This document shows, piece by piece, positions 1-64,000 of a stretch of 64,000 bases of DNA. A program made the translations under genes and the position numbers. The DNA is from Pseudoduganella lutea (lineage in GTDB: Bacteria; Pseudomonadota; Gammaproteobacteria; Burkholderiales; Burkholderiaceae_D): NCBI RefSeq assembly GCF_004209755.1, contig NZ_CP035913.1, positions 4,340,001-4,404,000 on the forward strand, given 5' to 3'. Position 1 is the first letter of the stretch, and each line of letters begins with the position of its first letter. The notes under the pieces were generated by a model. It saw only the letters and a list, made by a program, of their open reading frames with translations, searched no databases and was not told where the DNA came from.

Positions 1-495
1 CCTGGCAAGTTCGTCCTGCACGGCGGCACTGACCACTTTCGTGACCGAGTCGCCAAGGCCGGCCCTGAGGTCGGCGGCCAGGTGCCGCAGAAGCTGTTCG
101 ACGCGCTCGGTCACCAGCGCGTCGACACGGGGCATCAGCTGCTCCAGGATGCGTTCGGTGATCGCGTGTTCGAGTGCTGTGAAGTCGGGGGCGGCCTGTT
201 CGACGGGCTCAATGGGCTCAACGGGCTCGACATGTTCGATGGGCGCCACAGTGATCGGCGGTTCATCCGGTTCGTCCGCTTCGGCAGGCACGACCAGGTC
301 GATGTGCGGAGCCGGTGCGGTCTCGATGACAGGTACAGGCGCGGTTATCGCTGTCCCGGTGCGCCAGACGGCCGGCTTCATCACCGCGGACGCGGCAGCA
401 GGGGCGGGAGCGGGCACGGCGTCAGGCAACGCAACCTCCTGCAGCACTTCGGTGAGTACGGGAATGCCGGCATCGAATGGGGCTGATGTGCTCAT
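1..495 (-). CDS. Hypothetical protein downstream of holC (3' end outside window)
   Basis: An open minus-strand frame runs from an ATG at 495 to the window edge without a stop (165 codons seen). The N-terminal half is low complexity, rich in Pro, Ala, Val and Glu, with repeated Val/Ile-Glu-Pro tripeptides. The last 50 residues look helical (TERILEQLMPRVDALVTERV). No signal peptide is visible. It lies 22 bp after the holC stop and is probably co-transcribed with it. Position and composition resemble the DUF2486-type proteins that follow holC in other betaproteobacteria; that assignment is from memory of the context, not a search. Function unknown. Confidence 0.65.
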   Translation of the reverse strand, partial: MSTSAPFDAGIPVLTEVLQEVALPDAVPAPAPAAASAVMKPAVWRTGTAITAPVPVIETAPAPHIDLVVPAEADEPDEPPITVAPIEHVEPVEPIEPVEQAAPDFTALEHAITERILEQLMPRVDALVTERVEQLLRHLAADLRAGLGDSVTKVVSAAVQDELAR

Positions 496-517
496 GCTGC
501 CTGCCTGTGATGCGTGC

Positions 518-961
518 TCATGATTTACCCACGCTGAGGTGCTCCGGCTTGAAATCCTGACGCTTGTAGGCAACGAAACGGATGCGGCCCGCGGCTGCAT
601 CGGCCTCTTCCGTGGACACCACTTCGATCAGGCGGGGAAAGGCCTCGAACTGCGCCGGCGCGCGCTGCGCCAGGTTGATCAGCAGGTCGGCCTGCGGCAG
701 CTCCACGTCGTCGCTGTCGGCCAGCACGATCGGCGTATCCGGCGCCAGCGGGTCGTTCGCATGCACGTGCGGCAGGAAATCGACATCCGACACGGCCCAC
801 AGCGCCGCATCGAAGCGGGCCAGCTGGTCGCTGTCTTCCGTCATCACGACGATGCGGTTCTTTGCACCCGACGTGCTTGCAGCATTGTAGGCCTTGCGCA
901 CCAGGCGGCACGCGTAGGCGATCTTGTCGGGAACGTTGGTGTGAAAATCGATGCGGGTCAT
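518..961 (-). CDS. holC: DNA polymerase III subunit chi
   Basis: A 147-residue protein starting MTRIDFHTNV, matching HolC in length and in the conserved pattern: N-terminal beta strand and H of FHT, ACRLVRKAY helix, then WAVSDVDFLPHVHANDP and PIVLADSDD. HolC binds HolD in the clamp loader and contacts SSB on lagging-strand DNA. An in-frame ATG further upstream (1090) is not used here, because that extension runs through a REP palindrome and has no HolC similarity; the start at 961 gives the family N-terminus. In many proteobacteria pepA lies directly upstream; here an IS element does. Confidence 0.9.
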   Translation of the reverse strand: MTRIDFHTNVPDKIAYACRLVRKAYNAASTSGAKNRIVVMTEDSDQLARFDAALWAVSDVDFLPHVHANDPLAPDTPIVLADSDDVELPQADLLINLAQRAPAQFEAFPRLIEVVSTEEADAAAGRIRFVAYKRQDFKPEHLSVGKS

Positions 962-1009
962 GGGCGCTATTGTAGCGCGGCGGGAAATGCAAACCCAGAA
1001 GCAAAACCT

Positions 1010-1033
1010 GGGGTCAGACCCAGGTCTGACCCC
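1010..1033. repeat. REP-type palindrome (GGGGTCAGACC arms)
   Basis: Perfect inverted repeat with 11-bp arms, GGGGTCAGACC and GGTCTGACCCC, separated by CA, lying 49-72 bp upstream of the holC start. The core is the same class as other palindromes in this window (GGGG-5 nt-CCCC). Confidence 0.75.
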
Positions 1034-1158
1034 GGCATGTGCCGTTGGGGTGAAAGCAGGCGCGAAAACCAATGGGATGGACGCCCCCACCCTAAAACGG
1101 CATCAATGTGCCAAAGTGGAGTTGTCGAGAAACCACTTAACTAGAGGGGGGCGTCACC

Positions 1159-2178
1159 ATGAAGATTACGGTATGCGGTGTTGATTTGGCAAAGGAAGTT
1201 TTCCAATTCCACGGTGTGAATGCGGCTGGCAAGGTGGAGAAGCGTATCCAGCTGAGGCGTGGCAAGGTAATGGAATTTTTCGCCAACATGGCACCGTGCC
1301 TGATCGGGATGGAGGCATGTGGGAGCGCGCATTACTGGGCGCGGCAGTTACAAAGCCTGGGGCACACGGTCAAGCTGATAGCTCCGCAGTTCGTCAAGCC
1401 GTACGTGAAGACCAACAAGCACGATGCAGCAGATGCAGAAGCGATCTGCGAAGCAGTACAACGACCAAGCATGCGTTTCGTGCCGATCAAGAATATCGAA
1501 CAGCAGGCGATCCTTGCTGTCCACACGGCCCGGGCAGGATTCGTCAAGCAGCGCACGGCGCAGGCTAATCAGATTCGCGGGCTATTGGCGGAGTTTGGAT
1601 TGATCGTGCCAAAGGGCCTGGCCCTGCTTAAGGAGCGGGTGCCGACATTGCTCGATGAAGCGAAGGATGAACTGCCCGGCGCGTTCCGCCAGACCATCCT
1701 CGAACTTCTTGATCACTTGAACGTATTGGACAAGCGAGTTAAGCAATTCGAGCTGGAGATCCAGAATTGGCATCGCTCGAATTCGATGTCTCAGCGACTA
1801 GAGAAGATACCGGGCATTGGTCCGATTACAGCGAGCGCATTGGTGGCAGCGATCGGTAACGCCAAGCACTTCGCCAACGGCCGACAGCTCGCTGCATGGC
1901 TTGGCCTGGTGCCGAAACAGCATTCAACGGGCGGCCGAACCAACCTTCTTGGCATCAGCAAACGAGGCGATACGTATCTGCGCACGTTGCTCATTCATGG
2001 CGCCCGAGCAGTAATCCGGCACGCAGCCAACAAGATCAAGCAAGACTGGCTTCATTCGCTACTTAGCCGGCGACACAAGAATATCGCTGCCGTGGCCTTG
2101 GCCAACAAAAATGCAAGAACAGTGTGGGCGTTGTTAGCACATGACAGAGAGTTCCGAGCCGATTACGCTGCCGCGTAA
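1159..2178 (+). CDS. IS110/IS1111-family transposase (DEDD recombinase)
   Basis: A 339-residue intact transposase. The N-terminal RuvC-like domain shows the DEDD set: D9 (CGVDLAKE), E52 (GMEACGS), D89 and D92 (KHDAADAEA). A coiled middle region follows, then the C-terminal Transposase_20 domain with IPGIGPITASAL (helix-hairpin-helix-like) and the conserved serine in PKQHSTGGR (S256), the candidate nucleophile in this family. Length is normal and there are no frameshifts, so the element may be active. Start ATG 1159 follows a GAGGGGGG purine run. In this family the enzyme recombines a circular donor junction with a target under guidance of an element-encoded RNA. Confidence 0.95.
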   Translation: MKITVCGVDLAKEVFQFHGVNAAGKVEKRIQLRRGKVMEFFANMAPCLIGMEACGSAHYWARQLQSLGHTVKLIAPQFVKPYVKTNKHDAADAEAICEAVQRPSMRFVPIKNIEQQAILAVHTARAGFVKQRTAQANQIRGLLAEFGLIVPKGLALLKERVPTLLDEAKDELPGAFRQTILELLDHLNVLDKRVKQFELEIQNWHRSNSMSQRLEKIPGIGPITASALVAAIGNAKHFANGRQLAAWLGLVPKQHSTGGRTNLLGISKRGDTYLRTLLIHGARAVIRHAANKIKQDWLHSLLSRRHKNIAAVALANKNARTVWALLAHDREFRADYAAA

Positions 2179-2458
2179 TCGACCCGGTTAAGGGTCCCTT
2201 GTCGAAGGGAGGCAAACAGTTTTTGGAAGCAGTGCCGGTACATTCCACCGATTGCACAAGCGATCAAGCAGTGATGGCAAACCAGGTAAGACCGTGGTTG
2301 GCTAAGCCCGTCTGTCACCAAGCACTTCGAGTGCGTTAAACCGCCGGGGCGTCGACCAGCAAATCCGATCAGGGACAGTGGCATCGGCCACATCAAAGTC
2401 CGAATGTACGGGTGCAATCTTTACCTAAAGCCGTCATGAAAAGAAAGCTTGGCATACC
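2179..2458 (+). ncRNA. Candidate bridge/seek RNA region of the IS1111-type element
   Basis: This 280-bp non-coding tail lies between the transposase stop and the right inverted repeat, the usual position of the guide RNA in the IS1111 group. Seen in sequence: an outer stem TGGT (2295-2298)/ACCA (2355-2358), an inner stem GCCC (2306-2309)/GGGC (2347-2350), then a loop holding GTCTGTCACC (2310-2319), a small hairpin GCACT-tcg-AGTGC (2322-2334) and AAACCG (2338-2343). GTCTGTCACC can pair over 10 consecutive positions (one G-U) with the target top strand GGTGACAGGC at 2475-2484, just right of the insertion point. AAACCG equals the target top strand across the left side, so it would pair with the bottom strand. 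Exact RNA ends and the donor-binding loop were not resolved. Confidence 0.6.
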
Positions 2459-2473
2459 GGGGGCGTCCATGTA

Positions 2474-2533
2474 CGGTGACAGGCACCAATTAACGGGAAA
2501 CATTCCAAAAAAACCGGTGTCTGTCACCGGTTT
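2474..2533. repeat. REPIN (inverted REP pair) interrupted by the IS1111-type element
   Basis: The right REP is a palindrome with 9-bp arms AAACCGGTG/CACCGGTTT and loop TCTGT (2511-2533). The left REP arm, CGGTGACAGGCACC (2474-2487), is the inverted counterpart. Its missing outer bases (GAAAAC) lie at 1064-1069 on the far side of the IS. The spacer contains GGGAAACATTCC. Confidence 0.75.
2507..2533 (-). terminator. Rho-independent terminator of prlC formed by a REP
   Basis: Read on the minus strand, the 9-bp stem of the REP at 2511-2533 is followed by seven T (A7 at 2507-2513). It starts 23 bp past the prlC stop. Confidence 0.7.
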
Positions 2534-2555
2534 TGATGGAACATTCTCGCGGGAT

Positions 2556-4634
2556 TCAAGCGGCCATGCCGCTGTGCCGGAGCAGCGCGTCGATCTGCGG
2601 CTCGCGGCCACGGAAGGCCGTGAACGATTCCAGCGCCGGCCGCGAGCCGCCGACGGACAGGATCTCGTGCAGGAACTTGCGGCCCGTATCGACCACGCGC
2701 TCGTCGGCGCCTTCCAGGCCGGCTGCTTCCTCGAACGCCGCGTAGGCATCGGCGGACAGCACCTCGGCCCACTTGTAGCTGTAGTAGCCGGCCGCGTAGC
2801 CGCCGGCGAAGATGTGGCCGAACGCGTTCTGGAAGCGGTTGAACGCCGGCGGGATGATGACCGCGAAGCGCTTGCGCACGTCGTCGATCACGTCCTGCAC
2901 CGACTTGCCTGAATCGGCCTGGTAGTCGTAGTGCAAATGCATGTCCAGCAGCGAGAACTCCACCTGGCGCAGCGTCTGCAGGCCGGACTGGAAGTTCTTC
3001 GCGGCCAGCATCTTGTCGTATAGCGCGCGCGGCAGCGGCTCGCCCGTCTTCACGTGCGCCGTCATGTGCGACAGCACGTTCCACTCCCAGCAGAAGTTTT
3101 CCATGAACTGCGACGGCAGTTCCACCGCATCCCACTCCACGCCGGCAATGCCGGAGACGCCCAGCTCCTCGACCACCGTCAGCATGTGGTGCAGGCCGTG
3201 GCCGAATTCATGGAACAGCGTGATCACTTCATCGTGCGTGAACAGCGAAGGCTGCACCTTGCCGTCGATGACGGCCGGCTCGGTGAAGTTGCAGGTGAGG
3301 TAGGCGATCGGCGTCTGCAAGCGGCCCGCTTCCACGCGGCGGCTGCGGGCATCGTCCATCCACGCGCCGGGTCGCTTGCCGGGGCGCGCGTACAGGTCCA
3401 GGTAGAACTGGCCCACCAGTTCGCCGTCGCGCTCGATGCGATAGAAACGCACGTCCTTGTGCCACACCGGCGCTTCGTCCGGCAGGATCGAGACGTCGAA
3501 CAGGTTCTGCACCAGCTTGAACAGGCCGTCGATCACCTGATTCTCGGGGAAGTACTGCTTCACTTCCTGCGCGGAGAACGCGTAGCGGTGCTGCTGCAGT
3601 TTTTCGGAAGCGTAGGGCAGGTCCCACGCATTCAGTTCGGTCAGGCCCAGATATTCGGCTGCGAACGTGCGCAGCTCTTCCAGATCTTTTTCGGCATAGG
3701 GGCGGGCCCGCTTCGCCAGGTCTTCGAGGAAGCCGATCACCTGCTCGGGGCTCTGCGCCATCTTCGGCACCAGCGATACCTCGGCAAAGTTCTTGTAGCC
3801 CAGCAGTTGCGCCTCTTCCGACCGCAGCTTCAGCAGCTTGACGATGTTGGCGCTGTTGTCCCACTTCTCGCGCTCGCTGAACACGTCGCCCAGCTCGGAA
3901 GCCTTCGTAGCGTTGGCGCGGTACACCTTCTCGCGCAGCGCGCGGCTGTCGGCGAATTGCAGGACCGGGTAATAGGAAGGGAAGTGCAGCGTGAATTGCC
4001 AGCCCTGTTTGCCATCTTTCTCGGCAAGGGCTTTCGCCGCCTGTTTCACGTCGTCCGGCAGGCCGGCCAGCTCGGCCTCGTCCTCGATCAGCAGCTTCCA
4101 GTCGTTGGTGGCGTCCAGCACGTTTTCCGAGAAGCGGGTCGACGTGGCGGCATGCTCTTCCTGGATTTGCGCGAAGCGTTCCTTCTGCTCGGCGGGCAGC
4201 TCGGCGCCGCCCATGCGGAAGTCGCGGATCGCGTTCTCGACGATGCGCTTGCGCGCCGGCGTCAGCGTAGCGAATTCCGGCGACGCCTGCAGTGCCTTGT
4301 ACTTGGCGAACAGCGCCTCGTTCTGGCCCAGCTCGGTCCAGAACTCGGTCACCTTCGGCTGGTTTTCGTTATAGGCCGCACGCAGCTCGGGCGTGTCGGC
4401 CACGCTGTTCAGGTGACCAACGATGCCCCATGCCCGGCCCAGCAGCTCGGTGGCGCTTTCCAGCGGCGTCACGAAGTTCTGCCACGTCACCGTGTCCGCG
4501 GGCGCTTCCAGCTGCGCCACCACGTCACGGTTCTTCGCCAGCAGCTCGTCGATGGCCGGCGTCACGTGTTCCGGCCGGATCGCGTCGAAACGCGGCAGGC
4601 CGCCAAAGTCCAGCAGGGGGTTGTCAGTCGTCAT
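2556..4634 (-). CDS. prlC: Oligopeptidase A (M3 family zinc metallopeptidase)
   Basis: A 692-residue cytoplasmic oligopeptidase that cleaves short peptides, including signal-peptide fragments. The zinc site is H475-E-F-G-H479 (HEFGHGLHHML), with a further glutamate about 26 residues on (E505 in WDAVELPSQF). FTHDEVITLF before the motif and LPSQFMENFCWEW after it are typical of OpdA. The length matches the family (about 680). It starts 28 bp after the folD stop, so folD-prlC is probably one transcript, ended by the REP terminator at 2507-2533. Confidence 0.95.
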   Translation of the reverse strand: MTTDNPLLDFGGLPRFDAIRPEHVTPAIDELLAKNRDVVAQLEAPADTVTWQNFVTPLESATELLGRAWGIVGHLNSVADTPELRAAYNENQPKVTEFWTELGQNEALFAKYKALQASPEFATLTPARKRIVENAIRDFRMGGAELPAEQKERFAQIQEEHAATSTRFSENVLDATNDWKLLIEDEAELAGLPDDVKQAAKALAEKDGKQGWQFTLHFPSYYPVLQFADSRALREKVYRANATKASELGDVFSEREKWDNSANIVKLLKLRSEEAQLLGYKNFAEVSLVPKMAQSPEQVIGFLEDLAKRARPYAEKDLEELRTFAAEYLGLTELNAWDLPYASEKLQQHRYAFSAQEVKQYFPENQVIDGLFKLVQNLFDVSILPDEAPVWHKDVRFYRIERDGELVGQFYLDLYARPGKRPGAWMDDARSRRVEAGRLQTPIAYLTCNFTEPAVIDGKVQPSLFTHDEVITLFHEFGHGLHHMLTVVEELGVSGIAGVEWDAVELPSQFMENFCWEWNVLSHMTAHVKTGEPLPRALYDKMLAAKNFQSGLQTLRQVEFSLLDMHLHYDYQADSGKSVQDVIDDVRKRFAVIIPPAFNRFQNAFGHIFAGGYAAGYYSYKWAEVLSADAYAAFEEAAGLEGADERVVDTGRKFLHEILSVGGSRPALESFTAFRGREPQIDALLRHSGMAA

Positions 4635-4662
4635 CGTCTATTCCTATGGTTGGCCGAAAGGC

Positions 4663-5508
4663 TTAACCCCTTTCGGCGGATTCGATCGTATTCATCAGCA
4701 ACATTGTGATCGTCATTGGACCAACACCGCCGGGTACCGGCGTAATGTGCGCGGCCACTTCCTTGATGGCGGCAAAATCCACGTCCCCGCACAACTTGCC
4801 ATTATCGTCGCGGTTCATGCCCACATCGATCACGATTGCGCCCGGTTTCACCATGTCGGCGGTCAGCGTGTTGCGGCGGCCCACCGCCGCCACGACCACG
4901 TCCGCCTGCTTCGTGTACACGGAGAGATCCGGCGTCGCGCTATGGCAGATGGTGACGGTGGCGTTGGCCTGCAAGAGCAGCAGGCCCATTGGCTTGCCGA
5001 CCGTGTTGCTGCGGCCGATCACCACCGCGTGCTTGCCGCGCAGGTCGATGCCGGTCGATTCGATCAGCTTCATGCAGCCATACGGCGTGCAGGGGCGGAA
5101 GCCTTCCAGGCCGGTCATCAGCTCGCCGGCGGACAGCACCGAGTAGCCGTCGACATCCTTCGACGTGGAAATCGCCTCGATGACCTTGTGCGGATTGATG
5201 TGCTTTGGCAACGGCATCTGCACGAGGATGCCGTGGATGGCCGGATCGGCATTCAACGCCGCAATGCGGTCGAGCAGTGCCGCCTCGGCCAGGTCGGCAT
5301 CGTATTTTTCCAGCACGGAGTGGATGCCCACGTCGCCGCAGGCCTTCACCTTGTTGCGCACATACACCTGGCTCGCCGGGTCTTCGCCCACCAGGATCAC
5401 GGCCAGGCCGGGCTGCTTGCCCTGGGCGGTCAATGCGGCAGCGCGGGATGCGATTTCGGCGCGCAGTTTTTGGGAGAGGGCGATTCCGTCGATGAGTTGG
5501 GCAGACAT
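4663..5508 (-). CDS. folD: Bifunctional methylenetetrahydrofolate dehydrogenase/cyclohydrolase
   Basis: A 281-residue FolD that interconverts 5,10-methylene-THF, 5,10-methenyl-THF and 10-formyl-THF (NADP-dependent dehydrogenase plus cyclohydrolase) in one-carbon metabolism. Visible signatures: [14 protein letters not shown] with the catalytic lysine, [26 protein letters not shown] in the Rossmann domain, and [15 protein letters not shown] at the C-terminus. First gene of the folD-prlC unit. It is divergent from aceE across a 395-bp spacer. Confidence 0.96.
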
Positions 5509-5903
5509 GGTGATTGGCTAGTGGGGATGAAAGACCAACATTATAAATGCGCGTCGGCTGGCGCTGGGGCTTCATGTGGCCCGGTACTGCCAGCGCGACC
5601 AAGAGGGCGGCGGCCCCCGTTTTCGGGAAGTTACCAGAAGTGGTATCGAATTCAGTTTGAACACGATCAGGAAAGTGATTTTTTGCTCACGAAAACTGAT
5701 TGGAAATCACGTGTTTATGCGGCGTTGCAGCATTTTTGCCCAGGGAGATTTCACATTATAAAAAGCTCTTTCGTATTTTGAAAAAGGCCGAATTCACTGT
5801 TAGAATCTCCGCACTTTGTAAAAGTCTTGGTAAATAATCACCCCTCGCGTCCGCCACGATCTCCGCATCGGGTTCGGGCCAAATCACTCAGGAGACTAGA
5901 TAG
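5509..5903. other. Divergent intergenic region folD/aceE
   Basis: A 395-bp spacer without a convincing ORF. On the minus strand TATAAT at 5540-5545 is a plausible folD -10, but no consensus -35 lies at the right distance. The right half is AT-rich (5640-5830) and carries the aceE promoter. No clear PdhR- or other operator palindrome was recognised. Confidence 0.5.
5778..5806 (+). promoter_or_regulatory. Sigma70-type promoter of the aceE-aceF-lpdA operon
   Basis: -35 TTGAAA at 5778-5783, 17-bp spacer, -10 TAGAAT at 5801-5806. It leaves a leader of roughly 90 nt before the aceE ATG at 5904, which is preceded by AGGAGA. Confidence 0.6.
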
Positions 5904-8600
5904 ATGTCAGCTCAACTTGACCAGGTCACGGCCCAAACCGCCAACGATCCGGACGCACTGGAAACCAAGGAATGGCTCGAGGCACTCGAGGCAGTATTGC
6001 AGAATGAAGGGCCGGAACGCGCCCAGTACCTGATGGAGCGCCTGGTCGACCTGGCGCGCCGCCGCGGCGCCGACATTCCGTTCTCGGCCAACACCGCTTA
6101 CGTGAACACCATCCCCGCCGACGTTGGCGCCCACTGCCCGGGCAACCTGGAATACGAAGAGCGCCTGCGCTCGTGGATGCGCTGGAACGCGATGGCGATG
6201 GTAGTGCGCGCCAACCGCGCCGACGGCGACCTGGGTGGCCACCTGTCCTCGTTCGCTTCGCTGGCGAACATGCTGGGCATCGGCTTCAACCACTTCTGGA
6301 AAGCCGCGAGCGAAGAACACGGCGGCGACCTGCTGTACATCCAGGGCCACTCGTCGCCCGGCGTGTACGCGCGTGCCTACCTGGAAGGCCGCCTGACCGA
6401 AGAACAGCTGATCAACTTCCGCAAGGAAGTGGACGGCAAGGGCCTGTCGTCCTACCCGCACCCGAAACTGATGCCGGACTTCTGGCAGTTCCCGACCGTG
6501 TCGATGGGCCTGGGCCCGCTGATGGCGATCTACCAGGCGCGCTTCCTGAAGTACCTGCATGCCCGCGGCATCGCCAATACCGACGGCCGCAAGGTGTGGG
6601 CATTCTGCGGCGACGGCGAGATGGATGAACCGGAATCGCTGGGCGCGATCGGCATGGCCGCCCGCGAACAGCTGGACAACCTGGTCATCGTCGTCAACTG
6701 CAACCTGCAGCGCCTGGATGGCCCGGTGCGCGGCAACGGCAAGATCATCCAGGAACTGGAAGGCGAGTTCCGCGGCGCCGGCTGGAACGTGGTGAAAGTC
6801 ATCTGGGGCCCGGGCTGGGACGAGCTGCTGGCCAAGGACAAGGAAGGCATCCTGCAGCGCGTGATGATGGAAACGCTGGACGGCGAATACCAGAACTACA
6901 AGGCCAAGGATGGCGCCTACGTGCGCAAGCACTTCTTCGGCAAGCATCCGAAGCTGCTGGAGATGGTCGCCAACATGAGCGACGACGACATCTGGCGCCT
7001 GACCCGTGGCGGCCACGATCCGCACAAGATCTACGCTGCGTTCAAGGTCGCGCAGGAATCGCAAGGCAAGCCGACCGTGCTGCTGGTGAAGACCGTCAAG
7101 GGCTACGGCATGGGCAAGTCCGGCGAGGCGCGCAACACCGCCCACCAGACCAAGAAGCTGGATGACGAAGCCATCCGCGAAATGCGCGACCGCTTCAACA
7201 TTCCTATTCCCGACGACAAGCTGTCCGAGATCCCGTTCTTCAAGCCGTCCGACGACGCGCCTGAAATGAAGTACCTGCACGAGCGCCGCAAGGCCCTGGG
7301 CGGCTACCTGCCGGCACGCCGCATGAAAGCCGACGAAACGCTGGTCGTGCCGCCGCTGGAAGCTTTCAAGGCCGTGCTGGATCCCACGCCGGAAGGCCGC
7401 GAGATCTCCACGACCCAGTCGTTCGTCCGTATCATCACCGCCCTGCTGCGCGACCAGAGCCTGGGCCAGCGCGTGGTGCCGATCCTCGTCGACGAATCCC
7501 GCACCTTCGGCATGGAAGGCCTGTTCCGCCAGATCGGCATCTTCAACCAGCAAGGTCAGCTGTACGAGCCGGTCGATAAAGACCAGGTGATGTATTACCG
7601 CGAAGACAAGGCCGGCCAGATCCTGCAGGAAGGCATCAACGAAGCGGGCGGCATGAGCTCGTGGATCGCGGCGGCCACGTCGTACTCGACCAACAACCGT
7701 GTGATGATCCCGTTCTTCACGTACTACTCGATGTTCGGCATGCAGCGCGTGGGCGACCTGGCCTGGGCGGCTGGCGACATGCGCGCCCGCGGCTTCATGA
7801 TGGGCGGCACCGCCGGCCGTACCACGCTGAACGGCGAAGGCCTGCAGCACGAGGATGGCCACAGCCACCTGTTCGCCGCGGCGATCCCGAACTGCCTGCC
7901 GTATGACCCGACCTTCGGCCACGAACTGGCGGTGATCGTCCATGACGGCCTGCGCCGCATGGTGACGGAACAGGAAGACGTGTTCTACTACATCACCATC
8001 ATGAACGAGAACTACGCTCACCCAGGCCTGAAGGCTGGCCAGGAAGAGGGCATCCTGAAGGGCATGTACCTGCTGCAGGAAGGCGCCGCGAATGCCGGCC
8101 AGCGCGTGCAACTGATCGGCTCCGGCACGATCCTGCGCGAATCGATCTTCGCCGCCGAGCTGCTCGAGAAGGATTGGGGCGTTGCCGCCGACGTGTGGTC
8201 CGCACCGTCGCTGACGCTGGTGGCGCGCGATGGCCAGGATGCCGAGCGCTGGAACCTCGTCAACCCGACCAAGGAACAACGCGTGCCGTACGTGACCGGC
8301 CTGCTGAAGGACACGCAGGGCCCGATCATCGCCACGACCGACTACATGCGCCTGTACGCCGAGCAGATCCGCGCGTTCATGCCGAAGGACCGCACCTACC
8401 GCGTGCTGGGCACCGATGGCTTCGGCCGCTCGGACAGCCGCGCCAAACTGCGTGAGTTCTTCGAGGTCAACCGTTACTACATCACGGTTGCCGCGCTGCG
8501 CTCGCTGGCCGACGAAGGCAAGATCGACATCTCCGTGGTGGAACAGGCTGTCGTGAAATATGGCCTGAACCCGAACAAGCCAAATCCGGTGACCCAATAA
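5904..8600 (+). CDS. aceE: Pyruvate dehydrogenase E1 component (homodimeric type)
   Basis: An 898-residue thiamine-diphosphate decarboxylase that starts the pyruvate-to-acetyl-CoA reaction by reductively acetylating lipoyl groups of AceF. The ThDP/Mg motif is seen as FCGDGEMDEPESLGA then IVVNCNLQRLDGPVRGN. The N-terminal region PFSANTAYVNTIP and GGHLSSFASLANMLGIGFNHF are characteristic of the single-chain AceE rather than the alpha/beta type. Length is close to the E. coli protein. First gene of a three-gene operon; only 20 bp separate it from aceF. Confidence 0.98.
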   Translation: MSAQLDQVTAQTANDPDALETKEWLEALEAVLQNEGPERAQYLMERLVDLARRRGADIPFSANTAYVNTIPADVGAHCPGNLEYEERLRSWMRWNAMAMVVRANRADGDLGGHLSSFASLANMLGIGFNHFWKAASEEHGGDLLYIQGHSSPGVYARAYLEGRLTEEQLINFRKEVDGKGLSSYPHPKLMPDFWQFPTVSMGLGPLMAIYQARFLKYLHARGIANTDGRKVWAFCGDGEMDEPESLGAIGMAAREQLDNLVIVVNCNLQRLDGPVRGNGKIIQELEGEFRGAGWNVVKVIWGPGWDELLAKDKEGILQRVMMETLDGEYQNYKAKDGAYVRKHFFGKHPKLLEMVANMSDDDIWRLTRGGHDPHKIYAAFKVAQESQGKPTVLLVKTVKGYGMGKSGEARNTAHQTKKLDDEAIREMRDRFNIPIPDDKLSEIPFFKPSDDAPEMKYLHERRKALGGYLPARRMKADETLVVPPLEAFKAVLDPTPEGREISTTQSFVRIITALLRDQSLGQRVVPILVDESRTFGMEGLFRQIGIFNQQGQLYEPVDKDQVMYYREDKAGQILQEGINEAGGMSSWIAAATSYSTNNRVMIPFFTYYSMFGMQRVGDLAWAAGDMRARGFMMGGTAGRTTLNGEGLQHEDGHSHLFAAAIPNCLPYDPTFGHELAVIVHDGLRRMVTEQEDVFYYITIMNENYAHPGLKAGQEEGILKGMYLLQEGAANAGQRVQLIGSGTILRESIFAAELLEKDWGVAADVWSAPSLTLVARDGQDAERWNLVNPTKEQRVPYVTGLLKDTQGPIIATTDYMRLYAEQIRAFMPKDRTYRVLGTDGFGRSDSRAKLREFFEVNRYYITVAALRSLADEGKIDISVVEQAVVKYGLNPNKPNPVTQ

Positions 8601-8620
8601 CGAAATACGGAGCAAACGCT

Positions 8621-10285
8621 ATGAGCATTGTGGAAGTCAAAGTCCCGGATATCGGTGATTTCAAAGAAGTCGAGATCATCGAGCTGATGGTGAAGGTCGG
8701 CGACACGATCAAGGTCGACCAGTCGCTGGTCACCGTCGAATCGGACAAGGCGTCGATGGAGATTCCATCGTCGTCGGCCGGGGTCATCAAGGAAATCAAG
8801 GTCAAGGTCGGCGACAAGGTCGCCGAGGGTTCGCTGCTGTTGCTGGTCGAAGGTGAAGGTGCTGCCGCCGCCCCGGCTCCGGCCGCCGCGGCGCCCGCAC
8901 CGGCTCCGGCCGCTGCGGCTGCCCCGGCCCCGGCACCTGCCGCTGCTCCGGCAGCCGCTGCCGGCCCGGTGGACGTGAAAGTGCCGGACATCGGCGACTT
9001 CAAGGAAGTGGAAGTCATCGAAGTGATGGTCAAGGTCGGCGACACGATCAAGAAGGATCAGTCGCTGATCACCGTCGAGTCGGACAAGGCATCGATGGAA
9101 ATCCCGTCGTCGCACGACGGCGTGGTCAAAGAGATCAAGGTCAAGGTCGGCAACAAGGTGGCCGAAGGTTCGCTGGTGCTGGTCGTTGAATCGACCGGCG
9201 GTGGCGCTGCCGCTCCTGCCCCTGCTACCGCTGCTCCGGCGCCTGCTGCTGCTCCTGCAGCCGCGGCTTCCGCACCGGCACCGGCACCTGCCGCGTCGCC
9301 GGCTCCGGCGCCTGCCGCTGCCGCGCCGGCTGCGCCAGCCGTTTCCGGCAAGCTGGCCCACGCATCGCCATCCGTGCGCAAGTTCGCCCGCGAACTGGGC
9401 GTGGACGTGTCGAAGGTGCCTGGCACCGGCCAGAAAGGCCGCATCACCCAGCAGGACGTGCAGAACTATGTAAAAGGTGTGATCGCTGGCGCGTCGGCCG
9501 CTCCGACCGCCGCGCCAGCCGCTGCGGGTGGCGGCGCAGGCATGAACCTGCTGCCATGGCCGTCGCTGGACTTCTCCAAGTTCGGCGAGACGGAACTGCA
9601 GCCGCTGCCGCGCATCAAGAAGATCTCCGGCCCGAACCTGCACCGCAACTGGGTGATGATCCCGCACGTGACGCAGTTCGAGGATGCGGACATCACCGAC
9701 CTGGAAGCGTTCCGTGTCGAGACCAACAACGCCAACGCAAAGAACAAGGATGCCGCCAAGCTGACGATGCTGGCCTTCGTCATCAAGGCATCGGCCGCGG
9801 CGCTGAAGAAATACCCGGCCTTCAACTCTTCGCTGGACGCGAAGGGCGAGAACCTGATTCTGAAGAAGTACTACAACATCGGCTTTGCCGCCGATACGCC
9901 GCAAGGCCTGGTGGTGCCGGTGGTGAAGAATGCCGACCAGAAGAGCGTGTCGCAGATCGCCCGCGAAATGACGGAACTGTCGCTGGCGGCGCGCGAAGGC
10001 AAGCTGAAACCGGCCGACATGCAGGGTGCCACGTTCACGATCTCGTCGCTGGGCGGCATCGGCGGCTCGCACTTCACGCCGATCGTGAATGCGCCGGAAG
10101 TGGCGATCCTCGGCCTGTCGAAGGCTTCGATGAAGCCGGTGTGGGACGGCAAGCAGTTCGTGCCGCGCCTGATGATGACGCTGTCGCTGTCGTACGACCA
10201 CCGCGTGGTCGACGGCGCTTCCGGTGCCCGCTTCGCAGTCTACCTGGCAGAAGTGCTGGGCGACATGCGCAAAGTGCTGCTGTAA
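8621..10285 (+). CDS. aceF: Pyruvate dehydrogenase E2, dihydrolipoamide acetyltransferase (two lipoyl domains)
   Basis: A 554-residue E2. Two lipoyl domains (about residues 1-77 and 116-191), each with ESDKASME; the lipoylated lysines are K43 and K156. They are joined by long Ala-Pro swinging linkers (81-114 and about 196-242). A peripheral subunit-binding domain follows (HASPSVRKFARELGVDVSKVPGTG), then the catalytic CAT domain ending in SYDHRVVDG (H527, D531) and the usual hydrophobic C-terminus. It accepts the acetyl group from AceE, passes it to CoA and is reoxidised by LpdA. The DNA of the lipoyl repeats is nearly duplicated and recurs in lpdA. Confidence 0.97.
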   Translation: MSIVEVKVPDIGDFKEVEIIELMVKVGDTIKVDQSLVTVESDKASMEIPSSSAGVIKEIKVKVGDKVAEGSLLLLVEGEGAAAAPAPAAAAPAPAPAAAAAPAPAPAAAPAAAAGPVDVKVPDIGDFKEVEVIEVMVKVGDTIKKDQSLITVESDKASMEIPSSHDGVVKEIKVKVGNKVAEGSLVLVVESTGGGAAAPAPATAAPAPAAAPAAAASAPAPAPAASPAPAPAAAAPAAPAVSGKLAHASPSVRKFARELGVDVSKVPGTGQKGRITQQDVQNYVKGVIAGASAAPTAAPAAAGGGAGMNLLPWPSLDFSKFGETELQPLPRIKKISGPNLHRNWVMIPHVTQFEDADITDLEAFRVETNNANAKNKDAAKLTMLAFVIKASAAALKKYPAFNSSLDAKGENLILKKYYNIGFAADTPQGLVVPVVKNADQKSVSQIAREMTELSLAAREGKLKPADMQGATFTISSLGGIGGSHFTPIVNAPEVAILGLSKASMKPVWDGKQFVPRLMMTLSLSYDHRVVDGASGARFAVYLAEVLGDMRKVLL

Positions 10286-10297
10286 GGAGCCCGCCAC

Positions 10298-12148
10298 ATG
10301 AGTATTGTTGAGGTAAAAGTACCGAACATCGGCGACTTCAAGGAAGTCGAAGTCATCGAACTGATCGTCAAGGTGGGCGATACGATCAAGGTCGACCAGT
10401 CGATCGCCACCGTGGAGTCGGACAAGGCTTCCATGGAGATCCCGGCCACGCACGCAGGCGTGATCAAGGAACTGAAGATCAAGGTGGGCGACAAGGTATC
10501 CGAAGGCTCGCTGCTGCTGTTGCTGGAAGAATCGGCGGGCGCCTCGGCTGCCGCGCCGGCTCCGGCCCCGGCTGGCGTTCCGGCCTCGCCGGTTGCCAAG
10601 CCCGAGGAAAAGGGTGAAGCGCCAGGGCAGGCCGCGCCTGTGTATGGCGGCCCCGCCGTGGCGGCGCCGGCTTCCGCTCCAGCTTCCGGCCCCGCGCCGG
10701 CAGCCGGTTCGTACACCGGCAATGTCGACATCCAGTGCGACATGATGGTGCTGGGCGGCGGCCCCGGCGGTTACTCGGCCGCGTTCCGCGCCGCCGACCT
10801 GGGCCAGAACACCGTGATCGTCGAGCGCTATGCAACGCTGGGCGGCGTGTGCCTGAACGTGGGCTGCATTCCGTCCAAGGCGCTGCTGCACCTGGCTTCC
10901 GTGATCGATGAAACGTCGCACATGGGCAAGCATGGCGTGAAGTTCGCCAGGCCCGAAGTGGACATCGACGAAGTGCGTGCATACAAGGAAGGCGTGATCT
11001 CGAAGATGACCGGCGGCCTGTCCGGCATGGCCAAGGCACGCAAGGTGCAGGTGGTGCAGGGCGTGGGGCAGTTCGTCAGCCCGAACCACATCGAAGTCAC
11101 CGGCGCCGACGGCGTCAAGAAGGTCGTGCAGTTCAAGCAGGCGATCATCGCGGCCGGTTCCGCTGTCGTCAAGCTGCCGTTCGTGCCGGAAGATCCGCGC
11201 ATCGTCGATTCGACCGGCGCGCTGGAACTGCGCTTCATGCCGAAGCGCATGCTGGTGATCGGCGGCGGCATCATCGGCCTGGAAATGGCCACCGTGTATT
11301 CCACGTTCGGCGCGCGCATCGACGTGGTCGAGATGATGGATGGCCTGATGCAGGGCGCCGACCGCGATGCCGTGAAGGTCTGGCAGAAGTACAACGCGCA
11401 CCGCTTCGACAACATCATGACCAAGACGAAGACCGTGGGCGTGGAAGCGCTGCCGGAAGGTATCAAGGTCACGTTCGAGGCAGCCGAAGCCGGTGCCACC
11501 GCACCGGCACCGCAGATCTACGACATGGTCCTCGTGGCCGTGGGCCGCAGCCCGAACGGCAAGAAGATCGCCGCCGACAAGGCCGGCGTGCAGGTGACCG
11601 ACCGCGGCTTCATCAACGTCGACAGCCAGATGCGCACCAATGTGCCGCACATCTTCGCCATCGGCGACCTGGTGGGCCAGCCGATGCTGGCGCACAAGGC
11701 CGTGCACGAAGGCCACGTGGCCGCCGAAGCGGCCGTGGGCCAGAAGTCGCACTTCGACGCCACCGTGATCCCGTCCGTCGCCTACACCGATCCGGAAGTG
11801 GCGTGGGTGGGCCTGACGGAAGACGAAGCGAAGGCCAAGGGCATCAAGGTCGAGAAGGGCCACTTCCCGTGGGCCGCCTCGGGCCGCGCCGTGGCCAACG
11901 GCCGCGACGAAGGCTTCACGAAAGTGCTGTTCGACGCTGAAACGCACCGCATCGTGGGCGGCACCATCGTCGGCACGCATGCCGGCGACATGATCGGCGA
12001 AATCGCGCTGGCCATCGAAATGGGCGCCGACGGCACCGACATCGGCAAGACGATCCACCCGCACCCCACGCTGGGCGAGTCGATCGGCATGGCCGCCGAA
12101 GTGTACGAAGGCGTCTGCACCGACCTGCCGCCGGTGCGCAAGCGCTGA
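10298..12148 (+). CDS. lpdA: Dihydrolipoyl dehydrogenase (E3) with N-terminal lipoyl domain
   Basis: A 616-residue FAD flavoprotein reoxidising dihydrolipoamide with NAD+. Residues 1-77 are a lipoyl domain (ESDKASME, K43) almost identical to those of AceF, followed by an Ala/Pro linker. The E3 core begins near residue 145 with the FAD motif MVLGGGPGGYSAA. The redox disulfide is C185-C190 (GGVCLNVGC), the NAD-binding motif is VIGGGIIGLE, the second FAD motif IFAIGDLVG, and the C-terminal His-Glu pair is in HPHPTLGES. The hybrid length (core about 470 plus 145) matches the lipoyl-E3 type known from some Neisseria and Burkholderiales. Last gene of the operon, 12 bp after aceF, followed by a terminator. 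Confidence 0.97.
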   Translation: MSIVEVKVPNIGDFKEVEVIELIVKVGDTIKVDQSIATVESDKASMEIPATHAGVIKELKIKVGDKVSEGSLLLLLEESAGASAAAPAPAPAGVPASPVAKPEEKGEAPGQAAPVYGGPAVAAPASAPASGPAPAAGSYTGNVDIQCDMMVLGGGPGGYSAAFRAADLGQNTVIVERYATLGGVCLNVGCIPSKALLHLASVIDETSHMGKHGVKFARPEVDIDEVRAYKEGVISKMTGGLSGMAKARKVQVVQGVGQFVSPNHIEVTGADGVKKVVQFKQAIIAAGSAVVKLPFVPEDPRIVDSTGALELRFMPKRMLVIGGGIIGLEMATVYSTFGARIDVVEMMDGLMQGADRDAVKVWQKYNAHRFDNIMTKTKTVGVEALPEGIKVTFEAAEAGATAPAPQIYDMVLVAVGRSPNGKKIAADKAGVQVTDRGFINVDSQMRTNVPHIFAIGDLVGQPMLAHKAVHEGHVAAEAAVGQKSHFDATVIPSVAYTDPEVAWVGLTEDEAKAKGIKVEKGHFPWAASGRAVANGRDEGFTKVLFDAETHRIVGGTIVGTHAGDMIGEIALAIEMGADGTDIGKTIHPHPTLGESIGMAAEVYEGVCTDLPPVRKR

Positions 12149-12169
12149 TCGTTCCCTCCGCAGCACCGC

Positions 12170-12194
12170 AACGCCACCTTCGGGTGGCGTTTTC
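12170..12194 (+). terminator. Rho-independent terminator of the pdh operon
   Basis: Perfect 9-bp stem AACGCCACC/GGTGGCGTT with a TTCG tetraloop, then TTT; it lies 21 bp after the lpdA stop. Confidence 0.85.
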
Positions 12195-12218
12195 ACAACG
12201 ATTTCTGTTTCCAGAATT

Positions 12219-12290
12219 CGGGGACAGTCCCCGTTTTTTGGAAATATTTCCTGAAAATGGGGACAGTCCCCGATTTCAGGAAATATTTCC
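12219..12290. repeat. Two direct REP units (GGGGACAGTCCCC + GGAAATATTTCC)
   Basis: Two copies in the same orientation of a 32-bp unit, at 12220-12251 and 12259-12290. Each is GGGGACAGTCCCC, a 7-nt spacer, then the perfect palindrome GGAAATATTTCC. The second ends 29 bp before the DUF1272 start. The first is followed by T6 and may back up the operon terminator. Confidence 0.8.
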
Positions 12291-12319
12291 ATGAGCTTAC
12301 TGGTTGAAAGGCGTCGGCC

Positions 12320-12628
12320 ATGCTTGAACTAAGACCCACTTGCGAACACTGCGACAAGGCGCTGCCGCCGCATGCGGACGATGCGCGTATCTGCTCCTAT
12401 GAATGCACGTTCTGCGCCGAGTGTGTGGATGGCCTGCTGCAGAACGTCTGCCCGAACTGTGGTGGCGGGTTCGTGCCACGGCCCATGCGACCGGCATGCA
12501 ACTGGAAGAACGACAATTACCTCGGCAAGGATCCGGCCCGCGTGGCGCCGAAGCACCGGCCTGTCGATCCTGCCGCGCATGCCGCGTTCGCAGCGGCGAT
12601 CCGGGATATTCCACCGGCAGGGCGGTAG
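12320..12628 (+). CDS. DUF1272 domain protein (Cys-rich, zinc-ribbon-like)
   Basis: A 102-residue cytoplasmic protein beginning MLELRPTCEHCDKALPP. It contains nine cysteines, mostly in CxxC-like pairs (CEHC, CSYECTFCAEC, CPNC) within the first 55 residues, so it probably binds metal. The pattern RICSYECTFCAECV...CPNCGGGFVPRPMRP is the recognised DUF1272 signature. No biochemical function is established for the family. It stands alone between a REP pair and a secreted protein gene on the same strand. Confidence 0.85.
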   Translation: MLELRPTCEHCDKALPPHADDARICSYECTFCAECVDGLLQNVCPNCGGGFVPRPMRPACNWKNDNYLGKDPARVAPKHRPVDPAAHAAFAAAIRDIPPAGR

Positions 12629-12743
12629 CCGGCGAGACGCCGCAGCGCCAAACCATTGGTGCGTGCTATCGACGGTGCCGGGTGTAGCATGACAGGTCGT
12701 ACTTCATCGCATGCTGTCATTCATACCGAAAGGCAAGGCACGT

Positions 12744-13451
12744 ATGAACAAGCGCTTCCTGATGGTGCTGCTGGCCGCTTTTGTATCGGCCCCGACGTCG
12801 GCAGCCAACGACACCGCCGCGGCGCCTGCTGTCCAGAATACCCGGCAGGCCAGCGGTTCGCTGGTCATCGAGCGGCCGTACAGCGCCATCCAGACGGTGA
12901 CGATCCGTCGCCTGCTGGCGGACGGCGATGAATTCACCCGGCAGACGGTCACGCGGCTGTACCGTGACAGTGCCGGCAGGACGCGTCGTGACACGCTCGA
13001 CGGCGACGGCGAGCTCGATCACTCGGTCATCACCGGCGCCGATGGCGCGACGATCTTCCTCGATCACAAGAATGAACTGATTTCCGGTGGCGGGGCTGGC
13101 CGGCAAGCGCCTGCGCTCGACAGGGAAGCGGGCCAGGCGCCTGCCAGCCCGGCAGGCCGGGCTCGCGCTGCCGCCGTGGAGCAGTTGGGCCAGCGCGACA
13201 TCGAAGGGGTGACGGCAACGGGCCGCATCACGCGCCATCCGGCAGGCCGGGACGGTGAGGACATCGAGGTGACCAGTGAAGTCTGGTATGCGGAAGAGCT
13301 GAAACTGGCGCTGTACCGCAAGCACAGCGACCCGCGCTTCGGCGAGTCGACCATCGAACTGTCGGAGCTCGACAGGAGTGAACCGGATCCGGCGCTGTTC
13401 GAAGCGCCGGAAGACTACAAGCTGCTGACCTCGCATTTCCGCAGGAATTGA
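12744..13451 (+). CDS. Secreted hypothetical protein
   Basis: A 235-residue protein with a clear Sec signal peptide (MNKRFLMVLLAAFVSAPTSA, cleavage near residue 20). The mature part contains YSAIQTVTIRRLLADGDEF, TRLYRDSAGRTRRDTL and a C-terminal segment VWYAEELKLALYRKHSDPRFGESTIELSEL. This resembles periplasmic proteins of the lipoprotein-carrier or anti-sigma-partner kind, but I do not recognise a named family. The start at 12744 was preferred over an upstream ATG (12711) because it gives an intact signal peptide and has AAGG upstream. It converges with the MFS gene 22 bp away. Confidence 0.75.
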   Translation: MNKRFLMVLLAAFVSAPTSAANDTAAAPAVQNTRQASGSLVIERPYSAIQTVTIRRLLADGDEFTRQTVTRLYRDSAGRTRRDTLDGDGELDHSVITGADGATIFLDHKNELISGGGAGRQAPALDREAGQAPASPAGRARAAAVEQLGQRDIEGVTATGRITRHPAGRDGEDIEVTSEVWYAEELKLALYRKHSDPRFGESTIELSELDRSEPDPALFEAPEDYKLLTSHFRRN

Positions 13452-13473
13452 CGGAAAAGCGAGGTGAAGGGCA

Positions 13474-14823
13474 TTACGCTTCCTTGTGATGGAACGGCGC
13501 GAACCACGTCACGAGGAACGAGGGAATCGTGGCGGCCATCACGAACCAGAAGTAATTCACATACCCCATCCATTCCTGCAGGTGGCCGGAGACGGCGCCC
13601 GTCACCATCATGCACAGCCCCATCAGGCCGGTACCGAACGCATAGTGCGTGGTCGAATACTTGCCCGGTGCCAGCTGCTGCATCAGGTAGATCATGAAGC
13701 CCACGGAACCAAAGCCGTAGAAGAATTTTTCGATCGCCACGCCGGCGCTGATCGCGACCAGGCTCGTGGGCTGGTACATCGCCATCAGCAGGAACGTCAC
13801 GTTCGGGATATTGACGGCGCAGCACAGCAGGAACAGCGTGGGTTTCAGGCCGCGCTTGGCCACGAAGAAGCCGCCCAGCAGCGAGCCGACCAGCACCGCC
13901 ACCAGCCCGTAGGTGCCGTAGACGATGCCCAGCAGTTCGTTGGACAGTCCGAGGCCGCCCTTGGCAACCGGGTCGACCATGAAGAACGGGCCGATCTTTT
14001 CCAGCAGGCCGATGGAGAGGCGGAACAGGAAGGCAAAGCCCACCATCAGCCACACGTCGCGCTTCTGGAAGAACGTGACGAACGAGTCCCACAGGATGGT
14101 CAAGGCCTGCCCGATCGACGCGGGCGCGTTTTCCGCCCTGGAACCTTCCGGCATCGTGCGCAGGTGCCATGCGGACATCACCAGCGTGATGCCAGCCACG
14201 ATGAAGAACACGATGCGCCAGCTGTCGATCCAGGCTTCGCCGAAGACCTTCGGGTCGTGGCCGAACACATTCACGTGCAGCCAGCCGGACAGGTAGACCA
14301 TGCCGCCGGAAGCGACGATCGGGCCGACGTTCCACGACAGGCTCTGGATGCCGCAGTACAGCGACTGCGTGCGCGTGTCGAGCGCCGTCACATACACGCC
14401 GTCGCAGGCGATGTCTTGCGTGGCGCCGATGAACGACAGCAGGATGAACAGGCCGACCATGATCGCCATGTAGCCGGGCAGGGACATCGCCAGCGCCACC
14501 AGGCCGAAGCCGACACCGATGGTGAGCTGCGCGCACAGCACAAAGAACTTCTTGGTGCGGTACATTTCCACGAACGGCGCGAACAGCGGCTTGATCGTGT
14601 AGGCCAGGATCAGATAGCTCGCATACTCGGCCGCCTTGCCGTTGTCCATGCCCAGGTTCTTGAACATGATTGCCGTCACGCTGGTAAGCATGACGTAGGC
14701 GAGCGCCATCGTGAAGTAGCCGGTCGGTACCCACAGCAGCGGGCTCACGCGCGGCGCGGCGCCGGTGGTGCCCGTCGTGCCATTGCCGGGCAGGGCGCCC
14801 GGCGTGGCGGCTTTCGTGTTCAT
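13474..14823 (-). CDS. MFS transporter, AmpG-like
   Basis: A 449-residue inner-membrane protein with about 12 hydrophobic segments. IMFKNLGMDNGKAAEYAS, KPLFAPFVEMYRTKKF and especially GATQDIACDGVYVTAL resemble AmpG, the muropeptide permease branch of the major facilitator superfamily. Because it follows a GH1 beta-glucosidase on the same strand (117-bp gap), import of a beta-linked disaccharide or oligosaccharide is as likely as muropeptide uptake; the sequence does not decide. No recycling enzymes are nearby. Confidence 0.85.
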   Translation of the reverse strand: MNTKAATPGALPGNGTTGTTGAAPRVSPLLWVPTGYFTMALAYVMLTSVTAIMFKNLGMDNGKAAEYASYLILAYTIKPLFAPFVEMYRTKKFFVLCAQLTIGVGFGLVALAMSLPGYMAIMVGLFILLSFIGATQDIACDGVYVTALDTRTQSLYCGIQSLSWNVGPIVASGGMVYLSGWLHVNVFGHDPKVFGEAWIDSWRIVFFIVAGITLVMSAWHLRTMPEGSRAENAPASIGQALTILWDSFVTFFQKRDVWLMVGFAFLFRLSIGLLEKIGPFFMVDPVAKGGLGLSNELLGIVYGTYGLVAVLVGSLLGGFFVAKRGLKPTLFLLCCAVNIPNVTFLLMAMYQPTSLVAISAGVAIEKFFYGFGSVGFMIYLMQQLAPGKYSTTHYAFGTGLMGLCMMVTGAVSGHLQEWMGYVNYFWFVMAATIPSFLVTWFAPFHHKEA

Positions 14824-14902
14824 GTCGTCTCCTGTCTTGGTCGTCTGGTGAGAGGCGCGGGCTATGTTGCCGCTGTGCCCGTTACGCTGTGCTCATCATG
14901 AT

Positions 14903-14930
14903 AGCGCCAACAATGCTGCTTGTTGGCGCT
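14903..14930. terminator. Strong hairpin between GH1 gene and MFS gene
   Basis: Perfect 11-bp inverted repeat AGCGCCAACAA/TTGTTGGCGCT with a 6-nt loop, 10 bp after the beta-glucosidase stop. No T-tract follows on the minus strand, so it may stabilise mRNA or attenuate read-through into the transporter gene rather than fully terminate. Confidence 0.5.
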
Positions 14931-14940
14931 TCTTCGACCA

Positions 14941-16263
14941 TCAGCGGCGTTGCATGTCGATGAATTCGCGGTACCACAGCGCACTGTCCTTCGGCGTGCG
15001 TTTCTGGGTGGCGTAATCCACGTGGATGATGCCGAAACGCTTGGCGTAGCCGGAATTCCATTCGAAGTTGTCCAGCAGGCTCCACAGGAAATAGCCTTGC
15101 ACGTCCACGCCCGCGTCCATCGCCTCCTTCAATGCGGCCAGGTGGCGCTCCACGTAATCGATGCGCTTGGCGTCGGCCACGCGGCCTTCGACCACCTGGT
15201 GATCCGGATTGGCCATGCCGTTCTCGGTGATATAGATCGGCGGCAGGTCGTATTCGCCCTTCAGCTTCACCAGCAGTTCCGTCAGGCCCTGCGGATAGAT
15301 TTCCCAGCCCATGTCCGTGGTACCCAGCGCGGCCGGCGCCTGGCGCGGTGGCGTCTCGGCGCTGCAGAACGAGCGGAAGTAATAGTTCACGCCGAGGAAA
15401 TCGATCGGCTGGCGGATGATGTCGAAGTCGCCTTCCTGCACTTCCGGCGCGTTGGCGCCGTGGCCACGCAGCGCGTAGTCCGGATAGTGGCCCTTGAAGA
15501 TCGGGTCCATGAACCATTGCACCGAGCGGGCGTATTCCCACTGGGCCAGGTCACGGTCGGCCTGGCTGTCGGTGGCCGCGTCGGCGGTCCACTGGTTCAG
15601 CACGATGCCCAGCTGGGCGGAGCCGCCGACGGCGCGCATGGCCGTCATGGCCAGGCCGTGCGACAGCAGCAGATGGTGCGATACCTGTACCGACTGCTTC
15701 ACATCCGCCACGCCCGGCGCGAACTGTGCATTGCCATAACCCAGGTTCGCCGTACACCATGGCTCGTTGTGCGTTGCAATCGTTTTCACGCGATTGCCGA
15801 AGCGGCGTGCCACTTCGGCGGCATACTCGGCGAAGTGGTAGGCGGTATCGCGGTTCAGCCAGCCGCCTTCATCCTGCAGGCCTTGTGGCAGGTCCCAGTG
15901 GTACAGCGTGACGTGGGCGGCGATGTTTTTCTTGTCCAGCTCGTCCAGCAGGCGTTCATAGAAGGCAAAGCCGGCTTCGTTCCAGGCGCCCTTGCCGGCA
16001 GGTTGCACGCGTGCCCAGGCCATCGAAAAGCGGTAGGCATCCACGTGCAGGTCCGCCATCAGGCCGACATCTTCCGCATAGCGATGATAGTGGTCGCAGG
16101 CCACGTCACCATTGCTGCCGTCGATCACTTTGCCAGGCGTGTGGCTGAACGTATCCCAGATGGAAGGGCCCTTGCCATCGGTAGCGGCGGCACCTTCGAT
16201 CTGGAACGAGCTGGTGGCCACGCCCCACGTGAACGAAGGCGGAAATTGCAGTGTGTCGGTCAT
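14941..16263 (-). CDS. Beta-glucosidase, glycoside hydrolase family 1
   Basis: A 440-residue cytoplasmic retaining glycosidase (no signal peptide). The GH1 signatures are complete: N-terminal FTWGVATSSFQIEGAA, acid/base E167 in THNEPW, nucleophile E347 in YITENGM, and the aglycone/sugar-binding SLLDNFEWNSGYAKRFG. Length is typical for bacterial BglA/BglB. It probably hydrolyses cellobiose-like beta-glucosides brought in by the downstream MFS transporter. No dedicated regulator is adjacent; a REPIN lies upstream. Confidence 0.95.
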   Translation of the reverse strand: MTDTLQFPPSFTWGVATSSFQIEGAAATDGKGPSIWDTFSHTPGKVIDGSNGDVACDHYHRYAEDVGLMADLHVDAYRFSMAWARVQPAGKGAWNEAGFAFYERLLDELDKKNIAAHVTLYHWDLPQGLQDEGGWLNRDTAYHFAEYAAEVARRFGNRVKTIATHNEPWCTANLGYGNAQFAPGVADVKQSVQVSHHLLLSHGLAMTAMRAVGGSAQLGIVLNQWTADAATDSQADRDLAQWEYARSVQWFMDPIFKGHYPDYALRGHGANAPEVQEGDFDIIRQPIDFLGVNYYFRSFCSAETPPRQAPAALGTTDMGWEIYPQGLTELLVKLKGEYDLPPIYITENGMANPDHQVVEGRVADAKRIDYVERHLAALKEAMDAGVDVQGYFLWSLLDNFEWNSGYAKRFGIIHVDYATQKRTPKDSALWYREFIDMQRR

Positions 16264-16398
16264 TGTCTTGTCTGCTGGAAGAGTAGGGGAAAATCCATGA
16301 AAACGATTTCATGCAGTGCTGGACATTAGACCGCAAGGCCGATGCCGTGTCAATTACGAAAAATCCGCACTCCCCACTGTTTTTTAGCAATAAAAAAA

Positions 16399-16454
16399 CC
16401 CGGGACAGACCCCTGTTTTCAAGAAATTTCCTTAAAAACAGGGACTGTCCCGGG
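16399..16454. repeat. REPIN: inverted GGGACAG/CTGTCCC pair
   Basis: Left arm CCCGGGACAGACCCCTG and right arm CAGGGACTGTCCCGGG are near-perfect inverse copies around an A/T-rich centre containing AAGAAATTTCCTT. It separates the small ORF (ending at 16479) from the beta-glucosidase start. Confidence 0.75.
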
Positions 16455-16478
16455 TTTCGGTGCGCTGGCTGGGTCTGC

Positions 16479-16658
16479 TTAGCTGGCGATGAAGCGCGGC
16501 GGGATTTCCATGCCGGCACTGGCGGCCGCGGCATAGTCACGCAATTCGTTGATGGCCAACTCGAGTTGTTCCTCGCTGGGATTTGCCTGGAAACCACGGA
16601 TGCGTTCGTTCAGCGCAGCCACTTTCTGTGTCCATTCCAGCCTGTCAATCTTGCTCAT
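16479..16658 (-). CDS. Small acidic hypothetical protein (59 aa)
   Basis: Starts MSKIDRLEWTQKVAALNERI after a strong GGGAGG ribosome site 4 nt upstream. Predicted mostly helical, no signal peptide, no cysteines. It ends ...GMEIPPRFIAS. No recognised family. Coding quality is supported by the ribosome site and by high third-position GC. An earlier in-frame ATG (16673) would place the ribosome site inside the gene and is less likely. Confidence 0.6.
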   Translation of the reverse strand: MSKIDRLEWTQKVAALNERIRGFQANPSEEQLELAINELRDYAAAASAGMEIPPRFIAS

Positions 16659-16809
16659 ACAGCCTCCCTGCAAATTATAGTCTTAAGGACATTAGTATCC
16701 CTTCACGGCAGCATACCCTCCGTACGGTACCGCACCAAGCAACGGTCACCAAGGATGAGTTACTGGCGCATATGTGTCAAGTGAGCGCCAGATGAGTTTC
16801 ACATGGGTG

Positions 16810-17472
16810 TCAAGCCTTGGCGCCGTACAGGAAGAGGTCGACGCGCCCTTCGACAAGCGAGGCATTGCCGTGCGAAACAGGGGCGTGCGAGGCAAACAGG
16901 TAGCGCTTCAGCAGGTCGCCCATCAGGCAGTTCATCAAATGCACGGCAAGCTGTTCCGCGGGGAGGTCGCGCAATTGGGCGCGCACGTCCGCCCGCGAGA
17001 AATAGCGCTGCAGTGCGAGGCGGGTCTGCTGCGGACCCGATTCGAAGAAGACCTCGGCGAGTTCGGGATCGTGATGCGCTTCGGCGATCACCATCCGGTG
17101 CAGCTTGATGGCGCCCTCGGACGACATCAGTTCATGCACCCGCATGCCGAAGTCGACGAGGACATCGCGGATCGGGCGCGAAGTGGTTTCCAGGTCTTCC
17201 ATCGACTCGAAATAGACGTCGCGGCCGGACTTCAGGATTTCACGGAACAGGCCGCTTTTGCCGCCGAATTTCACGTAGATCGTGCGCACGGCCACGCGGG
17301 CACGGCGGGCAATCATGTCCAGGCTGACCTTTGCATAACCTTTTTCCAGGAACAGCTCGGCAGCAGCGCTCATCAGTTCCTGGGTGCGGGCTTCCGCGTC
17401 GCAGGCGCGCGGGCGTCCGGCGCCGCGGGCGATCGGGCAGGGAGAGTCGGCAGGAGTGTGCTCGTCGGACAT
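16810..17472 (-). CDS. TetR-family transcriptional regulator of the efflux operon
   Basis: A 220-residue regulator. The TetR helix-turn-helix is seen at about residues 30-75: RTQELMSAAAELFLEKGYAKVSLDMIARRARVAVRTIYVKF. The C-terminal domain is all-helical and variable, as expected for ligand sensing. Start ATG 17472 (MSDEHTPAD) was chosen; an upstream ATG at 17601 would add 43 Pro/Leu-rich residues encoded by a repeat-containing leader. Divergent from emrA, with a palindromic operator in between, so it very likely represses the efflux genes and perhaps itself. Confidence 0.9.
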   Translation of the reverse strand: MSDEHTPADSPCPIARGAGRPRACDAEARTQELMSAAAELFLEKGYAKVSLDMIARRARVAVRTIYVKFGGKSGLFREILKSGRDVYFESMEDLETTSRPIRDVLVDFGMRVHELMSSEGAIKLHRMVIAEAHHDPELAEVFFESGPQQTRLALQRYFSRADVRAQLRDLPAEQLAVHLMNCLMGDLLKRYLFASHAPVSHGNASLVEGRVDLFLYGAKA

Positions 17473-17531
17473 AGGCAGTAGGGTGGGCGGATCGATGAAA
17501 GGTGGATGAAGAAGAGTGGATCGAAAAAGAT

Positions 17532-17571
17532 GCTTGAACAAGGGTGGCTTGAACAAGGTGGCTTGAACAAG
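17532..17571. repeat. Three phased CTTGaaCAAG palindromes
   Basis: GCTTGAACAAG occurs at 17532-17542, 17547-17557 and 17561-17571 (steps of 15 and 14 bp). Each contains the 4-bp-arm palindrome CTTG-AA-CAAG. They lie in the TetR gene's 5' leader. Confidence 0.6.
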
Positions 17572-17614
17572 CAGCCGCGGAAGGCTATCAGATGACGCCA
17601 CTTTATTCTACCCA

Positions 17615-17640
17615 GAAATGAAATGCAATCGTTTCATTTC
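17615..17640. promoter_or_regulatory. Operator palindrome, probable TetR site
   Basis: Perfect 9-bp inverted repeat GAAATGAAA (17615-17623) and TTTCATTTC (17632-17640) with 8-bp spacer, abutting the -35 of the emrA promoter. Confidence 0.75.
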
Positions 17641-17669
17641 TTGACTTCGTGATGCCCTTGGCCAATAAT
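17641..17669 (+). promoter_or_regulatory. Sigma70-type promoter of the emrA-emrB-nodT operon
   Basis: -35 TTGACT at 17641-17646, 17-bp spacer, -10 AATAAT at 17664-17669. The operator lies immediately upstream, so binding would hinder polymerase. The predicted transcript starts near 17676, which excludes the ATG at 17668 as the gene start. Confidence 0.65.
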
Positions 17670-17703
17670 GCGCTCAACTCATTTCATTTTCGGAGCGTTT
17701 TCC

Positions 17704-18861
17704 ATGTCCAACCAGGCAGAACAACAAGTGCTGGGCACCACCTCGCAGGCAACTCCCCGTGCGGCCGCGCCGGCGAAAAAGCCGAACCGTCGCGTGCTGG
17801 TCGTGGCCGGCCTGATCGCCATCGCGGCCATCGCGGGGGGCGGGCGCATGTGGTACCGCGGCGCGCACTTCGTGGAAACGGAAAACGCCTACGTGGCGGG
17901 CCACGTGCACCCGGTCTCGTCGCGCATCGCCGGCACCGTCACGAAAGTGCTGATCGACGATAACCAGTACGTGAAAGCGGGCGCCGTGATCGCCGAGCTG
18001 GATCCGTTCGACCAGCGCGTGAAGGTGGAGCAGATCCGCGCCCAGATCGCCAGCGCGGAAACGCAGGTGCTGCAGGCCGATGCCCAGGTAGCCCAGGTAA
18101 AGGCCCAGGCCAGTGCCAGCGCCGCCCAGGTCAAGCAGTCCGAAGCGCTGCTGGTGCGCGCCAGCCAGGATGCCGAGCGCTATGGCCAGCTGTACACGAG
18201 CCAGATGAAGGCCGTGTCGAAGGCGGAACTCGATGCCGCCAATGCGGGTCGTGCCAGCGCCGTGGCCGACCTGGCGGCCCGCAAGGGCAGTGTCAGTGCC
18301 GCAAAGGCGCAGATCGCCGCCGCGATGTCCGCGCGCGACGTGCTGAAGGCGCAGATCGACGTGCTGAAAGTGCAGTTGAAGGAAGCCGAACAGCAGCTTG
18401 CCTACAACACCATCGTCGCACCGGTGAGCGGCCGTGTCGGCAAGCGCAGCATCGAAGTGGGCCAGCGCGTGTCGCCCGGCCAGCAACTGACCGCGCTGGT
18501 GCAGGACAATGTGTGGATTACCGCGAACTTCAAGGAAACGCAACTGGCCGACATGCACGTGGGCCAGCCCGTGCACATCAGCGTCGACGCGCTGCCGGGC
18601 AGGGAACTGACGGGCCGCGTGGACAGCTTCTCGCCCGCCTCCGGCAACCAGTTCGCGCTGCTGCCGGCCGATAACGCCACCGGCAACTTCACGAAGATCG
18701 TGCAGCGCGTGCCGGTGAAGATCACGCTGGACGAGAAAGACCGCAAGGCGCTGGCCGGCCGTCTCGTGCCGGGCATGTCGGTGATCGCCGAGGTGGCGAT
18801 CGGCGACGAAGCGCCGCAGCATGCACAGGCCGCATCGCCAGCCGGCACGCAAGTCCGCTAA
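17704..18861 (+). CDS. emrA: EmrA/HlyD-type periplasmic adaptor of a multidrug efflux pump
   Basis: A 385-residue membrane fusion protein. One N-terminal membrane anchor (about 29-47, RRVLVVAGLIAIAAIAG), then a biotinyl-lipoyl-like half (ETENAYVAGHVHPVSSRIAGTVTKVLIDDNQYVKAGAVIAELD). A long Ala/Gln-rich coiled coil follows (about 95-200), then the second lipoyl half (IVAPVSGRVGKRSIEVGQRVSPGQQL) and a beta-barrel. It bridges the EmrB transporter to the NodT outer-membrane channel. Start chosen at MSNQAEQQ because it lies downstream of the promoter. EmrA is the closest well-known type; substrate unknown. Confidence 0.92.
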   Translation: MSNQAEQQVLGTTSQATPRAAAPAKKPNRRVLVVAGLIAIAAIAGGGRMWYRGAHFVETENAYVAGHVHPVSSRIAGTVTKVLIDDNQYVKAGAVIAELDPFDQRVKVEQIRAQIASAETQVLQADAQVAQVKAQASASAAQVKQSEALLVRASQDAERYGQLYTSQMKAVSKAELDAANAGRASAVADLAARKGSVSAAKAQIAAAMSARDVLKAQIDVLKVQLKEAEQQLAYNTIVAPVSGRVGKRSIEVGQRVSPGQQLTALVQDNVWITANFKETQLADMHVGQPVHISVDALPGRELTGRVDSFSPASGNQFALLPADNATGNFTKIVQRVPVKITLDEKDRKALAGRLVPGMSVIAEVAIGDEAPQHAQAASPAGTQVR

Positions 18862-18873
18862 CCGGAAGCTGCA

Positions 18874-20493
18874 ATGAGCACGCAGACAAGCACGCAGGCG
18901 CTGGGCGGCGGCCTGCCGGGCGCGCCGGCCTATGGCCAGGCCAGCGGCGCGGTATCCGGCCGCACGTGGATCGCGGTGGCCGCCGGCATGCTGGGCGCCT
19001 TCATGGCGGTGCTGGATATCCAGATCACCAACTCGTCGCTGAAGGACATCCTGGGTTCGCTGTCGGCCACGCAGGAAGAGGGCTCGTGGATTTCCACTGC
19101 CTACCTGGTGGCCGAGATCGTCGTCATTCCGCTGACGGCCCTGCTGACGCGCGTGTTCTCGCTGCGCGGCTACATGCTGGGCACCACCGGATTGTTCCTC
19201 GTGTTTTCCACGCTGTGCGGCTTTGCGTGGAACCTGGAAAGCATGATCGCCTTCCGCATGGCGCAGGGTTTCACCGGCGGCGCACTGATCCCGATGGCGA
19301 TGACGCTGGTGATGACCAAGCTGCCGCCGTCGAAGCGGGCGGCCGGCATGGCGATGTTCGGCCTGACGGCCACGCTGGCGCCGGCCATGGGCCCAACGCT
19401 GGGCGGCTATCTCTCCGAACTGTACGGCTGGCCATCGATCTTCTACATCAACTGGGTGCCGGGCGTGCTGCTGATGGCGGGCATCGCCTATGGCCTGGAC
19501 AAGGAAAAGTGGCACCTCGACCAGTTGTGGAATGCCGACTGGCTGGGCATCGGCTTCATGGCGCTGGGCCTGGCGAGCCTGACCATTTTCCTGGAAGAGG
19601 GCAACAGCAAGGACTGGTTCGATTCCGGCTTCATCATCGCCTTCGCCGCGATGGCGCTGGTCGGCCTGCTGGGCTGGGTCGTCACCAGCGCAATGCGCGA
19701 GCAGCCGTTCGTCAACCTCGGCCTGTATGGCCAGCGCAACTTCCTGGTCGCCACCGTGCTATCGGCGGTGATGGGCATGGGATTGTACGGCTCGTCGTTC
19801 CTGCTGCCGCTGTTCCTCGGCCAGATCGCCGGCTATTCACCGATGCAGATCGGCGAAGTGATCATGTGGGTGGGCCTGCCGCAGCTGTTCATCATGCCGT
19901 TCGTGGCCAAGCTGTCGGCCAGGATCGACAACCGCATCCTGTGCTCGTTCGGCCTGTTGCTGTTCGGCGGCTCGTGCCTGATGAATGCCTACATGGATGC
20001 GAGCACGGGCTACGACCAGCTGATGCTGTCGCAGATCATCCGCGCGCTGGGCCAGCCGTTCGTGATGCTGACCCTGTCGAACTTCGCCATGAACGGCATC
20101 GCGCCGAAGGACATGCCATCGGCTTCGAGCCTGTTCAACATGACGCGCAACCTGGGCGGCTCGATCGGCATCGCGCTGCTGGCCACCGCGCTGTCGACGC
20201 GCGAGCACTTCCACTCGGCTCGGCTGGGCGAATCGATCACCAGCTATTCGCTGGCCACGCAGCAGCGGCTCGACCAGATGACGCAGGCCTTCATCGGCCA
20301 GGGCTTCGACCCGGTCAACGCGGCGGACAAGGCCCTGAAGGCGATCGACGGCATCGTGCGGCGCGAAGCGTTCGTGATGGCCTACAACGACGGCTTCTTC
20401 ATCGTCGGCGGCATCCTGCTGTCCTGCATCGCCATCCTGTGGCTGTCGGACAAGGTGAAATCGCCATCGGGCGCCGGCGGCGGCGGGCACTGA
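18874..20493 (+). CDS. emrB: DHA2-family MFS drug exporter, EmrB type
   Basis: A 539-residue inner-membrane exporter with about 14 hydrophobic segments. The DHA2 signatures are present: MAVLDIQITNSSLKDILGSLSATQEEGSWISTAYLVAEIVVIPL, RMAQGFTGGALIPMAMTL and LAPAMGPTLGGYLSELYGWPSIFYINWVPG. It couples proton entry to drug export through the EmrA/NodT conduit. Starts 12 bp after emrA. Confidence 0.94.
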   Translation: MSTQTSTQALGGGLPGAPAYGQASGAVSGRTWIAVAAGMLGAFMAVLDIQITNSSLKDILGSLSATQEEGSWISTAYLVAEIVVIPLTALLTRVFSLRGYMLGTTGLFLVFSTLCGFAWNLESMIAFRMAQGFTGGALIPMAMTLVMTKLPPSKRAAGMAMFGLTATLAPAMGPTLGGYLSELYGWPSIFYINWVPGVLLMAGIAYGLDKEKWHLDQLWNADWLGIGFMALGLASLTIFLEEGNSKDWFDSGFIIAFAAMALVGLLGWVVTSAMREQPFVNLGLYGQRNFLVATVLSAVMGMGLYGSSFLLPLFLGQIAGYSPMQIGEVIMWVGLPQLFIMPFVAKLSARIDNRILCSFGLLLFGGSCLMNAYMDASTGYDQLMLSQIIRALGQPFVMLTLSNFAMNGIAPKDMPSASSLFNMTRNLGGSIGIALLATALSTREHFHSARLGESITSYSLATQQRLDQMTQAFIGQGFDPVNAADKALKAIDGIVRREAFVMAYNDGFFIVGGILLSCIAILWLSDKVKSPSGAGGGGH

Positions 20494-20517
20494 GACCAAT
20501 ATACAAGAGGTAAGACC

Positions 20518-21981
20518 ATGTTCATCAAGCAAAGCATTACCGTGGCGGTGGCCTCCGCCGTGCTGTTCCTGTCCGGCTGCGCCACTGTCGGTACCGACTT
20601 CAAGGCGCCGGCCAATGCGGCCGATGCCGGCTTCCGCCATGCACCGCAAGCCGTGGACAGTGCCGCGCGGCTTCCGCAAGAATGGTGGAGCGTGTTCGGC
20701 GACGAAACGCTGAACCGGCTGGAGCAGCAGGCATTGGCCGGCAGCCCGACCGTGAAGGCGGCCGCGCAGCGGCTGCTGCAGGCCGAGGCGCAACTGGGCG
20801 TCACCCGCGCCAGCGAACGGCCGCAGTTGAACGTCAGCGCCGGTGTCTCGAACACGCGCACGTCGGCCAATGCGGCGCAGGGCATCGCGCAGGGCCGCCG
20901 CGCCGTCGCCGGCAACAACTACGCGATCGGCTCGTCGTTCTCCTACGAGCTCGACTTGCTGGGCCGCGTACGCCGTGCCGTGGAGGCAGCCGACGCGCAG
21001 GCGCTGGCGGCGCAGGCCGACCGCGATGGCGTGATGCTGCTGCTGACGTCGCAGATCGCGACGACCTACTGGGAACTGCGCGGACTCGATGCGGAAATCG
21101 GCATCCTGCGCGGCGCACTCGATACGCGCCGCGAAACGGAGGAACTGGCGAACGCGCGCTTCGATGCCGGCCTGTCGAACGAACTCGATACGTCGCGCGC
21201 GAAGATCGAACGCGCCAATGCCGAAGCCGACCTGGAAGAAGCGCAGCGCCAGCGCAACACGCTGGAACATGGCCTGGCCGTGCTGCTGGGCGCATCGCCA
21301 TCGTCGACCGTGCTGGCAGCGGCGACCGGCGACGCCGGCCTGCCGCGGCCGCCGGCAATCCCCGTGGGCCTGCCGGCCAGCCTGCTGGCGCAACGGCCCG
21401 ACCTGGCGCAAAGCGTGGCCACGCTGAAGGCGGCCAATGCGAACATCGGCGTGGCCGAGGGCGCGCTGTACCCCACGCTGAGCCTGACCGGCAATTTCGG
21501 CTTTGCCTCCGAGAGCCTGTCCGAGATCGCCAAGGGCGGCTCGCGCCAGTTCAGCTTCGGGCCGCTGGCGCTGTCGCTGCCGGTGCTCGATGGTGGCCGC
21601 AACAAGGCCAACCTGGCGGCCGCGCAGGCGCGCTACGACGAAGCGGTGGCGAACCACCAGGGCCGCCTGCTGACCGCATTGCGCGAAGTGGAGGATGCGC
21701 TGTCCGACGTGCAGCAGCGCGAGCGGCAGGGCAAGGCGCAGGCGGTATCGCGCGAGGCGGCCGGTCGCGCCTACCAGGTGGCGCGCGCCCGCTACGAGCG
21801 CGGCCTGTCCACCTACCTGGACGTGACGGATGCGCAGCGCAGCGCCCTGGCCGCCGACCGGGCCGCCGCGCAGATCGACACGCAGCGCCTGCTGGCCGCC
21901 GTGTCGGTGGCACGCGCGCTGGGTGCCGGCTGGCAGCCGGAAGGCAGGCTCGCGCAGCTGGCACAGGCGCCGCGGCCATAA
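20518..21981 (+). CDS. NodT-family outer-membrane efflux lipoprotein
   Basis: A 487-residue TolC-like channel. Lipoprotein signal with lipobox LSGC and acylated C21. Two OEP repeats with long helices follow, including FSYELDLLGRVRRAVEAADAQALAAQADRDGVMLLLTSQIATTYWELRG and the second-repeat equivalents (LEVEDALSDVQQRERQ-like region, YERGLSTYLDVTDAQRSALAADRAAAQ). Third gene of the efflux operon, 24 bp after emrB. Confidence 0.93.
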   Translation: MFIKQSITVAVASAVLFLSGCATVGTDFKAPANAADAGFRHAPQAVDSAARLPQEWWSVFGDETLNRLEQQALAGSPTVKAAAQRLLQAEAQLGVTRASERPQLNVSAGVSNTRTSANAAQGIAQGRRAVAGNNYAIGSSFSYELDLLGRVRRAVEAADAQALAAQADRDGVMLLLTSQIATTYWELRGLDAEIGILRGALDTRRETEELANARFDAGLSNELDTSRAKIERANAEADLEEAQRQRNTLEHGLAVLLGASPSSTVLAAATGDAGLPRPPAIPVGLPASLLAQRPDLAQSVATLKAANANIGVAEGALYPTLSLTGNFGFASESLSEIAKGGSRQFSFGPLALSLPVLDGGRNKANLAAAQARYDEAVANHQGRLLTALREVEDALSDVQQRERQGKAQAVSREAAGRAYQVARARYERGLSTYLDVTDAQRSALAADRAAAQIDTQRLLAAVSVARALGAGWQPEGRLAQLAQAPRP

Positions 21982-21989
21982 CCGCCGCG

Positions 21990-22907
21990 CTACGTGCGTT
22001 GCGCGGTTTCCCCGGCCAGCCACTCGATCAGTGCCCGCGCGGCGGGGGAGAGGCCGCGGTGCGGCGCATAGATGAGCGAAAAGGCGCGCATGCGCCCGGA
22101 CAGCGCGGGCAGCACCGGCACGAGCCGGCCCGCGGCAATGGCTTCGGTGGCCATCAGCTCCGCGCAGATCGTGATGCCGAGGCCCTGCGCGGCCAGCGTG
22201 ACGACGCCCATCACGTCGTCGGACACGGTGATGGCCGGCGTGGGCGGCCAGTCGACGTCCTTGCCTTCGACACGCAGCATCCACGGGATCACGCGCCCCG
22301 TGCTGGGGCGCACGAAGGCGATGCAGCGCTGGCGCCGCAGGTCGTCGAACGTCTCGAGCGGGCCGGCGGTGCGCACGTAGCCGGGCGAGGCCACGAGGAT
22401 CATCGCGCCGTCCTCGAGCTTGCGGGCGACCATGCTGCTGTCCGGCAGCGGGCCGGAGCGGATCGCCGCGTCGTAGCCTTCGGCCGCCAGGTCCACGTTG
22501 CGGTTCGTGATGTTCAGTTCCACGTGCACGCGCGGATGGCGATGGGCGAACGTGGCCAGCATGGGCGCCAGCCGGCAGTGGGCATAGCTGGTGGGCACGC
22601 TGAGGCGCACGCGGCCGGCCAGTTCCTCGTGCGGCGCGCTGCCGCTGATGGCCTGCTCGGCTTTCTCGACCAGCGCGAAAGCCTGGCGCGCCTCGTCCAC
22701 GTAGAGGCGGCCGGCGTCCGTCAGCCCCTGGCTGCGCGTCGTGCGGCGCAACAGCTGCGTGCCAAGCCGCGCTTCCAGGCGGGCGATGGCGCGGCTGAGC
22801 ACCGAGGGCGTGGTGCCGAGCACAACGGCGGCATTCGTCAGCGAACCTTCGTCGACGACGCGCAGCAATGCCTCCACGTCGGCCAGGTGATCGAAACGGC
22901 GCGCCAT
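21990..22907 (-). CDS. LysR-family transcriptional regulator
   Basis: A 305-residue LTTR. N-terminal winged HTH (HLADVEALLRVVDEGSLTNAAVVLGTTPSVLSRAIARLEARLGTQLLRRTTR) followed by the two-lobed effector domain (GRVRLSVPTSYAH, GYDAAIRSGPLPDSSMVARKL). It is close to the CrgA/DmlR-like subgroup. Divergent from the nitroreductase-like gene at 23007 with 99 bp between, the usual arrangement for a LysR regulator and its target. It converges with nodT 8 bp away. Confidence 0.92.
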   Translation of the reverse strand: MARRFDHLADVEALLRVVDEGSLTNAAVVLGTTPSVLSRAIARLEARLGTQLLRRTTRSQGLTDAGRLYVDEARQAFALVEKAEQAISGSAPHEELAGRVRLSVPTSYAHCRLAPMLATFAHRHPRVHVELNITNRNVDLAAEGYDAAIRSGPLPDSSMVARKLEDGAMILVASPGYVRTAGPLETFDDLRRQRCIAFVRPSTGRVIPWMLRVEGKDVDWPPTPAITVSDDVMGVVTLAAQGLGITICAELMATEAIAAGRLVPVLPALSGRMRAFSLIYAPHRGLSPAARALIEWLAGETAQRT

Positions 22908-23006
22908 TTTTACCTTTCAAGAACAGATGATTTGTCGATGAGCCAGTTTATCGGCGCTTCGGCGAAAAATACAATGGCTTCATTCACCCACAAAGGAAAA
23001 TCAACC

Positions 23007-23642
23007 ATGCCATTACTGGAAAAACTGCAGTGGCGCTATGCCACCAAGAAGATGGACCCGAGCCGCCCGGTGCCGGCGGACAAGGTCGAGCGCATCATCG
23101 AGGCGGCCCGCCTGGCGCCCACGTCCAGCGGCCTGCAGCCGTATGAGATCCTGCTCGTGACGAACCCGGCCATCCGCAAGCGCATCGCCGAGGTGGCGTG
23201 GAACCAGCAGCAGGTCGTCGACGGTTCGCACCTGCTCGTGTTCGCCGCATGGGACGACTACACGCCCGAGCGCATCAACCAGATGTTCGACTACACGAAC
23301 GACGTGCGCGGTTTCCGCAACGAAGGCTGGGAAGCCTATCGCCAGCAGCTGCTCGCCACGTACCCGCAGCGCGGCGCCGACGTGAACTTCAGCCATACCG
23401 CCCGGCAGGCCTTCCTGGGCCTGGGCGCGGCGCTGATCGCGGCCGCGTTCGAGGAAGTGGACAGCGTGCCGATGGAAGGCTTCGACCCGGCCGCCGTGGA
23501 CGACATCCTCGGCCTGCATGCCCGTGGCCTGAAGAGCGTGGCGATGCTGCCGCTCGGTTATCGCGCCGAGGAGGGCGACTGGCTCGTCAACCTGCCGAAA
23601 GTGCGCCGCCCGCGCGAGCAGTTCGTTACCGAAGTCGCGTAA
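23007..23642 (+). CDS. NAD(P)H-dependent FMN oxidoreductase, nitroreductase family
   Basis: A 211-residue flavoprotein of the NfsB/YfkO-like group: WRYATKKMD at the N-terminus (FMN phosphate contact), RLAPTSSGLQPYEILLV, a central dimer segment RQAFLGLGAALIAAAFEEVDSVPMEGFDP, and MLPLGYRAEEGDWLVNLPKVRR at the C-terminus. It probably reduces quinones, nitro compounds or aldehydes with NAD(P)H. The start at 23007 follows AAAGGAAAATCAACC. Likely controlled by the divergent LysR gene. No specific substrate can be read from the sequence. Confidence 0.9.
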   Translation: MPLLEKLQWRYATKKMDPSRPVPADKVERIIEAARLAPTSSGLQPYEILLVTNPAIRKRIAEVAWNQQQVVDGSHLLVFAAWDDYTPERINQMFDYTNDVRGFRNEGWEAYRQQLLATYPQRGADVNFSHTARQAFLGLGAALIAAAFEEVDSVPMEGFDPAAVDDILGLHARGLKSVAMLPLGYRAEEGDWLVNLPKVRRPREQFVTEVA

Positions 23643-23678
23643 GCAGCACCCGCACCCGGGCGAAGCCGGCCTGCACGA

Positions 23679-24560
23679 TCACGGGCCGAAGCGCTCCAGC
23701 AGGTAGCCGACGAACGTCGTCAGCTTCGGCGTGGCGCGCCGGTCGCGCGAGTACACGAGGTGCATCGGGCGGGGCGCCGGCAGCCAGTCGCGCAACAGGG
23801 GAACCAGCCGGCCTGCGGCGATGTCGTCGGCCAGGATGCGTTCCGCCTGCATCACGATGCCGAAGCCGTTCAGCGCGGCCATCCGCAATGCGGCCGTGCT
23901 GTTCGCGCGAAAGCGTCCCGGCCGCACCAGGCGGCCATCCACTTCTCCCTTCAGCTTCCACCTTGCCTGCGGCAGCCAGCCCGTGAATTCGAGGCACTCG
24001 TGGTGTTCCAGGTCCGCCGGCGTGCACGGCGTGCCGTGCCTGGCCAGGTAATCAGGGGCGGCGCAGATCGCCATCGCATAGGGTGCCAGGGGCCGCGCCA
24101 CGAGCGTGGAATCGGGCAGAGGCCCGATGCGCACGGCAAGATCGAAACCTTCCTCCACCAGGTCCACGGTGCGGTCGCTCAGGCTCAAGTCCACCGCCAC
24201 GTCCGGATAGCGTGCCAGGTAGCCGGTGATTGCCGGGCTGAGCCACTGGGCGCCGAACGATACCGGCGCGGTCACCCTGACCAGGCCGCGCGGCGCCGCC
24301 CGCATCGCCTCGGCCACCGATTCCGCTTCGCCGATTTGCGCCAGGATCGCGCGGCACTGCTCGGCGTAGCGCCGGCCGATTTCCGTCAGCGCCTGGCGCC
24401 GCGTGGTGCGGGCCAGCAGTGCCGCGCCCAGCATCTGTTCCAGTGCGCGGATGTGCTTGCCCACCATCACGGGCGACATCGCGCAGCGCTCGGCCGCCGC
24501 GGTGAAACTGCCGGCGTCGACAGCGGCGACGAACACTTCCATACTGCGCAGCTTGTCCAT
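23679..24560 (-). CDS. LysR-family transcriptional regulator
   Basis: A 293-residue LTTR starting MDKLRSMEVFVAAVDAGSFTAAAERCAMSPVMVGKHIRALE, with effector-domain motifs RGLVRVTAPVSFGAQWLSPAI and EEGFDLAVRIGPLPDSTLVARPL typical of the DmlR/CrgA subgroup. An upstream in-frame ATG (24638) would add 26 residues without HTH similarity. It is divergent from the SDR gene at 24658 (97-bp spacer), which is its probable target. Residue spacing is normal and no truncation is seen. Confidence 0.92.
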   Translation of the reverse strand: MDKLRSMEVFVAAVDAGSFTAAAERCAMSPVMVGKHIRALEQMLGAALLARTTRRQALTEIGRRYAEQCRAILAQIGEAESVAEAMRAAPRGLVRVTAPVSFGAQWLSPAITGYLARYPDVAVDLSLSDRTVDLVEEGFDLAVRIGPLPDSTLVARPLAPYAMAICAAPDYLARHGTPCTPADLEHHECLEFTGWLPQARWKLKGEVDGRLVRPGRFRANSTAALRMAALNGFGIVMQAERILADDIAAGRLVPLLRDWLPAPRPMHLVYSRDRRATPKLTTFVGYLLERFGP

Positions 24561-24657
24561 TGCGAACCCTGGGTTTGTAATATCCGTCATACTAGCGCAT
24601 TTATTCTTCAGAAGACAGGGACGATACTGGCTGCTCACTCAAGCAAAAGGAGCAGAC

Positions 24658-25257
24658 ATGAAGATCATCGTCATCGGCGCGGCAGGCACTATCGGCAAGG
24701 CCGTCGCGGAACGGCTGGGGCAACGGCACGACATCATTTCCGCCGGGCGTTCCAGCGGGCAGCAGCAGGTGGCGATCGAGGATTACGCCAGCGTGCAGGC
24801 CCTGTTCGCGCGCACCGGCCCCGTGGATGGCGTGGTCGTTGCCGCCGGCGGCCTGCACCTGGGACCATTCCCGGACATGACGCCCGAGCAGTTCCGCACA
24901 GGCCTGGACAGCAAGCTGATGGGGCAGGTGCACGTGGCGCTCGCCGCGCAGCACGCCTTGAACGACGGCGGCTCGATCACGCTGACGTCCGGCATCGACG
25001 CCTACCACGCCATCCGCCATGGCGCCAATGCGATGGCCGTCAACCTCGGGCTGGAAGGATTCGTCGCCGGTGCCGCGCTGGATCTCGCGCGTGGCGTGCG
25101 CATCAATGTCGTTGCCCCCACGGTGCTGACGGAATCCGTGCCGCTGTACGGACACCTGTTCCCGGGCTTCGAGTCCGCCGACGGCAAGCGCGTCGCGCTC
25201 GCATACGAACGCAGCGTGGACGGGCCGGAAACGGGCAAGGTGTACCGCGTCTACTGA
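24658..25257 (+). CDS. Short-chain dehydrogenase/reductase, atypical active site
   Basis: A 199-residue Rossmann protein: MKIIVIGAAGTIGKAVAERL is the nucleotide-binding start, VVVAAGGLHLGPF the NAG-equivalent, GSITLTSGIDAYHAIRHGANAMAVNLGLEGFV the region of the catalytic serine, and RINVVAPTVLTES the end of the core. The usual YxxxK is not present at the expected place (the following segment reads AIRHGANAMAVN), as in a short subgroup of SDRs of unknown substrate. RBS AAGGAG lies 5 nt before the ATG. Divergent from the LysR gene. Confidence 0.85.
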   Translation: MKIIVIGAAGTIGKAVAERLGQRHDIISAGRSSGQQQVAIEDYASVQALFARTGPVDGVVVAAGGLHLGPFPDMTPEQFRTGLDSKLMGQVHVALAAQHALNDGGSITLTSGIDAYHAIRHGANAMAVNLGLEGFVAGAALDLARGVRINVVAPTVLTESVPLYGHLFPGFESADGKRVALAYERSVDGPETGKVYRVY

Positions 25258-25317
25258 TGCCGGGCGCCGGCATGCCGGGCTTACAATGGGCGCTTCTTTC
25301 TACCCGAGGAAACGCGC

Positions 25318-27012
25318 ATGAAGAATCTCCTGCTCCCGATGGTACTGGCCGTGTCGGCCGCGACGGCGATGGCGGCGCCGCCCGGTGTGGCCGAATTGAA
25401 CCGGATGACGCAGCGGTTCGCGCCCGTCGAGCTGAAGGCCGATACGTCGAAGCTGTCGGCCGGCGACCGCAAGGCGATCGCGAAGCTGATCGAGGCGGCG
25501 CAGGTCATCGACACGCTGCAACTGCGCCAGCGCTGGGTGCACAACGAGGCGCTGTGGGCCGCGCTGAAAAAGGACGCGACGCCGCTTGGCAAGGCGCGCG
25601 CCGATTACTTCTGGCTGAACAAGGGCCCATGGTCGAACCTGGACGGCAACGCCTCGTTCCTGCCCGCGCGCATCAGTGGCATCGCCATCCCGGCCAAGAA
25701 GCCGGAAGGCGCGAATTTCTACCCGGCCGGCGCCACGAAGCAATCGCTCGAACAATGGATGAACGGCCTGCCGCCAGCGGATAAGCAGCAGGCCCAGTGG
25801 TTCTTCACGACGATCCGCGCCGGCAAGGACGGCAAGTTCCGCACGGTGAACTATGCCGACGAATACCGGCCCGAACTCACGAAGCTGGCGGCGCTGCTGA
25901 GGGAGGCGGCGGCCGCCACCGATAACGCATCGCTGAAGAAATTCCTCACCCTGCGCGCGGACGCCTTCCTGTCGAACGATTATCTACCGTCCGACTTCGC
26001 GTGGATGGACCTCGATTCGGCGGTTGACGTGACGATCGGCCCCTACGAGACCTATAACGACGAGCTGTTCGGCTACAAGGCCGCATTCGAAGCGTATGTC
26101 AGCATCCGCGACGAGGCCGAGACGGCGAAGCTGGAATTCTTCGCCAGGCACATGCAGGAAATCGAGGACAGCCTGCCGCTCGATCCGCAGTATCGCAATC
26201 CGAAAGTGGGGGCGGTGGCGCCGATGGTCGTCGTCAACCAGGTGTTCGGCGCCGGCGACGGCAATATGGGCGTGCAGACGGCCGCCTACAACCTGCCGAA
26301 CGACGAACGCATCATCAGCCAGCGCGGTTCCAAGCGGGTGATGCTGAAAAACGTGCAGGAGGCGAAGTTCAAGGCCACGCTGACGCCGATCGCGCGGATG
26401 GTGCTGCGGCCGCAGGACCAGCAGGACCTGGATTTCAATTCCTTCTTCACCCACATCCTGGCGCATGAGATCACGCACGGCCTGGGCCCCCACAGTACGC
26501 AGGGCGGCAAGTCGACACCGCGCCAGGACCTGAAGGACACGTATTCGACGATCGAGGAAGCCAAGGCCGACGTGACGGGCCTGTACGCGCTGGCGACCAT
26601 GATGGAAAAGGGCCAGCTGAAAAGCATACTGGGGCAGGGGGAAGCGGCCGAACGCAAGCTGTATACGACGTTCCTGGCATCAGCTTTCCGCACGCTGCAT
26701 TTCGGCCTGTCCAGCTCGCATGCACGCGGCATGGCGATCCAGGTCAACTACCTGCTGGACAAGGGCGGCTTCGTCGCCCATGCCGATGGCACGTTCTCCG
26801 TGGATTTCACGAAGATCCGCCAGGCCATTACCGATCTCGACCGTGAATTCCTGACGATCGAAGCCACTGGCGACTACGCCCGCGCCAGGGACATGATGGC
26901 CAGGTACGTGGTGATCCGGCCTGAAATCGCCCGCGCGCTGGACCGGATGAAGGCGATCCCGAACGATATCCGCCCGGCGTTCCCGACGGCCGCGACACTG
27001 CTGGCGAACTGA
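25318..27012 (+). CDS. Secreted M49-like (dipeptidyl-peptidase III-like) zinc peptidase
   Basis: A 564-residue protein with Sec signal peptide (MKNLLLPMVLAVSAATAMAA). The zinc motif is H383-E-I-T-H387 followed by GLGPHSTQGG, with the second-ligand helix STIEEAKADVTGL (E413/E414, D418) about 30 residues on. This combination resembles Peptidase_M49 proteins of bacteria and the plant NUDX3-type domain, except that classical DPP III has a six-residue HExxGH. The signal peptide indicates a periplasmic or exported enzyme. Possible role: removal of dipeptides from oligopeptides. A stable hairpin follows the stop. Confidence 0.75.
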   Translation: MKNLLLPMVLAVSAATAMAAPPGVAELNRMTQRFAPVELKADTSKLSAGDRKAIAKLIEAAQVIDTLQLRQRWVHNEALWAALKKDATPLGKARADYFWLNKGPWSNLDGNASFLPARISGIAIPAKKPEGANFYPAGATKQSLEQWMNGLPPADKQQAQWFFTTIRAGKDGKFRTVNYADEYRPELTKLAALLREAAAATDNASLKKFLTLRADAFLSNDYLPSDFAWMDLDSAVDVTIGPYETYNDELFGYKAAFEAYVSIRDEAETAKLEFFARHMQEIEDSLPLDPQYRNPKVGAVAPMVVVNQVFGAGDGNMGVQTAAYNLPNDERIISQRGSKRVMLKNVQEAKFKATLTPIARMVLRPQDQQDLDFNSFFTHILAHEITHGLGPHSTQGGKSTPRQDLKDTYSTIEEAKADVTGLYALATMMEKGQLKSILGQGEAAERKLYTTFLASAFRTLHFGLSSSHARGMAIQVNYLLDKGGFVAHADGTFSVDFTKIRQAITDLDREFLTIEATGDYARARDMMARYVVIRPEIARALDRMKAIPNDIRPAFPTAATLLAN

Positions 27013-27021
27013 ACCTTCCCA

Positions 27022-27042
27022 TGGCAGGCCACTGGCCTGCCA
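27022..27042. terminator. Hairpin after the M49-like gene
   Basis: Perfect 9-bp arms TGGCAGGCC/GGCCTGCCA with a 3-nt loop, 9 bp after the stop; no T-tract, so termination is uncertain. Confidence 0.45.
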
Positions 27043-27278
27043 GTCACTTGCGCTATCTGTTGCGCATTCCCGCATTGCTTTGCGAAATCTCAAACCTGGT
27101 CAGCACATGGCAACATTCATATTGCCCAATGTTAAGACCACTATGTCGGGCCGCAAGAGCCATTACGCTTCGTGCAAACTTGTAAATTTCAGTAAGGAAA
27201 TATTTTGTAACAGCCCGGATTTCCCGGTAACAAATTTCCGTACGGCATGTATAGTAATTCTTCCCGATGGAGAAATTC

Positions 27279-27992
27279 ATGCCGACGTTTTCCTTTATCC
27301 CTGCCCGCGCCGCCGTCACTGCACTGCTGCTTTCGCTGTCCGCGACGTCCGCCTTTGCCGCCCAGCTCACCACGCTGGAAACCCGTTGGCTGGCCGCCGC
27401 CGCCCCCGTGCTCGCCTATGCGAAGACCTTGAACCTGCCCATCGATATCATCGTGCAGCCGAAAGCGGGCCCGAACGACGTGCCGCTGGCGATGGGGTTT
27501 GCCGACGGGCGCTGCAAGATGGTGCTGTCGATGCGGGGCAATCCGAATGCGGAAACGATCCTGGCCGACGTGGTGGACGACCAGCGCGATATTTTGATCG
27601 AGGCCATGGCGGCGCACGAGGTAGGCCATTGCTGGCGCATCGCGCGAGGACACTGGCATGCGCTGCCGGCCGGTTTCACCGAGGCAGGGCAGGAAATCGC
27701 CGCCACGCCGGAGTTGCTGGAGCTGTCGAAACAGATGCGGGAAACGCGCCGCGAAGAAGGCTTTTCCGACCTGGTGGCCCTGGCATGGACGCAGTGGCGT
27801 CATCCCGCCCAGTATGGCCATGTATATGGCTGGATGCGCAAGGTGCGTGACGACCAGCCTGCCAGCCATGGTTCACACGACACGCGGGCCTGGCTTCAAC
27901 TGGCGCCGCACGGCGGCGTGTTTGCCGCGGCTGCCGGTCCATTCGAGCAGGCTACCGCATTGTGGAGCAAGGGCTTGCTCGTGCCTGAGTAA
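27279..27992 (+). CDS. Secreted HExxH-motif hypothetical metallopeptidase
   Basis: A 237-residue protein with signal peptide (cleavage near ATSAFA-A, residue 27). The motif AAHEVGHCWR places candidate zinc ligands at H113 and H117 with E114 as base, and EEGFSDLVALAW about 45 residues later could supply the third ligand, as in gluzincins. No named family was recognised. GGAG sits 6 nt before the chosen ATG; the alternative ATG at 27267 overlaps this site. A weak promoter (TATAGT at 27250-27255) lies just upstream. The preceding 230 bp is AT-rich without an ORF. Confidence 0.7.
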   Translation: MPTFSFIPARAAVTALLLSLSATSAFAAQLTTLETRWLAAAAPVLAYAKTLNLPIDIIVQPKAGPNDVPLAMGFADGRCKMVLSMRGNPNAETILADVVDDQRDILIEAMAAHEVGHCWRIARGHWHALPAGFTEAGQEIAATPELLELSKQMRETRREEGFSDLVALAWTQWRHPAQYGHVYGWMRKVRDDQPASHGSHDTRAWLQLAPHGGVFAAAAGPFEQATALWSKGLLVPE

Positions 27993-28091
27993 CAAATCGA
28001 CAACAAGTTCCAGTCTGTGTTCGGCTGCGCACAGAAGGATGGGCTGCGGTAGCGTTTAATCGTTCGTGCCAACCATCCTAAGGGGACTATC

Positions 28092-28964
28092 ATGAAAAAA
28101 GCCGCATTCATCACGCTGGCACTGGTCAGCGCATTCGCCACCGCCCAGACCGCGAACAACTCGGCCTACAAGGCAGCGCACGACAAGGCTGAAGCCAACT
28201 ACAAGGCCGCCAAGGACCGCTGCGAGAAGCTGAAGGATAACGCCCAGGACGTGTGCGAAGAAGAAGCCAAGGTCGCACAGGCCCAGGCAGAACGCGACGC
28301 CGTGGCCAAGCACAAGAACACCGGCAACGAACTGGCCCGCGCCGATCGCAAGCTGGCCGAGGCCAAGTTCGAACTGGCCCAGGAGAAATGCGACGACCTG
28401 AGCGGCAACGCCAAGGATTCCTGCCAGGCCCAGGCCCGCTCGATGAAGGCCAATATGGCATCGACGATGGCCGGCGATGGCCGCACCGCCGTGCTGGTCG
28501 ATAACGGCACGGGCGCCGCCGTGGCCGGTACCGCCGCCGACGTGCGCGATCGTACCGCCGCTGCCGCCGACCGCGCAGGCGACCGTACCGAGGCCGCCCT
28601 GGACCGTGCCGGCGACCGCACCGCCGCCGCCACCGCGAATGCCCGTGACAAAGCTTCCGACATGGCCGCCAACGCCAAGGAAAAAACGGCTGACATGGCA
28701 CATTCTGCGAAAGAGAAGACCGCCGGCGCCGCCGGCACCGCACAGGCTGCGATGTCGGACACGATGATCACCGCGAAAGTGAAAGCCGACATGGCCGCCG
28801 ACAAGACCGTGAAGGCGATGGACGTGCACGTGGAAACCCAGAAAGGTGTCGTGATGCTGAGTGGCTTCGTGCCATCGAAGGCCGAGGCTGACCGCGCCGT
28901 CGAACTGGCCAAGGGCGTGCAGGGCGTGACGGACGTGAAGAGCTCGATCCAGGTCAAGAAATAA
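28092..28964 (+). CDS. BON-domain periplasmic protein with long helical repeat region
   Basis: A 290-residue exported protein (signal MKKAAFITLALVSAFATAQ). Residues 20-115 are Lys/Ala/Glu-rich with cysteines in CEKLKDNAQDVCEEEAK and a similar CDDLSGNAKDSCQAQA. Residues about 150-215 are degenerate 11-mers (AADRAGDRTEA, ALDRAGDRTAA, ATANARDKASD, MAANAKEKTAD) that look like LEA-type amphipathic helices. Residues 222-290 form a BON domain (DTMITAKVKADMAADKTVKAMDVHVETQKGVVMLSGFV). OsmY-like stress or envelope-stabilising role is an inference. The gene is monocistronic with its own terminator. Confidence 0.88.
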   Translation: MKKAAFITLALVSAFATAQTANNSAYKAAHDKAEANYKAAKDRCEKLKDNAQDVCEEEAKVAQAQAERDAVAKHKNTGNELARADRKLAEAKFELAQEKCDDLSGNAKDSCQAQARSMKANMASTMAGDGRTAVLVDNGTGAAVAGTAADVRDRTAAAADRAGDRTEAALDRAGDRTAAATANARDKASDMAANAKEKTADMAHSAKEKTAGAAGTAQAAMSDTMITAKVKADMAADKTVKAMDVHVETQKGVVMLSGFVPSKAEADRAVELAKGVQGVTDVKSSIQVKK

Positions 28965-28997
28965 GCGTCAACCAGCTGATTTCAGCATCTCCGGTCT

Positions 28998-29025
28998 GGC
29001 CCGCCTCTCAGGCGGGCCTTTTTTT
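28998..29025 (+). terminator. Rho-independent terminator of the BON gene
   Basis: Stem GGCCCGCC/GGCGGGCC, 5-nt loop, then T7; 33 bp after the stop. Confidence 0.9.
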
Positions 29026-29066
29026 CGGACCTGTTTTCGGTCTTTTCTGGCCGTCCCCCGCTCCGC

Positions 29067-29828
29067 CTAGCGCGCGGTATAGCCGCCGTCGACCGCATAA
29101 AAGCCGCCGGTGCAGAACGAGGCCCGCTCCGACAGCAGGAACGCGATGAACTCGGCGACTTCCTCGCGGGTGGCCAGGCGTTGCAGTGGATGCGATGCGG
29201 CCATGGCATCGAGTACTTCACCGGGCGATTCCAGCATGCGTGGCGTGGCCACGTAACCGGGGCCGATGGCGTTGATGCGCACGTTCTTGTCCGCGTATTC
29301 GAGCGCCGCGGCCCGGGTCAATCCCAGCACGCCGTGTTTCGCGGCCGTGTAGGCGGCAATGCCGGCCACGCCGACGATCCCGTTGGCGGACGACAGGTTG
29401 ACGACCGCGCCGCCGCCCGCTGCGACAATGGCCGGCAACTCCGCCTTCAGGCTGAGGAAGATCCCCGTCAGGTCGGTGCCGATGACCGTGTTCCAGGTAT
29501 CGAGCGACAACGCTTCGAGCGGCGTGTCATGGGGCCCCGTCAAGCCCGCATTGTTGACGGCCAGGTGAAGCGCGCCGAAGGTGTCGACCGTGCGGCGCAC
29601 CACCTCGCGCACGGCCTCTTCGTCGCGCACGTCGGCTTCGATCGCCAGTACGCGCCCGCCGCCCGGGTCGAGTTCGCGGCGCAACCGTTCCAGCGCCGCG
29701 CCGTCATGCCCGGCGACGGTAACCGCCGCGCCGCCGGCATGCAGCCGCCGGGCGACCTGTTCGCCGATACCTGTCGCGGCGCCCGTCACCAGCGCCACGC
29801 GGGATGAAAATTCAGTGGAAGAATCCAT
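29067..29828 (-). CDS. SDR-family NAD(P)-dependent oxidoreductase
   Basis: A 253-residue classical short-chain dehydrogenase. TGAATGIGE is the cofactor glycine motif, NNAGLTGP the NNAG motif, the catalytic serine is in VNLSSANGIVG and the YxxxK is YTAAK; GPGYVATPRM and CTGGFYAVDGGYTAR close the core. It probably oxidises or reduces a hydroxyacyl or sugar-like substrate (FabG-like fold), but specificity is unreadable. It is divergent from the metallophosphoesterase gene with 98 bp between starts, and stands alone. Confidence 0.92.
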   Translation of the reverse strand: MDSSTEFSSRVALVTGAATGIGEQVARRLHAGGAAVTVAGHDGAALERLRRELDPGGGRVLAIEADVRDEEAVREVVRRTVDTFGALHLAVNNAGLTGPHDTPLEALSLDTWNTVIGTDLTGIFLSLKAELPAIVAAGGGAVVNLSSANGIVGVAGIAAYTAAKHGVLGLTRAAALEYADKNVRINAIGPGYVATPRMLESPGEVLDAMAASHPLQRLATREEVAEFIAFLLSERASFCTGGFYAVDGGYTAR

Positions 29829-29926
29829 GGAGCCTCCTCGATGGGACTTTCTGAATGGAAGCCACTGTCATGATCCGGTCAAATTCCGGTGGGATCATGG
29901 CGGCCTTTATCCGACCGGAGTATTAC

Positions 29927-32068
29927 ATGCACCCTCGCGCGTACGGCGCCGCCCTGGCGCTGGCCCTGCTGTCCGCCTGCGGCAGCGATAACGATCATGA
30001 TCGCGGCACCGGTACCGCCCCGCCGCAGGCCGTGCCGGAAGCGCCGGTCGCCACGCCGGCGGTGGCATTCATGACGGACGTGCACTTCGAGAACGTGTAT
30101 GGCGATTTCAAGAGCACGCAGTTCGCCGGCATTCCCACGAAGGATGGCAGGAACGCGACGATCCGCACCATGTATGCGCAGCTGACGTCGACCCGGCTGT
30201 TCAACGAAAACTACTTTGCGTTCCGCGCCGCGCTGGACGACGCCTATGCAAAGGGTATCCGCCACGTGGCGCTGCCGGGCGATTATTCGGACGACGCGCA
30301 ACCGATCAACATCGATGGCATCGCGGAGATCCTGAAGGAATACCAGGGCAAGGGCATGCGCTTCTTCCTGGCGCCGGGCAACCATGATCCGAACGAGCCG
30401 CATGACGACAACGAGGCGGGCAAGAACGATTTCCTGACGAAGGACGGCAAGGAACAGAAGGTATACGCCACCGGCAACGCAGCCTGCAAGGCCAAGGATC
30501 CCACGGTAGTCTGCACCGACCAGCTGATGGAGCAGGGCTACGAGAAGCTGCTGGTTAAGCTCGGCGAGCATGGCTTCATGCCGAACCGGGCCGACGTGTA
30601 CTGGGAAACGCCGTTCAGCAGGTACGGCGGCGCGTATAACTATGACCAGGCAAGCACCCAGGCGGCGCTGGCCAACCGCCACTTCGAGATCTGCGCCGAA
30701 GGCACCGGCGGCACGTACAAGGCGGCGGGCGAGACAAGGCTGGGCCGCTCGTACACGAAGTGCACCAGCATCGTCGACGCCAGCTACCTGGTGGAACCCG
30801 TGAAGGGCCTGTGGCTGCTGGCGATCGACGCCAACGTGTTTGTCCCGAACGGGAACTTCGACCCGGCCAACCCGAAGAATTTCAAGGGCTTCGATGGCGC
30901 CGGCAACGCCGGCTGGAACAAGGTACTCACGCACAAGCAGCACCTGATGGCGTGGATCAAGTCCGTCAACGAGCGGGCCAGGGCGCAAGGCAAGCAGCTG
31001 ATGGCGTTCTCGCATTACCCCACGATGGATTTCTACGCGAACCAGACGGGCGCGATGAAAGCCGTGTTCAAGCCGGGTGCCTTCCAGACCGCGCGCGTGC
31101 CCGAAGCGGCGACCACGGCCGCGGTGGCCGCCACCGGCATCCCGCTGCACGTGGGCGGCCACATGCACTTCAACGGCACCAACGACACCACGGATGCGAA
31201 CGGCAACTTCCTCGTCAACGTGCAGTCGCCTTCGCTGGCCGTCTATGGCGCGTCGTACAAGATCGTCGCGTACAAGGACAAGGACACGATCGATGTGCAG
31301 ACCGTGCCGCTGAACGCGGTACCGCGCTTCAACGAACTGTTCCCGCACTACCAGGTCGAATACGACCAGCTGCAGGGCAGCCCCAAACGCTGGAACCGCA
31401 CCGTGCTCGATACGCAATCGTATGGCGAATTCACGCGCTACTATTTCGGCGAGCTGTCGCGCCTGCGCTTCATGGACGAATACTGGCCCTGCGAAATGAA
31501 GGAAGCGGCGATGAGCCTGGACGGTCGCCAGATGCTGATCCTGTCGCAACTGCAGACGAAGGTCACGCTGGCCCAGCTGAAGGACGTGCCGGGCGTGCTG
31601 CCCCTGACCGCGGGCTGCGCCGCGAAGGGCACCGCCGGCAGCGATGGCGTGCCCGCCAGCCAGCTTGCCGCCGACTGGGCCGCGGCCACCACGAAAGCGG
31701 ACAGGCTGGCCAGCGCGGCCGGCCTCACGCTGGCCAGCTTTGCCAGGATCACCGCCTACGACTTTTATGGCGACTTCCACCGCACCGCGTATGCCGGGGA
31801 GCTGGCGCTGCGCGACATGGGCCAGGAGCGGGTGAGCCAGTACAAGGTGCTGATGGGCGCGTTCCCGGCCGCGCCGGCGCCGATCGCGATGAGCGGTGGC
31901 CAGCTGTCCGACCAGAATCCCGTGCATGTGGCGTTCCAGAACCAGTTCAAGGCGGTCTTCGGCATCTTCCGGGGCCTCGGTTCGGCCAAGCCGAGCGGCC
32001 ACTTCACGATCGACCTGAAAGGCAAAAAGGTCAGCAACGCCGAAAGCGCAGCGCTCACGTTCAACTGA
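29927..32068 (+). CDS. Metallophosphoesterase lipoprotein
   Basis: A 713-residue exported protein. Signal peptide with lipobox LLSAC (AYGAALALALLSACGSD). The calcineurin-type phosphoesterase motifs are complete and in order: FMTDVHFEN (DxH), LPGDYSDD (GDxxD), APGNHDPNE (GNHD), AFSHYPT and HVGGHMHFNG (GHxH). A 300-residue C-terminal extension has no recognised domain. It probably hydrolyses phosphoesters or nucleotides at the cell surface or periplasm. Start 29927 was chosen for its signal sequence and the GGAG 6 nt upstream; the longer frame from 29855 disrupts it. Confidence 0.88.
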   Translation: MHPRAYGAALALALLSACGSDNDHDRGTGTAPPQAVPEAPVATPAVAFMTDVHFENVYGDFKSTQFAGIPTKDGRNATIRTMYAQLTSTRLFNENYFAFRAALDDAYAKGIRHVALPGDYSDDAQPINIDGIAEILKEYQGKGMRFFLAPGNHDPNEPHDDNEAGKNDFLTKDGKEQKVYATGNAACKAKDPTVVCTDQLMEQGYEKLLVKLGEHGFMPNRADVYWETPFSRYGGAYNYDQASTQAALANRHFEICAEGTGGTYKAAGETRLGRSYTKCTSIVDASYLVEPVKGLWLLAIDANVFVPNGNFDPANPKNFKGFDGAGNAGWNKVLTHKQHLMAWIKSVNERARAQGKQLMAFSHYPTMDFYANQTGAMKAVFKPGAFQTARVPEAATTAAVAATGIPLHVGGHMHFNGTNDTTDANGNFLVNVQSPSLAVYGASYKIVAYKDKDTIDVQTVPLNAVPRFNELFPHYQVEYDQLQGSPKRWNRTVLDTQSYGEFTRYYFGELSRLRFMDEYWPCEMKEAAMSLDGRQMLILSQLQTKVTLAQLKDVPGVLPLTAGCAAKGTAGSDGVPASQLAADWAAATTKADRLASAAGLTLASFARITAYDFYGDFHRTAYAGELALRDMGQERVSQYKVLMGAFPAAPAPIAMSGGQLSDQNPVHVAFQNQFKAVFGIFRGLGSAKPSGHFTIDLKGKKVSNAESAALTFN

Positions 32069-32117
32069 CCTGCAACGCAAAAACGGCGGGTATACTGGCT
32101 GCCCAGGAGGATGGCCA

Positions 32118-32984
32118 ATGATCGATGAAGTGAAACGGGTGGCGGCGTTCTGCGCCGGCGGCAGCGGTGGTGAGCACGGCGGCAATCCCGCCGGCGTATG
32201 GACCGGCGCGGTGCTGCCCGCCGAAGCGGACATGCAGCGGGTCGCCGCCGCGATCGGCTATTCGGAGACGGTGTTCGCCGCCCCCGATGGCGAAGGTGCG
32301 GCAGCGGGCTGGCGGGTGCGCTATTTCTCCCCCGAATCCGAGGTGCCGTTCTGCGGCCACGCAACGATCGCGCTCGGCGCCGTGCTGGCGCTGGAACACG
32401 GCCCGGGCACGTTCGCGCTGCGCACCAACCATGCCAGCGTCAGCGTGGAAAGCAAAGTGGAAAGCGGCGCCATTGCCGCCAGCCTCGTTTCGCCCCCTGC
32501 GAGCGGCACCCCGGCGCCACGGGCCATCGTCGACGAAGCGCTGGCGCTGTTCGGCTACACCGATGCCGACCTCGATGAACGCATCGCCCCGGCGCTGGCG
32601 AACGGCGGCGCGGGCCACCTGATCCTGGCATTGAAAACGCGCGCTGCATTGGCCGCGATGCGCTACGACCTTGCCGCGGGCCGTGCACTGATGCGGCGCG
32701 AAGGCTGGGCCACGATCGCGCTCGTGCATGCCGAAACGCCGCGCCGCTTCCACGCCCGCAATCCGTTTGCTTCCGGCGGTGTCTACGAAGATCCCGCAAC
32801 CGGTGCCGCGGCTGCCGCACTGGCCGCCTACCTGCGCGACAGCGGCTGGCCTGAACCGGCCATCGACATCGTGCAGGGCGAGGACATGGGCGTGCCGTGC
32901 CGGCTGCATGCGCAGGCGCTGCCGGGGCGGGGGAGTGCGGTGCGCGTCTCCGGCCGGGCGCGGCTGATCGGGGAGGGGGCGTGA
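32118..32984 (+). CDS. PhzF-family isomerase/epimerase-like protein
   Basis: A 288-residue two-lobed diaminopimelate-epimerase-fold protein. GGNPAGVW, IGYSETVFAA (E50 is the family's catalytic glutamate), VRYFSPESEVPFCGHATIAL and the C-terminal NPFASGGVYEDPATGAAAAALAAYLRDSG are the PhzF signatures. No other phenazine genes are nearby, so a phenazine role is unlikely; most family members have unknown substrates. Its stop codon shares a base with the ATG of the next gene, implying translational coupling. Confidence 0.92.
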   Translation: MIDEVKRVAAFCAGGSGGEHGGNPAGVWTGAVLPAEADMQRVAAAIGYSETVFAAPDGEGAAAGWRVRYFSPESEVPFCGHATIALGAVLALEHGPGTFALRTNHASVSVESKVESGAIAASLVSPPASGTPAPRAIVDEALALFGYTDADLDERIAPALANGGAGHLILALKTRAALAAMRYDLAAGRALMRREGWATIALVHAETPRRFHARNPFASGGVYEDPATGAAAAALAAYLRDSGWPEPAIDIVQGEDMGVPCRLHAQALPGRGSAVRVSGRARLIGEGA

Positions 32985-33943
32985 TGCGCGCCGTGTCGCT
33001 GTTGCTTGCGGGGGTGCTGCTCGCTGCCGGCGCCCACGCCCGCGCCTGGGAGGCGCCGGCCGCCTGTCCCGCGAATGTATCGGATGCCGACTTGCCCAGC
33101 ATCTTCGCCGGCCACGAGGGCTGCAATCCGATCGGTAAATACTACGGGGCGCTGCGCAGCGCCAGGCCGGACTGGCAGGCCGTGCATCGCTGCGCCGTGC
33201 AGGACCGCAACGATGCGGTGCTGATGATGCTGCATGCGAATGGCCATGGCGTGCCGCGCGACGTCGACCGCGCGATCGGGCATGCGTGCCGCGTCGACGG
33301 CGCGAAGGCCGAACTGGAAGGCCGCATCGCGCACCTGCAGCAGATCAAGGCCGGCAAGGACAACGAGCCTTTCGACCTGTGCGACGACATCACCAGCGGC
33401 ATGATGATGGGCTTCTGTGCGGGCATCGAAGAGGATGGCGACAGCGCTGAACGGCATGCCGCGCTGGCCAGGCTGGGCGCATCGTTCACCGCCGCGCAGC
33501 AGGCACGTTTCGCGGCGCTGCGCAAGGCCACCGATGCGTTCGCGGAGAACGTGGGCAGGCTTGAAACGGACCTTTCCGGCACGGCGCGTGCCGCGATGGT
33601 GATCGGCGCAGAGTCGGCAGTCCAGGATGCATTGCTGGCCGACCTGCGCGCCGCCGAAAGCGGCAAGCTGCCTTCCGCGACCGAGGCTGCGTTCGCCACC
33701 GCCGACAAGGCGCTCAACGACGTCTATCGCAAGGTCATGGCGCTGCCGGCCGACGCCGAGGGGCGCATTGGATATTCCACCGTGACGAAGCCGGATATCC
33801 GCATGACCCAGCGCAGCTGGATCGCCTACCGCGATGCGTGGACCGCGTTTGCACAGGCGCGTTATCCATCGGTGCCGGCTGCCGCATGGAAGGCGCGGCT
33901 GACCACGCGCCGCACGGCAAGCCTGCAGGAGTGGCTGGACTGA
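32984..33943 (+). CDS. LprI/DUF1311-like secreted protein
   Basis: A 319-residue protein with signal peptide (MRAVSLLLAGVLLAAGAHA). The C-terminal half resembles the lysozyme-inhibitor LprI domain (DUF1311): ATADKALNDVYRKVMA, KPDIRMTQRSWIAYRDAWTAFAQARYP. The N-terminal half contains paired cysteines (AACPANV, EGCNPIG, HRCAVQ, HACRVDG, DLCDDI, GFCAGIEED) arranged a little like Sel1-type repeats. It begins by ATGA overlap with the PhzF gene. The 3' end lies in a 13-bp tandem repeat. Lysozyme inhibition is inferred from family only. Confidence 0.8.
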   Translation: MRAVSLLLAGVLLAAGAHARAWEAPAACPANVSDADLPSIFAGHEGCNPIGKYYGALRSARPDWQAVHRCAVQDRNDAVLMMLHANGHGVPRDVDRAIGHACRVDGAKAELEGRIAHLQQIKAGKDNEPFDLCDDITSGMMMGFCAGIEEDGDSAERHAALARLGASFTAAQQARFAALRKATDAFAENVGRLETDLSGTARAAMVIGAESAVQDALLADLRAAESGKLPSATEAAFATADKALNDVYRKVMALPADAEGRIGYSTVTKPDIRMTQRSWIAYRDAWTAFAQARYPSVPAAAWKARLTTRRTASLQEWLD

Positions 33944-33981
33944 GTGGCTGGACTAAGTGGCTGAACTAGGTGGCTGAAACC
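33931..33981. repeat. 13-bp tandem repeat spanning a stop codon
   Basis: Units begin GTGGCTGGACTGA, GTGGCTGGACTAA, GTGGCTGAACTAG and a partial GTGGCTGAAACC at 33931, 33944, 33957 and 33970. The first unit encodes the last residues and stop of the LprI-like gene. Confidence 0.8.
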
Positions 33982-33992
33982 AGGCGCCGCCG

Positions 33993-34322
33993 TCAGTGCG
34001 ATGTCGTCTTCGAGAACAGCTGCATGACGAGCACGCCGGCGACGATCAGGCCGATGCCGACCAGTGCCGGCAGGTCGAGCCGCTGCTTGTACAGGAAGTA
34101 GCCGGCCAGCGTGATCAGCACGATGCCGGCTCCGGACCAGATCGCATAGACCACGCCCATGGGGATTGTGCGCAGCGTCAGCGACAGCAGGTAAAACGCG
34201 ATGCCGTAGCCGGCCACCACGAGCACGGAAGGCAGCGGGCGCGTGAAGCCTTCGGAAACCTTCAGCGCCGAGGTGGCGATCACTTCAGCCACGATGGCGA
34301 TAGCCAGGTACAACCAGTTCAT
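33993..34322 (-). CDS. SMR-family small multidrug exporter (EmrE/QacE type)
   Basis: A 109-residue protein with four membrane helices. The essential proton/drug-binding glutamate is E13 ([13 protein letters not shown]). [52 protein letters not shown] and [17 protein letters not shown] are the typical loop and helix motifs, including the conserved tryptophan of AIWSG. It forms a dual-topology dimer exporting quaternary ammonium compounds or polyamines. Single gene, no partner SMR subunit adjacent. Confidence 0.94.
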
Positions 34323-34505
34323 TGCGGGGTCCTTGCAGGGAAAACCTCACTCTAGCATTCCGCCGCGGATTGCTACCCATGCGCACCCATGCGCCTGTTC
34401 CGCTACCTTGCCGCAACATGCAAGTCGTATGGCATCATCGCGCGCACCGCAGTGCCCAATTGGTCCCGCAGTTTCCCGAACGATCCTGTCACGAAAGGAA
34501 ATCAG

Positions 34506-35651
34506 ATGCCATCCCGCTTGCCGCTTGCCCGCTTGTCCGCTTCCCTTGTCGCCGCCGCCCTGATGGCCGGCGGCACGTCCGCCGTTGCCCAGACCGCGCC
34601 GCTTCAGAAAGGTATTACGCTGGAAAAAGTGGCCGACTTCGGCCACCAGGTCACCGGCGTGACGGTGGCCGAGGATGGCCGCATCTTCGTCAACTTCCCG
34701 CGCTGGACCGAGGATTCGCCTGTCTCCGTGGCCGAGGTGCGCGATGGCGCGACCGTGCCGTTCCCCAACGAGCAGTGGAATGCGTGGCGCAACGCGCGCA
34801 AGGATGAACTGTCGCCCGGCGAGCACTGGGTGTGCGTGCAGAGCGTGGTGGCCGACAAGGCGGGCAATGTGTGGGTGCTGGACCCGGCCGCGCCGGCCCA
34901 GGGGCCGATCGTGCCGGGCGGGCCGAAGCTGGTGCGCGTGAGCCTGGCGTCGAGCGCGGTGCTGCAGAACATCCGCTTCGACGAAAGCGTGGCCACGCAG
35001 GGTTCCTACCTGAACGACGTGCGCTTCTCGCCGGATGGCAAGTGGGCGTACATCACCGATTCCGGCGTGCGCGGCGCCATCGTGCTGGTGGACCTGGGCA
35101 CGGGCGAAGCAAAGCGGCTGCTGGACGGCCACCCGTCCACGCAGCCGAAGAAGGGCCTGGTGGTGACGGCCGACGGCAAGCCGCTGCGCCGGCCGGACGG
35201 CAAGGGCATCGAATTCGCCGCCGACGGCATCGCGCTGTCGCCGGATGGCCAGTACCTGTACTGGCAGGCGATCAAGGGCGATACGCTGTACCGCATCGCC
35301 ACCAGCGTGCTGGTCGAGGAGGGCTGGCGCGGCGACGATATCGGCGGCAAGGTGGAAACGGTGGGGCGCAACGGCGTGGCGGACGGGTTGCTGATCGACC
35401 GCGGCGGCAAGCACATGTACATCACGTCGCCCGAGGACGACTCGGTCAAGGTGCGCAACCTGCAGCTGCCCGGCAGCGAGCCGCGGCTCGTGATCCGCGA
35501 CCAGCGGCTGCGCTGGCCCGACACGTTCAGCCAGGGCCCGGACGGCACCGTGTACGTGACCACGTCGCGCATCCAGGATTCGGCATTCTTCAAGCCCGAT
35601 GCGCCGATCGCCTTGCCCACGTCGCTGTGGCGGCTGAAGAACGGCAAGTAA
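34506..35651 (+). CDS. Major royal jelly protein/yellow-like secreted beta-propeller
   Basis: A 381-residue exported protein (signal LSASLVAAALMAGGTSAVAQ). Motifs of the MRJP/yellow family (gluconolactonase-like six-bladed propeller): VTGVTVAEDGRIFVNFPRW, DKAGNVWVLDPAA, YLNDVRFSPDGKWAYITDSGVRGAIVLVDL, FAADGIALSPDGQYLYWQ and the calcium-site-like NGVADGLL. Substrate not known; bacterial members may be lactonases. Start 34506 chosen because AAAGGA precedes it and the signal peptide follows directly; the longer frame (34389) is unlikely. Confidence 0.85.
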   Translation: MPSRLPLARLSASLVAAALMAGGTSAVAQTAPLQKGITLEKVADFGHQVTGVTVAEDGRIFVNFPRWTEDSPVSVAEVRDGATVPFPNEQWNAWRNARKDELSPGEHWVCVQSVVADKAGNVWVLDPAAPAQGPIVPGGPKLVRVSLASSAVLQNIRFDESVATQGSYLNDVRFSPDGKWAYITDSGVRGAIVLVDLGTGEAKRLLDGHPSTQPKKGLVVTADGKPLRRPDGKGIEFAADGIALSPDGQYLYWQAIKGDTLYRIATSVLVEEGWRGDDIGGKVETVGRNGVADGLLIDRGGKHMYITSPEDDSVKVRNLQLPGSEPRLVIRDQRLRWPDTFSQGPDGTVYVTTSRIQDSAFFKPDAPIALPTSLWRLKNGK

Positions 35652-35805
35652 ACGAAAACAAACGCAGGCAAGCAGCCTGCGACAGCATTTCTGCGAACAG
35701 ACGTGCGCTTTTTTGCGCCACGGATCAGCCAACTCGGCTATTCTCCCGTCCTTTATCAAATCGTCACGGCCCACAAGGCCGTGGCGGGCAGCAAAAAGGA
35801 AGCGG

Positions 35806-36954
35806 ATGAAGTTGGCAAGCCCTGGAGACCATGCACAAGCAAGATCGGAATTTGTACTCATCAACCTGTTGAAGGCCGTGGCCGCACAGTTGATCGTGCT
35901 GCACCACCTGGCGTTCTACGGCCCCATGGCCGACCGGGCACGGCCCCTGGTGCCGGACCTGATGGACTGGCTGGGCGACACGGCGCGGATCGCCGTGCAG
36001 GTATTCCTCGTCATCGGCGGCTTCCTGGCCGCGAAGTCGCTGAGCCCTGCGGCGCATGCCGGGCTGGCCAGGCCGCGCGCGGCGATCTGGCGGCGCTATG
36101 TGAAGCTGGTACCGCCGTTCATGGCCGCGACCCTGCTGGCCGCGCTGGCCACGGCCGTGGCCGCCGCCTGGATGACACACGATTCCATTTCCGCGCCCGC
36201 CACGTTCGCGCAGCTGTGCGCCCACGCGGTCCTGCTGCATGGGGTGCTGGGGTATGAATCGCTGTCGGCCGGCGCATGGTATGTCGCCATCGATTTCCAG
36301 CTGTATGCGGCGCTGGCGCTGCTGCTGTGGCTTGCGGGGCGCGTGGCCGGCACGCGTGCGCTGCCGTACCTGGTGCCCTGCGCCGTGGCCGCGGGCATGG
36401 CGGTGTCCCTGCTGTACTTCAACCTGGATGCGGACTGGGATGACTGGGCGCCGTATTTCTTCGGCAGTTATGGGCTGGGCGCGATGGCCTGGTGGGCCGG
36501 GGATCGCGGCCGCAAGGGCGGTGCCGTGGCGCTGCTGGTAGCACTGGCCGTGCTGCCGGTGCTGGGTGCGCTGGTGCTTGAATTCCGTGAACGGATCGCG
36601 CTGGCGCTGGCCGTTGCCGGCGTGCTGTTCCTGTTCGGCCGGTCGAGGACGGCGTCGGGCAGCCTGGCGGCCACCGTCATCGGCAGGCTGGGGCGCATCT
36701 CGTATGCGGTCTTCCTCGTCCACTTCCCAGTGTGCCTGGTCCTGAACGCGGCATTCACGCGCTTCGTGCCGCTCGATCCGCAATGGCAGCTGCTTGGCGT
36801 GGCGGGCGCGTGGGCCGCGAGCCTGGTGGCCGGTGCCGCGTTCCACCGCTGGGTGGAAGTGCCGCTGGGCCGCATTGTGCATTCCGCGACGAGGCGCGCC
36901 ACCGGCCCGGCCAGCCCGGCCTGGCGGTCCGAAGGGAAAGCGCTGCGCTCCTGA
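35806..36954 (+). CDS. Acyltransferase 3 family membrane protein
   Basis: A 382-residue integral membrane protein with about ten hydrophobic segments. EFVLINLLKAVAAQLIVLHHLAFYG carries the conserved histidine pair of OafA/YrhL-type O-acyltransferases; RIAVQVFLVIGGFLAAKSL and ISYAVFLVHFPVCLVLNAAF are the other family segments. It probably O-acetylates a cell-surface glycan or peptidoglycan-linked sugar. Start at 35806 has AAAAAGGA upstream. It stands alone and converges with the receptor gene 21 bp away. Confidence 0.88.
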   Translation: MKLASPGDHAQARSEFVLINLLKAVAAQLIVLHHLAFYGPMADRARPLVPDLMDWLGDTARIAVQVFLVIGGFLAAKSLSPAAHAGLARPRAAIWRRYVKLVPPFMAATLLAALATAVAAAWMTHDSISAPATFAQLCAHAVLLHGVLGYESLSAGAWYVAIDFQLYAALALLLWLAGRVAGTRALPYLVPCAVAAGMAVSLLYFNLDADWDDWAPYFFGSYGLGAMAWWAGDRGRKGGAVALLVALAVLPVLGALVLEFRERIALALAVAGVLFLFGRSRTASGSLAATVIGRLGRISYAVFLVHFPVCLVLNAAFTRFVPLDPQWQLLGVAGAWAASLVAGAAFHRWVEVPLGRIVHSATRRATGPASPAWRSEGKALRS

Positions 36955-36975
36955 GGCGTTCGTGGACGCCCCGTT

Positions 36976-39072
36976 CTACAGCTCGATCTTCAGGCGGGCG
37001 ACCACGCTGCGTTCGGCGCCCGGCGTGACGTACAGGTTGCCCCACGATGACGTGTAGAACGTGCGGTTGGCCAGGTTGTGCACGTCCACCGACAGGCGCG
37101 TGCGCCCGTTGACCTGCCAGTAGCTGACCAGCTTGAACGTGGTATAGGCCGGCAGCGAGTACGTGTCGGCGCTGTTGCCCGAGCGCTCCCCCACGTGGTT
37201 GACGCCGGCACCGATGCCATAGCGGCCGCCGCCGGGCAGGCGGTCTTCGCGGATCGCCAGCAGGCCCGCGCTGACTTCGGGCACGTTGGCCAGGCGCGTG
37301 CCCGCGGCCAGCGTCCTGTCCTTCGTCACGCGCGCATCGTCCCACGTCAGGTTGCCCATCACGCGCCAATGGCGGCCTACCTGGCCGTTCACGTCGGCCT
37401 CCGCCCCGGTGCTGCGGATTTCGCCGGCCGCCACCGAGTAGCCGGGAATGTCGCTGGCGGTCAGCACATTGGTCTTGGTGATGTCGTAGACGGCGAACGT
37501 GGCGCCCAGGCGGCCATCGCGCGATTGCAGTTTCCAGCCCGCTTCATAGGCGGTCGAACGCTGCGGGTCGAAGGCCTGGCCCGCGATGTCGGTGCCGTTG
37601 TTGCCGCGGAACGATTTGCCGGCCGAGACATACAGCGAGCTGGTGTCGTTCGGCAGGTACGTAATGCCGGCACGCGGCGTGACGGCGCTCTGCTTGCGCG
37701 ACACGAACGTTTTCGCCACGCGGTTTTCCAGCGACTGGCTGTATTCGTCCCAGCGCAGGCCGGCCAGCAGTTTCCAGCGGTCGGTGAGGCTGACCTGGTC
37801 TTGCGCGAACACGGCCTTGACGCGCTGGCGCTCGTCGGAACTGGAGGTGCGATTCACCAGCGCCGGGGCAGGCGTGCCGTACACGGGCGCATGGATGTCG
37901 ATCGGTCGGTTCGACGAGCGCAGGATTTCCGTGTTCATCCACAGGCGCGATGCCTCGGCGCCGACCAGCAGCGTGTGCCCGACGTCACCGGTGGTGAACT
38001 TGCCTTCGAGTTCGGCCTGCAACGCCGTGTCGCGCGAGGGCAGCGTGCGCCAGGTGGCCTGGCGGTTCAGCGTGCGGTTGTCCGCCGCCAGCGCATTCGC
38101 TTCCGTGTACTCGCCGTCAAATTCGCTTTCCTTGTAGCTGGCGCCGATGCGCAGGCGCCAGCCGTCCGCTAGCATGTGCTCGAGCGTGGCCTGGTACGTG
38201 TCGCTGTTCAGGCGCATGTTCTCGTCGCCGGGTTCGTTGAGCACACGGTCGCGCGGCAGCGTGCCCAGCACGCCGCGCACATTGATCACGCCGCGGTCGA
38301 GCGGCGTGTTCACACGCAGGAATTCCGATTCGACATTGAGCGTGGTGCGGCTGTCGATCACCCAGGTCAGCGCGGGAGCGACGAGATGGCGCTTGTTGTG
38401 CAGCAGCGAAGAGCGCGTGGCGCCTTCCTCGGCCATCACGTTCAGGCGGTAAGCCACCGACGCCGTCAGCGCGCCGGTGCTGTCCAGCGTGGCACGGCGC
38501 AGGCCCGTGCTGCCGACGCTGACCTCGGCCACGTTCGCATTGTCGAACCTTGGTTTCTTGGTGACGATATTGATCGTGCCGCCCGGCTCGCTGCTGCCAT
38601 AGACGGCACCGGCCGGCCCCTTCAGGAATTCAAAACGCTCCACGGTGGCGGTATCGCGCGGCGGATTGTAGCCGCGCGACCCGGGGAAGCCGTTCACGAG
38701 GTAGCCCATGTCCGTGCTGCTGAAACCGCGTATCGCGAAGTTGTCCCACGTGCCGCCGAAGTCGTTCAGCCGCGCGATGCCGCTGACGAAATCGACGGTG
38801 TCTGCCATTCGCGTCGCGCCCAGGTCATCGAGCTGCTGCTGGCCGATCACGCGCACCGATTGCGGCACTTCCCTGAGGGGCGTATCGGTGCGCGTGGCGC
38901 CGCGCGACTGCTGCGCGTTGTAGCCGTCGGCTGCGCGCTCGGCAACGACAGTCACCTGCGGCATCGCTGTTTCGGTGGACTCATCGGTATTGGCGCCGGC
39001 GGGTAACGCAGCGGAAAGAAGGCACAGCGCGGCAAGGCCGGTGGCGGAAGATGGGGACTTGCGGGCTGGCAT
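36976..39072 (-). CDS. TonB-dependent siderophore receptor
   Basis: A 698-residue outer-membrane receptor from the chosen ATG at 39072 (signal MPARKSPSSATGLAALCLLSAALPAGA). The plug domain includes TPLREVPQSVRVIGQQQLDDLG, NFAIRGFSSTDMGYLVNGFPG, ERFEFLKGPAGAVYGSSEPGGTINIVTKKP; a 22-strand barrel follows, ending in the aromatic-poor but typical VTPGAERSVVARLKIEL. The FecA/FpvA signalling extension is absent. It imports a ferric siderophore with TonB energy. A Fur box lies 29 bp upstream. No biosynthesis genes are nearby, so it may take up xenosiderophores. Confidence 0.93.
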   Translation of the reverse strand: MPARKSPSSATGLAALCLLSAALPAGANTDESTETAMPQVTVVAERAADGYNAQQSRGATRTDTPLREVPQSVRVIGQQQLDDLGATRMADTVDFVSGIARLNDFGGTWDNFAIRGFSSTDMGYLVNGFPGSRGYNPPRDTATVERFEFLKGPAGAVYGSSEPGGTINIVTKKPRFDNANVAEVSVGSTGLRRATLDSTGALTASVAYRLNVMAEEGATRSSLLHNKRHLVAPALTWVIDSRTTLNVESEFLRVNTPLDRGVINVRGVLGTLPRDRVLNEPGDENMRLNSDTYQATLEHMLADGWRLRIGASYKESEFDGEYTEANALAADNRTLNRQATWRTLPSRDTALQAELEGKFTTGDVGHTLLVGAEASRLWMNTEILRSSNRPIDIHAPVYGTPAPALVNRTSSSDERQRVKAVFAQDQVSLTDRWKLLAGLRWDEYSQSLENRVAKTFVSRKQSAVTPRAGITYLPNDTSSLYVSAGKSFRGNNGTDIAGQAFDPQRSTAYEAGWKLQSRDGRLGATFAVYDITKTNVLTASDIPGYSVAAGEIRSTGAEADVNGQVGRHWRVMGNLTWDDARVTKDRTLAAGTRLANVPEVSAGLLAIREDRLPGGGRYGIGAGVNHVGERSGNSADTYSLPAYTTFKLVSYWQVNGRTRLSVDVHNLANRTFYTSSWGNLYVTPGAERSVVARLKIEL

Positions 39073-39100
39073 GGCGACTTTCGGGCAAAAAGCCAGCAAT

Positions 39101-39119
39101 ATAAATGAGAATCATTTCT
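39101..39119 (-). promoter_or_regulatory. Fur box upstream of the siderophore receptor
   Basis: ATAAATGAGAATCATTTCT matches the Fur consensus core (ATGA-GAAT-CATT) and lies 29 bp before the receptor start. Confidence 0.75.
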
Positions 39120-39148
39120 AATTGCAAGGTGTTTGCCTTGGCAACGTC

Positions 39149-39176
39149 AAAGGCCAACCGGGGGCGGTTGGCCTTT
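39149..39176 (-). terminator. Terminator of the PEP-CTERM gene
   Basis: Perfect 11-bp arms AAAGGCCAACC/GGTTGGCCTTT with a 6-nt loop, 26 bp past the PEP-CTERM stop. It can also shield the receptor promoter. Confidence 0.7.
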
Positions 39177-39202
39177 GCCGAGGCGGAAGCGACGCTGCCG
39201 TG

Positions 39203-39922
39203 TTATTTGCGCCGTGCGCGACGCGTCTGCCAGCCAAGCCCCGCCAGGCCAAGGGTCAGCAGTGCAAGCTGCGACGGTTCCGGCACCGGGCTGACGCCGG
39301 CGTAGGCGCCGGCAAAGTAGCCGAGTTCGCCGACCTGTTCCGTGTCGCCGCTCGTGAAGGTGACGGTAAGCTGGCGCCCGGCCGTGTTGCCGAGATAGCT
39401 CGTCAGGTAGTCTTCGGTCTGGACCGGGACGCCGGTGACGGGATCGTCGTTGATGGCGAACAGTCCAGTGTGGCTCGGGCTCCATACATTGCCGGCATCG
39501 GCGCCCCCGGCGACCTCGGCATCGAGGTACAGGATGACTTGCGTGTTCGCCGTCAGCGTATAAGTATGGCCCACGGCGACAGTGCTGAAGAGCTCGCCTG
39601 TAATGCCGTTGAACGATGCCGATGCATGCCCCAAGCCGTTCTCCAGCGATGCCGTTGCACTGCCGGCACCGACTGTGGCGGTGACGGTGCCGTCTTCGAA
39701 CAGATACTCGAGCGGGGCGGGGAAGCCGTTGCCGGGGTCGAAGCCGGCAGTCAGTCCCTTGCCGGGTTCGTCCAGCGTCAGGGCAGCCGTAATGCCGTCG
39801 TTCAGGTCGAGATCGATGACTTCGTAATGGAAATTGCTGAAGTGTGCCGAGGACGACACATCGGCAAGGGCGGTCAGTGGCAGCGACAGGGCGAAGGTGG
39901 CAGCGATAAGGGGCAGTTTCAT
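39203..39922 (-). CDS. PEP-CTERM sorted exported protein
   Basis: A 239-residue protein with N-terminal signal peptide (MKLPLIAATFALSLPLTALA) and a C-terminal PEP-CTERM tail: VPEPSQ, a hydrophobic helix, and the basic end TRRARRK. The tail is recognised by an exosortase (not in this window) and marks proteins for the exopolysaccharide-associated surface. The middle is Gly/Thr/Ala-rich with beta-strand pattern (ILYLDAEVAGG, LTVTFTSGDTEQV) and has no known enzymatic motif. Confidence 0.88.
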   Translation of the reverse strand: MKLPLIAATFALSLPLTALADVSSSAHFSNFHYEVIDLDLNDGITAALTLDEPGKGLTAGFDPGNGFPAPLEYLFEDGTVTATVGAGSATASLENGLGHASASFNGITGELFSTVAVGHTYTLTANTQVILYLDAEVAGGADAGNVWSPSHTGLFAINDDPVTGVPVQTEDYLTSYLGNTAGRQLTVTFTSGDTEQVGELGYFAGAYAGVSPVPEPSQLALLTLGLAGLGWQTRRARRK

Positions 39923-40330
39923 GTTCTTGGGCTCCGGCGTGTTATGGAAAGAACATCATGTTAGCCCGGCCGGTAGCGGCGTCTTGCGTGTTTGTTGCGC
40001 GGATTTGTCGTGAAAGTTTCACGAAAAAAAGGCCAACCGCGAGGGTTGGCCGAACGAGGGAGTGTCAGGCAATGGTGCAGAGTTCGTGGTCAATTCAAGA
40101 ATCGCGGCGCATGCTCCTTGCGCCTGCACGAGTTCGCCATGGCATGAACGAGCGCCATGGTAGCTGGACTGGTGAGCGGGGTCTTCAGCGATAGTTGCGC
40201 GAAATTGTCATGAATGTATGACCTTGCGCAAGGTGGGAAATTGCCATCACGGTGGCCGACAGGATGAGACAGCAAGTGCGGCGAATGGTTCAGTTCACTC
40301 CACAGGCGCGGGTGACAGCGCCAACAAAAA
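39923..40330. other. Intergenic region with a decayed copy of the PEP-CTERM locus
   Basis: No intact gene. A hairpin GGCCAACC-gcga-GGGTTGGCC at 40031-40051 repeats the PEP-CTERM terminator motif. The stretch about 40150-40215 (GTTGCGCGAAATTGTCATGAA) is similar to the sequence just upstream of the PEP-CTERM gene at about 39965-40020 (GTTGCGCGGATTTGTCGTGAA). Between them a short frame remains. This looks like a second PEP-CTERM unit that lost its body. Confidence 0.45.
40323..40330. repeat. Left target-site duplication of the IS1595-family element
   Basis: AACAAAAA, identical to 41450-41457 on the right side; 8 bp is the expected length for the IS1595 family. Confidence 0.9.
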
Positions 40331-41449
40331 GGCGCTGTGCGCGTAAAGCTGGGGAACTTCCCTGCGGAATCACAGTCTGATCTTCTGTTGAGATACTTCA
40401 TGTATACGCGGAGGGGACGATGGGCGCAGCAGAGTTCCACGTGGTGTTCAAGGCGCTGGCGCAGCTCCAGCTTTCCGACGATGAGATCGCTCTTTTGCAA
40501 GGCTTCCTGGCGAACGTCGTGCAACCCGGCCAGTGCCTGCGCCTGATCGAGGAGGCTGCCGGCAAGCGGCCTTGTCCCGGATGCGGCGGCACGCGATGCC
40601 ACCGCAGCGGTCACGCCAACGGCCTGCAACGCTATCGCTGCGTGGCCTGCCGGCGCTGCTTCAATGCGCTGACCGGCACGCCGCTGGCCCGCCTGCGGCT
40701 GCGCGACAAATGGTTGCCTTACTTCCAATGCCTCATCGAGTCGAGCACGGTGCGCAAGGCTGCCGAGCGGGTAGACGTGGCGAAGTCCACCAGCTTCCGC
40801 TGGCGTCATCGTTTCATCGCCGCCGTGCGCTGCGAGCGCCGGCCACAGCTCTCGGGCATCGTCGAAGCCGACGAAACGTATCACCTTGAATCGCAGAAGG
40901 GGTCGCGCCACCTGGATCGGCGACCTCGCAAGCGTGGCGGCAAGGCGTCAAAGCGCGGGATCAGCAAGGAGTTCGACTGCATCCTGGTGGCGCGTGACCG
41001 CAATCGGCAAACCTGGGAATTCGTGACGGGTCGCGGCCCGATCAGCGCCAGCCAGCTGTCCGAACACCTGAAACCCGTACTGGCACCGGACATCCTGTTG
41101 ATCAGCGATGCCGCCAGGGCGTATGTCACATTCGCCAGGCAGGCTGGCATTACGCATGAGGCGGTGAACGTCAAGGCGGGCATCCGAACGCGCGGCGCCA
41201 TCCACATTCAGGGTGTAAACGCTTGGCACAGCCGCTTCAAGGCCTGGCTGCGTCGGTTCAATGGCGTGGCCAGCCGCTTCCTGAGCAACTATACGGGCTG
41301 GCTGCGCATGCTCGATACGGCGGCGTGGCCGGCACCGGCGCAGTGGCTGCGTGTTGCGGTAGCGTCTGCCTGATGGCGGCAACCGTGACAACGGCACTCA
41401 TCAAAAGTTTCGTGCCTCTAAGCAGTGACCACTTTACGCTAACAGCGCC
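40331..41449 (+). mobile_element. IS1595-family insertion sequence (1119 bp)
   Basis: Terminal inverted repeats: left GGCGCTGTGCGCGTAAAG (40331-40348), right end complementary reading GGCGCTGTTAGCGTAAAG (complement of 41432-41449), 16 of 18 matching. Flanked by the 8-bp duplication AACAAAAA. One transposase gene. It sits in the T-tract of the tRNA-Lys terminator. Confidence 0.93.
40420..41373 (+). CDS. IS1595-family (ISXO2-like) transposase
   Basis: A 317-residue intact transposase. N-terminal zinc ribbon CPGCGGTRCHRSG...YRCVACRRCF at about residues 51-84, then an HTH-like segment (SSTVRKAAERVDVAKSTSFRWRHRF). The DDE-like domain has D in VEADETYHLES and D in LISDAARAY. The third catalytic position falls in HIQGVNAWHSRFKAWL, where Asn occupies the place Glu has in many relatives, so a DDN variant is likely. 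Ends and target duplication are intact, so recent insertion is plausible. Confidence 0.93.
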   Translation: MGAAEFHVVFKALAQLQLSDDEIALLQGFLANVVQPGQCLRLIEEAAGKRPCPGCGGTRCHRSGHANGLQRYRCVACRRCFNALTGTPLARLRLRDKWLPYFQCLIESSTVRKAAERVDVAKSTSFRWRHRFIAAVRCERRPQLSGIVEADETYHLESQKGSRHLDRRPRKRGGKASKRGISKEFDCILVARDRNRQTWEFVTGRGPISASQLSEHLKPVLAPDILLISDAARAYVTFARQAGITHEAVNVKAGIRTRGAIHIQGVNAWHSRFKAWLRRFNGVASRFLSNYTGWLRMLDTAAWPAPAQWLRVAVASA

Positions 41450-41457
41450 AACAAAAA
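41450..41457. repeat. Right target-site duplication of the IS1595-family element
   Basis: AACAAAAA, identical to 40323-40330. Confidence 0.9.
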
Positions 41458-41479
41458 AGCCAACCGCAAGCGGTTGGCT
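41453..41479 (-). terminator. Terminator of tRNA-Lys
   Basis: On the minus strand a 10-bp stem AGCCAACCGC/GCGGTTGGCT is followed by T6 (A-run 41453-41458). It lies 16 bp after the tRNA 3' end; the IS1595 duplication is part of the T-tract. Confidence 0.8.
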
Positions 41480-41494
41480 TCTCTGATCTATTCG

Positions 41495-41570
41495 TGGTAG
41501 GCCGTGCGGGATTCGAACCTGCGACCAACGGATTAAAAGTCCGCTGCTCTACCAGCTGAGCTAACGACCC
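41495..41570 (-). tRNA. tRNA-Lys (anticodon TTT)
   Basis: A 76-nt cloverleaf on the minus strand: acceptor GGGTCGT/ACGGCCT, D arm GCTCAGCTGGTAGAGC, anticodon loop CTTTTAA in stem GGA/TCC, T arm GTTCGAATC, and encoded CCA at the 3' end (41495-41497). It is a single gene with its own promoter and terminator. Confidence 0.97.
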
Positions 41571-41582
41571 GAAAGAGGCCGT

Positions 41583-41611
41583 ATTATATACGCGTCGTTG
41601 CGCTCTGCCAA
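41583..41611 (-). promoter_or_regulatory. Promoter of tRNA-Lys
   Basis: -35 TTGGCA at 41606-41611, 17-bp spacer, consensus -10 TATAAT at 41583-41588, 12 bp before the tRNA 5' end. Confidence 0.85.
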
Positions 41612-41664
41612 GGTGCATCGAACATAAAATTGCGCGATGTCATGGCTGTCTCGACGGAGCCGGG

Positions 41665-43434
41665 TCAGGAAAGCGATGCCGTTGCCTTCAGCACTTCTTC
41701 CGCGGTCGTTACGCCTTCAATGATCTTCCAGGCACCGGCAATGCGCAGCGGCTTCATGCCATCGGCGACCGCCTGCCGGCGCAGTGCGGCGATATCGGTT
41801 TCTTCCTGCACCAGATCGTTGAACGCGGCGCTGACGGTCAGCAGTTCATAAATGCCCGTGCGGCCGCGAAAACCCGTCTGCCGGCATTCCGGGCATCCGG
41901 CCGGCCGGTACACCTGCTGCGGTTTCGGCAGGTTCCACGCGCCACCGATGCCTTCCCAGATATCGTCCGCCAGTTCGCCGTCGGGCGTCTTGCATTCGGC
42001 GCACAGCGTGCGCACCAGGCGCTGGGCCATGATGCCGATGATCGTTGCCTCCAGCAGGTAATACGGCACGCCCAGCTCCAGCAGGCGCATCACGGCCGAT
42101 GGCGCATCGTTCGTGTGCAGCGTCGACAGCACCAGGTGGCCTGTCAGCGCGGCCTGGATCGCCATCTCGGCTGTCGCCAGGTCGCGGATCTCGCCGACCA
42201 TGATGATGTCCGGATCCTGCCGCATCAGCGCGCGCACACCGTCGGCGAACGACAGCTCGATGCCGGGCTGTACCTGCATCTGGTTGAACGACGCTTCCAC
42301 CATCTCGATCGGATCTTCCACCGTGCACACATTCACCTCGGACGTGGCCAGCGCCTTCAGCGTGGTGTACAGCGTGGTGGTCTTGCCCGAGCCGGTAGGA
42401 CCGGTAACGAGGATGATGCCGTGCGGCCGCTTCGTCAGCGCATCCCAGCGTGCGGCGTCTTCGGGAGGAAAGCCCAGTTCCGGCAAGGTCTTGACGACGA
42501 CGTCCGGGTCGAAAATACGCATCACGAGCTTCTCGCCGAACGCCGTGGGCAGCGTGGACAGCCGCAGCTCGATTTCCTGGCCGCCAGCAGTGCGCGTCTT
42601 GATGCGGCCATCCTGCGGGCGGCGCTTTTCGATCACGTCCATCCGCCCCAGCAGCTTGATGCGCGCCGTCATCGCGATCATCACCACGGCCGGCACCTGG
42701 TACACCTGGTGCAGCACGCCGTCGATGCGGAAGCGGATGTTGCCGATGTCGCGCTTCGGTTCCAGGTGGATGTCCGAGGCACGTTGCTCGAACGCGTATT
42801 GCCACAGCCAGTCGACGATGTTGATCACATGCTGGTCGTTGGCATCGACCTGCCGGTTGCTCTTGCCCATCTCGACCAGCTGCTCGAAATTGTTGCGCAG
42901 CGCCAGGTCCTGGCCGGTGGACTTGTTGGCATCCCGGATCGACTTCGCTAGGGAAAAGAATTGCGACGTGTACTGGGCGATATCGAGCGGGTTGGCGATC
43001 ACGCGGCGGATGGAGCGACGCGAAATCTTGGCGATTTCCGGCTCCCACTCAAGCGCGAACGGGTCGGCCGTGGCAACCGTCAGGGTATCGGCCGAGATCT
43101 CGACGGGCAGGATGTTGAAGCGCGCGGCGTAGCTGGCCGACATCACGTCCGCCACGCGGGTGAAATCCACCTTCAGCGGATCGATGCGGTACAGCGGCAG
43201 CCGCGCGCGCCCGGCCAGCCATTCGGTCAGCAGGTCCAGCGTCAATTGCCGGTGCGGTGGCTGCGCGGACAGGATCTTGCAATGCGCGACGGCGCACAGC
43301 GGGTGCATCGAGCCCGCGGTATTGCGCAGGATGCCCTGCGCCTGCGCGTACAGTGCCTTGACGCCGGCTTTCTCGACCATGCCGTCGGCAAGGAGCCACG
43401 TAAAGATCTGCTGCAGGTCGAGTGTCCTGGTCAT
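41665..43434 (-). CDS. GspE/PilB-family secretion or pilus ATPase
   Basis: A 589-residue hexameric ATPase. N-terminal N1E/MshEN-like region (about 75-165), then RASDIHLEP (Asp-box) and GVLHQVYQVP. Walker A is GPTGSGKTT at 345-353, the Asp box TVEDPIEMVEASFNQMQV, Walker B DPDIIMVGEIRD, His box GHLVLSTLHTNDA. The zinc tetracysteine is CAEC...CPEC. It powers pseudopilus or pilus assembly or transport. No other type II secretion or pilus gene is nearby, so its partner machine is elsewhere. Start at 43434 follows the upstream gene by 4 bp; the longer frame would overlap that gene. Confidence 0.92.
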   Translation of the reverse strand: MTRTLDLQQIFTWLLADGMVEKAGVKALYAQAQGILRNTAGSMHPLCAVAHCKILSAQPPHRQLTLDLLTEWLAGRARLPLYRIDPLKVDFTRVADVMSASYAARFNILPVEISADTLTVATADPFALEWEPEIAKISRRSIRRVIANPLDIAQYTSQFFSLAKSIRDANKSTGQDLALRNNFEQLVEMGKSNRQVDANDQHVINIVDWLWQYAFEQRASDIHLEPKRDIGNIRFRIDGVLHQVYQVPAVVMIAMTARIKLLGRMDVIEKRRPQDGRIKTRTAGGQEIELRLSTLPTAFGEKLVMRIFDPDVVVKTLPELGFPPEDAARWDALTKRPHGIILVTGPTGSGKTTTLYTTLKALATSEVNVCTVEDPIEMVEASFNQMQVQPGIELSFADGVRALMRQDPDIIMVGEIRDLATAEMAIQAALTGHLVLSTLHTNDAPSAVMRLLELGVPYYLLEATIIGIMAQRLVRTLCAECKTPDGELADDIWEGIGGAWNLPKPQQVYRPAGCPECRQTGFRGRTGIYELLTVSAAFNDLVQEETDIAALRRQAVADGMKPLRIAGAWKIIEGVTTAEEVLKATASLS

Positions 43435-43438
43435 GGTG

Positions 43439-44260
43439 TCAGGTCTTTGTCGTGGCGAGGCCCTTGACCCAGGTTTTCGCCGGCAGCTTCGTCTGCGCGA
43501 GGATTTCCTTTGCGCGCGCTTCCAGGGCCGGGATGTCGAGCGGGCGTGCGCGCTTGAATGCCAGCGCCACGACATTGCCGTCATGGACCTCGGGCAGGCT
43601 GACCACCTGCGGGAAGGCGTCCTTCATCGCCTTCAGGTTCTTTGCATAGCTGGGGTGGTCGCCGAACAGGTTCACGGTCATGATGCCGTCATCTGTCAGG
43701 CACGCCGCGCAGGCGGCATAGAATTCCGCCGAGTCGAGCACCGGTCCGCGCGCGGTGGCGTCGTACAGGTCGACCTGCAATGCATCGAGCGTGTTGTGGT
43801 TGCCAAGGTCGTTGACGAAATCCAGCGCATCCATTTCCAGCACGCGCAGCCGCGCATCGTCCGGCGGCAGCTTGAACATCGACTGGCAGATCGTGATCAC
43901 GTGCGGGTTCAGTTCCACCGCTGTCACCTGCGCCTCGGGGAAAGTGCGGTAGCAGAACTTCGTCAGCGCGGCGGTACCCAGGCCCAGTTGCGCAACCCGC
44001 CGCGGCGCCGCGATCCACAGCATCCACGCCATCATTTGCTGCGCGTATTCCAGCTCCGGCCAGTCCGGCTTGCGGATGCGCATCGCACCCTGCACCCATT
44101 CGGTACCGAAATGCAGGTAACGCACGCCATCCTGCTCGGACAGGGTAACGGGGGCGAATTTGGGTTTATAGGGAGCCAGCTTGCGCGCGGCGGTTTTTGT
44201 CGCCGACCGGGCCGGACGGGACGATTCTTCTTTTTCGATGGATTTACGTTTGATCAGCAT
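43439..44260 (-). CDS. Spermidine-synthase-like methyltransferase-fold protein
   Basis: A 273-residue protein from MLIKRKSIEKEE (an ATG 24 bp upstream, 44284, is also possible). The Rossmann methyltransferase fold of SpeE-like proteins is seen: VRYLHFGTEWVQGAMRI, RVAQLGLGTAALTKFCYR (motif I), VTAVELNPHVITICQSMF, LRVLEMDALDFVNDL and LDALQVDLYD. The paired aspartates of true spermidine synthases are not complete, so the substrate is uncertain. The first 30 residues are Lys/Arg/Ser-rich. Upstream partner of the GspE-like gene in one transcript. Confidence 0.8.
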   Translation of the reverse strand: MLIKRKSIEKEESSRPARSATKTAARKLAPYKPKFAPVTLSEQDGVRYLHFGTEWVQGAMRIRKPDWPELEYAQQMMAWMLWIAAPRRVAQLGLGTAALTKFCYRTFPEAQVTAVELNPHVITICQSMFKLPPDDARLRVLEMDALDFVNDLGNHNTLDALQVDLYDATARGPVLDSAEFYAACAACLTDDGIMTVNLFGDHPSYAKNLKAMKDAFPQVVSLPEVHDGNVVALAFKRARPLDIPALEARAKEILAQTKLPAKTWVKGLATTKT

Positions 44261-44307
44261 GGTGGGATCCAGGTGGGGCCTCATTATCCCGCGCCGCTTT
44301 GCCTGGA

Positions 44308-44342
44308 ATCAAGCACTGTCATCAAGCACTGTCATCAAGCAC
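44308..44342. repeat. 13-bp tandem repeat ATCAAGCACTGTC
   Basis: Two exact units (44308-44320, 44321-44333) and nine bases of a third, in the leader of the spermidine-synthase-like gene. Confidence 0.8.
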
Positions 44343-44426
44343 ACAAATCAGGCGCCGCCGTCATGCACTGCATGGCATGCCTGCGTCAACCCTTCGATCC
44401 AGGCGCGCCAATGCAGGCGTCGGAAT

Positions 44427-44451
44427 AAAAACTGCCGGCCCGGGCCGGCAG
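44427..44451 (-). terminator. Terminator of the glycine-zipper gene
   Basis: Perfect palindrome CTGCCGGCCC/GGGCCGGCAG at 44432-44451, followed on the minus strand by TTTTTA; 20 bp after the stop at 44472. Confidence 0.8.
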
Positions 44452-44471
44452 CTGCATGTTCCGTAAATCGA

Positions 44472-44990
44472 TTACTGGACCGGTTCGACCGATACGCGCA
44501 AGCGTACCCGCTCGCCCGGATCCTGCGACATATAGCTGGTGTAATTGCGGCCACGGTAGTCATACACGACTTCATACCCGGTGGTGCGCGATTCCCAGCT
44601 GTCGACGGTGCGGCACTGTTTCACCGCCTGTTCCTGCACCCCGGCCGGCGCGGCATTCTGGTTGCCGACGCGGTCGCCGACCACGGCGCCGGCAATGGCA
44701 CCGGCGGCGGCGGCGGCCGTGCGGCCGCTGCCGCTGCCCACCTGGCTGCCCAGCAGGGCGCCGGCAATGCCACCAACGATGGAGCCACCCACACCACGCT
44801 GTTGCGGCTGCTGTACCTGCACGTATTCAGTACGGCATTCCTGTTGCGGGCGGTTCACCCGCTCGACCTGCGGCGTTACGCGCACGACACGGCCGTAATC
44901 CTCGAAATCGGCGGCCTGCACGACCGGCAGCGAGCCGAGCAGCGTGGCCGACAATAAAAAATTCAATGGCAACCGGGCTTGCAGTTTCAT
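44472..44990 (-). CDS. Glycine-zipper 2TM outer-membrane-associated protein
   Basis: A 172-residue exported protein (signal MKLQARLPLNFLLSATLLGSLPVVQA). The Gly-zipper is VGGSIVGGIAGALLGSQVGSGSGRTAAAAAGAIAGAVVGDRVG (about 67-108), flanked by a Gln-rich N part with CRTEYVQVQQPQ and a C-terminal beta segment CRTVDSWESRTTGYEVVYDYRGRNYTSYM. This architecture is shared by SlyB/Rick_17kDa-like proteins. Possible structural role in the envelope. Confidence 0.88.
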   Translation of the reverse strand: MKLQARLPLNFLLSATLLGSLPVVQAADFEDYGRVVRVTPQVERVNRPQQECRTEYVQVQQPQQRGVGGSIVGGIAGALLGSQVGSGSGRTAAAAAGAIAGAVVGDRVGNQNAAPAGVQEQAVKQCRTVDSWESRTTGYEVVYDYRGRNYTSYMSQDPGERVRLRVSVEPVQ

Positions 44991-45535
44991 TTGGGGTACC
45001 TCATTGGATGATTGTCTTTATCAGCACAAGACAAGAAATAAGCATTATGCGATTCAATGGTAATGCCGGCGCGCGACTGCAATCTGGGCTTATGGCAACA
45101 AAATGTAACCCGCTAATGGATGGCCCGCGCTAGGACATCAAATCCGCCAAGGTGAAGGATTGTCGGCGAAGCATCTTAAAGGGCCCTGAAGATGACCGCT
45201 TTTTAACAAATCTTGCGCGCGCTGCCACATTAAAGTTGATTCATGCTGTACAACACGTTACCCTTACACTCTAGGGATCGAATTGACGGAGAGAAACGCG
45301 ACTAGCGCTGCCGGTGCAGCGGCATACCGTGGTGACCGACGGGTATCGCATGAGGCCGCACTGAGGCCGCACTCGAGGACGCACCTGAGGCAGGACCTGA
45401 GGCAGCACCTGAGGTCCCGCCGAGGCGCGTTGTAAAGTGCCTCATGAAGTGTCCCATCGAGTCGCGCCGCATGCCTTGTATAGGTGCCTTCAATATAAAA
45501 CACATACCGTACAACAGGTCGATTTTGAGGGAAAA
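44991..45535. other. Long intergenic region upstream of the barstar-like gene
   Basis: A 545-bp stretch with no convincing gene. It is AT-rich at 45040-45260, unlike its neighbours, and contains a weak promoter-like pair (TTGATT at 45236, TACCCT at 45259). The 3' part holds a 12-bp minisatellite at 45351-45425. Short minus-strand frames across it are low-complexity products of the repeat. Confidence 0.5.
45351..45425. repeat. Degenerate 12-bp minisatellite (CCTGAGGCAGCA-like)
   Basis: About six units of 11-12 bp built on CTGAGG(C/T)(C/A)GCA: CTGAGGCCGCA, CTCGAGGACGCA, CCTGAGGCAGGA, CCTGAGGCAGCA, CCTGAGGTCCCG. Confidence 0.65.
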
Positions 45536-45934
45536 ATGAGTTTGTTCTTAACCGTGCCGCCCAACCTCGTTCAGTCCATCAGGGCATTCCGGATCGCTGA
45601 ACTGCAAGAGGAGGCCGGCCGCCTGGGCCAGCATTTTCTGTATGCGCATTGCCATGCCGGCCTGACGAAGCAGCAAGTGCTGGGCATCATTGCCGAATCA
45701 TTCAGGTTCCCCAAGCCCTGCGGCAAGAATTTCGATGCGTTGCGCACCACGCTGACGGAAACGCTGGCGGCGGCCGGCGAGCAACCCGGTTTCGTGATCG
45801 TGCTCGAACAACTGCCCAATACCCAGAAATTCGACCGCGAAGCACGCGAAACGCTGCTCGACGTGTTCCGCGATTCCTCCGATTGGTGGGCTGAAAAGAA
45901 AGTGCCGTTCCGCGTCTTTTATTCGTTCGAATAA
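45536..45934 (+). CDS. Barstar-family protein (ribonuclease inhibitor-like)
   Basis: A 132-residue cytoplasmic protein. The barstar pattern is visible: HFLYAHCHAGLTKQQVLGIIAESFRFPKPCGKNFDALRTTLTETL, with the FPxxxGxNxDAL segment that forms the inhibitor core, and LEQLPNTQKFDREARETLLDVFRDSSDWW. It should bind a barnase-type RNase, but none is encoded on either side, so it may be an orphan antitoxin or have another partner. Start at 45536 follows GAGGGAAAAA. Upstream AT-rich DNA suggests horizontal origin of the flank. Confidence 0.88.
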   Translation: MSLFLTVPPNLVQSIRAFRIAELQEEAGRLGQHFLYAHCHAGLTKQQVLGIIAESFRFPKPCGKNFDALRTTLTETLAAAGEQPGFVIVLEQLPNTQKFDREARETLLDVFRDSSDWWAEKKVPFRVFYSFE

Positions 45935-46001
45935 GGCCTGCCGCCATGCCGTGGGCTGCCGGCCGTTGGTCCGCCCGGCGGCACCGGGTACAATGTCGGC
46001 C

Positions 46002-46625
46002 ATGAAAAATATCGTCATCCTCATTTCGGGCCGCGGCAGCAATATGGAAGCCGTGGTCCGCGCCGCCGAAGCGGAGCAGTGGCCGGCGCGGATCGCCGCC
46101 GTCATCAGCAACCGTGCCGATGCCAAGGGCCTGGAATTCGCCGCGGCGCGCGGCATCCCGACTGCCGTGGTGCCGAACAAGGAATACCCGAGCCGTGAAG
46201 CATTCGATGCCGCGCTGCAGACCGTGATCGACGGCTTCGCGCCGGATCTCGTGGTGCTGGCGGGCTTCATGCGCATTCTCACGCCCGCTTTCGTGGAGCA
46301 CTACAGCGGCCGGATGCTGAACATCCATCCCTCGCTGCTGCCGCTGTTCCCCGGCCTGCACACGCACGAGGCGGCGCTGGCCGCCGGCCATGCCGAACAT
46401 GGCGCCACCGTGCATTTCGTGACGGCGGAGCTGGACCATGGCCCGGTGGTGGATCAGGTAGCGGTACCGATCCTGCCGGGCGATACGCCGGACACCCTGT
46501 CGGCGCGCCTGCTGGTGCAGGAACATGTGCTGTATCCGCGCGCCATCCGCTGGTTCATCGAAGATAAACTGACCGTCGAGAACGGCCAGGTCATTACCCC
46601 GCACAATTCGCGCCCCGCGAACTAA
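46002..46625 (+). CDS. purN: Phosphoribosylglycinamide formyltransferase
   Basis: A 207-residue GART that transfers a formyl group from 10-formyl-THF to GAR in purine synthesis. ILISGRGSNMEAVV is the phosphate-binding N-terminus, VLAGFMRILTPAFV the folate site, and the catalytic Asn-His-Asp are in MLNIHPSLLPLFPGLHTH and ELDHGPVVDQ. Length matches the family. Start at 46002 (MKNIVILIS); an upstream ATG at 45951 is not needed. It heads a likely operon with the methyltransferase and MscS genes (18-bp and -1-bp gaps). Confidence 0.97.
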   Translation: MKNIVILISGRGSNMEAVVRAAEAEQWPARIAAVISNRADAKGLEFAAARGIPTAVVPNKEYPSREAFDAALQTVIDGFAPDLVVLAGFMRILTPAFVEHYSGRMLNIHPSLLPLFPGLHTHEAALAAGHAEHGATVHFVTAELDHGPVVDQVAVPILPGDTPDTLSARLLVQEHVLYPRAIRWFIEDKLTVENGQVITPHNSRPAN

Positions 46626-46643
46626 TTCATCACCAGGATTCCC

Positions 46644-47963
46644 ATGAGATTGCCACCAGCAGTACTCGCCAGCGCCGAAGAAGTGCTGCGCGAGATCTTG
46701 CGCTTTACCGCGCCGGCCGACACCACGTTGTCGCGCTACTTCAAGGACCACCCCCGCCTCGGCGGCCGCGAGCGCGGTGCCATCGCCGAATGCATTTATG
46801 CGGTGCTCCGCAACAAGAATTTCTTCACGGAGTTTTCCGAGCCGAACGGCGGCGCGACCATGCGCCGCCTGACGTTGCTGGGCCTGGCCGATGCCGTCGG
46901 CATCGACGCGCTGCCCGGCCTGTCGGAGGAAGAGGTCGAGTGGCTGACGCGGATGAGGGACATCGACCGCTCGCTGCTGCACAAGTCGCTGCGCACCAAT
47001 ATGCCGAAATGGCTGTGGGAAAAGCTTGCCGAGCAATACGGTGAAGAAGAAGCGCTGCAGCTTGCCGATGCGCTGAATGCGCCCGCGCCGCTGGACCTGC
47101 GCGTGAACGCGCTGAAGGCAGACCGCGACAAGGTCATCGAGCAACTGGCCCAGGCACCGATCGTCGCCACGGCCACGCCATTCGCGCCGCTGGGCCTGCG
47201 CGTGCTGAAAAAGCCGCAACTGCAGAATCTGCCGCTGTTCAAGGAAGGCGCGATCGAAGTGCAGGACGAAGGCAGCCAGGTGCTGGCCCAGATCCTGGGC
47301 GCGCGCCGCGGCGAGATGGTGGTGGACTTTTGCGCCGGTGCCGGCGGCAAGACGCTGGCACTGGGCGCGCAGATGCGCAACACCGGCCGCCTCTATGCGT
47401 TCGACGTTTCCGAAAAGCGCCTGGCCAAGCTGAAGCCGCGGTTGGCGCGCTCGGGCCTGTCGAACGTGCATCCGGTGGCCATCGCGCATGAACGCGATGC
47501 CAAGATCAAGCGCCTGACCGGCAAGATCGACCGCGTGCTGGTCGATGCGCCATGCTCCGGCATGGGCACGCTGCGCCGCAACCCGGACGTGAAGTGGCGC
47601 CAGCCGGTGGAGGCGATCGCCGAGATGCACGCCAAGCAGGTATCGATCCTGGACGGCGCCGCCCGCCTGGTAAAGAGCGGCGGCCGCCTCGTGTACGCCA
47701 CGTGCAGCCTGCTGAACGAAGAGAATGACGCGGTGGCGGAACAGTTCATCGCCAACCATCCGGATTTCCAGCTGGTGCCGATGAGCCAGGTACTGGCCGA
47801 ACAGAAGATCGACCTGGAAATGGGCGACTACCTGAAGCTGCTGCCGCACCGGCACCAGACCGATGGCTTCTTTGCCGCCGTGTTCGAGCGCAAGCCGATG
47901 GCCAAGGCGGCGCCGGCTGACGAGCCTTCCGAAGACGAGGCCGGGTCCAAGGCCGAAGACTGA
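46644..47963 (+). CDS. RsmB/NOP-family RNA cytosine-C5 methyltransferase
   Basis: A 439-residue SAM-dependent enzyme. The N-terminal helical domain is followed by the catalytic domain: VQDEGSQVLAQIL, VVDFCAGAGGKTLALGAQM (motif I), YAFDVSEKRLAKLKPRL, VLVDAPCSGMGTLRRNPDVKWR (motif IV with one catalytic Cys) and RLVYATCSLLNEEN (motif VI with the nucleophile Cys). It probably makes m5C in rRNA or tRNA. The C-terminus has an acidic tail. It shares the TGATG overlap with the next gene. Confidence 0.93.
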   Translation: MRLPPAVLASAEEVLREILRFTAPADTTLSRYFKDHPRLGGRERGAIAECIYAVLRNKNFFTEFSEPNGGATMRRLTLLGLADAVGIDALPGLSEEEVEWLTRMRDIDRSLLHKSLRTNMPKWLWEKLAEQYGEEEALQLADALNAPAPLDLRVNALKADRDKVIEQLAQAPIVATATPFAPLGLRVLKKPQLQNLPLFKEGAIEVQDEGSQVLAQILGARRGEMVVDFCAGAGGKTLALGAQMRNTGRLYAFDVSEKRLAKLKPRLARSGLSNVHPVAIAHERDAKIKRLTGKIDRVLVDAPCSGMGTLRRNPDVKWRQPVEAIAEMHAKQVSILDGAARLVKSGGRLVYATCSLLNEENDAVAEQFIANHPDFQLVPMSQVLAEQKIDLEMGDYLKLLPHRHQTDGFFAAVFERKPMAKAAPADEPSEDEAGSKAED

Positions 47964-49291
47964 TGAAGCAGATCCCGCTGTCGGCATTATGGAACGACCT
48001 GCTGGGCGACCTGCGCGATCCGGGCCTGATGTGGCAGCTGGGAGCGCTGGTCCTGTCCGTGACACTGGGCTGGACATTGTCGCGCATGGCGCTGTCCCGG
48101 ATCGGGCGGCGCGAAGACCGCGGCACCATGGCCCGGTTCGGCGTCGAAGGCTTTGCCCGCGTAATCGGGCCGCTGGCGATCGTCTGCCTGCTGTGGCTGT
48201 CGCAGATCGTGCTGTCACGCTGGTATCATGTCAACCTGCTGAAGGTCGCGCTGCCCATCTGGGGCTCGCTGGCCGTGATCCGCCTCACGTTCTACTTGTT
48301 GCGGCGGGTCTTTGCGCGCCGTGGCGAGATCGGCGCGGCGATGCTGACGTTCGAAAAGATCTTCCAGTTGCTGGTCTGGATAGCGTTCGCGCTGTACATC
48401 ACCGGCTATTGGGACGACATCTACCGCTATCTCGACAATATGACGCTGCACCTTGGCAAGAACAAGGTGACGGCGGCAGAGATCCTGCAGGGGCTCGTGT
48501 CGGTGGTGGTCACGCTGGTGCTGGCGATGTGGGCCGGTGCCGCGATGGAAGAGCGGCTGATGGGCGTGGAAACGCTCAATTCGAACGTGCGGGTGGTGCT
48601 GGCGCGGATCGGGCGGGCGCTGCTGATCGTGTTCGCCGTGCTGTTCAGCCTGAACCTGGTGGGGATCGATCTCACCGTGCTGTCCGTGTTTGGCGGCGCG
48701 CTGGGTGTCGGTCTCGGTCTTGGGCTGCAGAAGATCGCCAGCAACTACATTTCCGGCTTCATCATCCTGCTGGATCGCAGCCTGCAGATCGGCGACATGA
48801 TCACCGTGGACAAATGGAGCGGCCGCGTGGCGCGGATCAACACACGCTATACGATCCTGCAAGGGCTCGACGGGGTGGAATCGATCGTGCCGAACGAAAT
48901 GTTCGTGTCGAGCCCGGTGCAGAACACCACGTTGACGAACAAGGAAGTATGGCTCAGCACCAAAGTGTTCGTTTCCTACGATACCGACCTCGATTTCGCG
49001 CTGGGTTTGCTGGAAAAAGCGGCCGCTTCCGTGCCACGCGTATTGCAATCGAAACCGCCGGGCGCCTCGCTGCTCAATTTCGGCGCCGATGGGCTGGAAT
49101 TGCAGGTGGGGTTCTGGATCGGCGACCCGGAAAAGGGGCGCGGCGGCGTTACGTCCGACGTCAACCGGGCGATCTGGAAAGCGCTGAAGGAGCACGAAGT
49201 GCTGGTGCCGTATCCGGCACGCGAGATGCGCATTATCGGAGCGTCAACGGTTTCCGGGCAGGATCTGGGAATACCACAGGAAACGGCGTGA
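47963..49291 (+). CDS. MscS-family mechanosensitive channel
   Basis: A 442-residue membrane protein with several N-terminal hydrophobic segments and the MscS core: GIDLTVLSVFGGALGVGLGLGLQKIASNYISGFIILLDRSLQIGDMITV (pore helix with Gly/Ala packing, then the first beta domain), GRVARINTRYTILQGLDGVESIVPNEMF. The soluble C-terminal cage follows. Its ATG overlaps the stop of the methyltransferase gene by one base, so it is translationally coupled. Relieves hypo-osmotic shock; family inference. Confidence 0.92.
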   Translation: MKQIPLSALWNDLLGDLRDPGLMWQLGALVLSVTLGWTLSRMALSRIGRREDRGTMARFGVEGFARVIGPLAIVCLLWLSQIVLSRWYHVNLLKVALPIWGSLAVIRLTFYLLRRVFARRGEIGAAMLTFEKIFQLLVWIAFALYITGYWDDIYRYLDNMTLHLGKNKVTAAEILQGLVSVVVTLVLAMWAGAAMEERLMGVETLNSNVRVVLARIGRALLIVFAVLFSLNLVGIDLTVLSVFGGALGVGLGLGLQKIASNYISGFIILLDRSLQIGDMITVDKWSGRVARINTRYTILQGLDGVESIVPNEMFVSSPVQNTTLTNKEVWLSTKVFVSYDTDLDFALGLLEKAAASVPRVLQSKPPGASLLNFGADGLELQVGFWIGDPEKGRGGVTSDVNRAIWKALKEHEVLVPYPAREMRIIGASTVSGQDLGIPQETA

Positions 49292-49407
49292 CGGTACGGA
49301 ATCGTTGTGCCTGTCCCGGACGAATGCGCGTACAATTGACGGTAACGTCTGCTGGCGTTGCGCAAGATTTCCGCGCGCCTGGAAATCATTTATTGGATGG
49401 ATAAAGC

Positions 49408-50598
49408 TTGAACGCTGTTTTGGACTTCCTGACGCATGGCATTACTGGTCTGTCTAACTGGCAAACCGTCATCTATACGCTGATCGTCACACACATCACG
49501 ATCGCGGCCGTCACGATCTACCTGCACCGGCACCAGGCGCACCGCGCGCTGGAGCTGCATGCGATCCCGAGTCATTTCTTCCGCTTCTGGCTGTGGCTGA
49601 CCACGGGCCAGGTCACGAAGGAATGGGCAGCCGTGCACCGCAAGCACCATGCCAAATGCGATACCGAAGAAGATCCGCACAGCCCCGTTACGCGCGGCAT
49701 CAAGAAGGTGTTCTGGGAAGGCGCCGAACTGTACCGCGCTGAAACGAAGAACAAGGAAACGCTGAACAAGTACGGCCACGGCACGCCGGACGACTGGATC
49801 GAGCGCAACCTGTACACGAAATACAGCTGGCAGGGCGTGGCACTGCTGCTGATCCTGAACGTCACGCTGTTTGGTGCCAAGGGCCTCACGGTCTGGGCCG
49901 TGCAGATGCTGTGGATCCCGATCACGGCCGCCGGCATCATCAATGGCATCGGCCATTACTGGGGTTACCGCAACTTCGACTGTTCGGATGCCGCCACCAA
50001 CATCATTCCTTGGGGCATCATCATTGGCGGCGAGGAGTTGCATAACAACCACCACACGTATGCCACGTCGGCCAAGCTGTCGTCCAAGTGGTATGAGTTC
50101 GACATCGGCTGGGCTTATATCCGCATGATGGAAATGGTGGGCCTGGCAAAGGTGAAGAAGCTGCCGCCGAAGCCGAAGTTTGCCACCGCCAAACTGCAGG
50201 CCGATATCGAAACGCTGCAGGCCGTGATCGCCAACCGCTATGACGTAATGGCCAAATATGCCAAGTCCGTCAAGCACGCGTGGGACGAGGAAGTGGAACA
50301 CCTGAAGCACAAGCCCCAGCTGGAATCCAGCTTCCTGAAGTCCGCCCGCAAGCTGATGCAGCGCGAGCCGGCCAAGCTGGAAGCGGCGCAGAAAGAACAC
50401 TTGAGCGAGCTGTTCCAGCATAGCAAGGCGCTCGAGACCATGCACAATATGCGCGTGGAACTGGGCGTGATCTGGGAGCGTTCGCACTTCACCCGCGAAG
50501 AGCTGGTGCACAAGCTGCAGGACTGGTGCCAGCGCGCCGAAGCTTCCGGCATCAAGGCACTGCAAGAGTTCTCCCTGCGCCTGCGCAGCTACGCCTGA
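49408..50598 (+). CDS. Membrane fatty-acid desaturase (delta-9 type)
   Basis: A 396-residue protein with the three histidine clusters HRHQAHR, HRKHHAK and HNNHHTY that bind the di-iron centre, and four hydrophobic segments. It resembles acyl-CoA/acyl-lipid delta-9 desaturases. Residues about 255-396 are a Lys/Glu/Ala-rich helical extension after the catalytic core. The start codon is TTG (49408); the nearest ATG (49397) is out of frame. Followed by a good terminator. Confidence 0.88.
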   Translation: MNAVLDFLTHGITGLSNWQTVIYTLIVTHITIAAVTIYLHRHQAHRALELHAIPSHFFRFWLWLTTGQVTKEWAAVHRKHHAKCDTEEDPHSPVTRGIKKVFWEGAELYRAETKNKETLNKYGHGTPDDWIERNLYTKYSWQGVALLLILNVTLFGAKGLTVWAVQMLWIPITAAGIINGIGHYWGYRNFDCSDAATNIIPWGIIIGGEELHNNHHTYATSAKLSSKWYEFDIGWAYIRMMEMVGLAKVKKLPPKPKFATAKLQADIETLQAVIANRYDVMAKYAKSVKHAWDEEVEHLKHKPQLESSFLKSARKLMQREPAKLEAAQKEHLSELFQHSKALETMHNMRVELGVIWERSHFTREELVHKLQDWCQRAEASGIKALQEFSLRLRSYA

Positions 50599-50615
50599 TT
50601 CGTCAAAGCGTCATC

Positions 50616-50642
50616 AAAACGGCCCTGCGGGGCCGTTTTTTA
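50616..50642 (+). terminator. Terminator of the desaturase gene
   Basis: Stem ACGGCCC/GGGCCGT with TGCG loop and T-run, about 20 bp after the stop. Confidence 0.9.
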
Positions 50643-50672
50643 TTGCCTGCTCTCACACTGTTGCCAAAATTC

Positions 50673-50685
50673 GGGGACAGTCCCC
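50673..50685. repeat. Isolated REP GGGGACAGTCCCC
   Basis: 4-bp arms around ACAGT; same core as 12221-12233. Confidence 0.7.
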
Positions 50686-50816
50686 TGTCTCTTTCCTGCA
50701 AATGCGCAGGCTAACTGTGGTGGCGGCGCGACAGATAGGAGACTACCAGAGCAAGGATCTCGGGCTGTCAACCCTGGCGTCACGGGGAGCAAAGTGCATT
50801 GGCGAAATATTGCCCG

Positions 50817-50884
50817 AAACCGGGGTCTGACCCCGGTTTTGGGAAATTAAGACGGGGACAGTCCCGCCGGGAGGGACAGTCCCC
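50817..50884. repeat. REP cluster
   Basis: AAACCGGGG-TCTGA-CCCCGGTTT at 50817-50839 is a perfect 9-bp-arm palindrome, followed by GGGAAATTA and two GGGACAGTCCC copies at 50855-50865 and 50873-50883. Confidence 0.8.
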
Positions 50885-50910
50885 AAGGTTTTTACAACAG
50901 TCCAGATGCA

Positions 50911-50936
50911 AAAAAGCCGCTCGAGAGCGGCTTTTT
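50911..50936 (-). terminator. Terminator of rpmB-rpmG
   Basis: AAAAAGCCGCTC/GAGCGGCTTTTT palindrome with A- and T-runs on both sides, 18 bp past the rpmG stop; works in both directions. Confidence 0.9.
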
Positions 50937-50953
50937 CAGTGGAACAAGATCGA

Positions 50954-51121
50954 TTACTTGATCTTGGTTTCCTTGTACGTCACGTGTTTGCGGGCTTTGG
51001 GATCGAACTTCATGATCTCCATTTTGCCAGGCATCGTGCGCTTGTTCTTGGTCGTGGTGTAGAAGTGACCCGTACCAGCGGTCGATTCCAGCTTGATTTT
51101 GTCGCGGCCAGTTTTTGCCAT
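50954..51121 (-). CDS. rpmG: 50S ribosomal protein L33
   Basis: A 55-residue protein read directly from the minus strand: [20 protein letters not shown], then [20 protein letters not shown] and [15 protein letters not shown]. It is the cysteine-free L33 type. It follows rpmB by 12 bp, with GGGAGC upstream of the ATG. Structural protein of the large subunit near the E site. Confidence 0.96.
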
Positions 51122-51133
51122 GATAGCTCCCTA

Positions 51134-51370
51134 TTAGACTTTTTCGCCACGAGCGCGCATGTCGGCCAGGACGGCGTCGATGCCGACCTTGTCGATCACG
51201 CGCAGACCGGCGTTGGACAGACGCAGGGAGACCCAGCGGTTTTCAGATTCAACGAAGATGCGGCGGTTCTGCAGGTTCGGCAGAAAACGACGCTTGGTCT
51301 TGTTGTTTGCATGGGAAACGTTGTTGCCGACCATCGGCTTCTTCCCAGTGACTTGGCAAACACGTGCCAT
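51134..51370 (-). CDS. rpmB: 50S ribosomal protein L28
   Basis: A 78-residue L28: [57 protein letters not shown]. Length and sequence are typical of proteobacterial RpmB. First gene of rpmB-rpmG, with AAGGAG 9 nt before the start. Confidence 0.97.
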
Positions 51371-51411
51371 GTTGCACTCCTTAAAATTACTTCCGAATTC
51401 GGAAAAACAGA

Positions 51412-51440
51412 AGTGTATCCAAAAAACTGAGCTTTTTCAA
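51412..51440 (-). promoter_or_regulatory. Promoter of rpmB-rpmG
   Basis: -35 TTGAAA at 51435-51440, 17-bp spacer, -10 TACACT at 51412-51417 on the minus strand, about 42 bp before the rpmB ATG. The surrounding 100 bp is AT-rich. Confidence 0.65.
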
Positions 51441-51578
51441 TCACTTGTGAAAAACAATTGTGTCATACTTGATCGGAAAAATTTAACATTTTAAGGCGGT
51501 GTGACGAGGCAATCATCTGCTCCAAGCCGAAGTCCTTGATATCTAAGGGTAAACAGCGCCGGGGCAGGGCGCGAATCG

Positions 51579-52253
51579 TTAAATCTGGCCATTCTCCGCG
51601 AAGGAATGGACGCGATGCCCCGCCACAACGAAATGGTCGAGGATGCGGATATCGACCAGGGCCAGTGCCTGCACCAGCGAGCGCGTGAGCAGGACATCGG
51701 CCTCGCTGGGCTCCGGCGTGCCCGATGGATGGTTATGCGCCAGCATCACGCTGGCGGCATTGCGGGTCAGCGCCTCGCGCACGACTTCGCGCGGGTAGAC
51801 GCTGGTGTGCGTGAGCGTGCCGCGGAACAGTTCGCGTGCCGCGATCAAGCGGTTGCGCACGTCCAGGAACAACACGTGGAATGATTCGTAGGGCCGTCCC
51901 GCCATGGCCAGCCGCAGGTATTGCTTGGCCGCCTGGGGCGAGCAGATCGATTCGCCGGACAGCATCTCGTCGCTGATCGCCCGCCGCGCCAGTTCGATCA
52001 CGGCATTCAGTTGCGCATACTTGGCCGGCCCCAGGCCCGGCACGTCGGTGAAGTCCTTCAGGCTGGCGCGCAGCAACGCTTGCAGGGAACCGAAGTGCCG
52101 TACCATGTCGCCCGCCAGTTCGACGGCATTCTTGCCGCGCACGCCTACGCGCAGGAAAACGGCCAGCAGCTCCGCGTCCGACAATGCCTGCGCGCCATCG
52201 CGGATCAGGCGTTCGCGGGGGCGCTGGTGGACCGGCCAGTTCGAGATGCTCAT
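51579..52253 (-). CDS. radC: RadC-family JAB-domain protein
   Basis: A 224-residue protein. N-terminal helix-hairpin-helix part (LLRASLKDFTDVPGLGPAKYAQLNAVIELARR), then the MPN/JAB metallo-domain with ESFHVLFLDVRNRLI and the metal motif HNHPSGTPEPSEAD (HxHxxG, D). Once linked to DNA repair; the actual role is unsettled. Start MSISNWPVH at 52253; a start at 52286 would add 11 residues. Divergent from fkpB. Confidence 0.93.
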   Translation of the reverse strand: MSISNWPVHQRPRERLIRDGAQALSDAELLAVFLRVGVRGKNAVELAGDMVRHFGSLQALLRASLKDFTDVPGLGPAKYAQLNAVIELARRAISDEMLSGESICSPQAAKQYLRLAMAGRPYESFHVLFLDVRNRLIAARELFRGTLTHTSVYPREVVREALTRNAASVMLAHNHPSGTPEPSEADVLLTRSLVQALALVDIRILDHFVVAGHRVHSFAENGQI

Positions 52254-52427
52254 GGGGTGCCTTTCGTGACGGGATCGGAAGGCCATTATGAAAGCCGCCG
52301 GGCCCGCTCATACTGATATGGCAAAGACATCGGCGGACTTGCCGGGAACGCTGCGCGATCCGCCAGGCAATGCCAAGCTGGCTTACAATACCGGTTTGCC
52401 CGCCCAACGCATTCATTTGCCCCCATC

Positions 52428-52871
52428 ATGTCGAACGTCGTCACCCCATCCGCGTACCTCACCCTGCATTACCGACTGGCCCAGCTGGACGGTACCGATA
52501 TCGTCTCCACCTTCGACGGCAACCCGGCCACGCTGATGCTCGGTTCCGGCCAGCTGGCTCCGGTGCTGGAAGAGCTGCTGCTCGGCCTGCCGGAAGGCAC
52601 GCACAAGACATTCGACCTGGAGCCGGGCGTCGCCTTCGGCCCCCGCAATCCCGACCTGGTCCGGCCCGTCACCCGTGCCACGCTGGACGAGAATTCGGTA
52701 CCTGGCGCGGAATACCGCGTGGGTGACCTGGTCGACTTCGCGGCGCCGGGCGGCGGCCGTTTTTCCGGCATCCTGCGCGAGTTGCATGACGATGCCGCCA
52801 TCTTCGACTTCAACCATCCGCTGGCCGGCCAGCCGGTGCGCTTCGAAGTGAACCTGATTTCCGTGCTGTAA
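52428..52871 (+). CDS. fkpB: FKBP-type peptidyl-prolyl isomerase (SlpA-like)
   Basis: A 147-residue SlpA/FkpB-type PPIase. [48 protein letters not shown] is the FKBP core, interrupted by the insert-in-flap (IF) chaperone domain [23 protein letters not shown]; it ends [21 protein letters not shown]. It lies 16 bp upstream of ispH, as fkpB does in E. coli. Cytoplasmic folding helper. Confidence 0.93.
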
Positions 52872-52887
52872 CCGGATAAGCAAGCCC

Positions 52888-53832
52888 ATGACTACCGCCA
52901 TGCAAACCGATAAAGAAATCCTCCTGGCCCAGCCGCGCGGCTTTTGCGCCGGCGTCGACCGCGCGATCGAGATCGTCGAACGCGCATTGCAGCAGTTCGG
53001 CGCCCCCATCTACGTGCGCCACGAAATCGTGCACAACGCCTATGTCGTCGAAGACCTGCGCGCCAAGGGTGCCATCTTCATCGAGGACCTCGACGACGTG
53101 CCGGCCGGGAACACGCTGGTGTTTTCCGCGCATGGCGTGTCGAAGGCCGTGCGTGCCGAAGCCGAAGCGCGCGGCCTGGCCATCTTCGATGCCACCTGCC
53201 CGCTGGTGACGAAAGTGCACGTGGAAGTGGCCAAGATGCGCAAGTCCGGCTGCGAGATCATCATGATCGGCCACGATGGCCACCCGGAAGTGGAAGGCAC
53301 GATGGGCCAGGCCGAGGAAGGCATGCACCTGGTGGAAACCATCGACGATGTGGCAACACTGCAGGTGGCCAACCCGGAAAACCTGGCCTACGTGTCGCAG
53401 ACCACGCTGTCGGTCGACGATACCGCCGAGATCATCGAGGCGCTGAAGGCGCGCTTCCCGGCCATCCAGGAGCCGAAGAAGGGCGACATCTGCTATGCCA
53501 CCACGAACCGCCAGGAAGCGGTGAAATTCATGGCGCCTCAGGTCGAAGTCGTCGTTGTCGTCGGCAGCCCGAACAGCTCGAATTCGAACCGCCTGCGCGA
53601 AGTGGCCCGCAAGATGGGCACGCCCGCCTACATGGTGGACCGCGCCGAGCAGATCGATCCGGCCTGGCTCGAAGGCCACCAGCGCATCGGCGTCACGGCG
53701 GGTGCCTCGGCACCCGAGGTGCTGGTGCAGGCCGTCATCGACCGGTTGAAGGAACTGGGGGCGAAGAGCGTTCGCCCGCTGGAAGGCGTCGAGGAAAACG
53801 TCACGTTCCCGTTGCCGAAAGGCCTCGTTTGA
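52888..53832 (+). CDS. ispH: 4-hydroxy-3-methylbut-2-enyl diphosphate reductase
   Basis: A 314-residue iron-sulfur enzyme for the last MEP-pathway step, making IPP and DMAPP from HMBPP. The three cluster cysteines are C20 ([14 protein letters not shown]), C104 ([11 protein letters not shown]) and C202 ([11 protein letters not shown]). Substrate residues are in [15 protein letters not shown] and [12 protein letters not shown]. Length is normal. Second gene of fkpB-ispH. Confidence 0.97.
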
Positions 53833-54159
53833 CCCGTCATGCTGTAAACTAAATATTGTTCAGCATTCACGCGGTTTTTCCACGCGAAGTTTTCAGCCGG
53901 AATCGCTATGATGGCGAGCCGGCGATTTCCTCATTGCCGATCAGACTTCTTTTTGACCGGCTTCCGGGAGGCGCGCGGAAGTAGTAGGATGCAGGCCCGC
54001 CGTGTGCACGATATGCACGATGGCGGCAACGGACAGCGGCGCGAAGGATGCGCCATGCGGCGGCACTGCGGGGCTATCCTCCGGGTGCCGTTTTTGTTAC
54101 GCGGCGGCGGGCGATACGCCGGCCTCCGCAAAAAAAGGTCGAGCAAACCAAGGGGAGCG
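53833..54159. other. Intergenic region ispH/livH
   Basis: A 327-bp gap. A frame extends livH upstream to 53908 but lacks ribosome-site and family support. A short palindrome GTGCA-cgata-TGCAC at 54004-54018 is the only regulatory-looking element seen. No clear promoter or terminator. Confidence 0.5.
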
Positions 54160-55089
54160 ATGGATACCTTCATCCAACAAATTATCAACGGGCTGGTGCT
54201 GGGCAGCATGTATGCGCTGGTCGCACTGGGGTACACCATGGTGTACGGCGTGTTGAACCTGATCAACTTCGCCCATGGCGACGTGCTGATGATCGGCGCC
54301 ATGATTGGCCTGACGATCCTCAACCTCCTCGGCGCGCATTTCCCCGAGATGAATGGCTGGCTGCAGCTGGGCATCGCCATCCTCGGCGCCATTCCCGGCT
54401 GTATCATCGTCAACGTGCTGATCGAACGCATCGCCTACCGCCGGCTGCGCAACGCGCCGCGCCTGGCGCCGCTGATCACCGCGATCGGCATGTCGATCCT
54501 GCTGCAGACGTTCGCGATGATGATCTGGGGCCGCAACCCGCTGCCGTTCCCGCAACTGCTGCCTTCGGAGCCGATCGCCATCGGCGGGGCCGTCATCAGC
54601 ATCACGCAGATCCTGCTGCTGGCCCTGGCCGCGCTGTCCATGTGCGCGCTCGTGCTGCTCGTGGAGAAAACCAAGATGGGCCGGGCGATGCGCGCCGTGG
54701 CCGAGAACCCGCGCGTGGCGGGGCTCATGGGCGTCGATTCGAACCGCGTGATCGTCTACACGTTCGCGATCGGCGCCGCGCTGGCCGCCGTGGCCGGCGT
54801 GATGTGGGGCGCCAATTATGCGTCGATCCAGTTCGCGATGGGCACGATTCCCGGCCTGAAGGCGTTTTGCGCCGCCGTGCTGGGCGGTATCGGCAATATC
54901 TATGGCGCGATGATCGGCGGGATCGTGCTGGGCATCATCGAAAGCCTGGGCGCCGGCTACATCGGTGACCTGACCGGGGGCTTCCTCGGCAGCCATTACC
55001 AGGACATCTTCGCCTTCATCGTGCTGATCCTGGTGCTGACGGTGCGACCGTCCGGCATCATGGGCGAACGCGTGGCCGACCGCGCCTGA
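54160..55089 (+). CDS. livH: Branched-chain amino acid ABC transporter permease LivH
   Basis: A 309-residue inner-membrane permease: MDTFIQQIINGLVLGSMYALVALGYTMVYGVLNLINFAHGDVLMIGA is the typical start, and AVAENPRVAGLMGVDSNRVIVYTFAIGAALAAVAGV the cytoplasmic coupling loop. About eight hydrophobic segments. Start at 54160 has AAGGGGAGCG upstream. First gene of livHMGF. Confidence 0.95.
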   Translation: MDTFIQQIINGLVLGSMYALVALGYTMVYGVLNLINFAHGDVLMIGAMIGLTILNLLGAHFPEMNGWLQLGIAILGAIPGCIIVNVLIERIAYRRLRNAPRLAPLITAIGMSILLQTFAMMIWGRNPLPFPQLLPSEPIAIGGAVISITQILLLALAALSMCALVLLVEKTKMGRAMRAVAENPRVAGLMGVDSNRVIVYTFAIGAALAAVAGVMWGANYASIQFAMGTIPGLKAFCAAVLGGIGNIYGAMIGGIVLGIIESLGAGYIGDLTGGFLGSHYQDIFAFIVLILVLTVRPSGIMGERVADRA

Positions 55090-55099
55090 GGAGACGAAC

Positions 55100-56317
55100 A
55101 TGGCACTGCTCAATTTCGATACCTCGCGCGACCCGAAAAAGGCTTATACCAGCATGGCGCTGCTGCTGGCGGTCATGCTGGTCTTCCCGTTCATCGCCCA
55201 GAACTTCGGCAACTCGTGGGTACGCATCGCCGACCTGGCGCTGCTGTACATCATGCTGGCGCTGGGCCTGAACGTGGTGGTCGGCTTTGCCGGCCTGCTG
55301 GACCTGGGCTATATCGCGTTCTACGCGGTGGGCGCCTACCTGACAGGCCTGCTGGCCTCGCCACAATTCGCCACGCTCCTCGAATCGATCATCATGCTGC
55401 ACCCGGCGTTCGGGGAAACGCTGGTGGTCATTCTCGGCGAGGACATCCGCACGAACGGCATCCACCTGTCCGTGTGGTTCATCGTGCCGTTCGCGGCGGC
55501 GCTGGCCGGCCTGTTCGGCGCGATCCTGGGCGCCCCCACGCTCAAGCTGCGCGGCGACTACCTGGCCATCGTCACGCTGGGCTTCGGCGAGATTATCCGG
55601 ATCTTCATGAACAACCTGAACGATCCGATCAACTTCACGAACGGCCCGCAGGGGATCAACCTGATCGATCCGATCCGGGTGTTCGGCGTGGACCTGGCGG
55701 GCGAGCAGGGCTCCGGCGCGATGGTGTCCATCGGTGCCTGGCAGCTCCCGTCCGTCAACGCCTACTACTTCCTGTTCCTGGGCCTGACGATCGCCACGAT
55801 CTTCATCACGGCGCGCCTGCAGCATTCGCGGCTGGGCCGCGCCTGGGTGGCCATCCGCGAGGATGAAATCGCCGCGAAGGCCATGGGCATCAATACCCGC
55901 AACGTGAAGCTGCTGGCCTTTTCGATGGGCGCCTCGTTCGGCGGCGTGGCGGGCGCCATGTTCGCCGCGTTCCAGGGCTTTGTGTCGCCCGAATCGTTCT
56001 CGCTGACCGAATCGATTGCCGTGCTGGCGATGGTGGTCCTGGGCGGCATCGGCCACATCCCGGGCGTGGTGCTGGGCGGGCTGCTGCTGGCGGCGCTGCC
56101 GGAAGTGCTGCGCCACGTCGTCGAACCGGTGCAGATGCAGCTGTTCGGCAAGGTACTGATCGAGGCCGAAGTGCTGCGCCAACTGCTGTATGGCCTGGCG
56201 CTGGTGCTGATCATGCTGGTGCGCCCGGCGGGCTTGTGGCCTTCGCCGAAGCACGAGGATCGCCCCGATGGCGATTCCGATACCAAGGGCAAGGCGACCG
56301 GCGTCGTGGCAGCGTAA
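55100..56317 (+). CDS. livM: Branched-chain amino acid ABC transporter permease LivM
   Basis: A 405-residue permease with the LivM core: LALLYIMLALGLNVVVGFAGLLDLGYIAFYAVGAYLTGLLA, LKLRGDYLAIVTLGFGEIIRIFMNNLNDPINFTNGPQGI and AWVAIREDEIAAKAMGINTRNVKLLAFSMGASFGGVAGAMFA. It is longer than LivM minimal versions because of an insertion near residues 90-120. Ten bp after livH. Confidence 0.95.
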   Translation: MALLNFDTSRDPKKAYTSMALLLAVMLVFPFIAQNFGNSWVRIADLALLYIMLALGLNVVVGFAGLLDLGYIAFYAVGAYLTGLLASPQFATLLESIIMLHPAFGETLVVILGEDIRTNGIHLSVWFIVPFAAALAGLFGAILGAPTLKLRGDYLAIVTLGFGEIIRIFMNNLNDPINFTNGPQGINLIDPIRVFGVDLAGEQGSGAMVSIGAWQLPSVNAYYFLFLGLTIATIFITARLQHSRLGRAWVAIREDEIAAKAMGINTRNVKLLAFSMGASFGGVAGAMFAAFQGFVSPESFSLTESIAVLAMVVLGGIGHIPGVVLGGLLLAALPEVLRHVVEPVQMQLFGKVLIEAEVLRQLLYGLALVLIMLVRPAGLWPSPKHEDRPDGDSDTKGKATGVVAA

Positions 56318-56326
56318 GGAAAACAG

Positions 56327-57097
56327 ATGAGCGAAGAAGTCATCCTGAACATCCAGGGCGTCAATAAACGGTTCGGCGGGCTGCAGGCGCTGACGGACGT
56401 CCGCATCAACATCAAGCGGGGCCAGATCTATGGCCTGATCGGCCCGAACGGGGCCGGCAAGACCACGTTCTTCAACGTGATCACGGGCCTGTACCAGCCC
56501 GATACGGGCACTTTCGAACTGGCCGGCAAGCCGTATTCGCCTTCTGCCCCGCACGCGGTGGCAAAGGCGGGCATCGCCCGCACGTTCCAGAACATCCGCC
56601 TGTTCGGCGAGATGACGGCGCTGGAAAACGTGATGGTGGGGCGCCATGTGCGCACGCGCCAGGGCGTGTTCGGCGCGGTGTTCCGCCACAAGGCGGCGCG
56701 GGAAGAGGAAAAGGCGATCCGTATCCGTGCGCAGGAACTGCTGGACTTCGTCGGCATCGGGCAGTTCGCCAGCCGCACGTCGAAATACCTGTCGTATGGC
56801 GACCAGCGCCGGCTGGAAATCGCCCGCGCGCTGGCCACCGACCCGCAACTGCTGGCGCTGGACGAACCGGCCGCCGGCATGAACGCCACCGAAAAGCTGG
56901 CGCTGCGCGAGCTGCTCGTCAAGATCAAGGCCGAAGGCAAGACCGTGCTGCTGATCGAACACGACGTGAAGCTGATGATGGGCCTGTGCGACCGCATCAG
57001 CGTGCTCGAATACGGCAAGCTGATCGCCGAAGGCCTGCCGCATGAAATCCAAAGCAACCAGGCCGTCATCGACGCCTATCTGGGAGGGTCGCATTGA
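56327..57097 (+). CDS. livG: Branched-chain amino acid ABC transporter ATPase LivG
   Basis: A 256-residue ABC ATPase: Walker A GPNGAGKTTFFNV, LivG-specific GIARTFQNIRLFGEMTALENVMVGRH, signature LSYGDQRRLEIARAL, Walker B LLALDEPAAGMN, H-loop LLIEHDVKLMM. Its stop shares a base with the livF ATG. Confidence 0.96.
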   Translation: MSEEVILNIQGVNKRFGGLQALTDVRINIKRGQIYGLIGPNGAGKTTFFNVITGLYQPDTGTFELAGKPYSPSAPHAVAKAGIARTFQNIRLFGEMTALENVMVGRHVRTRQGVFGAVFRHKAAREEEKAIRIRAQELLDFVGIGQFASRTSKYLSYGDQRRLEIARALATDPQLLALDEPAAGMNATEKLALRELLVKIKAEGKTVLLIEHDVKLMMGLCDRISVLEYGKLIAEGLPHEIQSNQAVIDAYLGGSH

Positions 57098-57831
57098 TGG
57101 CGGTCGATAGCGCAAAGAATGTCCTGAAGATCTCCGGCCTGCACGTCGCCTATGGCGGCATCAAGGCCGTCAAGGGCATCGACCTCGAAGTGAACGAGGG
57201 TGAGCTGGTCACGCTGATCGGCGCCAATGGCGCCGGCAAGACCACGACCCTGAAGGCGATCACCGGCACGCTGCCGGCCTGCAAGGTGGAAGGCACGATC
57301 GCCTACCTGGGCACACCGCTGAAGGGCATGCAGAGTTTCCATCTCGTCGAGAAGAAACTGGCGATGGTGCCGGAAGGGCGGGGCGTGTTCACGCGGATGA
57401 CGATCCACGAAAACCTGATGATGGGCGCCTATACCCGCAACGACAAGGCGGGCATCGAGGCTGACATCGCCAAGTGGTTCGACATCTTCCCCCGGCTGAA
57501 GGAGCGCTCGGCGCAACTGGCCGGCACGCTGTCCGGTGGCGAACAGCAGATGCTGGCGATGGCGCGAGCGCTGATGTGCCACCCGCACCTGCTGCTGCTG
57601 GACGAGCCGTCGATGGGGCTGTCGCCGATCATGGTCGACAAGATCTTCGAGGTGATCCGCGACGTGTCGAAGCAGGGCATCACGATCCTGCTGGTGGAAC
57701 AGAACGCCAAGCTGGCGCTGCAGGCGGCCAACCGCGGCTACGTGATGGATTCCGGCGCGATCACGATGACCGGCGACGCGCAGGACATGCTGCACGACCC
57801 GCGCGTAAAAGCCGCTTACCTGGGCGAGTAA
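57097..57831 (+). CDS. livF: Branched-chain amino acid ABC transporter ATPase LivF
   Basis: A 244-residue ABC ATPase: Walker A GANGAGKTTTLKAI, Q-loop region AMVPEGRGVFTRMTIHENL, signature LSGGEQQMLAMARAL, Walker B LLLLDEPSMGLSPIMV, H-loop LLVEQNAKLAL. Start chosen at ATG 57097, which overlaps the livG stop; TTG at 57094 is also in frame. No substrate-binding protein gene accompanies livHMGF here. Two REPINs follow. Confidence 0.95.
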   Translation: MAVDSAKNVLKISGLHVAYGGIKAVKGIDLEVNEGELVTLIGANGAGKTTTLKAITGTLPACKVEGTIAYLGTPLKGMQSFHLVEKKLAMVPEGRGVFTRMTIHENLMMGAYTRNDKAGIEADIAKWFDIFPRLKERSAQLAGTLSGGEQQMLAMARALMCHPHLLLLDEPSMGLSPIMVDKIFEVIRDVSKQGITILLVEQNAKLALQAANRGYVMDSGAITMTGDAQDMLHDPRVKAAYLGE

Positions 57832-57843
57832 GCTGCACCAAAA

Positions 57844-58079
57844 AAAACTGGGACGTACCCCTGTTTAGAGGCAATTTCTGAACGTGCAGACAGGTTGGCA
57901 TCTCGATAAGCCAACAGTTTCCTGGAAACAGGGGTACGTCCCTTGTTTTTCCCGCGAATATTTGCATGACAGAAAACTGGGGACGTACCCCTGTTTAGAG
58001 GCAATATCTGAACTTGCAGACGGGCCAGCCTCTCAGATAAGTCGATTGTTTCCTGAAAACAGGGGTACGTACCCAGTTT
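57844..58079. repeat. Two tandem REPINs (GGGACGTACCCC family)
   Basis: Two direct copies, 57844-57948 and 57972-58079, each about 105 bp. In each, ACTGGG(G)ACGTACCCCTGTTT faces AAACAGGGGTACGTCCC in inverse orientation around a 60-bp centre; the two copies share GAGGCAAT-TCTGAAC-TGCAGAC and a variable right centre. They fill the gap between convergent livF and the ammonia-lyase gene and can serve as terminator for both. Confidence 0.85.
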
Positions 58080-58080
58080 G

Positions 58081-59046
58081 TCAGCTGAGCAACTCGGCGA
58101 AGCGGGGCAGGTCCACGTTGCCGCCGCTGAGGATGATGCCCACCTTCTTGCCGCGCAGTTCGTCCTGCATTGCGCGGGCGGCGGCCAGGCCGAGGCAGCC
58201 CGTGGGTTCGACGATCATCTTCATGCGGCTGGCAACGAAGCGCATCTCGTCGATCAGCTGGGCGTCGCTTGCCGTGAGGATGTCGTCCACGTGGCGCTGG
58301 ATGATCGGGAAGGTCAGCTTGCCCAGGTGCTGGGTCTGCGCGCCGTCGGCAATGGTCTTCGGCGTGTCGATGTGGACGATGGCGCCGCTGCGGAACGATT
58401 GCTGGCCATCGTTGCCGGCTTCCGGCTCCACGCCGAACAGCTTGCAGCGGGGCGACAGCGCCCGCGTCACCAGCGCCGTGCCGGACAGCAGCCCGCCGCC
58501 GCCGAGCGGTGCGAACAGGTAGTCCAGCTCGCCCACTTCCTCGAACAGTTCCTTTGCCGCCGTGCCCTGGCCGGCAATCACGTCCGCATGGTCATAGGGC
58601 GGGATCAGGGTCAGGCCATGCTTCGCCGCCAGGTCGCGGCCGATCTGCTCGCGGTCCTCGGTATAGCGGTCATAGGTGACGACCGTCGCGCCATACCCGC
58701 GCGTGGCCGCCACCTTGGCCGCCGGCGCATCGAGCGGCATCACGATCGTGGCGGGAATGCCCAGCAGCCTGGCCGACAGGGCGATGGCTTGCGCATGGTT
58801 CCCGGACGAGAAGGCAACGACACCCGCCTTGCGTTGCGCCGCATCGAACCTGGCCAGCGCATTGAAACCGCCGCGGAACTTGAACGCGCCCATTCTCTGC
58901 AAGTTCTCCGCCTTGAAATACAGCTCGGCACCCAGCTGCTCGTTGGCAATGCGCGACGTCAGCACCGGCGTGTGGTGCGCATGCCCGGCAATCCGCTCTG
59001 CGGCGGCCACCACGTCGTTATAAGTCGGAAGCATCGATTCGGTCAT
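58081..59046 (-). CDS. PLP-dependent threonine/hydroxyaspartate ammonia-lyase-like enzyme
   Basis: A 321-residue fold-type II PLP enzyme: the PLP lysine is in MGAFKFRGGFNAL, the substrate loop FSSGNHAQAIAL, the phosphate-binding tetraglycine LGGGGLLSG, and the C-terminal SGGNVDL. It has no ACT regulatory domain, unlike biosynthetic IlvA, so it belongs with catabolic threonine dehydratases, serine racemases or threo-3-hydroxyaspartate ammonia-lyases. AAAGGA precedes the tandem ATGs at 59049/59046. Monocistronic; its stop abuts the REPIN. Confidence 0.9.
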   Translation of the reverse strand: MTESMLPTYNDVVAAAERIAGHAHHTPVLTSRIANEQLGAELYFKAENLQRMGAFKFRGGFNALARFDAAQRKAGVVAFSSGNHAQAIALSARLLGIPATIVMPLDAPAAKVAATRGYGATVVTYDRYTEDREQIGRDLAAKHGLTLIPPYDHADVIAGQGTAAKELFEEVGELDYLFAPLGGGGLLSGTALVTRALSPRCKLFGVEPEAGNDGQQSFRSGAIVHIDTPKTIADGAQTQHLGKLTFPIIQRHVDDILTASDAQLIDEMRFVASRMKMIVEPTGCLGLAAARAMQDELRGKKVGIILSGGNVDLPRFAELLS

Positions 59047-59158
59047 CATGGTCCTTTCGAATTTGAGGCCTGAACAGATTATCTGAAATTGGAAAAACTG
59101 TATATATCCAGACGAGAAAAAGCCCACGGATGTCGGGGATAAAAACCAGTCGGGGAAT

Positions 59159-59185
59159 AAAAAACGCCCCGATCAAGTCGGGGCG
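59159..59185 (-). terminator. Terminator downstream of the phasin gene
   Basis: Stem CGCCCCGA/TCGGGGCG with a 5-nt loop, followed on the minus strand by T6. A second hairpin GTGCCGGC/GCCGGCAC lies at 59252-59270, just after the phasin stop. Confidence 0.8.
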
Positions 59186-59275
59186 GGCGAAGGACATCCG
59201 CTGAGAGGATCCACGGATGCCGAGGAGACCTGGTACAGCGATGCTTTCAGTGTGCCGGCGCGGCCGGCACAGGTA

Positions 59276-59851
59276 TTACGCGGCTGCCGAAGCGGCGTTG
59301 GCGGCCGGTGCGGACTTGACGGCGGACGTGAACTGGTTCACGGCGGCGTTGACATTCGCTTCGTAGGTCTCGGCGGCTTGCTTGGCGGTGCGGGTGATCT
59401 GCTCGTAGCCAGCGTTGGCGCTGCCCAGTGCGGACTTGAACAGGGCCACGGCGTTTTCGGTGCCGGCCGGGGCGTTCTTGCTCACTTCGTCAACCAGCGA
59501 GATGACCTTGCGGTTGGTTTCCAGGATCTGTGCTTCAGCGGCCTTCGAGAACTCCGCAGCGGTGCTCGATGCGATCGATGCCAGGTTACGGCTGTAGGCG
59601 ATGGCTTTCTCGGCATTCGGCTGGGCACGCGAAGCGCTCAGCGAGAAGAATTCTTGCGGATCCTTGGCGGCCAGCAGCTGCTTCGCGGTGGCGGAGGTAT
59701 CTTCCAGCGAAGCTTTGGCAGCGGTCAAGTTCAGGTCGACGAGCTTTTCAACGCCTTCGAACGCCTTGTTCGTCAGGGTGGAGAAAATCGCGAATTGGCT
59801 TTCGAAGCTCGCCTTGGTCGCATTGGAAAATTGCTCAGGAATCGAAAACAT
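59276..59851 (-). CDS. phaP: Phasin family protein (PHA granule-associated)
   Basis: A 191-residue, Ala-rich, helical protein beginning MFSIPEQFSNATKASFESQF with FEGVEKLVDLNLTAAKASLEDTSATAKQLLAAKDPQEFFSL, the phasin_2 signature. No signal peptide. It coats polyhydroxyalkanoate granules. Start at 59851 has CTGGAGAG upstream; an earlier ATG (59917) lies in the operator region. No PHA synthase is in the window. The promoter carries repeated palindromic boxes described separately. Confidence 0.92.
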   Translation of the reverse strand: MFSIPEQFSNATKASFESQFAIFSTLTNKAFEGVEKLVDLNLTAAKASLEDTSATAKQLLAAKDPQEFFSLSASRAQPNAEKAIAYSRNLASIASSTAAEFSKAAEAQILETNRKVISLVDEVSKNAPAGTENAVALFKSALGSANAGYEQITRTAKQAAETYEANVNAAVNQFTSAVKSAPAANAASAAA

Positions 59852-59909
59852 GTGGCTCTCCAGAAATGGAATATCGTTGATGAAAGCTTGCTGTGGTCTA
59901 TGACAGCTA

Positions 59910-59924
59910 TTGTGCAACGCAACA
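59910..59924. promoter_or_regulatory. Phasin operator, box 1 (imperfect)
   Basis: TTGTGC-aac-GCAACA, overlapping the predicted transcription start; an imperfect version of the boxes at 59966 and 60084. Confidence 0.55.
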
Positions 59925-59930
59925 TGCTCA

Positions 59931-59958
59931 ATTTTACGGCTGCGCTAGATTAAGTCAA
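59931..59958 (-). promoter_or_regulatory. Promoter of the phasin gene
   Basis: Minus strand -35 TTGACT (59953-59958), 16-bp spacer, -10 TAAAAT (59931-59936). Confidence 0.55.
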
Positions 59959-59965
59959 GCGAAAT

Positions 59966-59980
59966 TTGTGCGTTGCACAA
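59966..59980. promoter_or_regulatory. Phasin operator, box 2
   Basis: Perfect palindrome TTGTGC-gtt-GCACAA, 7 bp upstream of the phasin -35. Candidate PhaR site. Confidence 0.6.
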
Positions 59981-60083
59981 AAGAACGAATCGATCGCTGA
60001 TAACAACACCCGCCTGGAGCGGGAGCTGGCACTGGCTGGAAGAACGAATCTCCCACGTCGATGACAGCGAAGTCGCGTGAAGT

Positions 60084-60098
60084 TTGTGCGTTGCACAA
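60084..60098. promoter_or_regulatory. Operator box 3, identical to box 2
   Basis: TTGTGC-gtt-GCACAA again, 118 bp from box 2, followed by the same GAATCG(A/G)TCGCT, i.e. a 33-bp direct repeat. It lies 64 bp before the EamA gene, so it could act on both genes. Confidence 0.55.
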
Positions 60099-60161
60099 GA
60101 GCATGAATCGGTCGCTCATGGCAATACAGTCCAGTCAACCCGGCCGTGATAGACTAAAAAG

Positions 60162-61028
60162 ATGACCTCACTTGTCTCACCCGTTCCGCTGTTTTTCGTT
60201 TTCCTGTGGAGCACGGGATTCATCGTGGCCAAATTCGGTTTGCCCTATGCGCCGCCACTCACGTTCCTCCTGCTGCGCTATGCGTGCGCGGTGGCCGTCC
60301 TGGCGCCGCTGGTCTGGTTGCTGAAGGCGCCATGGCCGAAAGGCAAGACCGGGCATATCGCCATCGCCGGCCTGCTGCTGCACGGTGGTTACCTGGCCGG
60401 CGTGTGGTGCGCGATCAAGCTGGGCATGCCTGCCGGGCTGTCGGCACTGATCGTTGGCATGCAACCCATCCTGACCGCCTTTGCCGCGCCGCTGATCGGC
60501 GAGCGTGTCACGCCGCGCCAATGGCTGGGACTGGTTTTCGGGCTGGGCGGCGTGGCGCTGGTTGTCTATGCGAAGATCACGCTGACGGGCCTGTCCTGGC
60601 AAGCCATCGCCCTGTGCCTGGGGGCGCTGCTGTCGATCACGGCGGGCACGTTGTATCAGAAGCGCCATTGTCCCCAATTCGATTTGCGCACCGGCACGGC
60701 GATCCAGTTTTCCGCGTGCTTCGTTGCAACGCTGCCATTTGCCGTCGTGTTCGAAGGACTCACGCCGGCGCTGGCGGCCGTCGAATGGACGCCGCGCTTT
60801 GCCGGTGCGCTGGCATGGTCGGTATTCGGGCTGTCGATAGGTGCCATCTTCCTGCTGTTTGCGCTGATCCGCCGCAGCGACGCAACCCGCGTGACGAGCC
60901 TGCTTTACCTGACACCGCCAACGACCGCACTGATGGCATGGCTGATGTTCGGCGAAGCGTTCAGCGCGCTCGGCGTGGCGGGCATGGCGCTGGCCGTGGC
61001 CGGCGTATTCTTTGTGGTCAAGAAATAG
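60162..61028 (+). CDS. EamA/DMT-family transporter
   Basis: A 288-residue inner-membrane protein with ten hydrophobic helices in two EamA repeats: LWSTGFIVAKFGLPYAPPLTFLLLRYACAVAVLAPLV and GALLSITAGTLYQKRHCPQ...SLLYLTPPTTALMAWLMFGE. Exports or imports small metabolites; substrate unknown. It is followed 8 bp later by the nitroreductase gene, probably in one transcript. Confidence 0.92.
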   Translation: MTSLVSPVPLFFVFLWSTGFIVAKFGLPYAPPLTFLLLRYACAVAVLAPLVWLLKAPWPKGKTGHIAIAGLLLHGGYLAGVWCAIKLGMPAGLSALIVGMQPILTAFAAPLIGERVTPRQWLGLVFGLGGVALVVYAKITLTGLSWQAIALCLGALLSITAGTLYQKRHCPQFDLRTGTAIQFSACFVATLPFAVVFEGLTPALAAVEWTPRFAGALAWSVFGLSIGAIFLLFALIRRSDATRVTSLLYLTPPTTALMAWLMFGEAFSALGVAGMALAVAGVFFVVKK

Positions 61029-61036
61029 GAATGCCG

Positions 61037-61747
61037 ATGATTTCCAGTCCCGCACAGCAGGCGGTCGATGCCGCCATCACGTCGCGCCGGTCGATCCGCG
61101 CTTTTCTTCCCACGCCGGTGGCGCGCGAAGACATTGCCGCGATCCTCGAGGTGGCCAGCCGGGCACCGTCCGGCACCAATACGCAGCCGTGGAAAGCCTA
61201 TGTGCTGACCGGCAGCGCGCGCGATGCGCTGTGCGCCAGCATCACGGCCGCTTACCGCGACCCGGATCTGAATCGCCGCCACCAGGAAGAATATGCGTAT
61301 TACCCGCGTGAATGGAAATCACCCTATATCGACCGCCGTCGTAAAGTGGGGTGGGACCTGTATTCGCTGCTGGGACTCACGCGCGACAACAAGGAGGGCA
61401 TGGCGGCCCAGCATGCCCGCAACTTCAATTTCTTCGACGCCCCGGTCGGCATGATCTTCACGATCGATCGCATCATGGAGCAGGGCTCGTGGCTCGACTA
61501 TGGCATGTTCCTGCAGAACGTGATGATCGCCGCGCGGGCACGCGGCCTCGATACGTGTCCACAGGCAGCCTTCACACAATTCCATTCGATCATTGCGCAA
61601 CAGCTGGCATTGCCCGACAATGAAATGGTGGTATGCGGGATGGCCCTGGGGGTTGCCGATCCGTCACGGATCGAGAACTCGCTGGTCACGGAACGCGAGC
61701 CCGTGGCCGGTTTTGCCACCTTCATCGGCGAGTTTGCTGACCGTTAA
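61037..61747 (+). CDS. Nitroreductase-family flavoprotein
   Basis: A 236-residue NAD(P)H oxidoreductase: TSRRSIRAFLPTPVAREDIAAILEVASRAPSGTNTQPWKAYVLTG is the FMN-binding signature, and MVVCGMALGVADPSRIENSLVTEREPV the C-terminal segment. It belongs to the longer group with the HARNFNFFDAPVGMIFTIDR dimer region. Start at ATG 61037 has AGGA 6 nt upstream; the in-frame ATG at 61031 is also possible. Confidence 0.9.
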   Translation: MISSPAQQAVDAAITSRRSIRAFLPTPVAREDIAAILEVASRAPSGTNTQPWKAYVLTGSARDALCASITAAYRDPDLNRRHQEEYAYYPREWKSPYIDRRRKVGWDLYSLLGLTRDNKEGMAAQHARNFNFFDAPVGMIFTIDRIMEQGSWLDYGMFLQNVMIAARARGLDTCPQAAFTQFHSIIAQQLALPDNEMVVCGMALGVADPSRIENSLVTEREPVAGFATFIGEFADR

Positions 61748-61904
61748 TATTCCGTTGCAGCGCTGCGTCAGGATTGTTGATTGCGCTATCGATTCGGCGG
61801 AATTTTGTGCTCGACAATGTGAAATTCGATTGTGCGCGATCAGTGTTTTGCTACACTGCAACGTATCGTACAAATGACGTACAGTTGCTGACCGGAGTTA
61901 TCCT

Positions 61905-63077
61905 ATGTACAAAGTTATCGTAGCCGCCTTGATTTCCGCCTTGTGCATCTCGGTGCCGGTGACTGCCGTGCAGGCAGCGAATGGTGCCAAGAAAGTGGCG
62001 GTAAGCAAGGCTTCCGCCAAGAAGAAGGTGGTCAAGAGAGCCGGTGTGCGCCGCAAGGCGGTCGCCGAGCCACGCGGCAAGGTCGTGCGCCGCGTCGTTA
62101 CCGTGCGGGGCAAGAAAAGGGTGGTGTACCAGCGCGCCCTCGTGGCTGCCGCCGCGGTGCCCGCCGTGGTTGCCGCCCGCCCCACGATGGGCGACCTGGC
62201 CGGCCTGAACCTCACACGCGACCCGCTCGACCTGAAATCGAACGTGGCACTCGTGGTCGACCAGGCCAATGCCGAAGTGCTGTTTGAAAAGAACGCGGGC
62301 GTGGCGCTGCCGATCGCTTCGATCACGAAGATGATGACCGGACTCGTCGTCGTCGAAGCCAACCAGAACATGGATGAAGAGCTGACGGTCACCGAAGACG
62401 ATGTGGACCGCGCCAAGTTCTCCAGCTCGCGCCTGAAGGTGGGCGACAGGCTGACGCGCCGTAACATGCTGCACATCGCCCTGATGAGTTCGGAAAACCG
62501 CGCCGCGTCCGCGCTGGGCCGCAACTACCCGGGCGGCCTGCCCGCGTTCGTGGCCGCGATGAACGCCAAGGCCCGGGCGCTGGGCATGACCGAGACGCGC
62601 TATGCCGACTCGACCGGGCTGTCGAAACAGAACGTGGCCAGCGCGCGCGACCTGGCGAAGCTGGCGATGGCGGCCTATGAACATCCGATGCTGCGCGAGT
62701 TTTCCACGGATGCCAAGGCCGTGATCGAACGCAACGGGCGCCCGGTGCAGTTCGGTACCACCAATGGCCTCGTGGTCCCCACGTCCGGCTGGCAGATCGG
62801 CTTGCAGAAAACCGGCTTCATCAACGAAGCGGGGCGCTGCGTGATGATGCAGGCCGTGATCGAAGGCCGCGCCGTGATCATGGTGCTGCTCGATGCAAAG
62901 GGCACCGCGGCGCGCGTGGCCGATGCGATGCGCATGAAGAAATGGCTCACGGCCTTGCGCCCGGCGCCGTTTGCCGAAACCGTGGGCAGCGGCACCACGA
63001 TCGGCACGGCCATGGGTACCGGCAGTGCGCTCCGTGGCGGCGCCGCCGCAATGACTCACTCCGCGGCCGGCATGTAA
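61905..63077 (+). CDS. pbpG: D-alanyl-D-alanine endopeptidase, PBP7 type
   Basis: A 390-residue periplasmic serine peptidase of family S11. Signal peptide (1-24), then a Lys/Arg/Val-rich linker of about 70 residues (KKVAVSKASAKKKVVKRAGV). Catalytic motifs: S139-I-T-K142 (SxxK), S196-E-N198 (SxN) and K302-T-G. It trims peptidoglycan cross-links. Preceded by a weak promoter (TTGTGC 61830-61835, TACACT 61852-61857). Its last 22 bp overlap the convergent IclR gene. Confidence 0.93.
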   Translation: MYKVIVAALISALCISVPVTAVQAANGAKKVAVSKASAKKKVVKRAGVRRKAVAEPRGKVVRRVVTVRGKKRVVYQRALVAAAAVPAVVAARPTMGDLAGLNLTRDPLDLKSNVALVVDQANAEVLFEKNAGVALPIASITKMMTGLVVVEANQNMDEELTVTEDDVDRAKFSSSRLKVGDRLTRRNMLHIALMSSENRAASALGRNYPGGLPAFVAAMNAKARALGMTETRYADSTGLSKQNVASARDLAKLAMAAYEHPMLREFSTDAKAVIERNGRPVQFGTTNGLVVPTSGWQIGLQKTGFINEAGRCVMMQAVIEGRAVIMVLLDAKGTAARVADAMRMKKWLTALRPAPFAETVGSGTTIGTAMGTGSALRGGAAAMTHSAAGM

Positions 63078-63838
63078 CCCAGTGTGGCGGAGATCTGGTT
63101 GGCGGTATTGACCAGGTCTTCCAGCCAGTCATCCTGCAGGCGGTCGGCCGGTGCCGAGATCGACAGGCCGGCTACCAGCTTGCCGCTGTCGTCGCGAATG
63201 CCGGCGGCCATGCAGCGCACGCCCAGTTCCAGTTCCTCGTTGTCCCGCGCATAGCCGCGCGAACGCACCAGCGACAGCTCGCGTTCGAGCTTCGACAGGT
63301 CCGTGATCGAATTCTTGTTGTGCCCCGCCAGCCCGGTGCGGGTGGCGTAGGCGCGGATCGCCTTCGGTTCATCCACTGACAGGAACAGCTTGCCCGTCGA
63401 TGTCAGGTGCAGCGGCCCGCGGCCGCCGATCGCACGCACCACCTGCATGCCGGAGCGCTCGGAAAAGGCGCGGTCGATATAAACGATTTCGTCACCCTGG
63501 CGCACCGACAGGTTGATCGTCTGCTGGGTTTTCTTGTGCAGTGCACGCATGAAGTCCAGCGCGGCTTCCCGCACCGAGAGCCGGCTCTTGACGACATTGC
63601 CCAGTTCCAGCAGGCGCATGCCCAGGCGATACGTGCCTGGTTCGATACGGTCGACAAAGCGCGTCAGAACCAGGTCGTTGAGGATCCGGTGCGCCGTCGA
63701 AGGGTGCAGGCCTGAAACCTTCGATAATTCCTTCAGGCTGACGGGGTCCGGGTACTTCGCCAGGGCGTCGAGCAGGCCCACCATGCGTTCGATGACCTGG
63801 ATGGTCGTCTTCTGTTCTGGAACGGATTCGATTTTCAT
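63056..63838 (-). CDS. IclR-family transcriptional regulator
   Basis: A 260-residue regulator: N-terminal winged HTH (IQVIERMVGLLDALAKYPDPVSLKELSKVSGLHPSTAHRILNDLVLTRFVDR) and the IclR effector domain (LSVRQGDEIVYIDRAFSERSGMQVV, GPLHLTSTGKLFLS, GVRCMAAGIRDDSGKLVAGLSISAP). It is divergent from the gene starting at 63968, a possible target. The 3' end overlaps the end of pbpG. Confidence 0.94.
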   Translation of the reverse strand: MKIESVPEQKTTIQVIERMVGLLDALAKYPDPVSLKELSKVSGLHPSTAHRILNDLVLTRFVDRIEPGTYRLGMRLLELGNVVKSRLSVREAALDFMRALHKKTQQTINLSVRQGDEIVYIDRAFSERSGMQVVRAIGGRGPLHLTSTGKLFLSVDEPKAIRAYATRTGLAGHNKNSITDLSKLERELSLVRSRGYARDNEELELGVRCMAAGIRDDSGKLVAGLSISAPADRLQDDWLEDLVNTANQISATLGYMPAAE

Positions 63839-63967
63839 GATGTGGTTGGTGCGGTGCAGTATGTGTCCGGTTATTTATACCATGATGTGAAAATAATGGG
63901 AAATTGCGCGCGTATCCTGACCATGTCGAATCGCTATAATGGCGCACTTACTTTCACATGATCCTCC

Positions 63968-64000
63968 ATGGTCCAGCCCATCAGCGAATTCAAGAGCAAG
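63968..64000 (+). CDS. 5' end of an unidentified gene (first 11 codons)
   Basis: MVQPISEFKSK is read to the window edge. TATAAT at 63935-63940 is a good -10 about 28 bp upstream, without a clear -35. Too short for identification; divergent from the IclR gene. Confidence 0.5.
   Translation, partial: MVQPISEFKSK

Follow-up and report, generated by a model that had tools for sequence, protein, structure and literature searches.

Does the 3′ tail of an insertion sequence in the chromosome of Pseudoduganella lutea encode an RNA that leads the element to its target, and would such an RNA recognize the target only or the ends of the element as well? The element lies in a window of 64,000 nt (contig NZ_CP035913.1, positions 4,340,001 to 4,404,000), in which the initial annotation had described a bridge-RNA-like fold with loop segments matching the insertion site; the annotated interval, 2179–2458, coincides exactly with the 280-nt 3′ non-coding region of the element (Table 1). 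The element is of the IS1111 type, with 12-bp subterminal repeats, 7- and 3-bp terminal extensions, a DEDD transposase and a 3′ non-coding region. It agrees with the group in its DEDD/RuvC and Transposase_20 transposase (339 aa, the range of ~330–350 aa being that of Siddiquee et al., 2024; PMC11187229), in its subterminal repeats (usually 11–13 bp) and in its extensions (the rule of a 7-bp left and a 3-bp right terminal extension is given in the same paper), as well as in the longer non-coding region downstream of tnp and in the lack of target duplication, AAAAC and CGGTGACAG joining into the intact repeat AAAACCGGTGACAGAC. The transposase scores 364.7 bits against the NCBIfam model NF033542, 'IS110 family RNA-guided transposase' (cut-off 140). 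The extent of the element was fixed by comparison of its four genomic copies, whose flanks are dissimilar beyond the common target bases. Additionally, an inverted repeat (CGATTACGCTGCCGCGTAATCG, 2160–2181) lies over the transposase stop codon and is perhaps a processing or stop signal between gene and RNA.

Table 1. Features of the element and of its insertion site, in positions of the window.
Feature	Position	Strand	Remarks
Left target half, AAAAC	1065–1069	+	Identical in 4/4 copies
IS1111-type insertion sequence, 1404 bp	1070–2473	+	Extent common to 4 genomic copies
Left terminal extension, 7 bp, CAATGGG	1070–1076	+	Copy comparison; fits the IS1111 rule (Siddiquee et al., 2024)
Left subterminal inverted repeat, 12 bp, ATGGACGCCCCC	1077–1088	+	
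DEDD transposase, 339 aa	1159–2178	+	PF01548 + PF02371; NCBIfam NF033542
Likely guide RNA body, closed by GATTGC (2250–2255)/GCAATC (2414–2419)	2250–2419	+	Consensus fold of 13 elements; predicted from sequence
Probable target-binding loop, stem 2295–2302/2351–2358 + 2306–2309/2347–2350	2295–2358	+	Window fold; consensus
Right target guide (putative), GTCTGTCACC	2310–2319	+	Would pair with top strand 2475–2484; co-varies with flanks
Hairpin between target guides, GCACT-TCG-AGTGC	2322–2334	+	2/4 counted pairs change on both sides
Left target guide (putative), AAACCG	2338–2343	+	Equals top strand across insertion, AAAC^CG; co-varies with flanks
Left donor guide (inferred), ATCCGAT	2363–2369	+	6/7 pairs with left end
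Hairpin between donor guides, GTGGCATCGGCCAC	2378–2391	+	4/5 counted pairs change on both sides
Right donor guide and core base (inferred), ATGTAC	2404–2409	+	Equals last 5 right-end bases + first left-end base
−35-like TTGGCA	2449–2454	+	TA (2472–2473) + CAAT (1070–1073) joined give TTGGCA-17 bp-TACAAT in the circular form
Right subterminal inverted repeat, 12 bp, GGGGGCGTCCAT	2459–2470	+	
Right terminal extension, 3 bp, GTA	2471–2473	+	
Right target half, CGGTGACAGGCACC, first REP arm	2474–2487	+	
Second REP arm of the pair, AAAACCGGTGTCTGTCACCGGTTTT	2510–2534	+	Intact target on opposite strand at 2519–2534

The genome harbors four copies of the element and no other PF02371 match at E ≤ 0.001, and all four are flanked by AAAAC^CGGTGACAG[AG]CACC in one orientation. 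For the 16-mer AAAACCGGTGACAGAC, 41 intact sites are present, and three of them belong to the second repeat arm adjoining an element copy; with up to two mismatches the 16-mer yields 115 forward and 114 reverse matches genome-wide compared to 1 and 0 for the reversed control, and the palindrome GGTGWCWGWCACC is found in 123 places (its control in none). A second arm, inverted or direct, lies within ~60 bp of most AAAACCGGTGACAGAC sites (judged by eye in the 30 of 41 that were viewed), and because of these many copies, mostly with a nearby second arm, the target is a REP-type repeat. The earlier suggestion that the guide recognizes a REP and that the element homes to REPs is supported by the location of all four copies at a single REP position. 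A link between these REPs and RAYT was not borne out, as one related palindrome (L100) and no exact match was found around the five Y1_Tnp genes of the genome. Another palindrome, GGGGTCAGACCC-A-GGTCTGACCCC (1010–1033), stands directly left of the insertion, and a similar one adjoins a second copy (L002).

In the 3′ region, the stems reported to enclose two short segments and a small hairpin (TGGTTGGC/GTCGACCA and GCCC/GGGC) are present on direct reading, and the first segment, GTCTGTCACC, can indeed form 10 consecutive pairs, one of them G-U, with the top strand that adjoins the insertion on its right. The corresponding flank at the other three copies is GGTGACAGAC, so that all 10 pairs there would be Watson-Crick. 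The second segment, AAACCG, had been equated with the top strand of the left half; it does match the top strand, but the match spans the insertion point (AAAC^CG) and the left half comprises AAAC only. The placement of the two guides on opposite strands holds, and their order, the top-strand match 5′ and the bottom-strand match 3′, is the one described for IS1111 seekRNAs (Siddiquee et al., 2024). When the 280-nt region was shuffled 20,000 times with its dinucleotides preserved, 67 shuffles contained a match as good as that of the first segment and four contained both segments in order at similar spacing; the 6-nt AAACCG match alone appeared in 10,410 and has little meaning by itself. The initial observation is thereby confirmed as real and beyond chance.

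Homologous elements provide natural variants of these segments. The set comprised 40 loci, 28 of which were tested for repeats, both repeats being found in 19 and not in nine. A view by motif covered 19 loci, and eight were added (L011–L016, L038, L040), three of them with the right end only; the resulting list for the donor guides counts 26 elements, 23 with both ends. Guide-flank matching excluded L053 (which repeats L039) and L045 (no left flank); the alignment of 13 elements was made without L041, whose left end is odd, and without four Bradyrhizobium elements, and the permutations treated L031, L032 and L039 as one with elements of like target. A held-out set of ten elements (H2–H11) was fetched from 15 listed among at least 5000 plasmid matches; one (L124) had no repeats, leaving nine, and the ends of four of these were re-anchored at ATGG before scoring. 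Two observations concern the sample itself. L013–L016, from relatives of the host genus, form another IS1111 branch with left repeats starting ATGGACTCCT, a common target CGGCCA[AG]NNN^C[AG]GAC[AG]TT and an RNA region that holds their own end junction, ATATAC. The same element with the same flanks is found at L039 and L053, in records whose titles name Chryseobacterium and Citrobacter; this may point to cross-contamination of an assembly.

In the alignment of 13 elements the guide segments are variable columns between conserved ones. Over 10 distinct targets, the right guide fits its own site with a mean of 8.8/10 compared to 5.15 for swapped sites and the left guide with 7.1/8 compared to 4.09, neither difference being reached in 200,000 permutations; in the nine held-out plasmid elements the values are 8.11 against 5.26 (2/200,000) and 7.06 against 4.16 (1/200,000) respectively, all of these tests treating as independent elements that are related. 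The element's own site is strictly the best in 7/10 rows for each single guide and in 9/10 for both combined. At a fixed register the separation was weak for the right guide (584/200,000 permutations, compared to 0 for the left guide) since its register is displaced by one base from one element to another; own and swapped sites alike were then scored with shifts of up to two, a choice that followed the fixed-register result, and the held-out test kept this scoring. Poor fits are found for the left guide of L024 (5.5/8) and the right guides of L026, L122 and L127 (6.5/10 each), and in three of the four Bradyrhizobium elements the right guide matches the flank hardly or not at all, as judged from the listed best matches. 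Within one organism, Massilia niastensis, L023 and L024 carry different guides and occupy different sites, the left guide of L024 fitting only partly. Retention of the same segments by homologues with other targets had been named as evidence against guides; what is seen instead is a fit of the segments to the flanks of the respective element, imperfect in some cases. Top- and bottom-strand target matches in the IS1111 order that co-vary with the target, as expected of a seekRNA, are present with some poor fits, and judging from sequence the two segments almost certainly behave as right and left target guides.

The consensus fold of the 13 elements predicts a closing helix that is paired in all of them, and encloses both target guides with the central hairpin between. 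The stems of the target loop show changes on both sides in 6/8 and 3/3 counted pairs, and conserved stems that omit this region, which would also have spoken against the guides, are not what is seen, since the conserved stems enclose both segments. Altogether, both-side changes occur in 15/26 counted pairs (five helices, taken from 42 predicted pairs), a value that 0/500 shuffles reach; of five structure measures, four are reached by 0/500 shuffles and the fifth (further pair types) by 28/500. When the partners are slid by 1–3 columns, pairing falls from 96.2% to 36–44%, a control that flatters the helices as they were picked by the program from the same alignment, and the count of two-sided changes is the stronger sign. 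Single-sequence folding energy lends no support, the three stretches tested being not unusually stable (z −0.34, −0.83 and −0.80), and it is the compensatory changes among homologues that carry the predicted fold.

The distal half of the RNA region holds another loop, built like the first and absent from the initial annotation. Its hexamer ATGTAC equals the junction of the circular form, where the ends of the element are joined. Of 32 elements for which both ends are known, 31 carry at the aligned position a hexamer equal to their own end junction, over seven junction types: 22/23 initial elements match in all six bases, the miss being L041, and the held-out set matches in 9/9 cases and adds the junction types ATACAT and ATGCAT. 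The search pattern for this guide fixed only the context CCG[AG]AT, and the 32 elements include near-identical groups (the four Bradyrhizobium elements; L013–L016). In a quick tree made without L041, with 10/22 inner branches drawn open, the last three right-end bases changed at least six times among 25 transposases and the core base at least four times among the 22 elements with a left end. In 22/22 elements of the joint alignment (L041, the Bradyrhizobium elements and L012–L016 being left out of this count), left target guide, right donor guide and left end agree in the core base, a pyrimidine, and the flank carries this base in 20/22. Where the left-end base and the flank base are unequal (L012, L022, L026, L041), the RNA has the left-end base in three cases and the flank base in L041.

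The left donor guide is less telling. Its pairing with the left end is complete (7/7) in 14 of 23 elements, includes one G-U in two (L028, L031) and one mismatch in six (the window copy and L012–L016), and amounts to 2/7 in L041; in the held-out set it is exact in five, has one G-U in three and is mismatched in L129; these counts lean towards a match because the search pattern favored certain endings and the held-out guides were chosen by eye among several candidates. The segment is ATTCCAT in many elements and thus varies little, and the consensus fold puts part of it into a 4-bp stem. The mismatch of the window copy is the G at 2367, where its three sister copies carry the matching C and pair 7/7; this G is private to the window copy, which is possibly less active. 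A second loop that matches both sides of the donor junction, as in a bridge RNA, is present, with weaker agreement for the left guide (exact in 14/23 and 5/9) than for the right, and the donor-like guides of the distal half support a two-loop bridge RNA.

It could be argued instead that the RNA guides target choice only and that the transposase alone recognizes the ends through the subterminal repeats, the donor-like segments being unused for pairing. Such a division would agree with the small variation of the left donor segment and with the finding that transposition of a mini-IS was more frequent with the 82-nt seekRNA of ISEc11, described as holding the target recognition regions, than with the long form, in a paper that calls the domain binding the ends unknown (Siddiquee et al., 2024). 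It does not account for a right donor segment that equals the end junction through seven junction types, two of them first met in the held-out set, and that follows the left end in three of four cases of disagreement between left end and flank (the exception being L041 with its odd left end), and it is considered unlikely. A reading that dispenses with guides altogether, in which the matches are a coincidence or a captured REP-derived fragment and the transposase alone finds REP hairpins by their structure, can appeal to the palindromic nature of the REP targets and to the frequency of the AAACCG match in shuffled sequence; with homologues matching other targets in the same alignment columns, and with co-varying stems around the target segments, it is scarcely credible.

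The four copies might also derive from duplication of a REP-IS-REP unit rather than from repeated RNA-guided insertion, given that they are near-identical (the sister copies differ from the window copy at 4, 7 and 13 positions). Duplicated units would be expected to share their surroundings, whereas the 80 bases on each side of the four copies are unlike outside the REP sequence. An empty allele of the window locus was sought in 40 relatives and none was found, the left side being compared at 19 loci and matching in 18; in G003, the relative with the most similar flank and the only locus whose gap was read, there is no element and a REP of another class, hence not a clean empty site. Duplication is accordingly held to be very improbable. 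The REP of G003 (L102, 1449–1479) reads GGTGTCGGACACC ... GGTGTCCGACACC and suggests turnover of REP classes between relatives.

The account preferred here, quite probable as far as sequence comparison can tell, is movement of the element by RNA-guided recombination, the RNA pairing with both REP target and donor junction. On the most far-reaching reading, likewise probable, the long 3′ RNA in this IS1111 branch is a complete bridge RNA: one loop serves the target, the other the donor, the right guide of the latter co-evolving with the ends, and the two are coupled by one core base. The element would circularize, and its joined ends would form the promoter-like TTGGCA-17-TACAAT. When the −10 box had to lie across the junction, 17/18 elements reached a best score of 9–11/12 and L041 one of 8, and a promoter-like sequence at this place agrees with the junction promoter of ISEc11 (Siddiquee et al., 2024). 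This promoter would drive both the transposase gene and the 3′ non-coding RNA, and the RNA would be bound by the transposase as presumed from relatives. The first loop would then engage both REP strands, GTCTGTCACC pairing with the top strand on the right and AAACCG with the bottom strand on the left, a pairing suggested by the observed co-variation. The second would engage the donor junction of the circle: ATCC(C)AT would pair with the left end, and the partner of ATGTAC would be the complement of the right end and core base. Co-variation here is seen for the right end and core and is weaker for the left end. The target would be set by the guide and not by the transposase sequence alone, and the point and orientation of insertion into a multicopy REP family would therefore be fixed.

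If the complete bridge RNA is real, IS1111 elements may acquire new targets through exchange of the first loop and retain recognition of their ends through the second, and a seekRNA that reads the target only would not be the whole story. For the co-variation of guides with both target and donor in IS1111 elements, the locus is a clean natural example, and it adds one more REP-type repeat to the known targets of RNA-guided insertion sequences. Its main value, and the part of interest to specialists, is the co-variation evidence for the donor loop: as the right donor guide co-varies over 32 elements with natural end variants, the donor question becomes testable by simple swaps. Published work already covers the target guides of IS1111 elements, the targeting of REPs by ISPa11 and predicted IS1111 donor loops. 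A list of insertion sequences that enter REPs has been compiled (Tobes and Pareja, 2006; PMC1525189), and IS1111 seekRNAs with target matches, including that of the REP-targeting ISPa11, were described by Siddiquee et al. (2024), where the 82-nt seekRNA of ISEc11 sufficed for transposition and the role of the long RNA was left open. In the bridge RNA paper, IS1111 donor-binding nucleotides were predicted by inspection, three members being shown per group, and a figure legend refers to predicted target and donor guides of ISPa11 (Durrant et al., 2024; PMC11208160). Among the papers listed in a literature search that covered part of the journals and no preprint collection, none deals, to judge by titles and abstract beginnings, with this element or with IS1111 donor-guide co-variation.

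Compared to known systems, the element resembles the IS1111 seekRNA elements ISEc11, ISPa11, ISKpn4 and ISPst6 in its subterminal repeats, 7- and 3-bp extensions and 3′ non-coding region, as well as in the order of the target guides with the top-strand match first, and its promoter-like sequence at the joined ends resembles the promoter reported there for ISEc11 (Siddiquee et al., 2024); target and guide sequences differ from those reported there. A further difference is the donor-guide half, which co-variation supports here; the word 'bridge' is absent from the main text of that paper. ISPa11 of Pseudomonas aeruginosa, likened by its published description, is also an IS1111 element that inserts in REPs and has an RNA from its 3′ region (Siddiquee et al., 2024), although its host and REP differ from those of P. 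lutea. The bridge RNA of IS621, of the IS110 group, is similar in combining a target and a donor loop in one RNA and in its natural REP targets, whereas in that group the RNA lies mostly in the left end and the subterminal repeat is 2–3 bp (Durrant et al., 2024), and the guide order is reversed between the IS1111 and IS110 types (Siddiquee et al., 2024).
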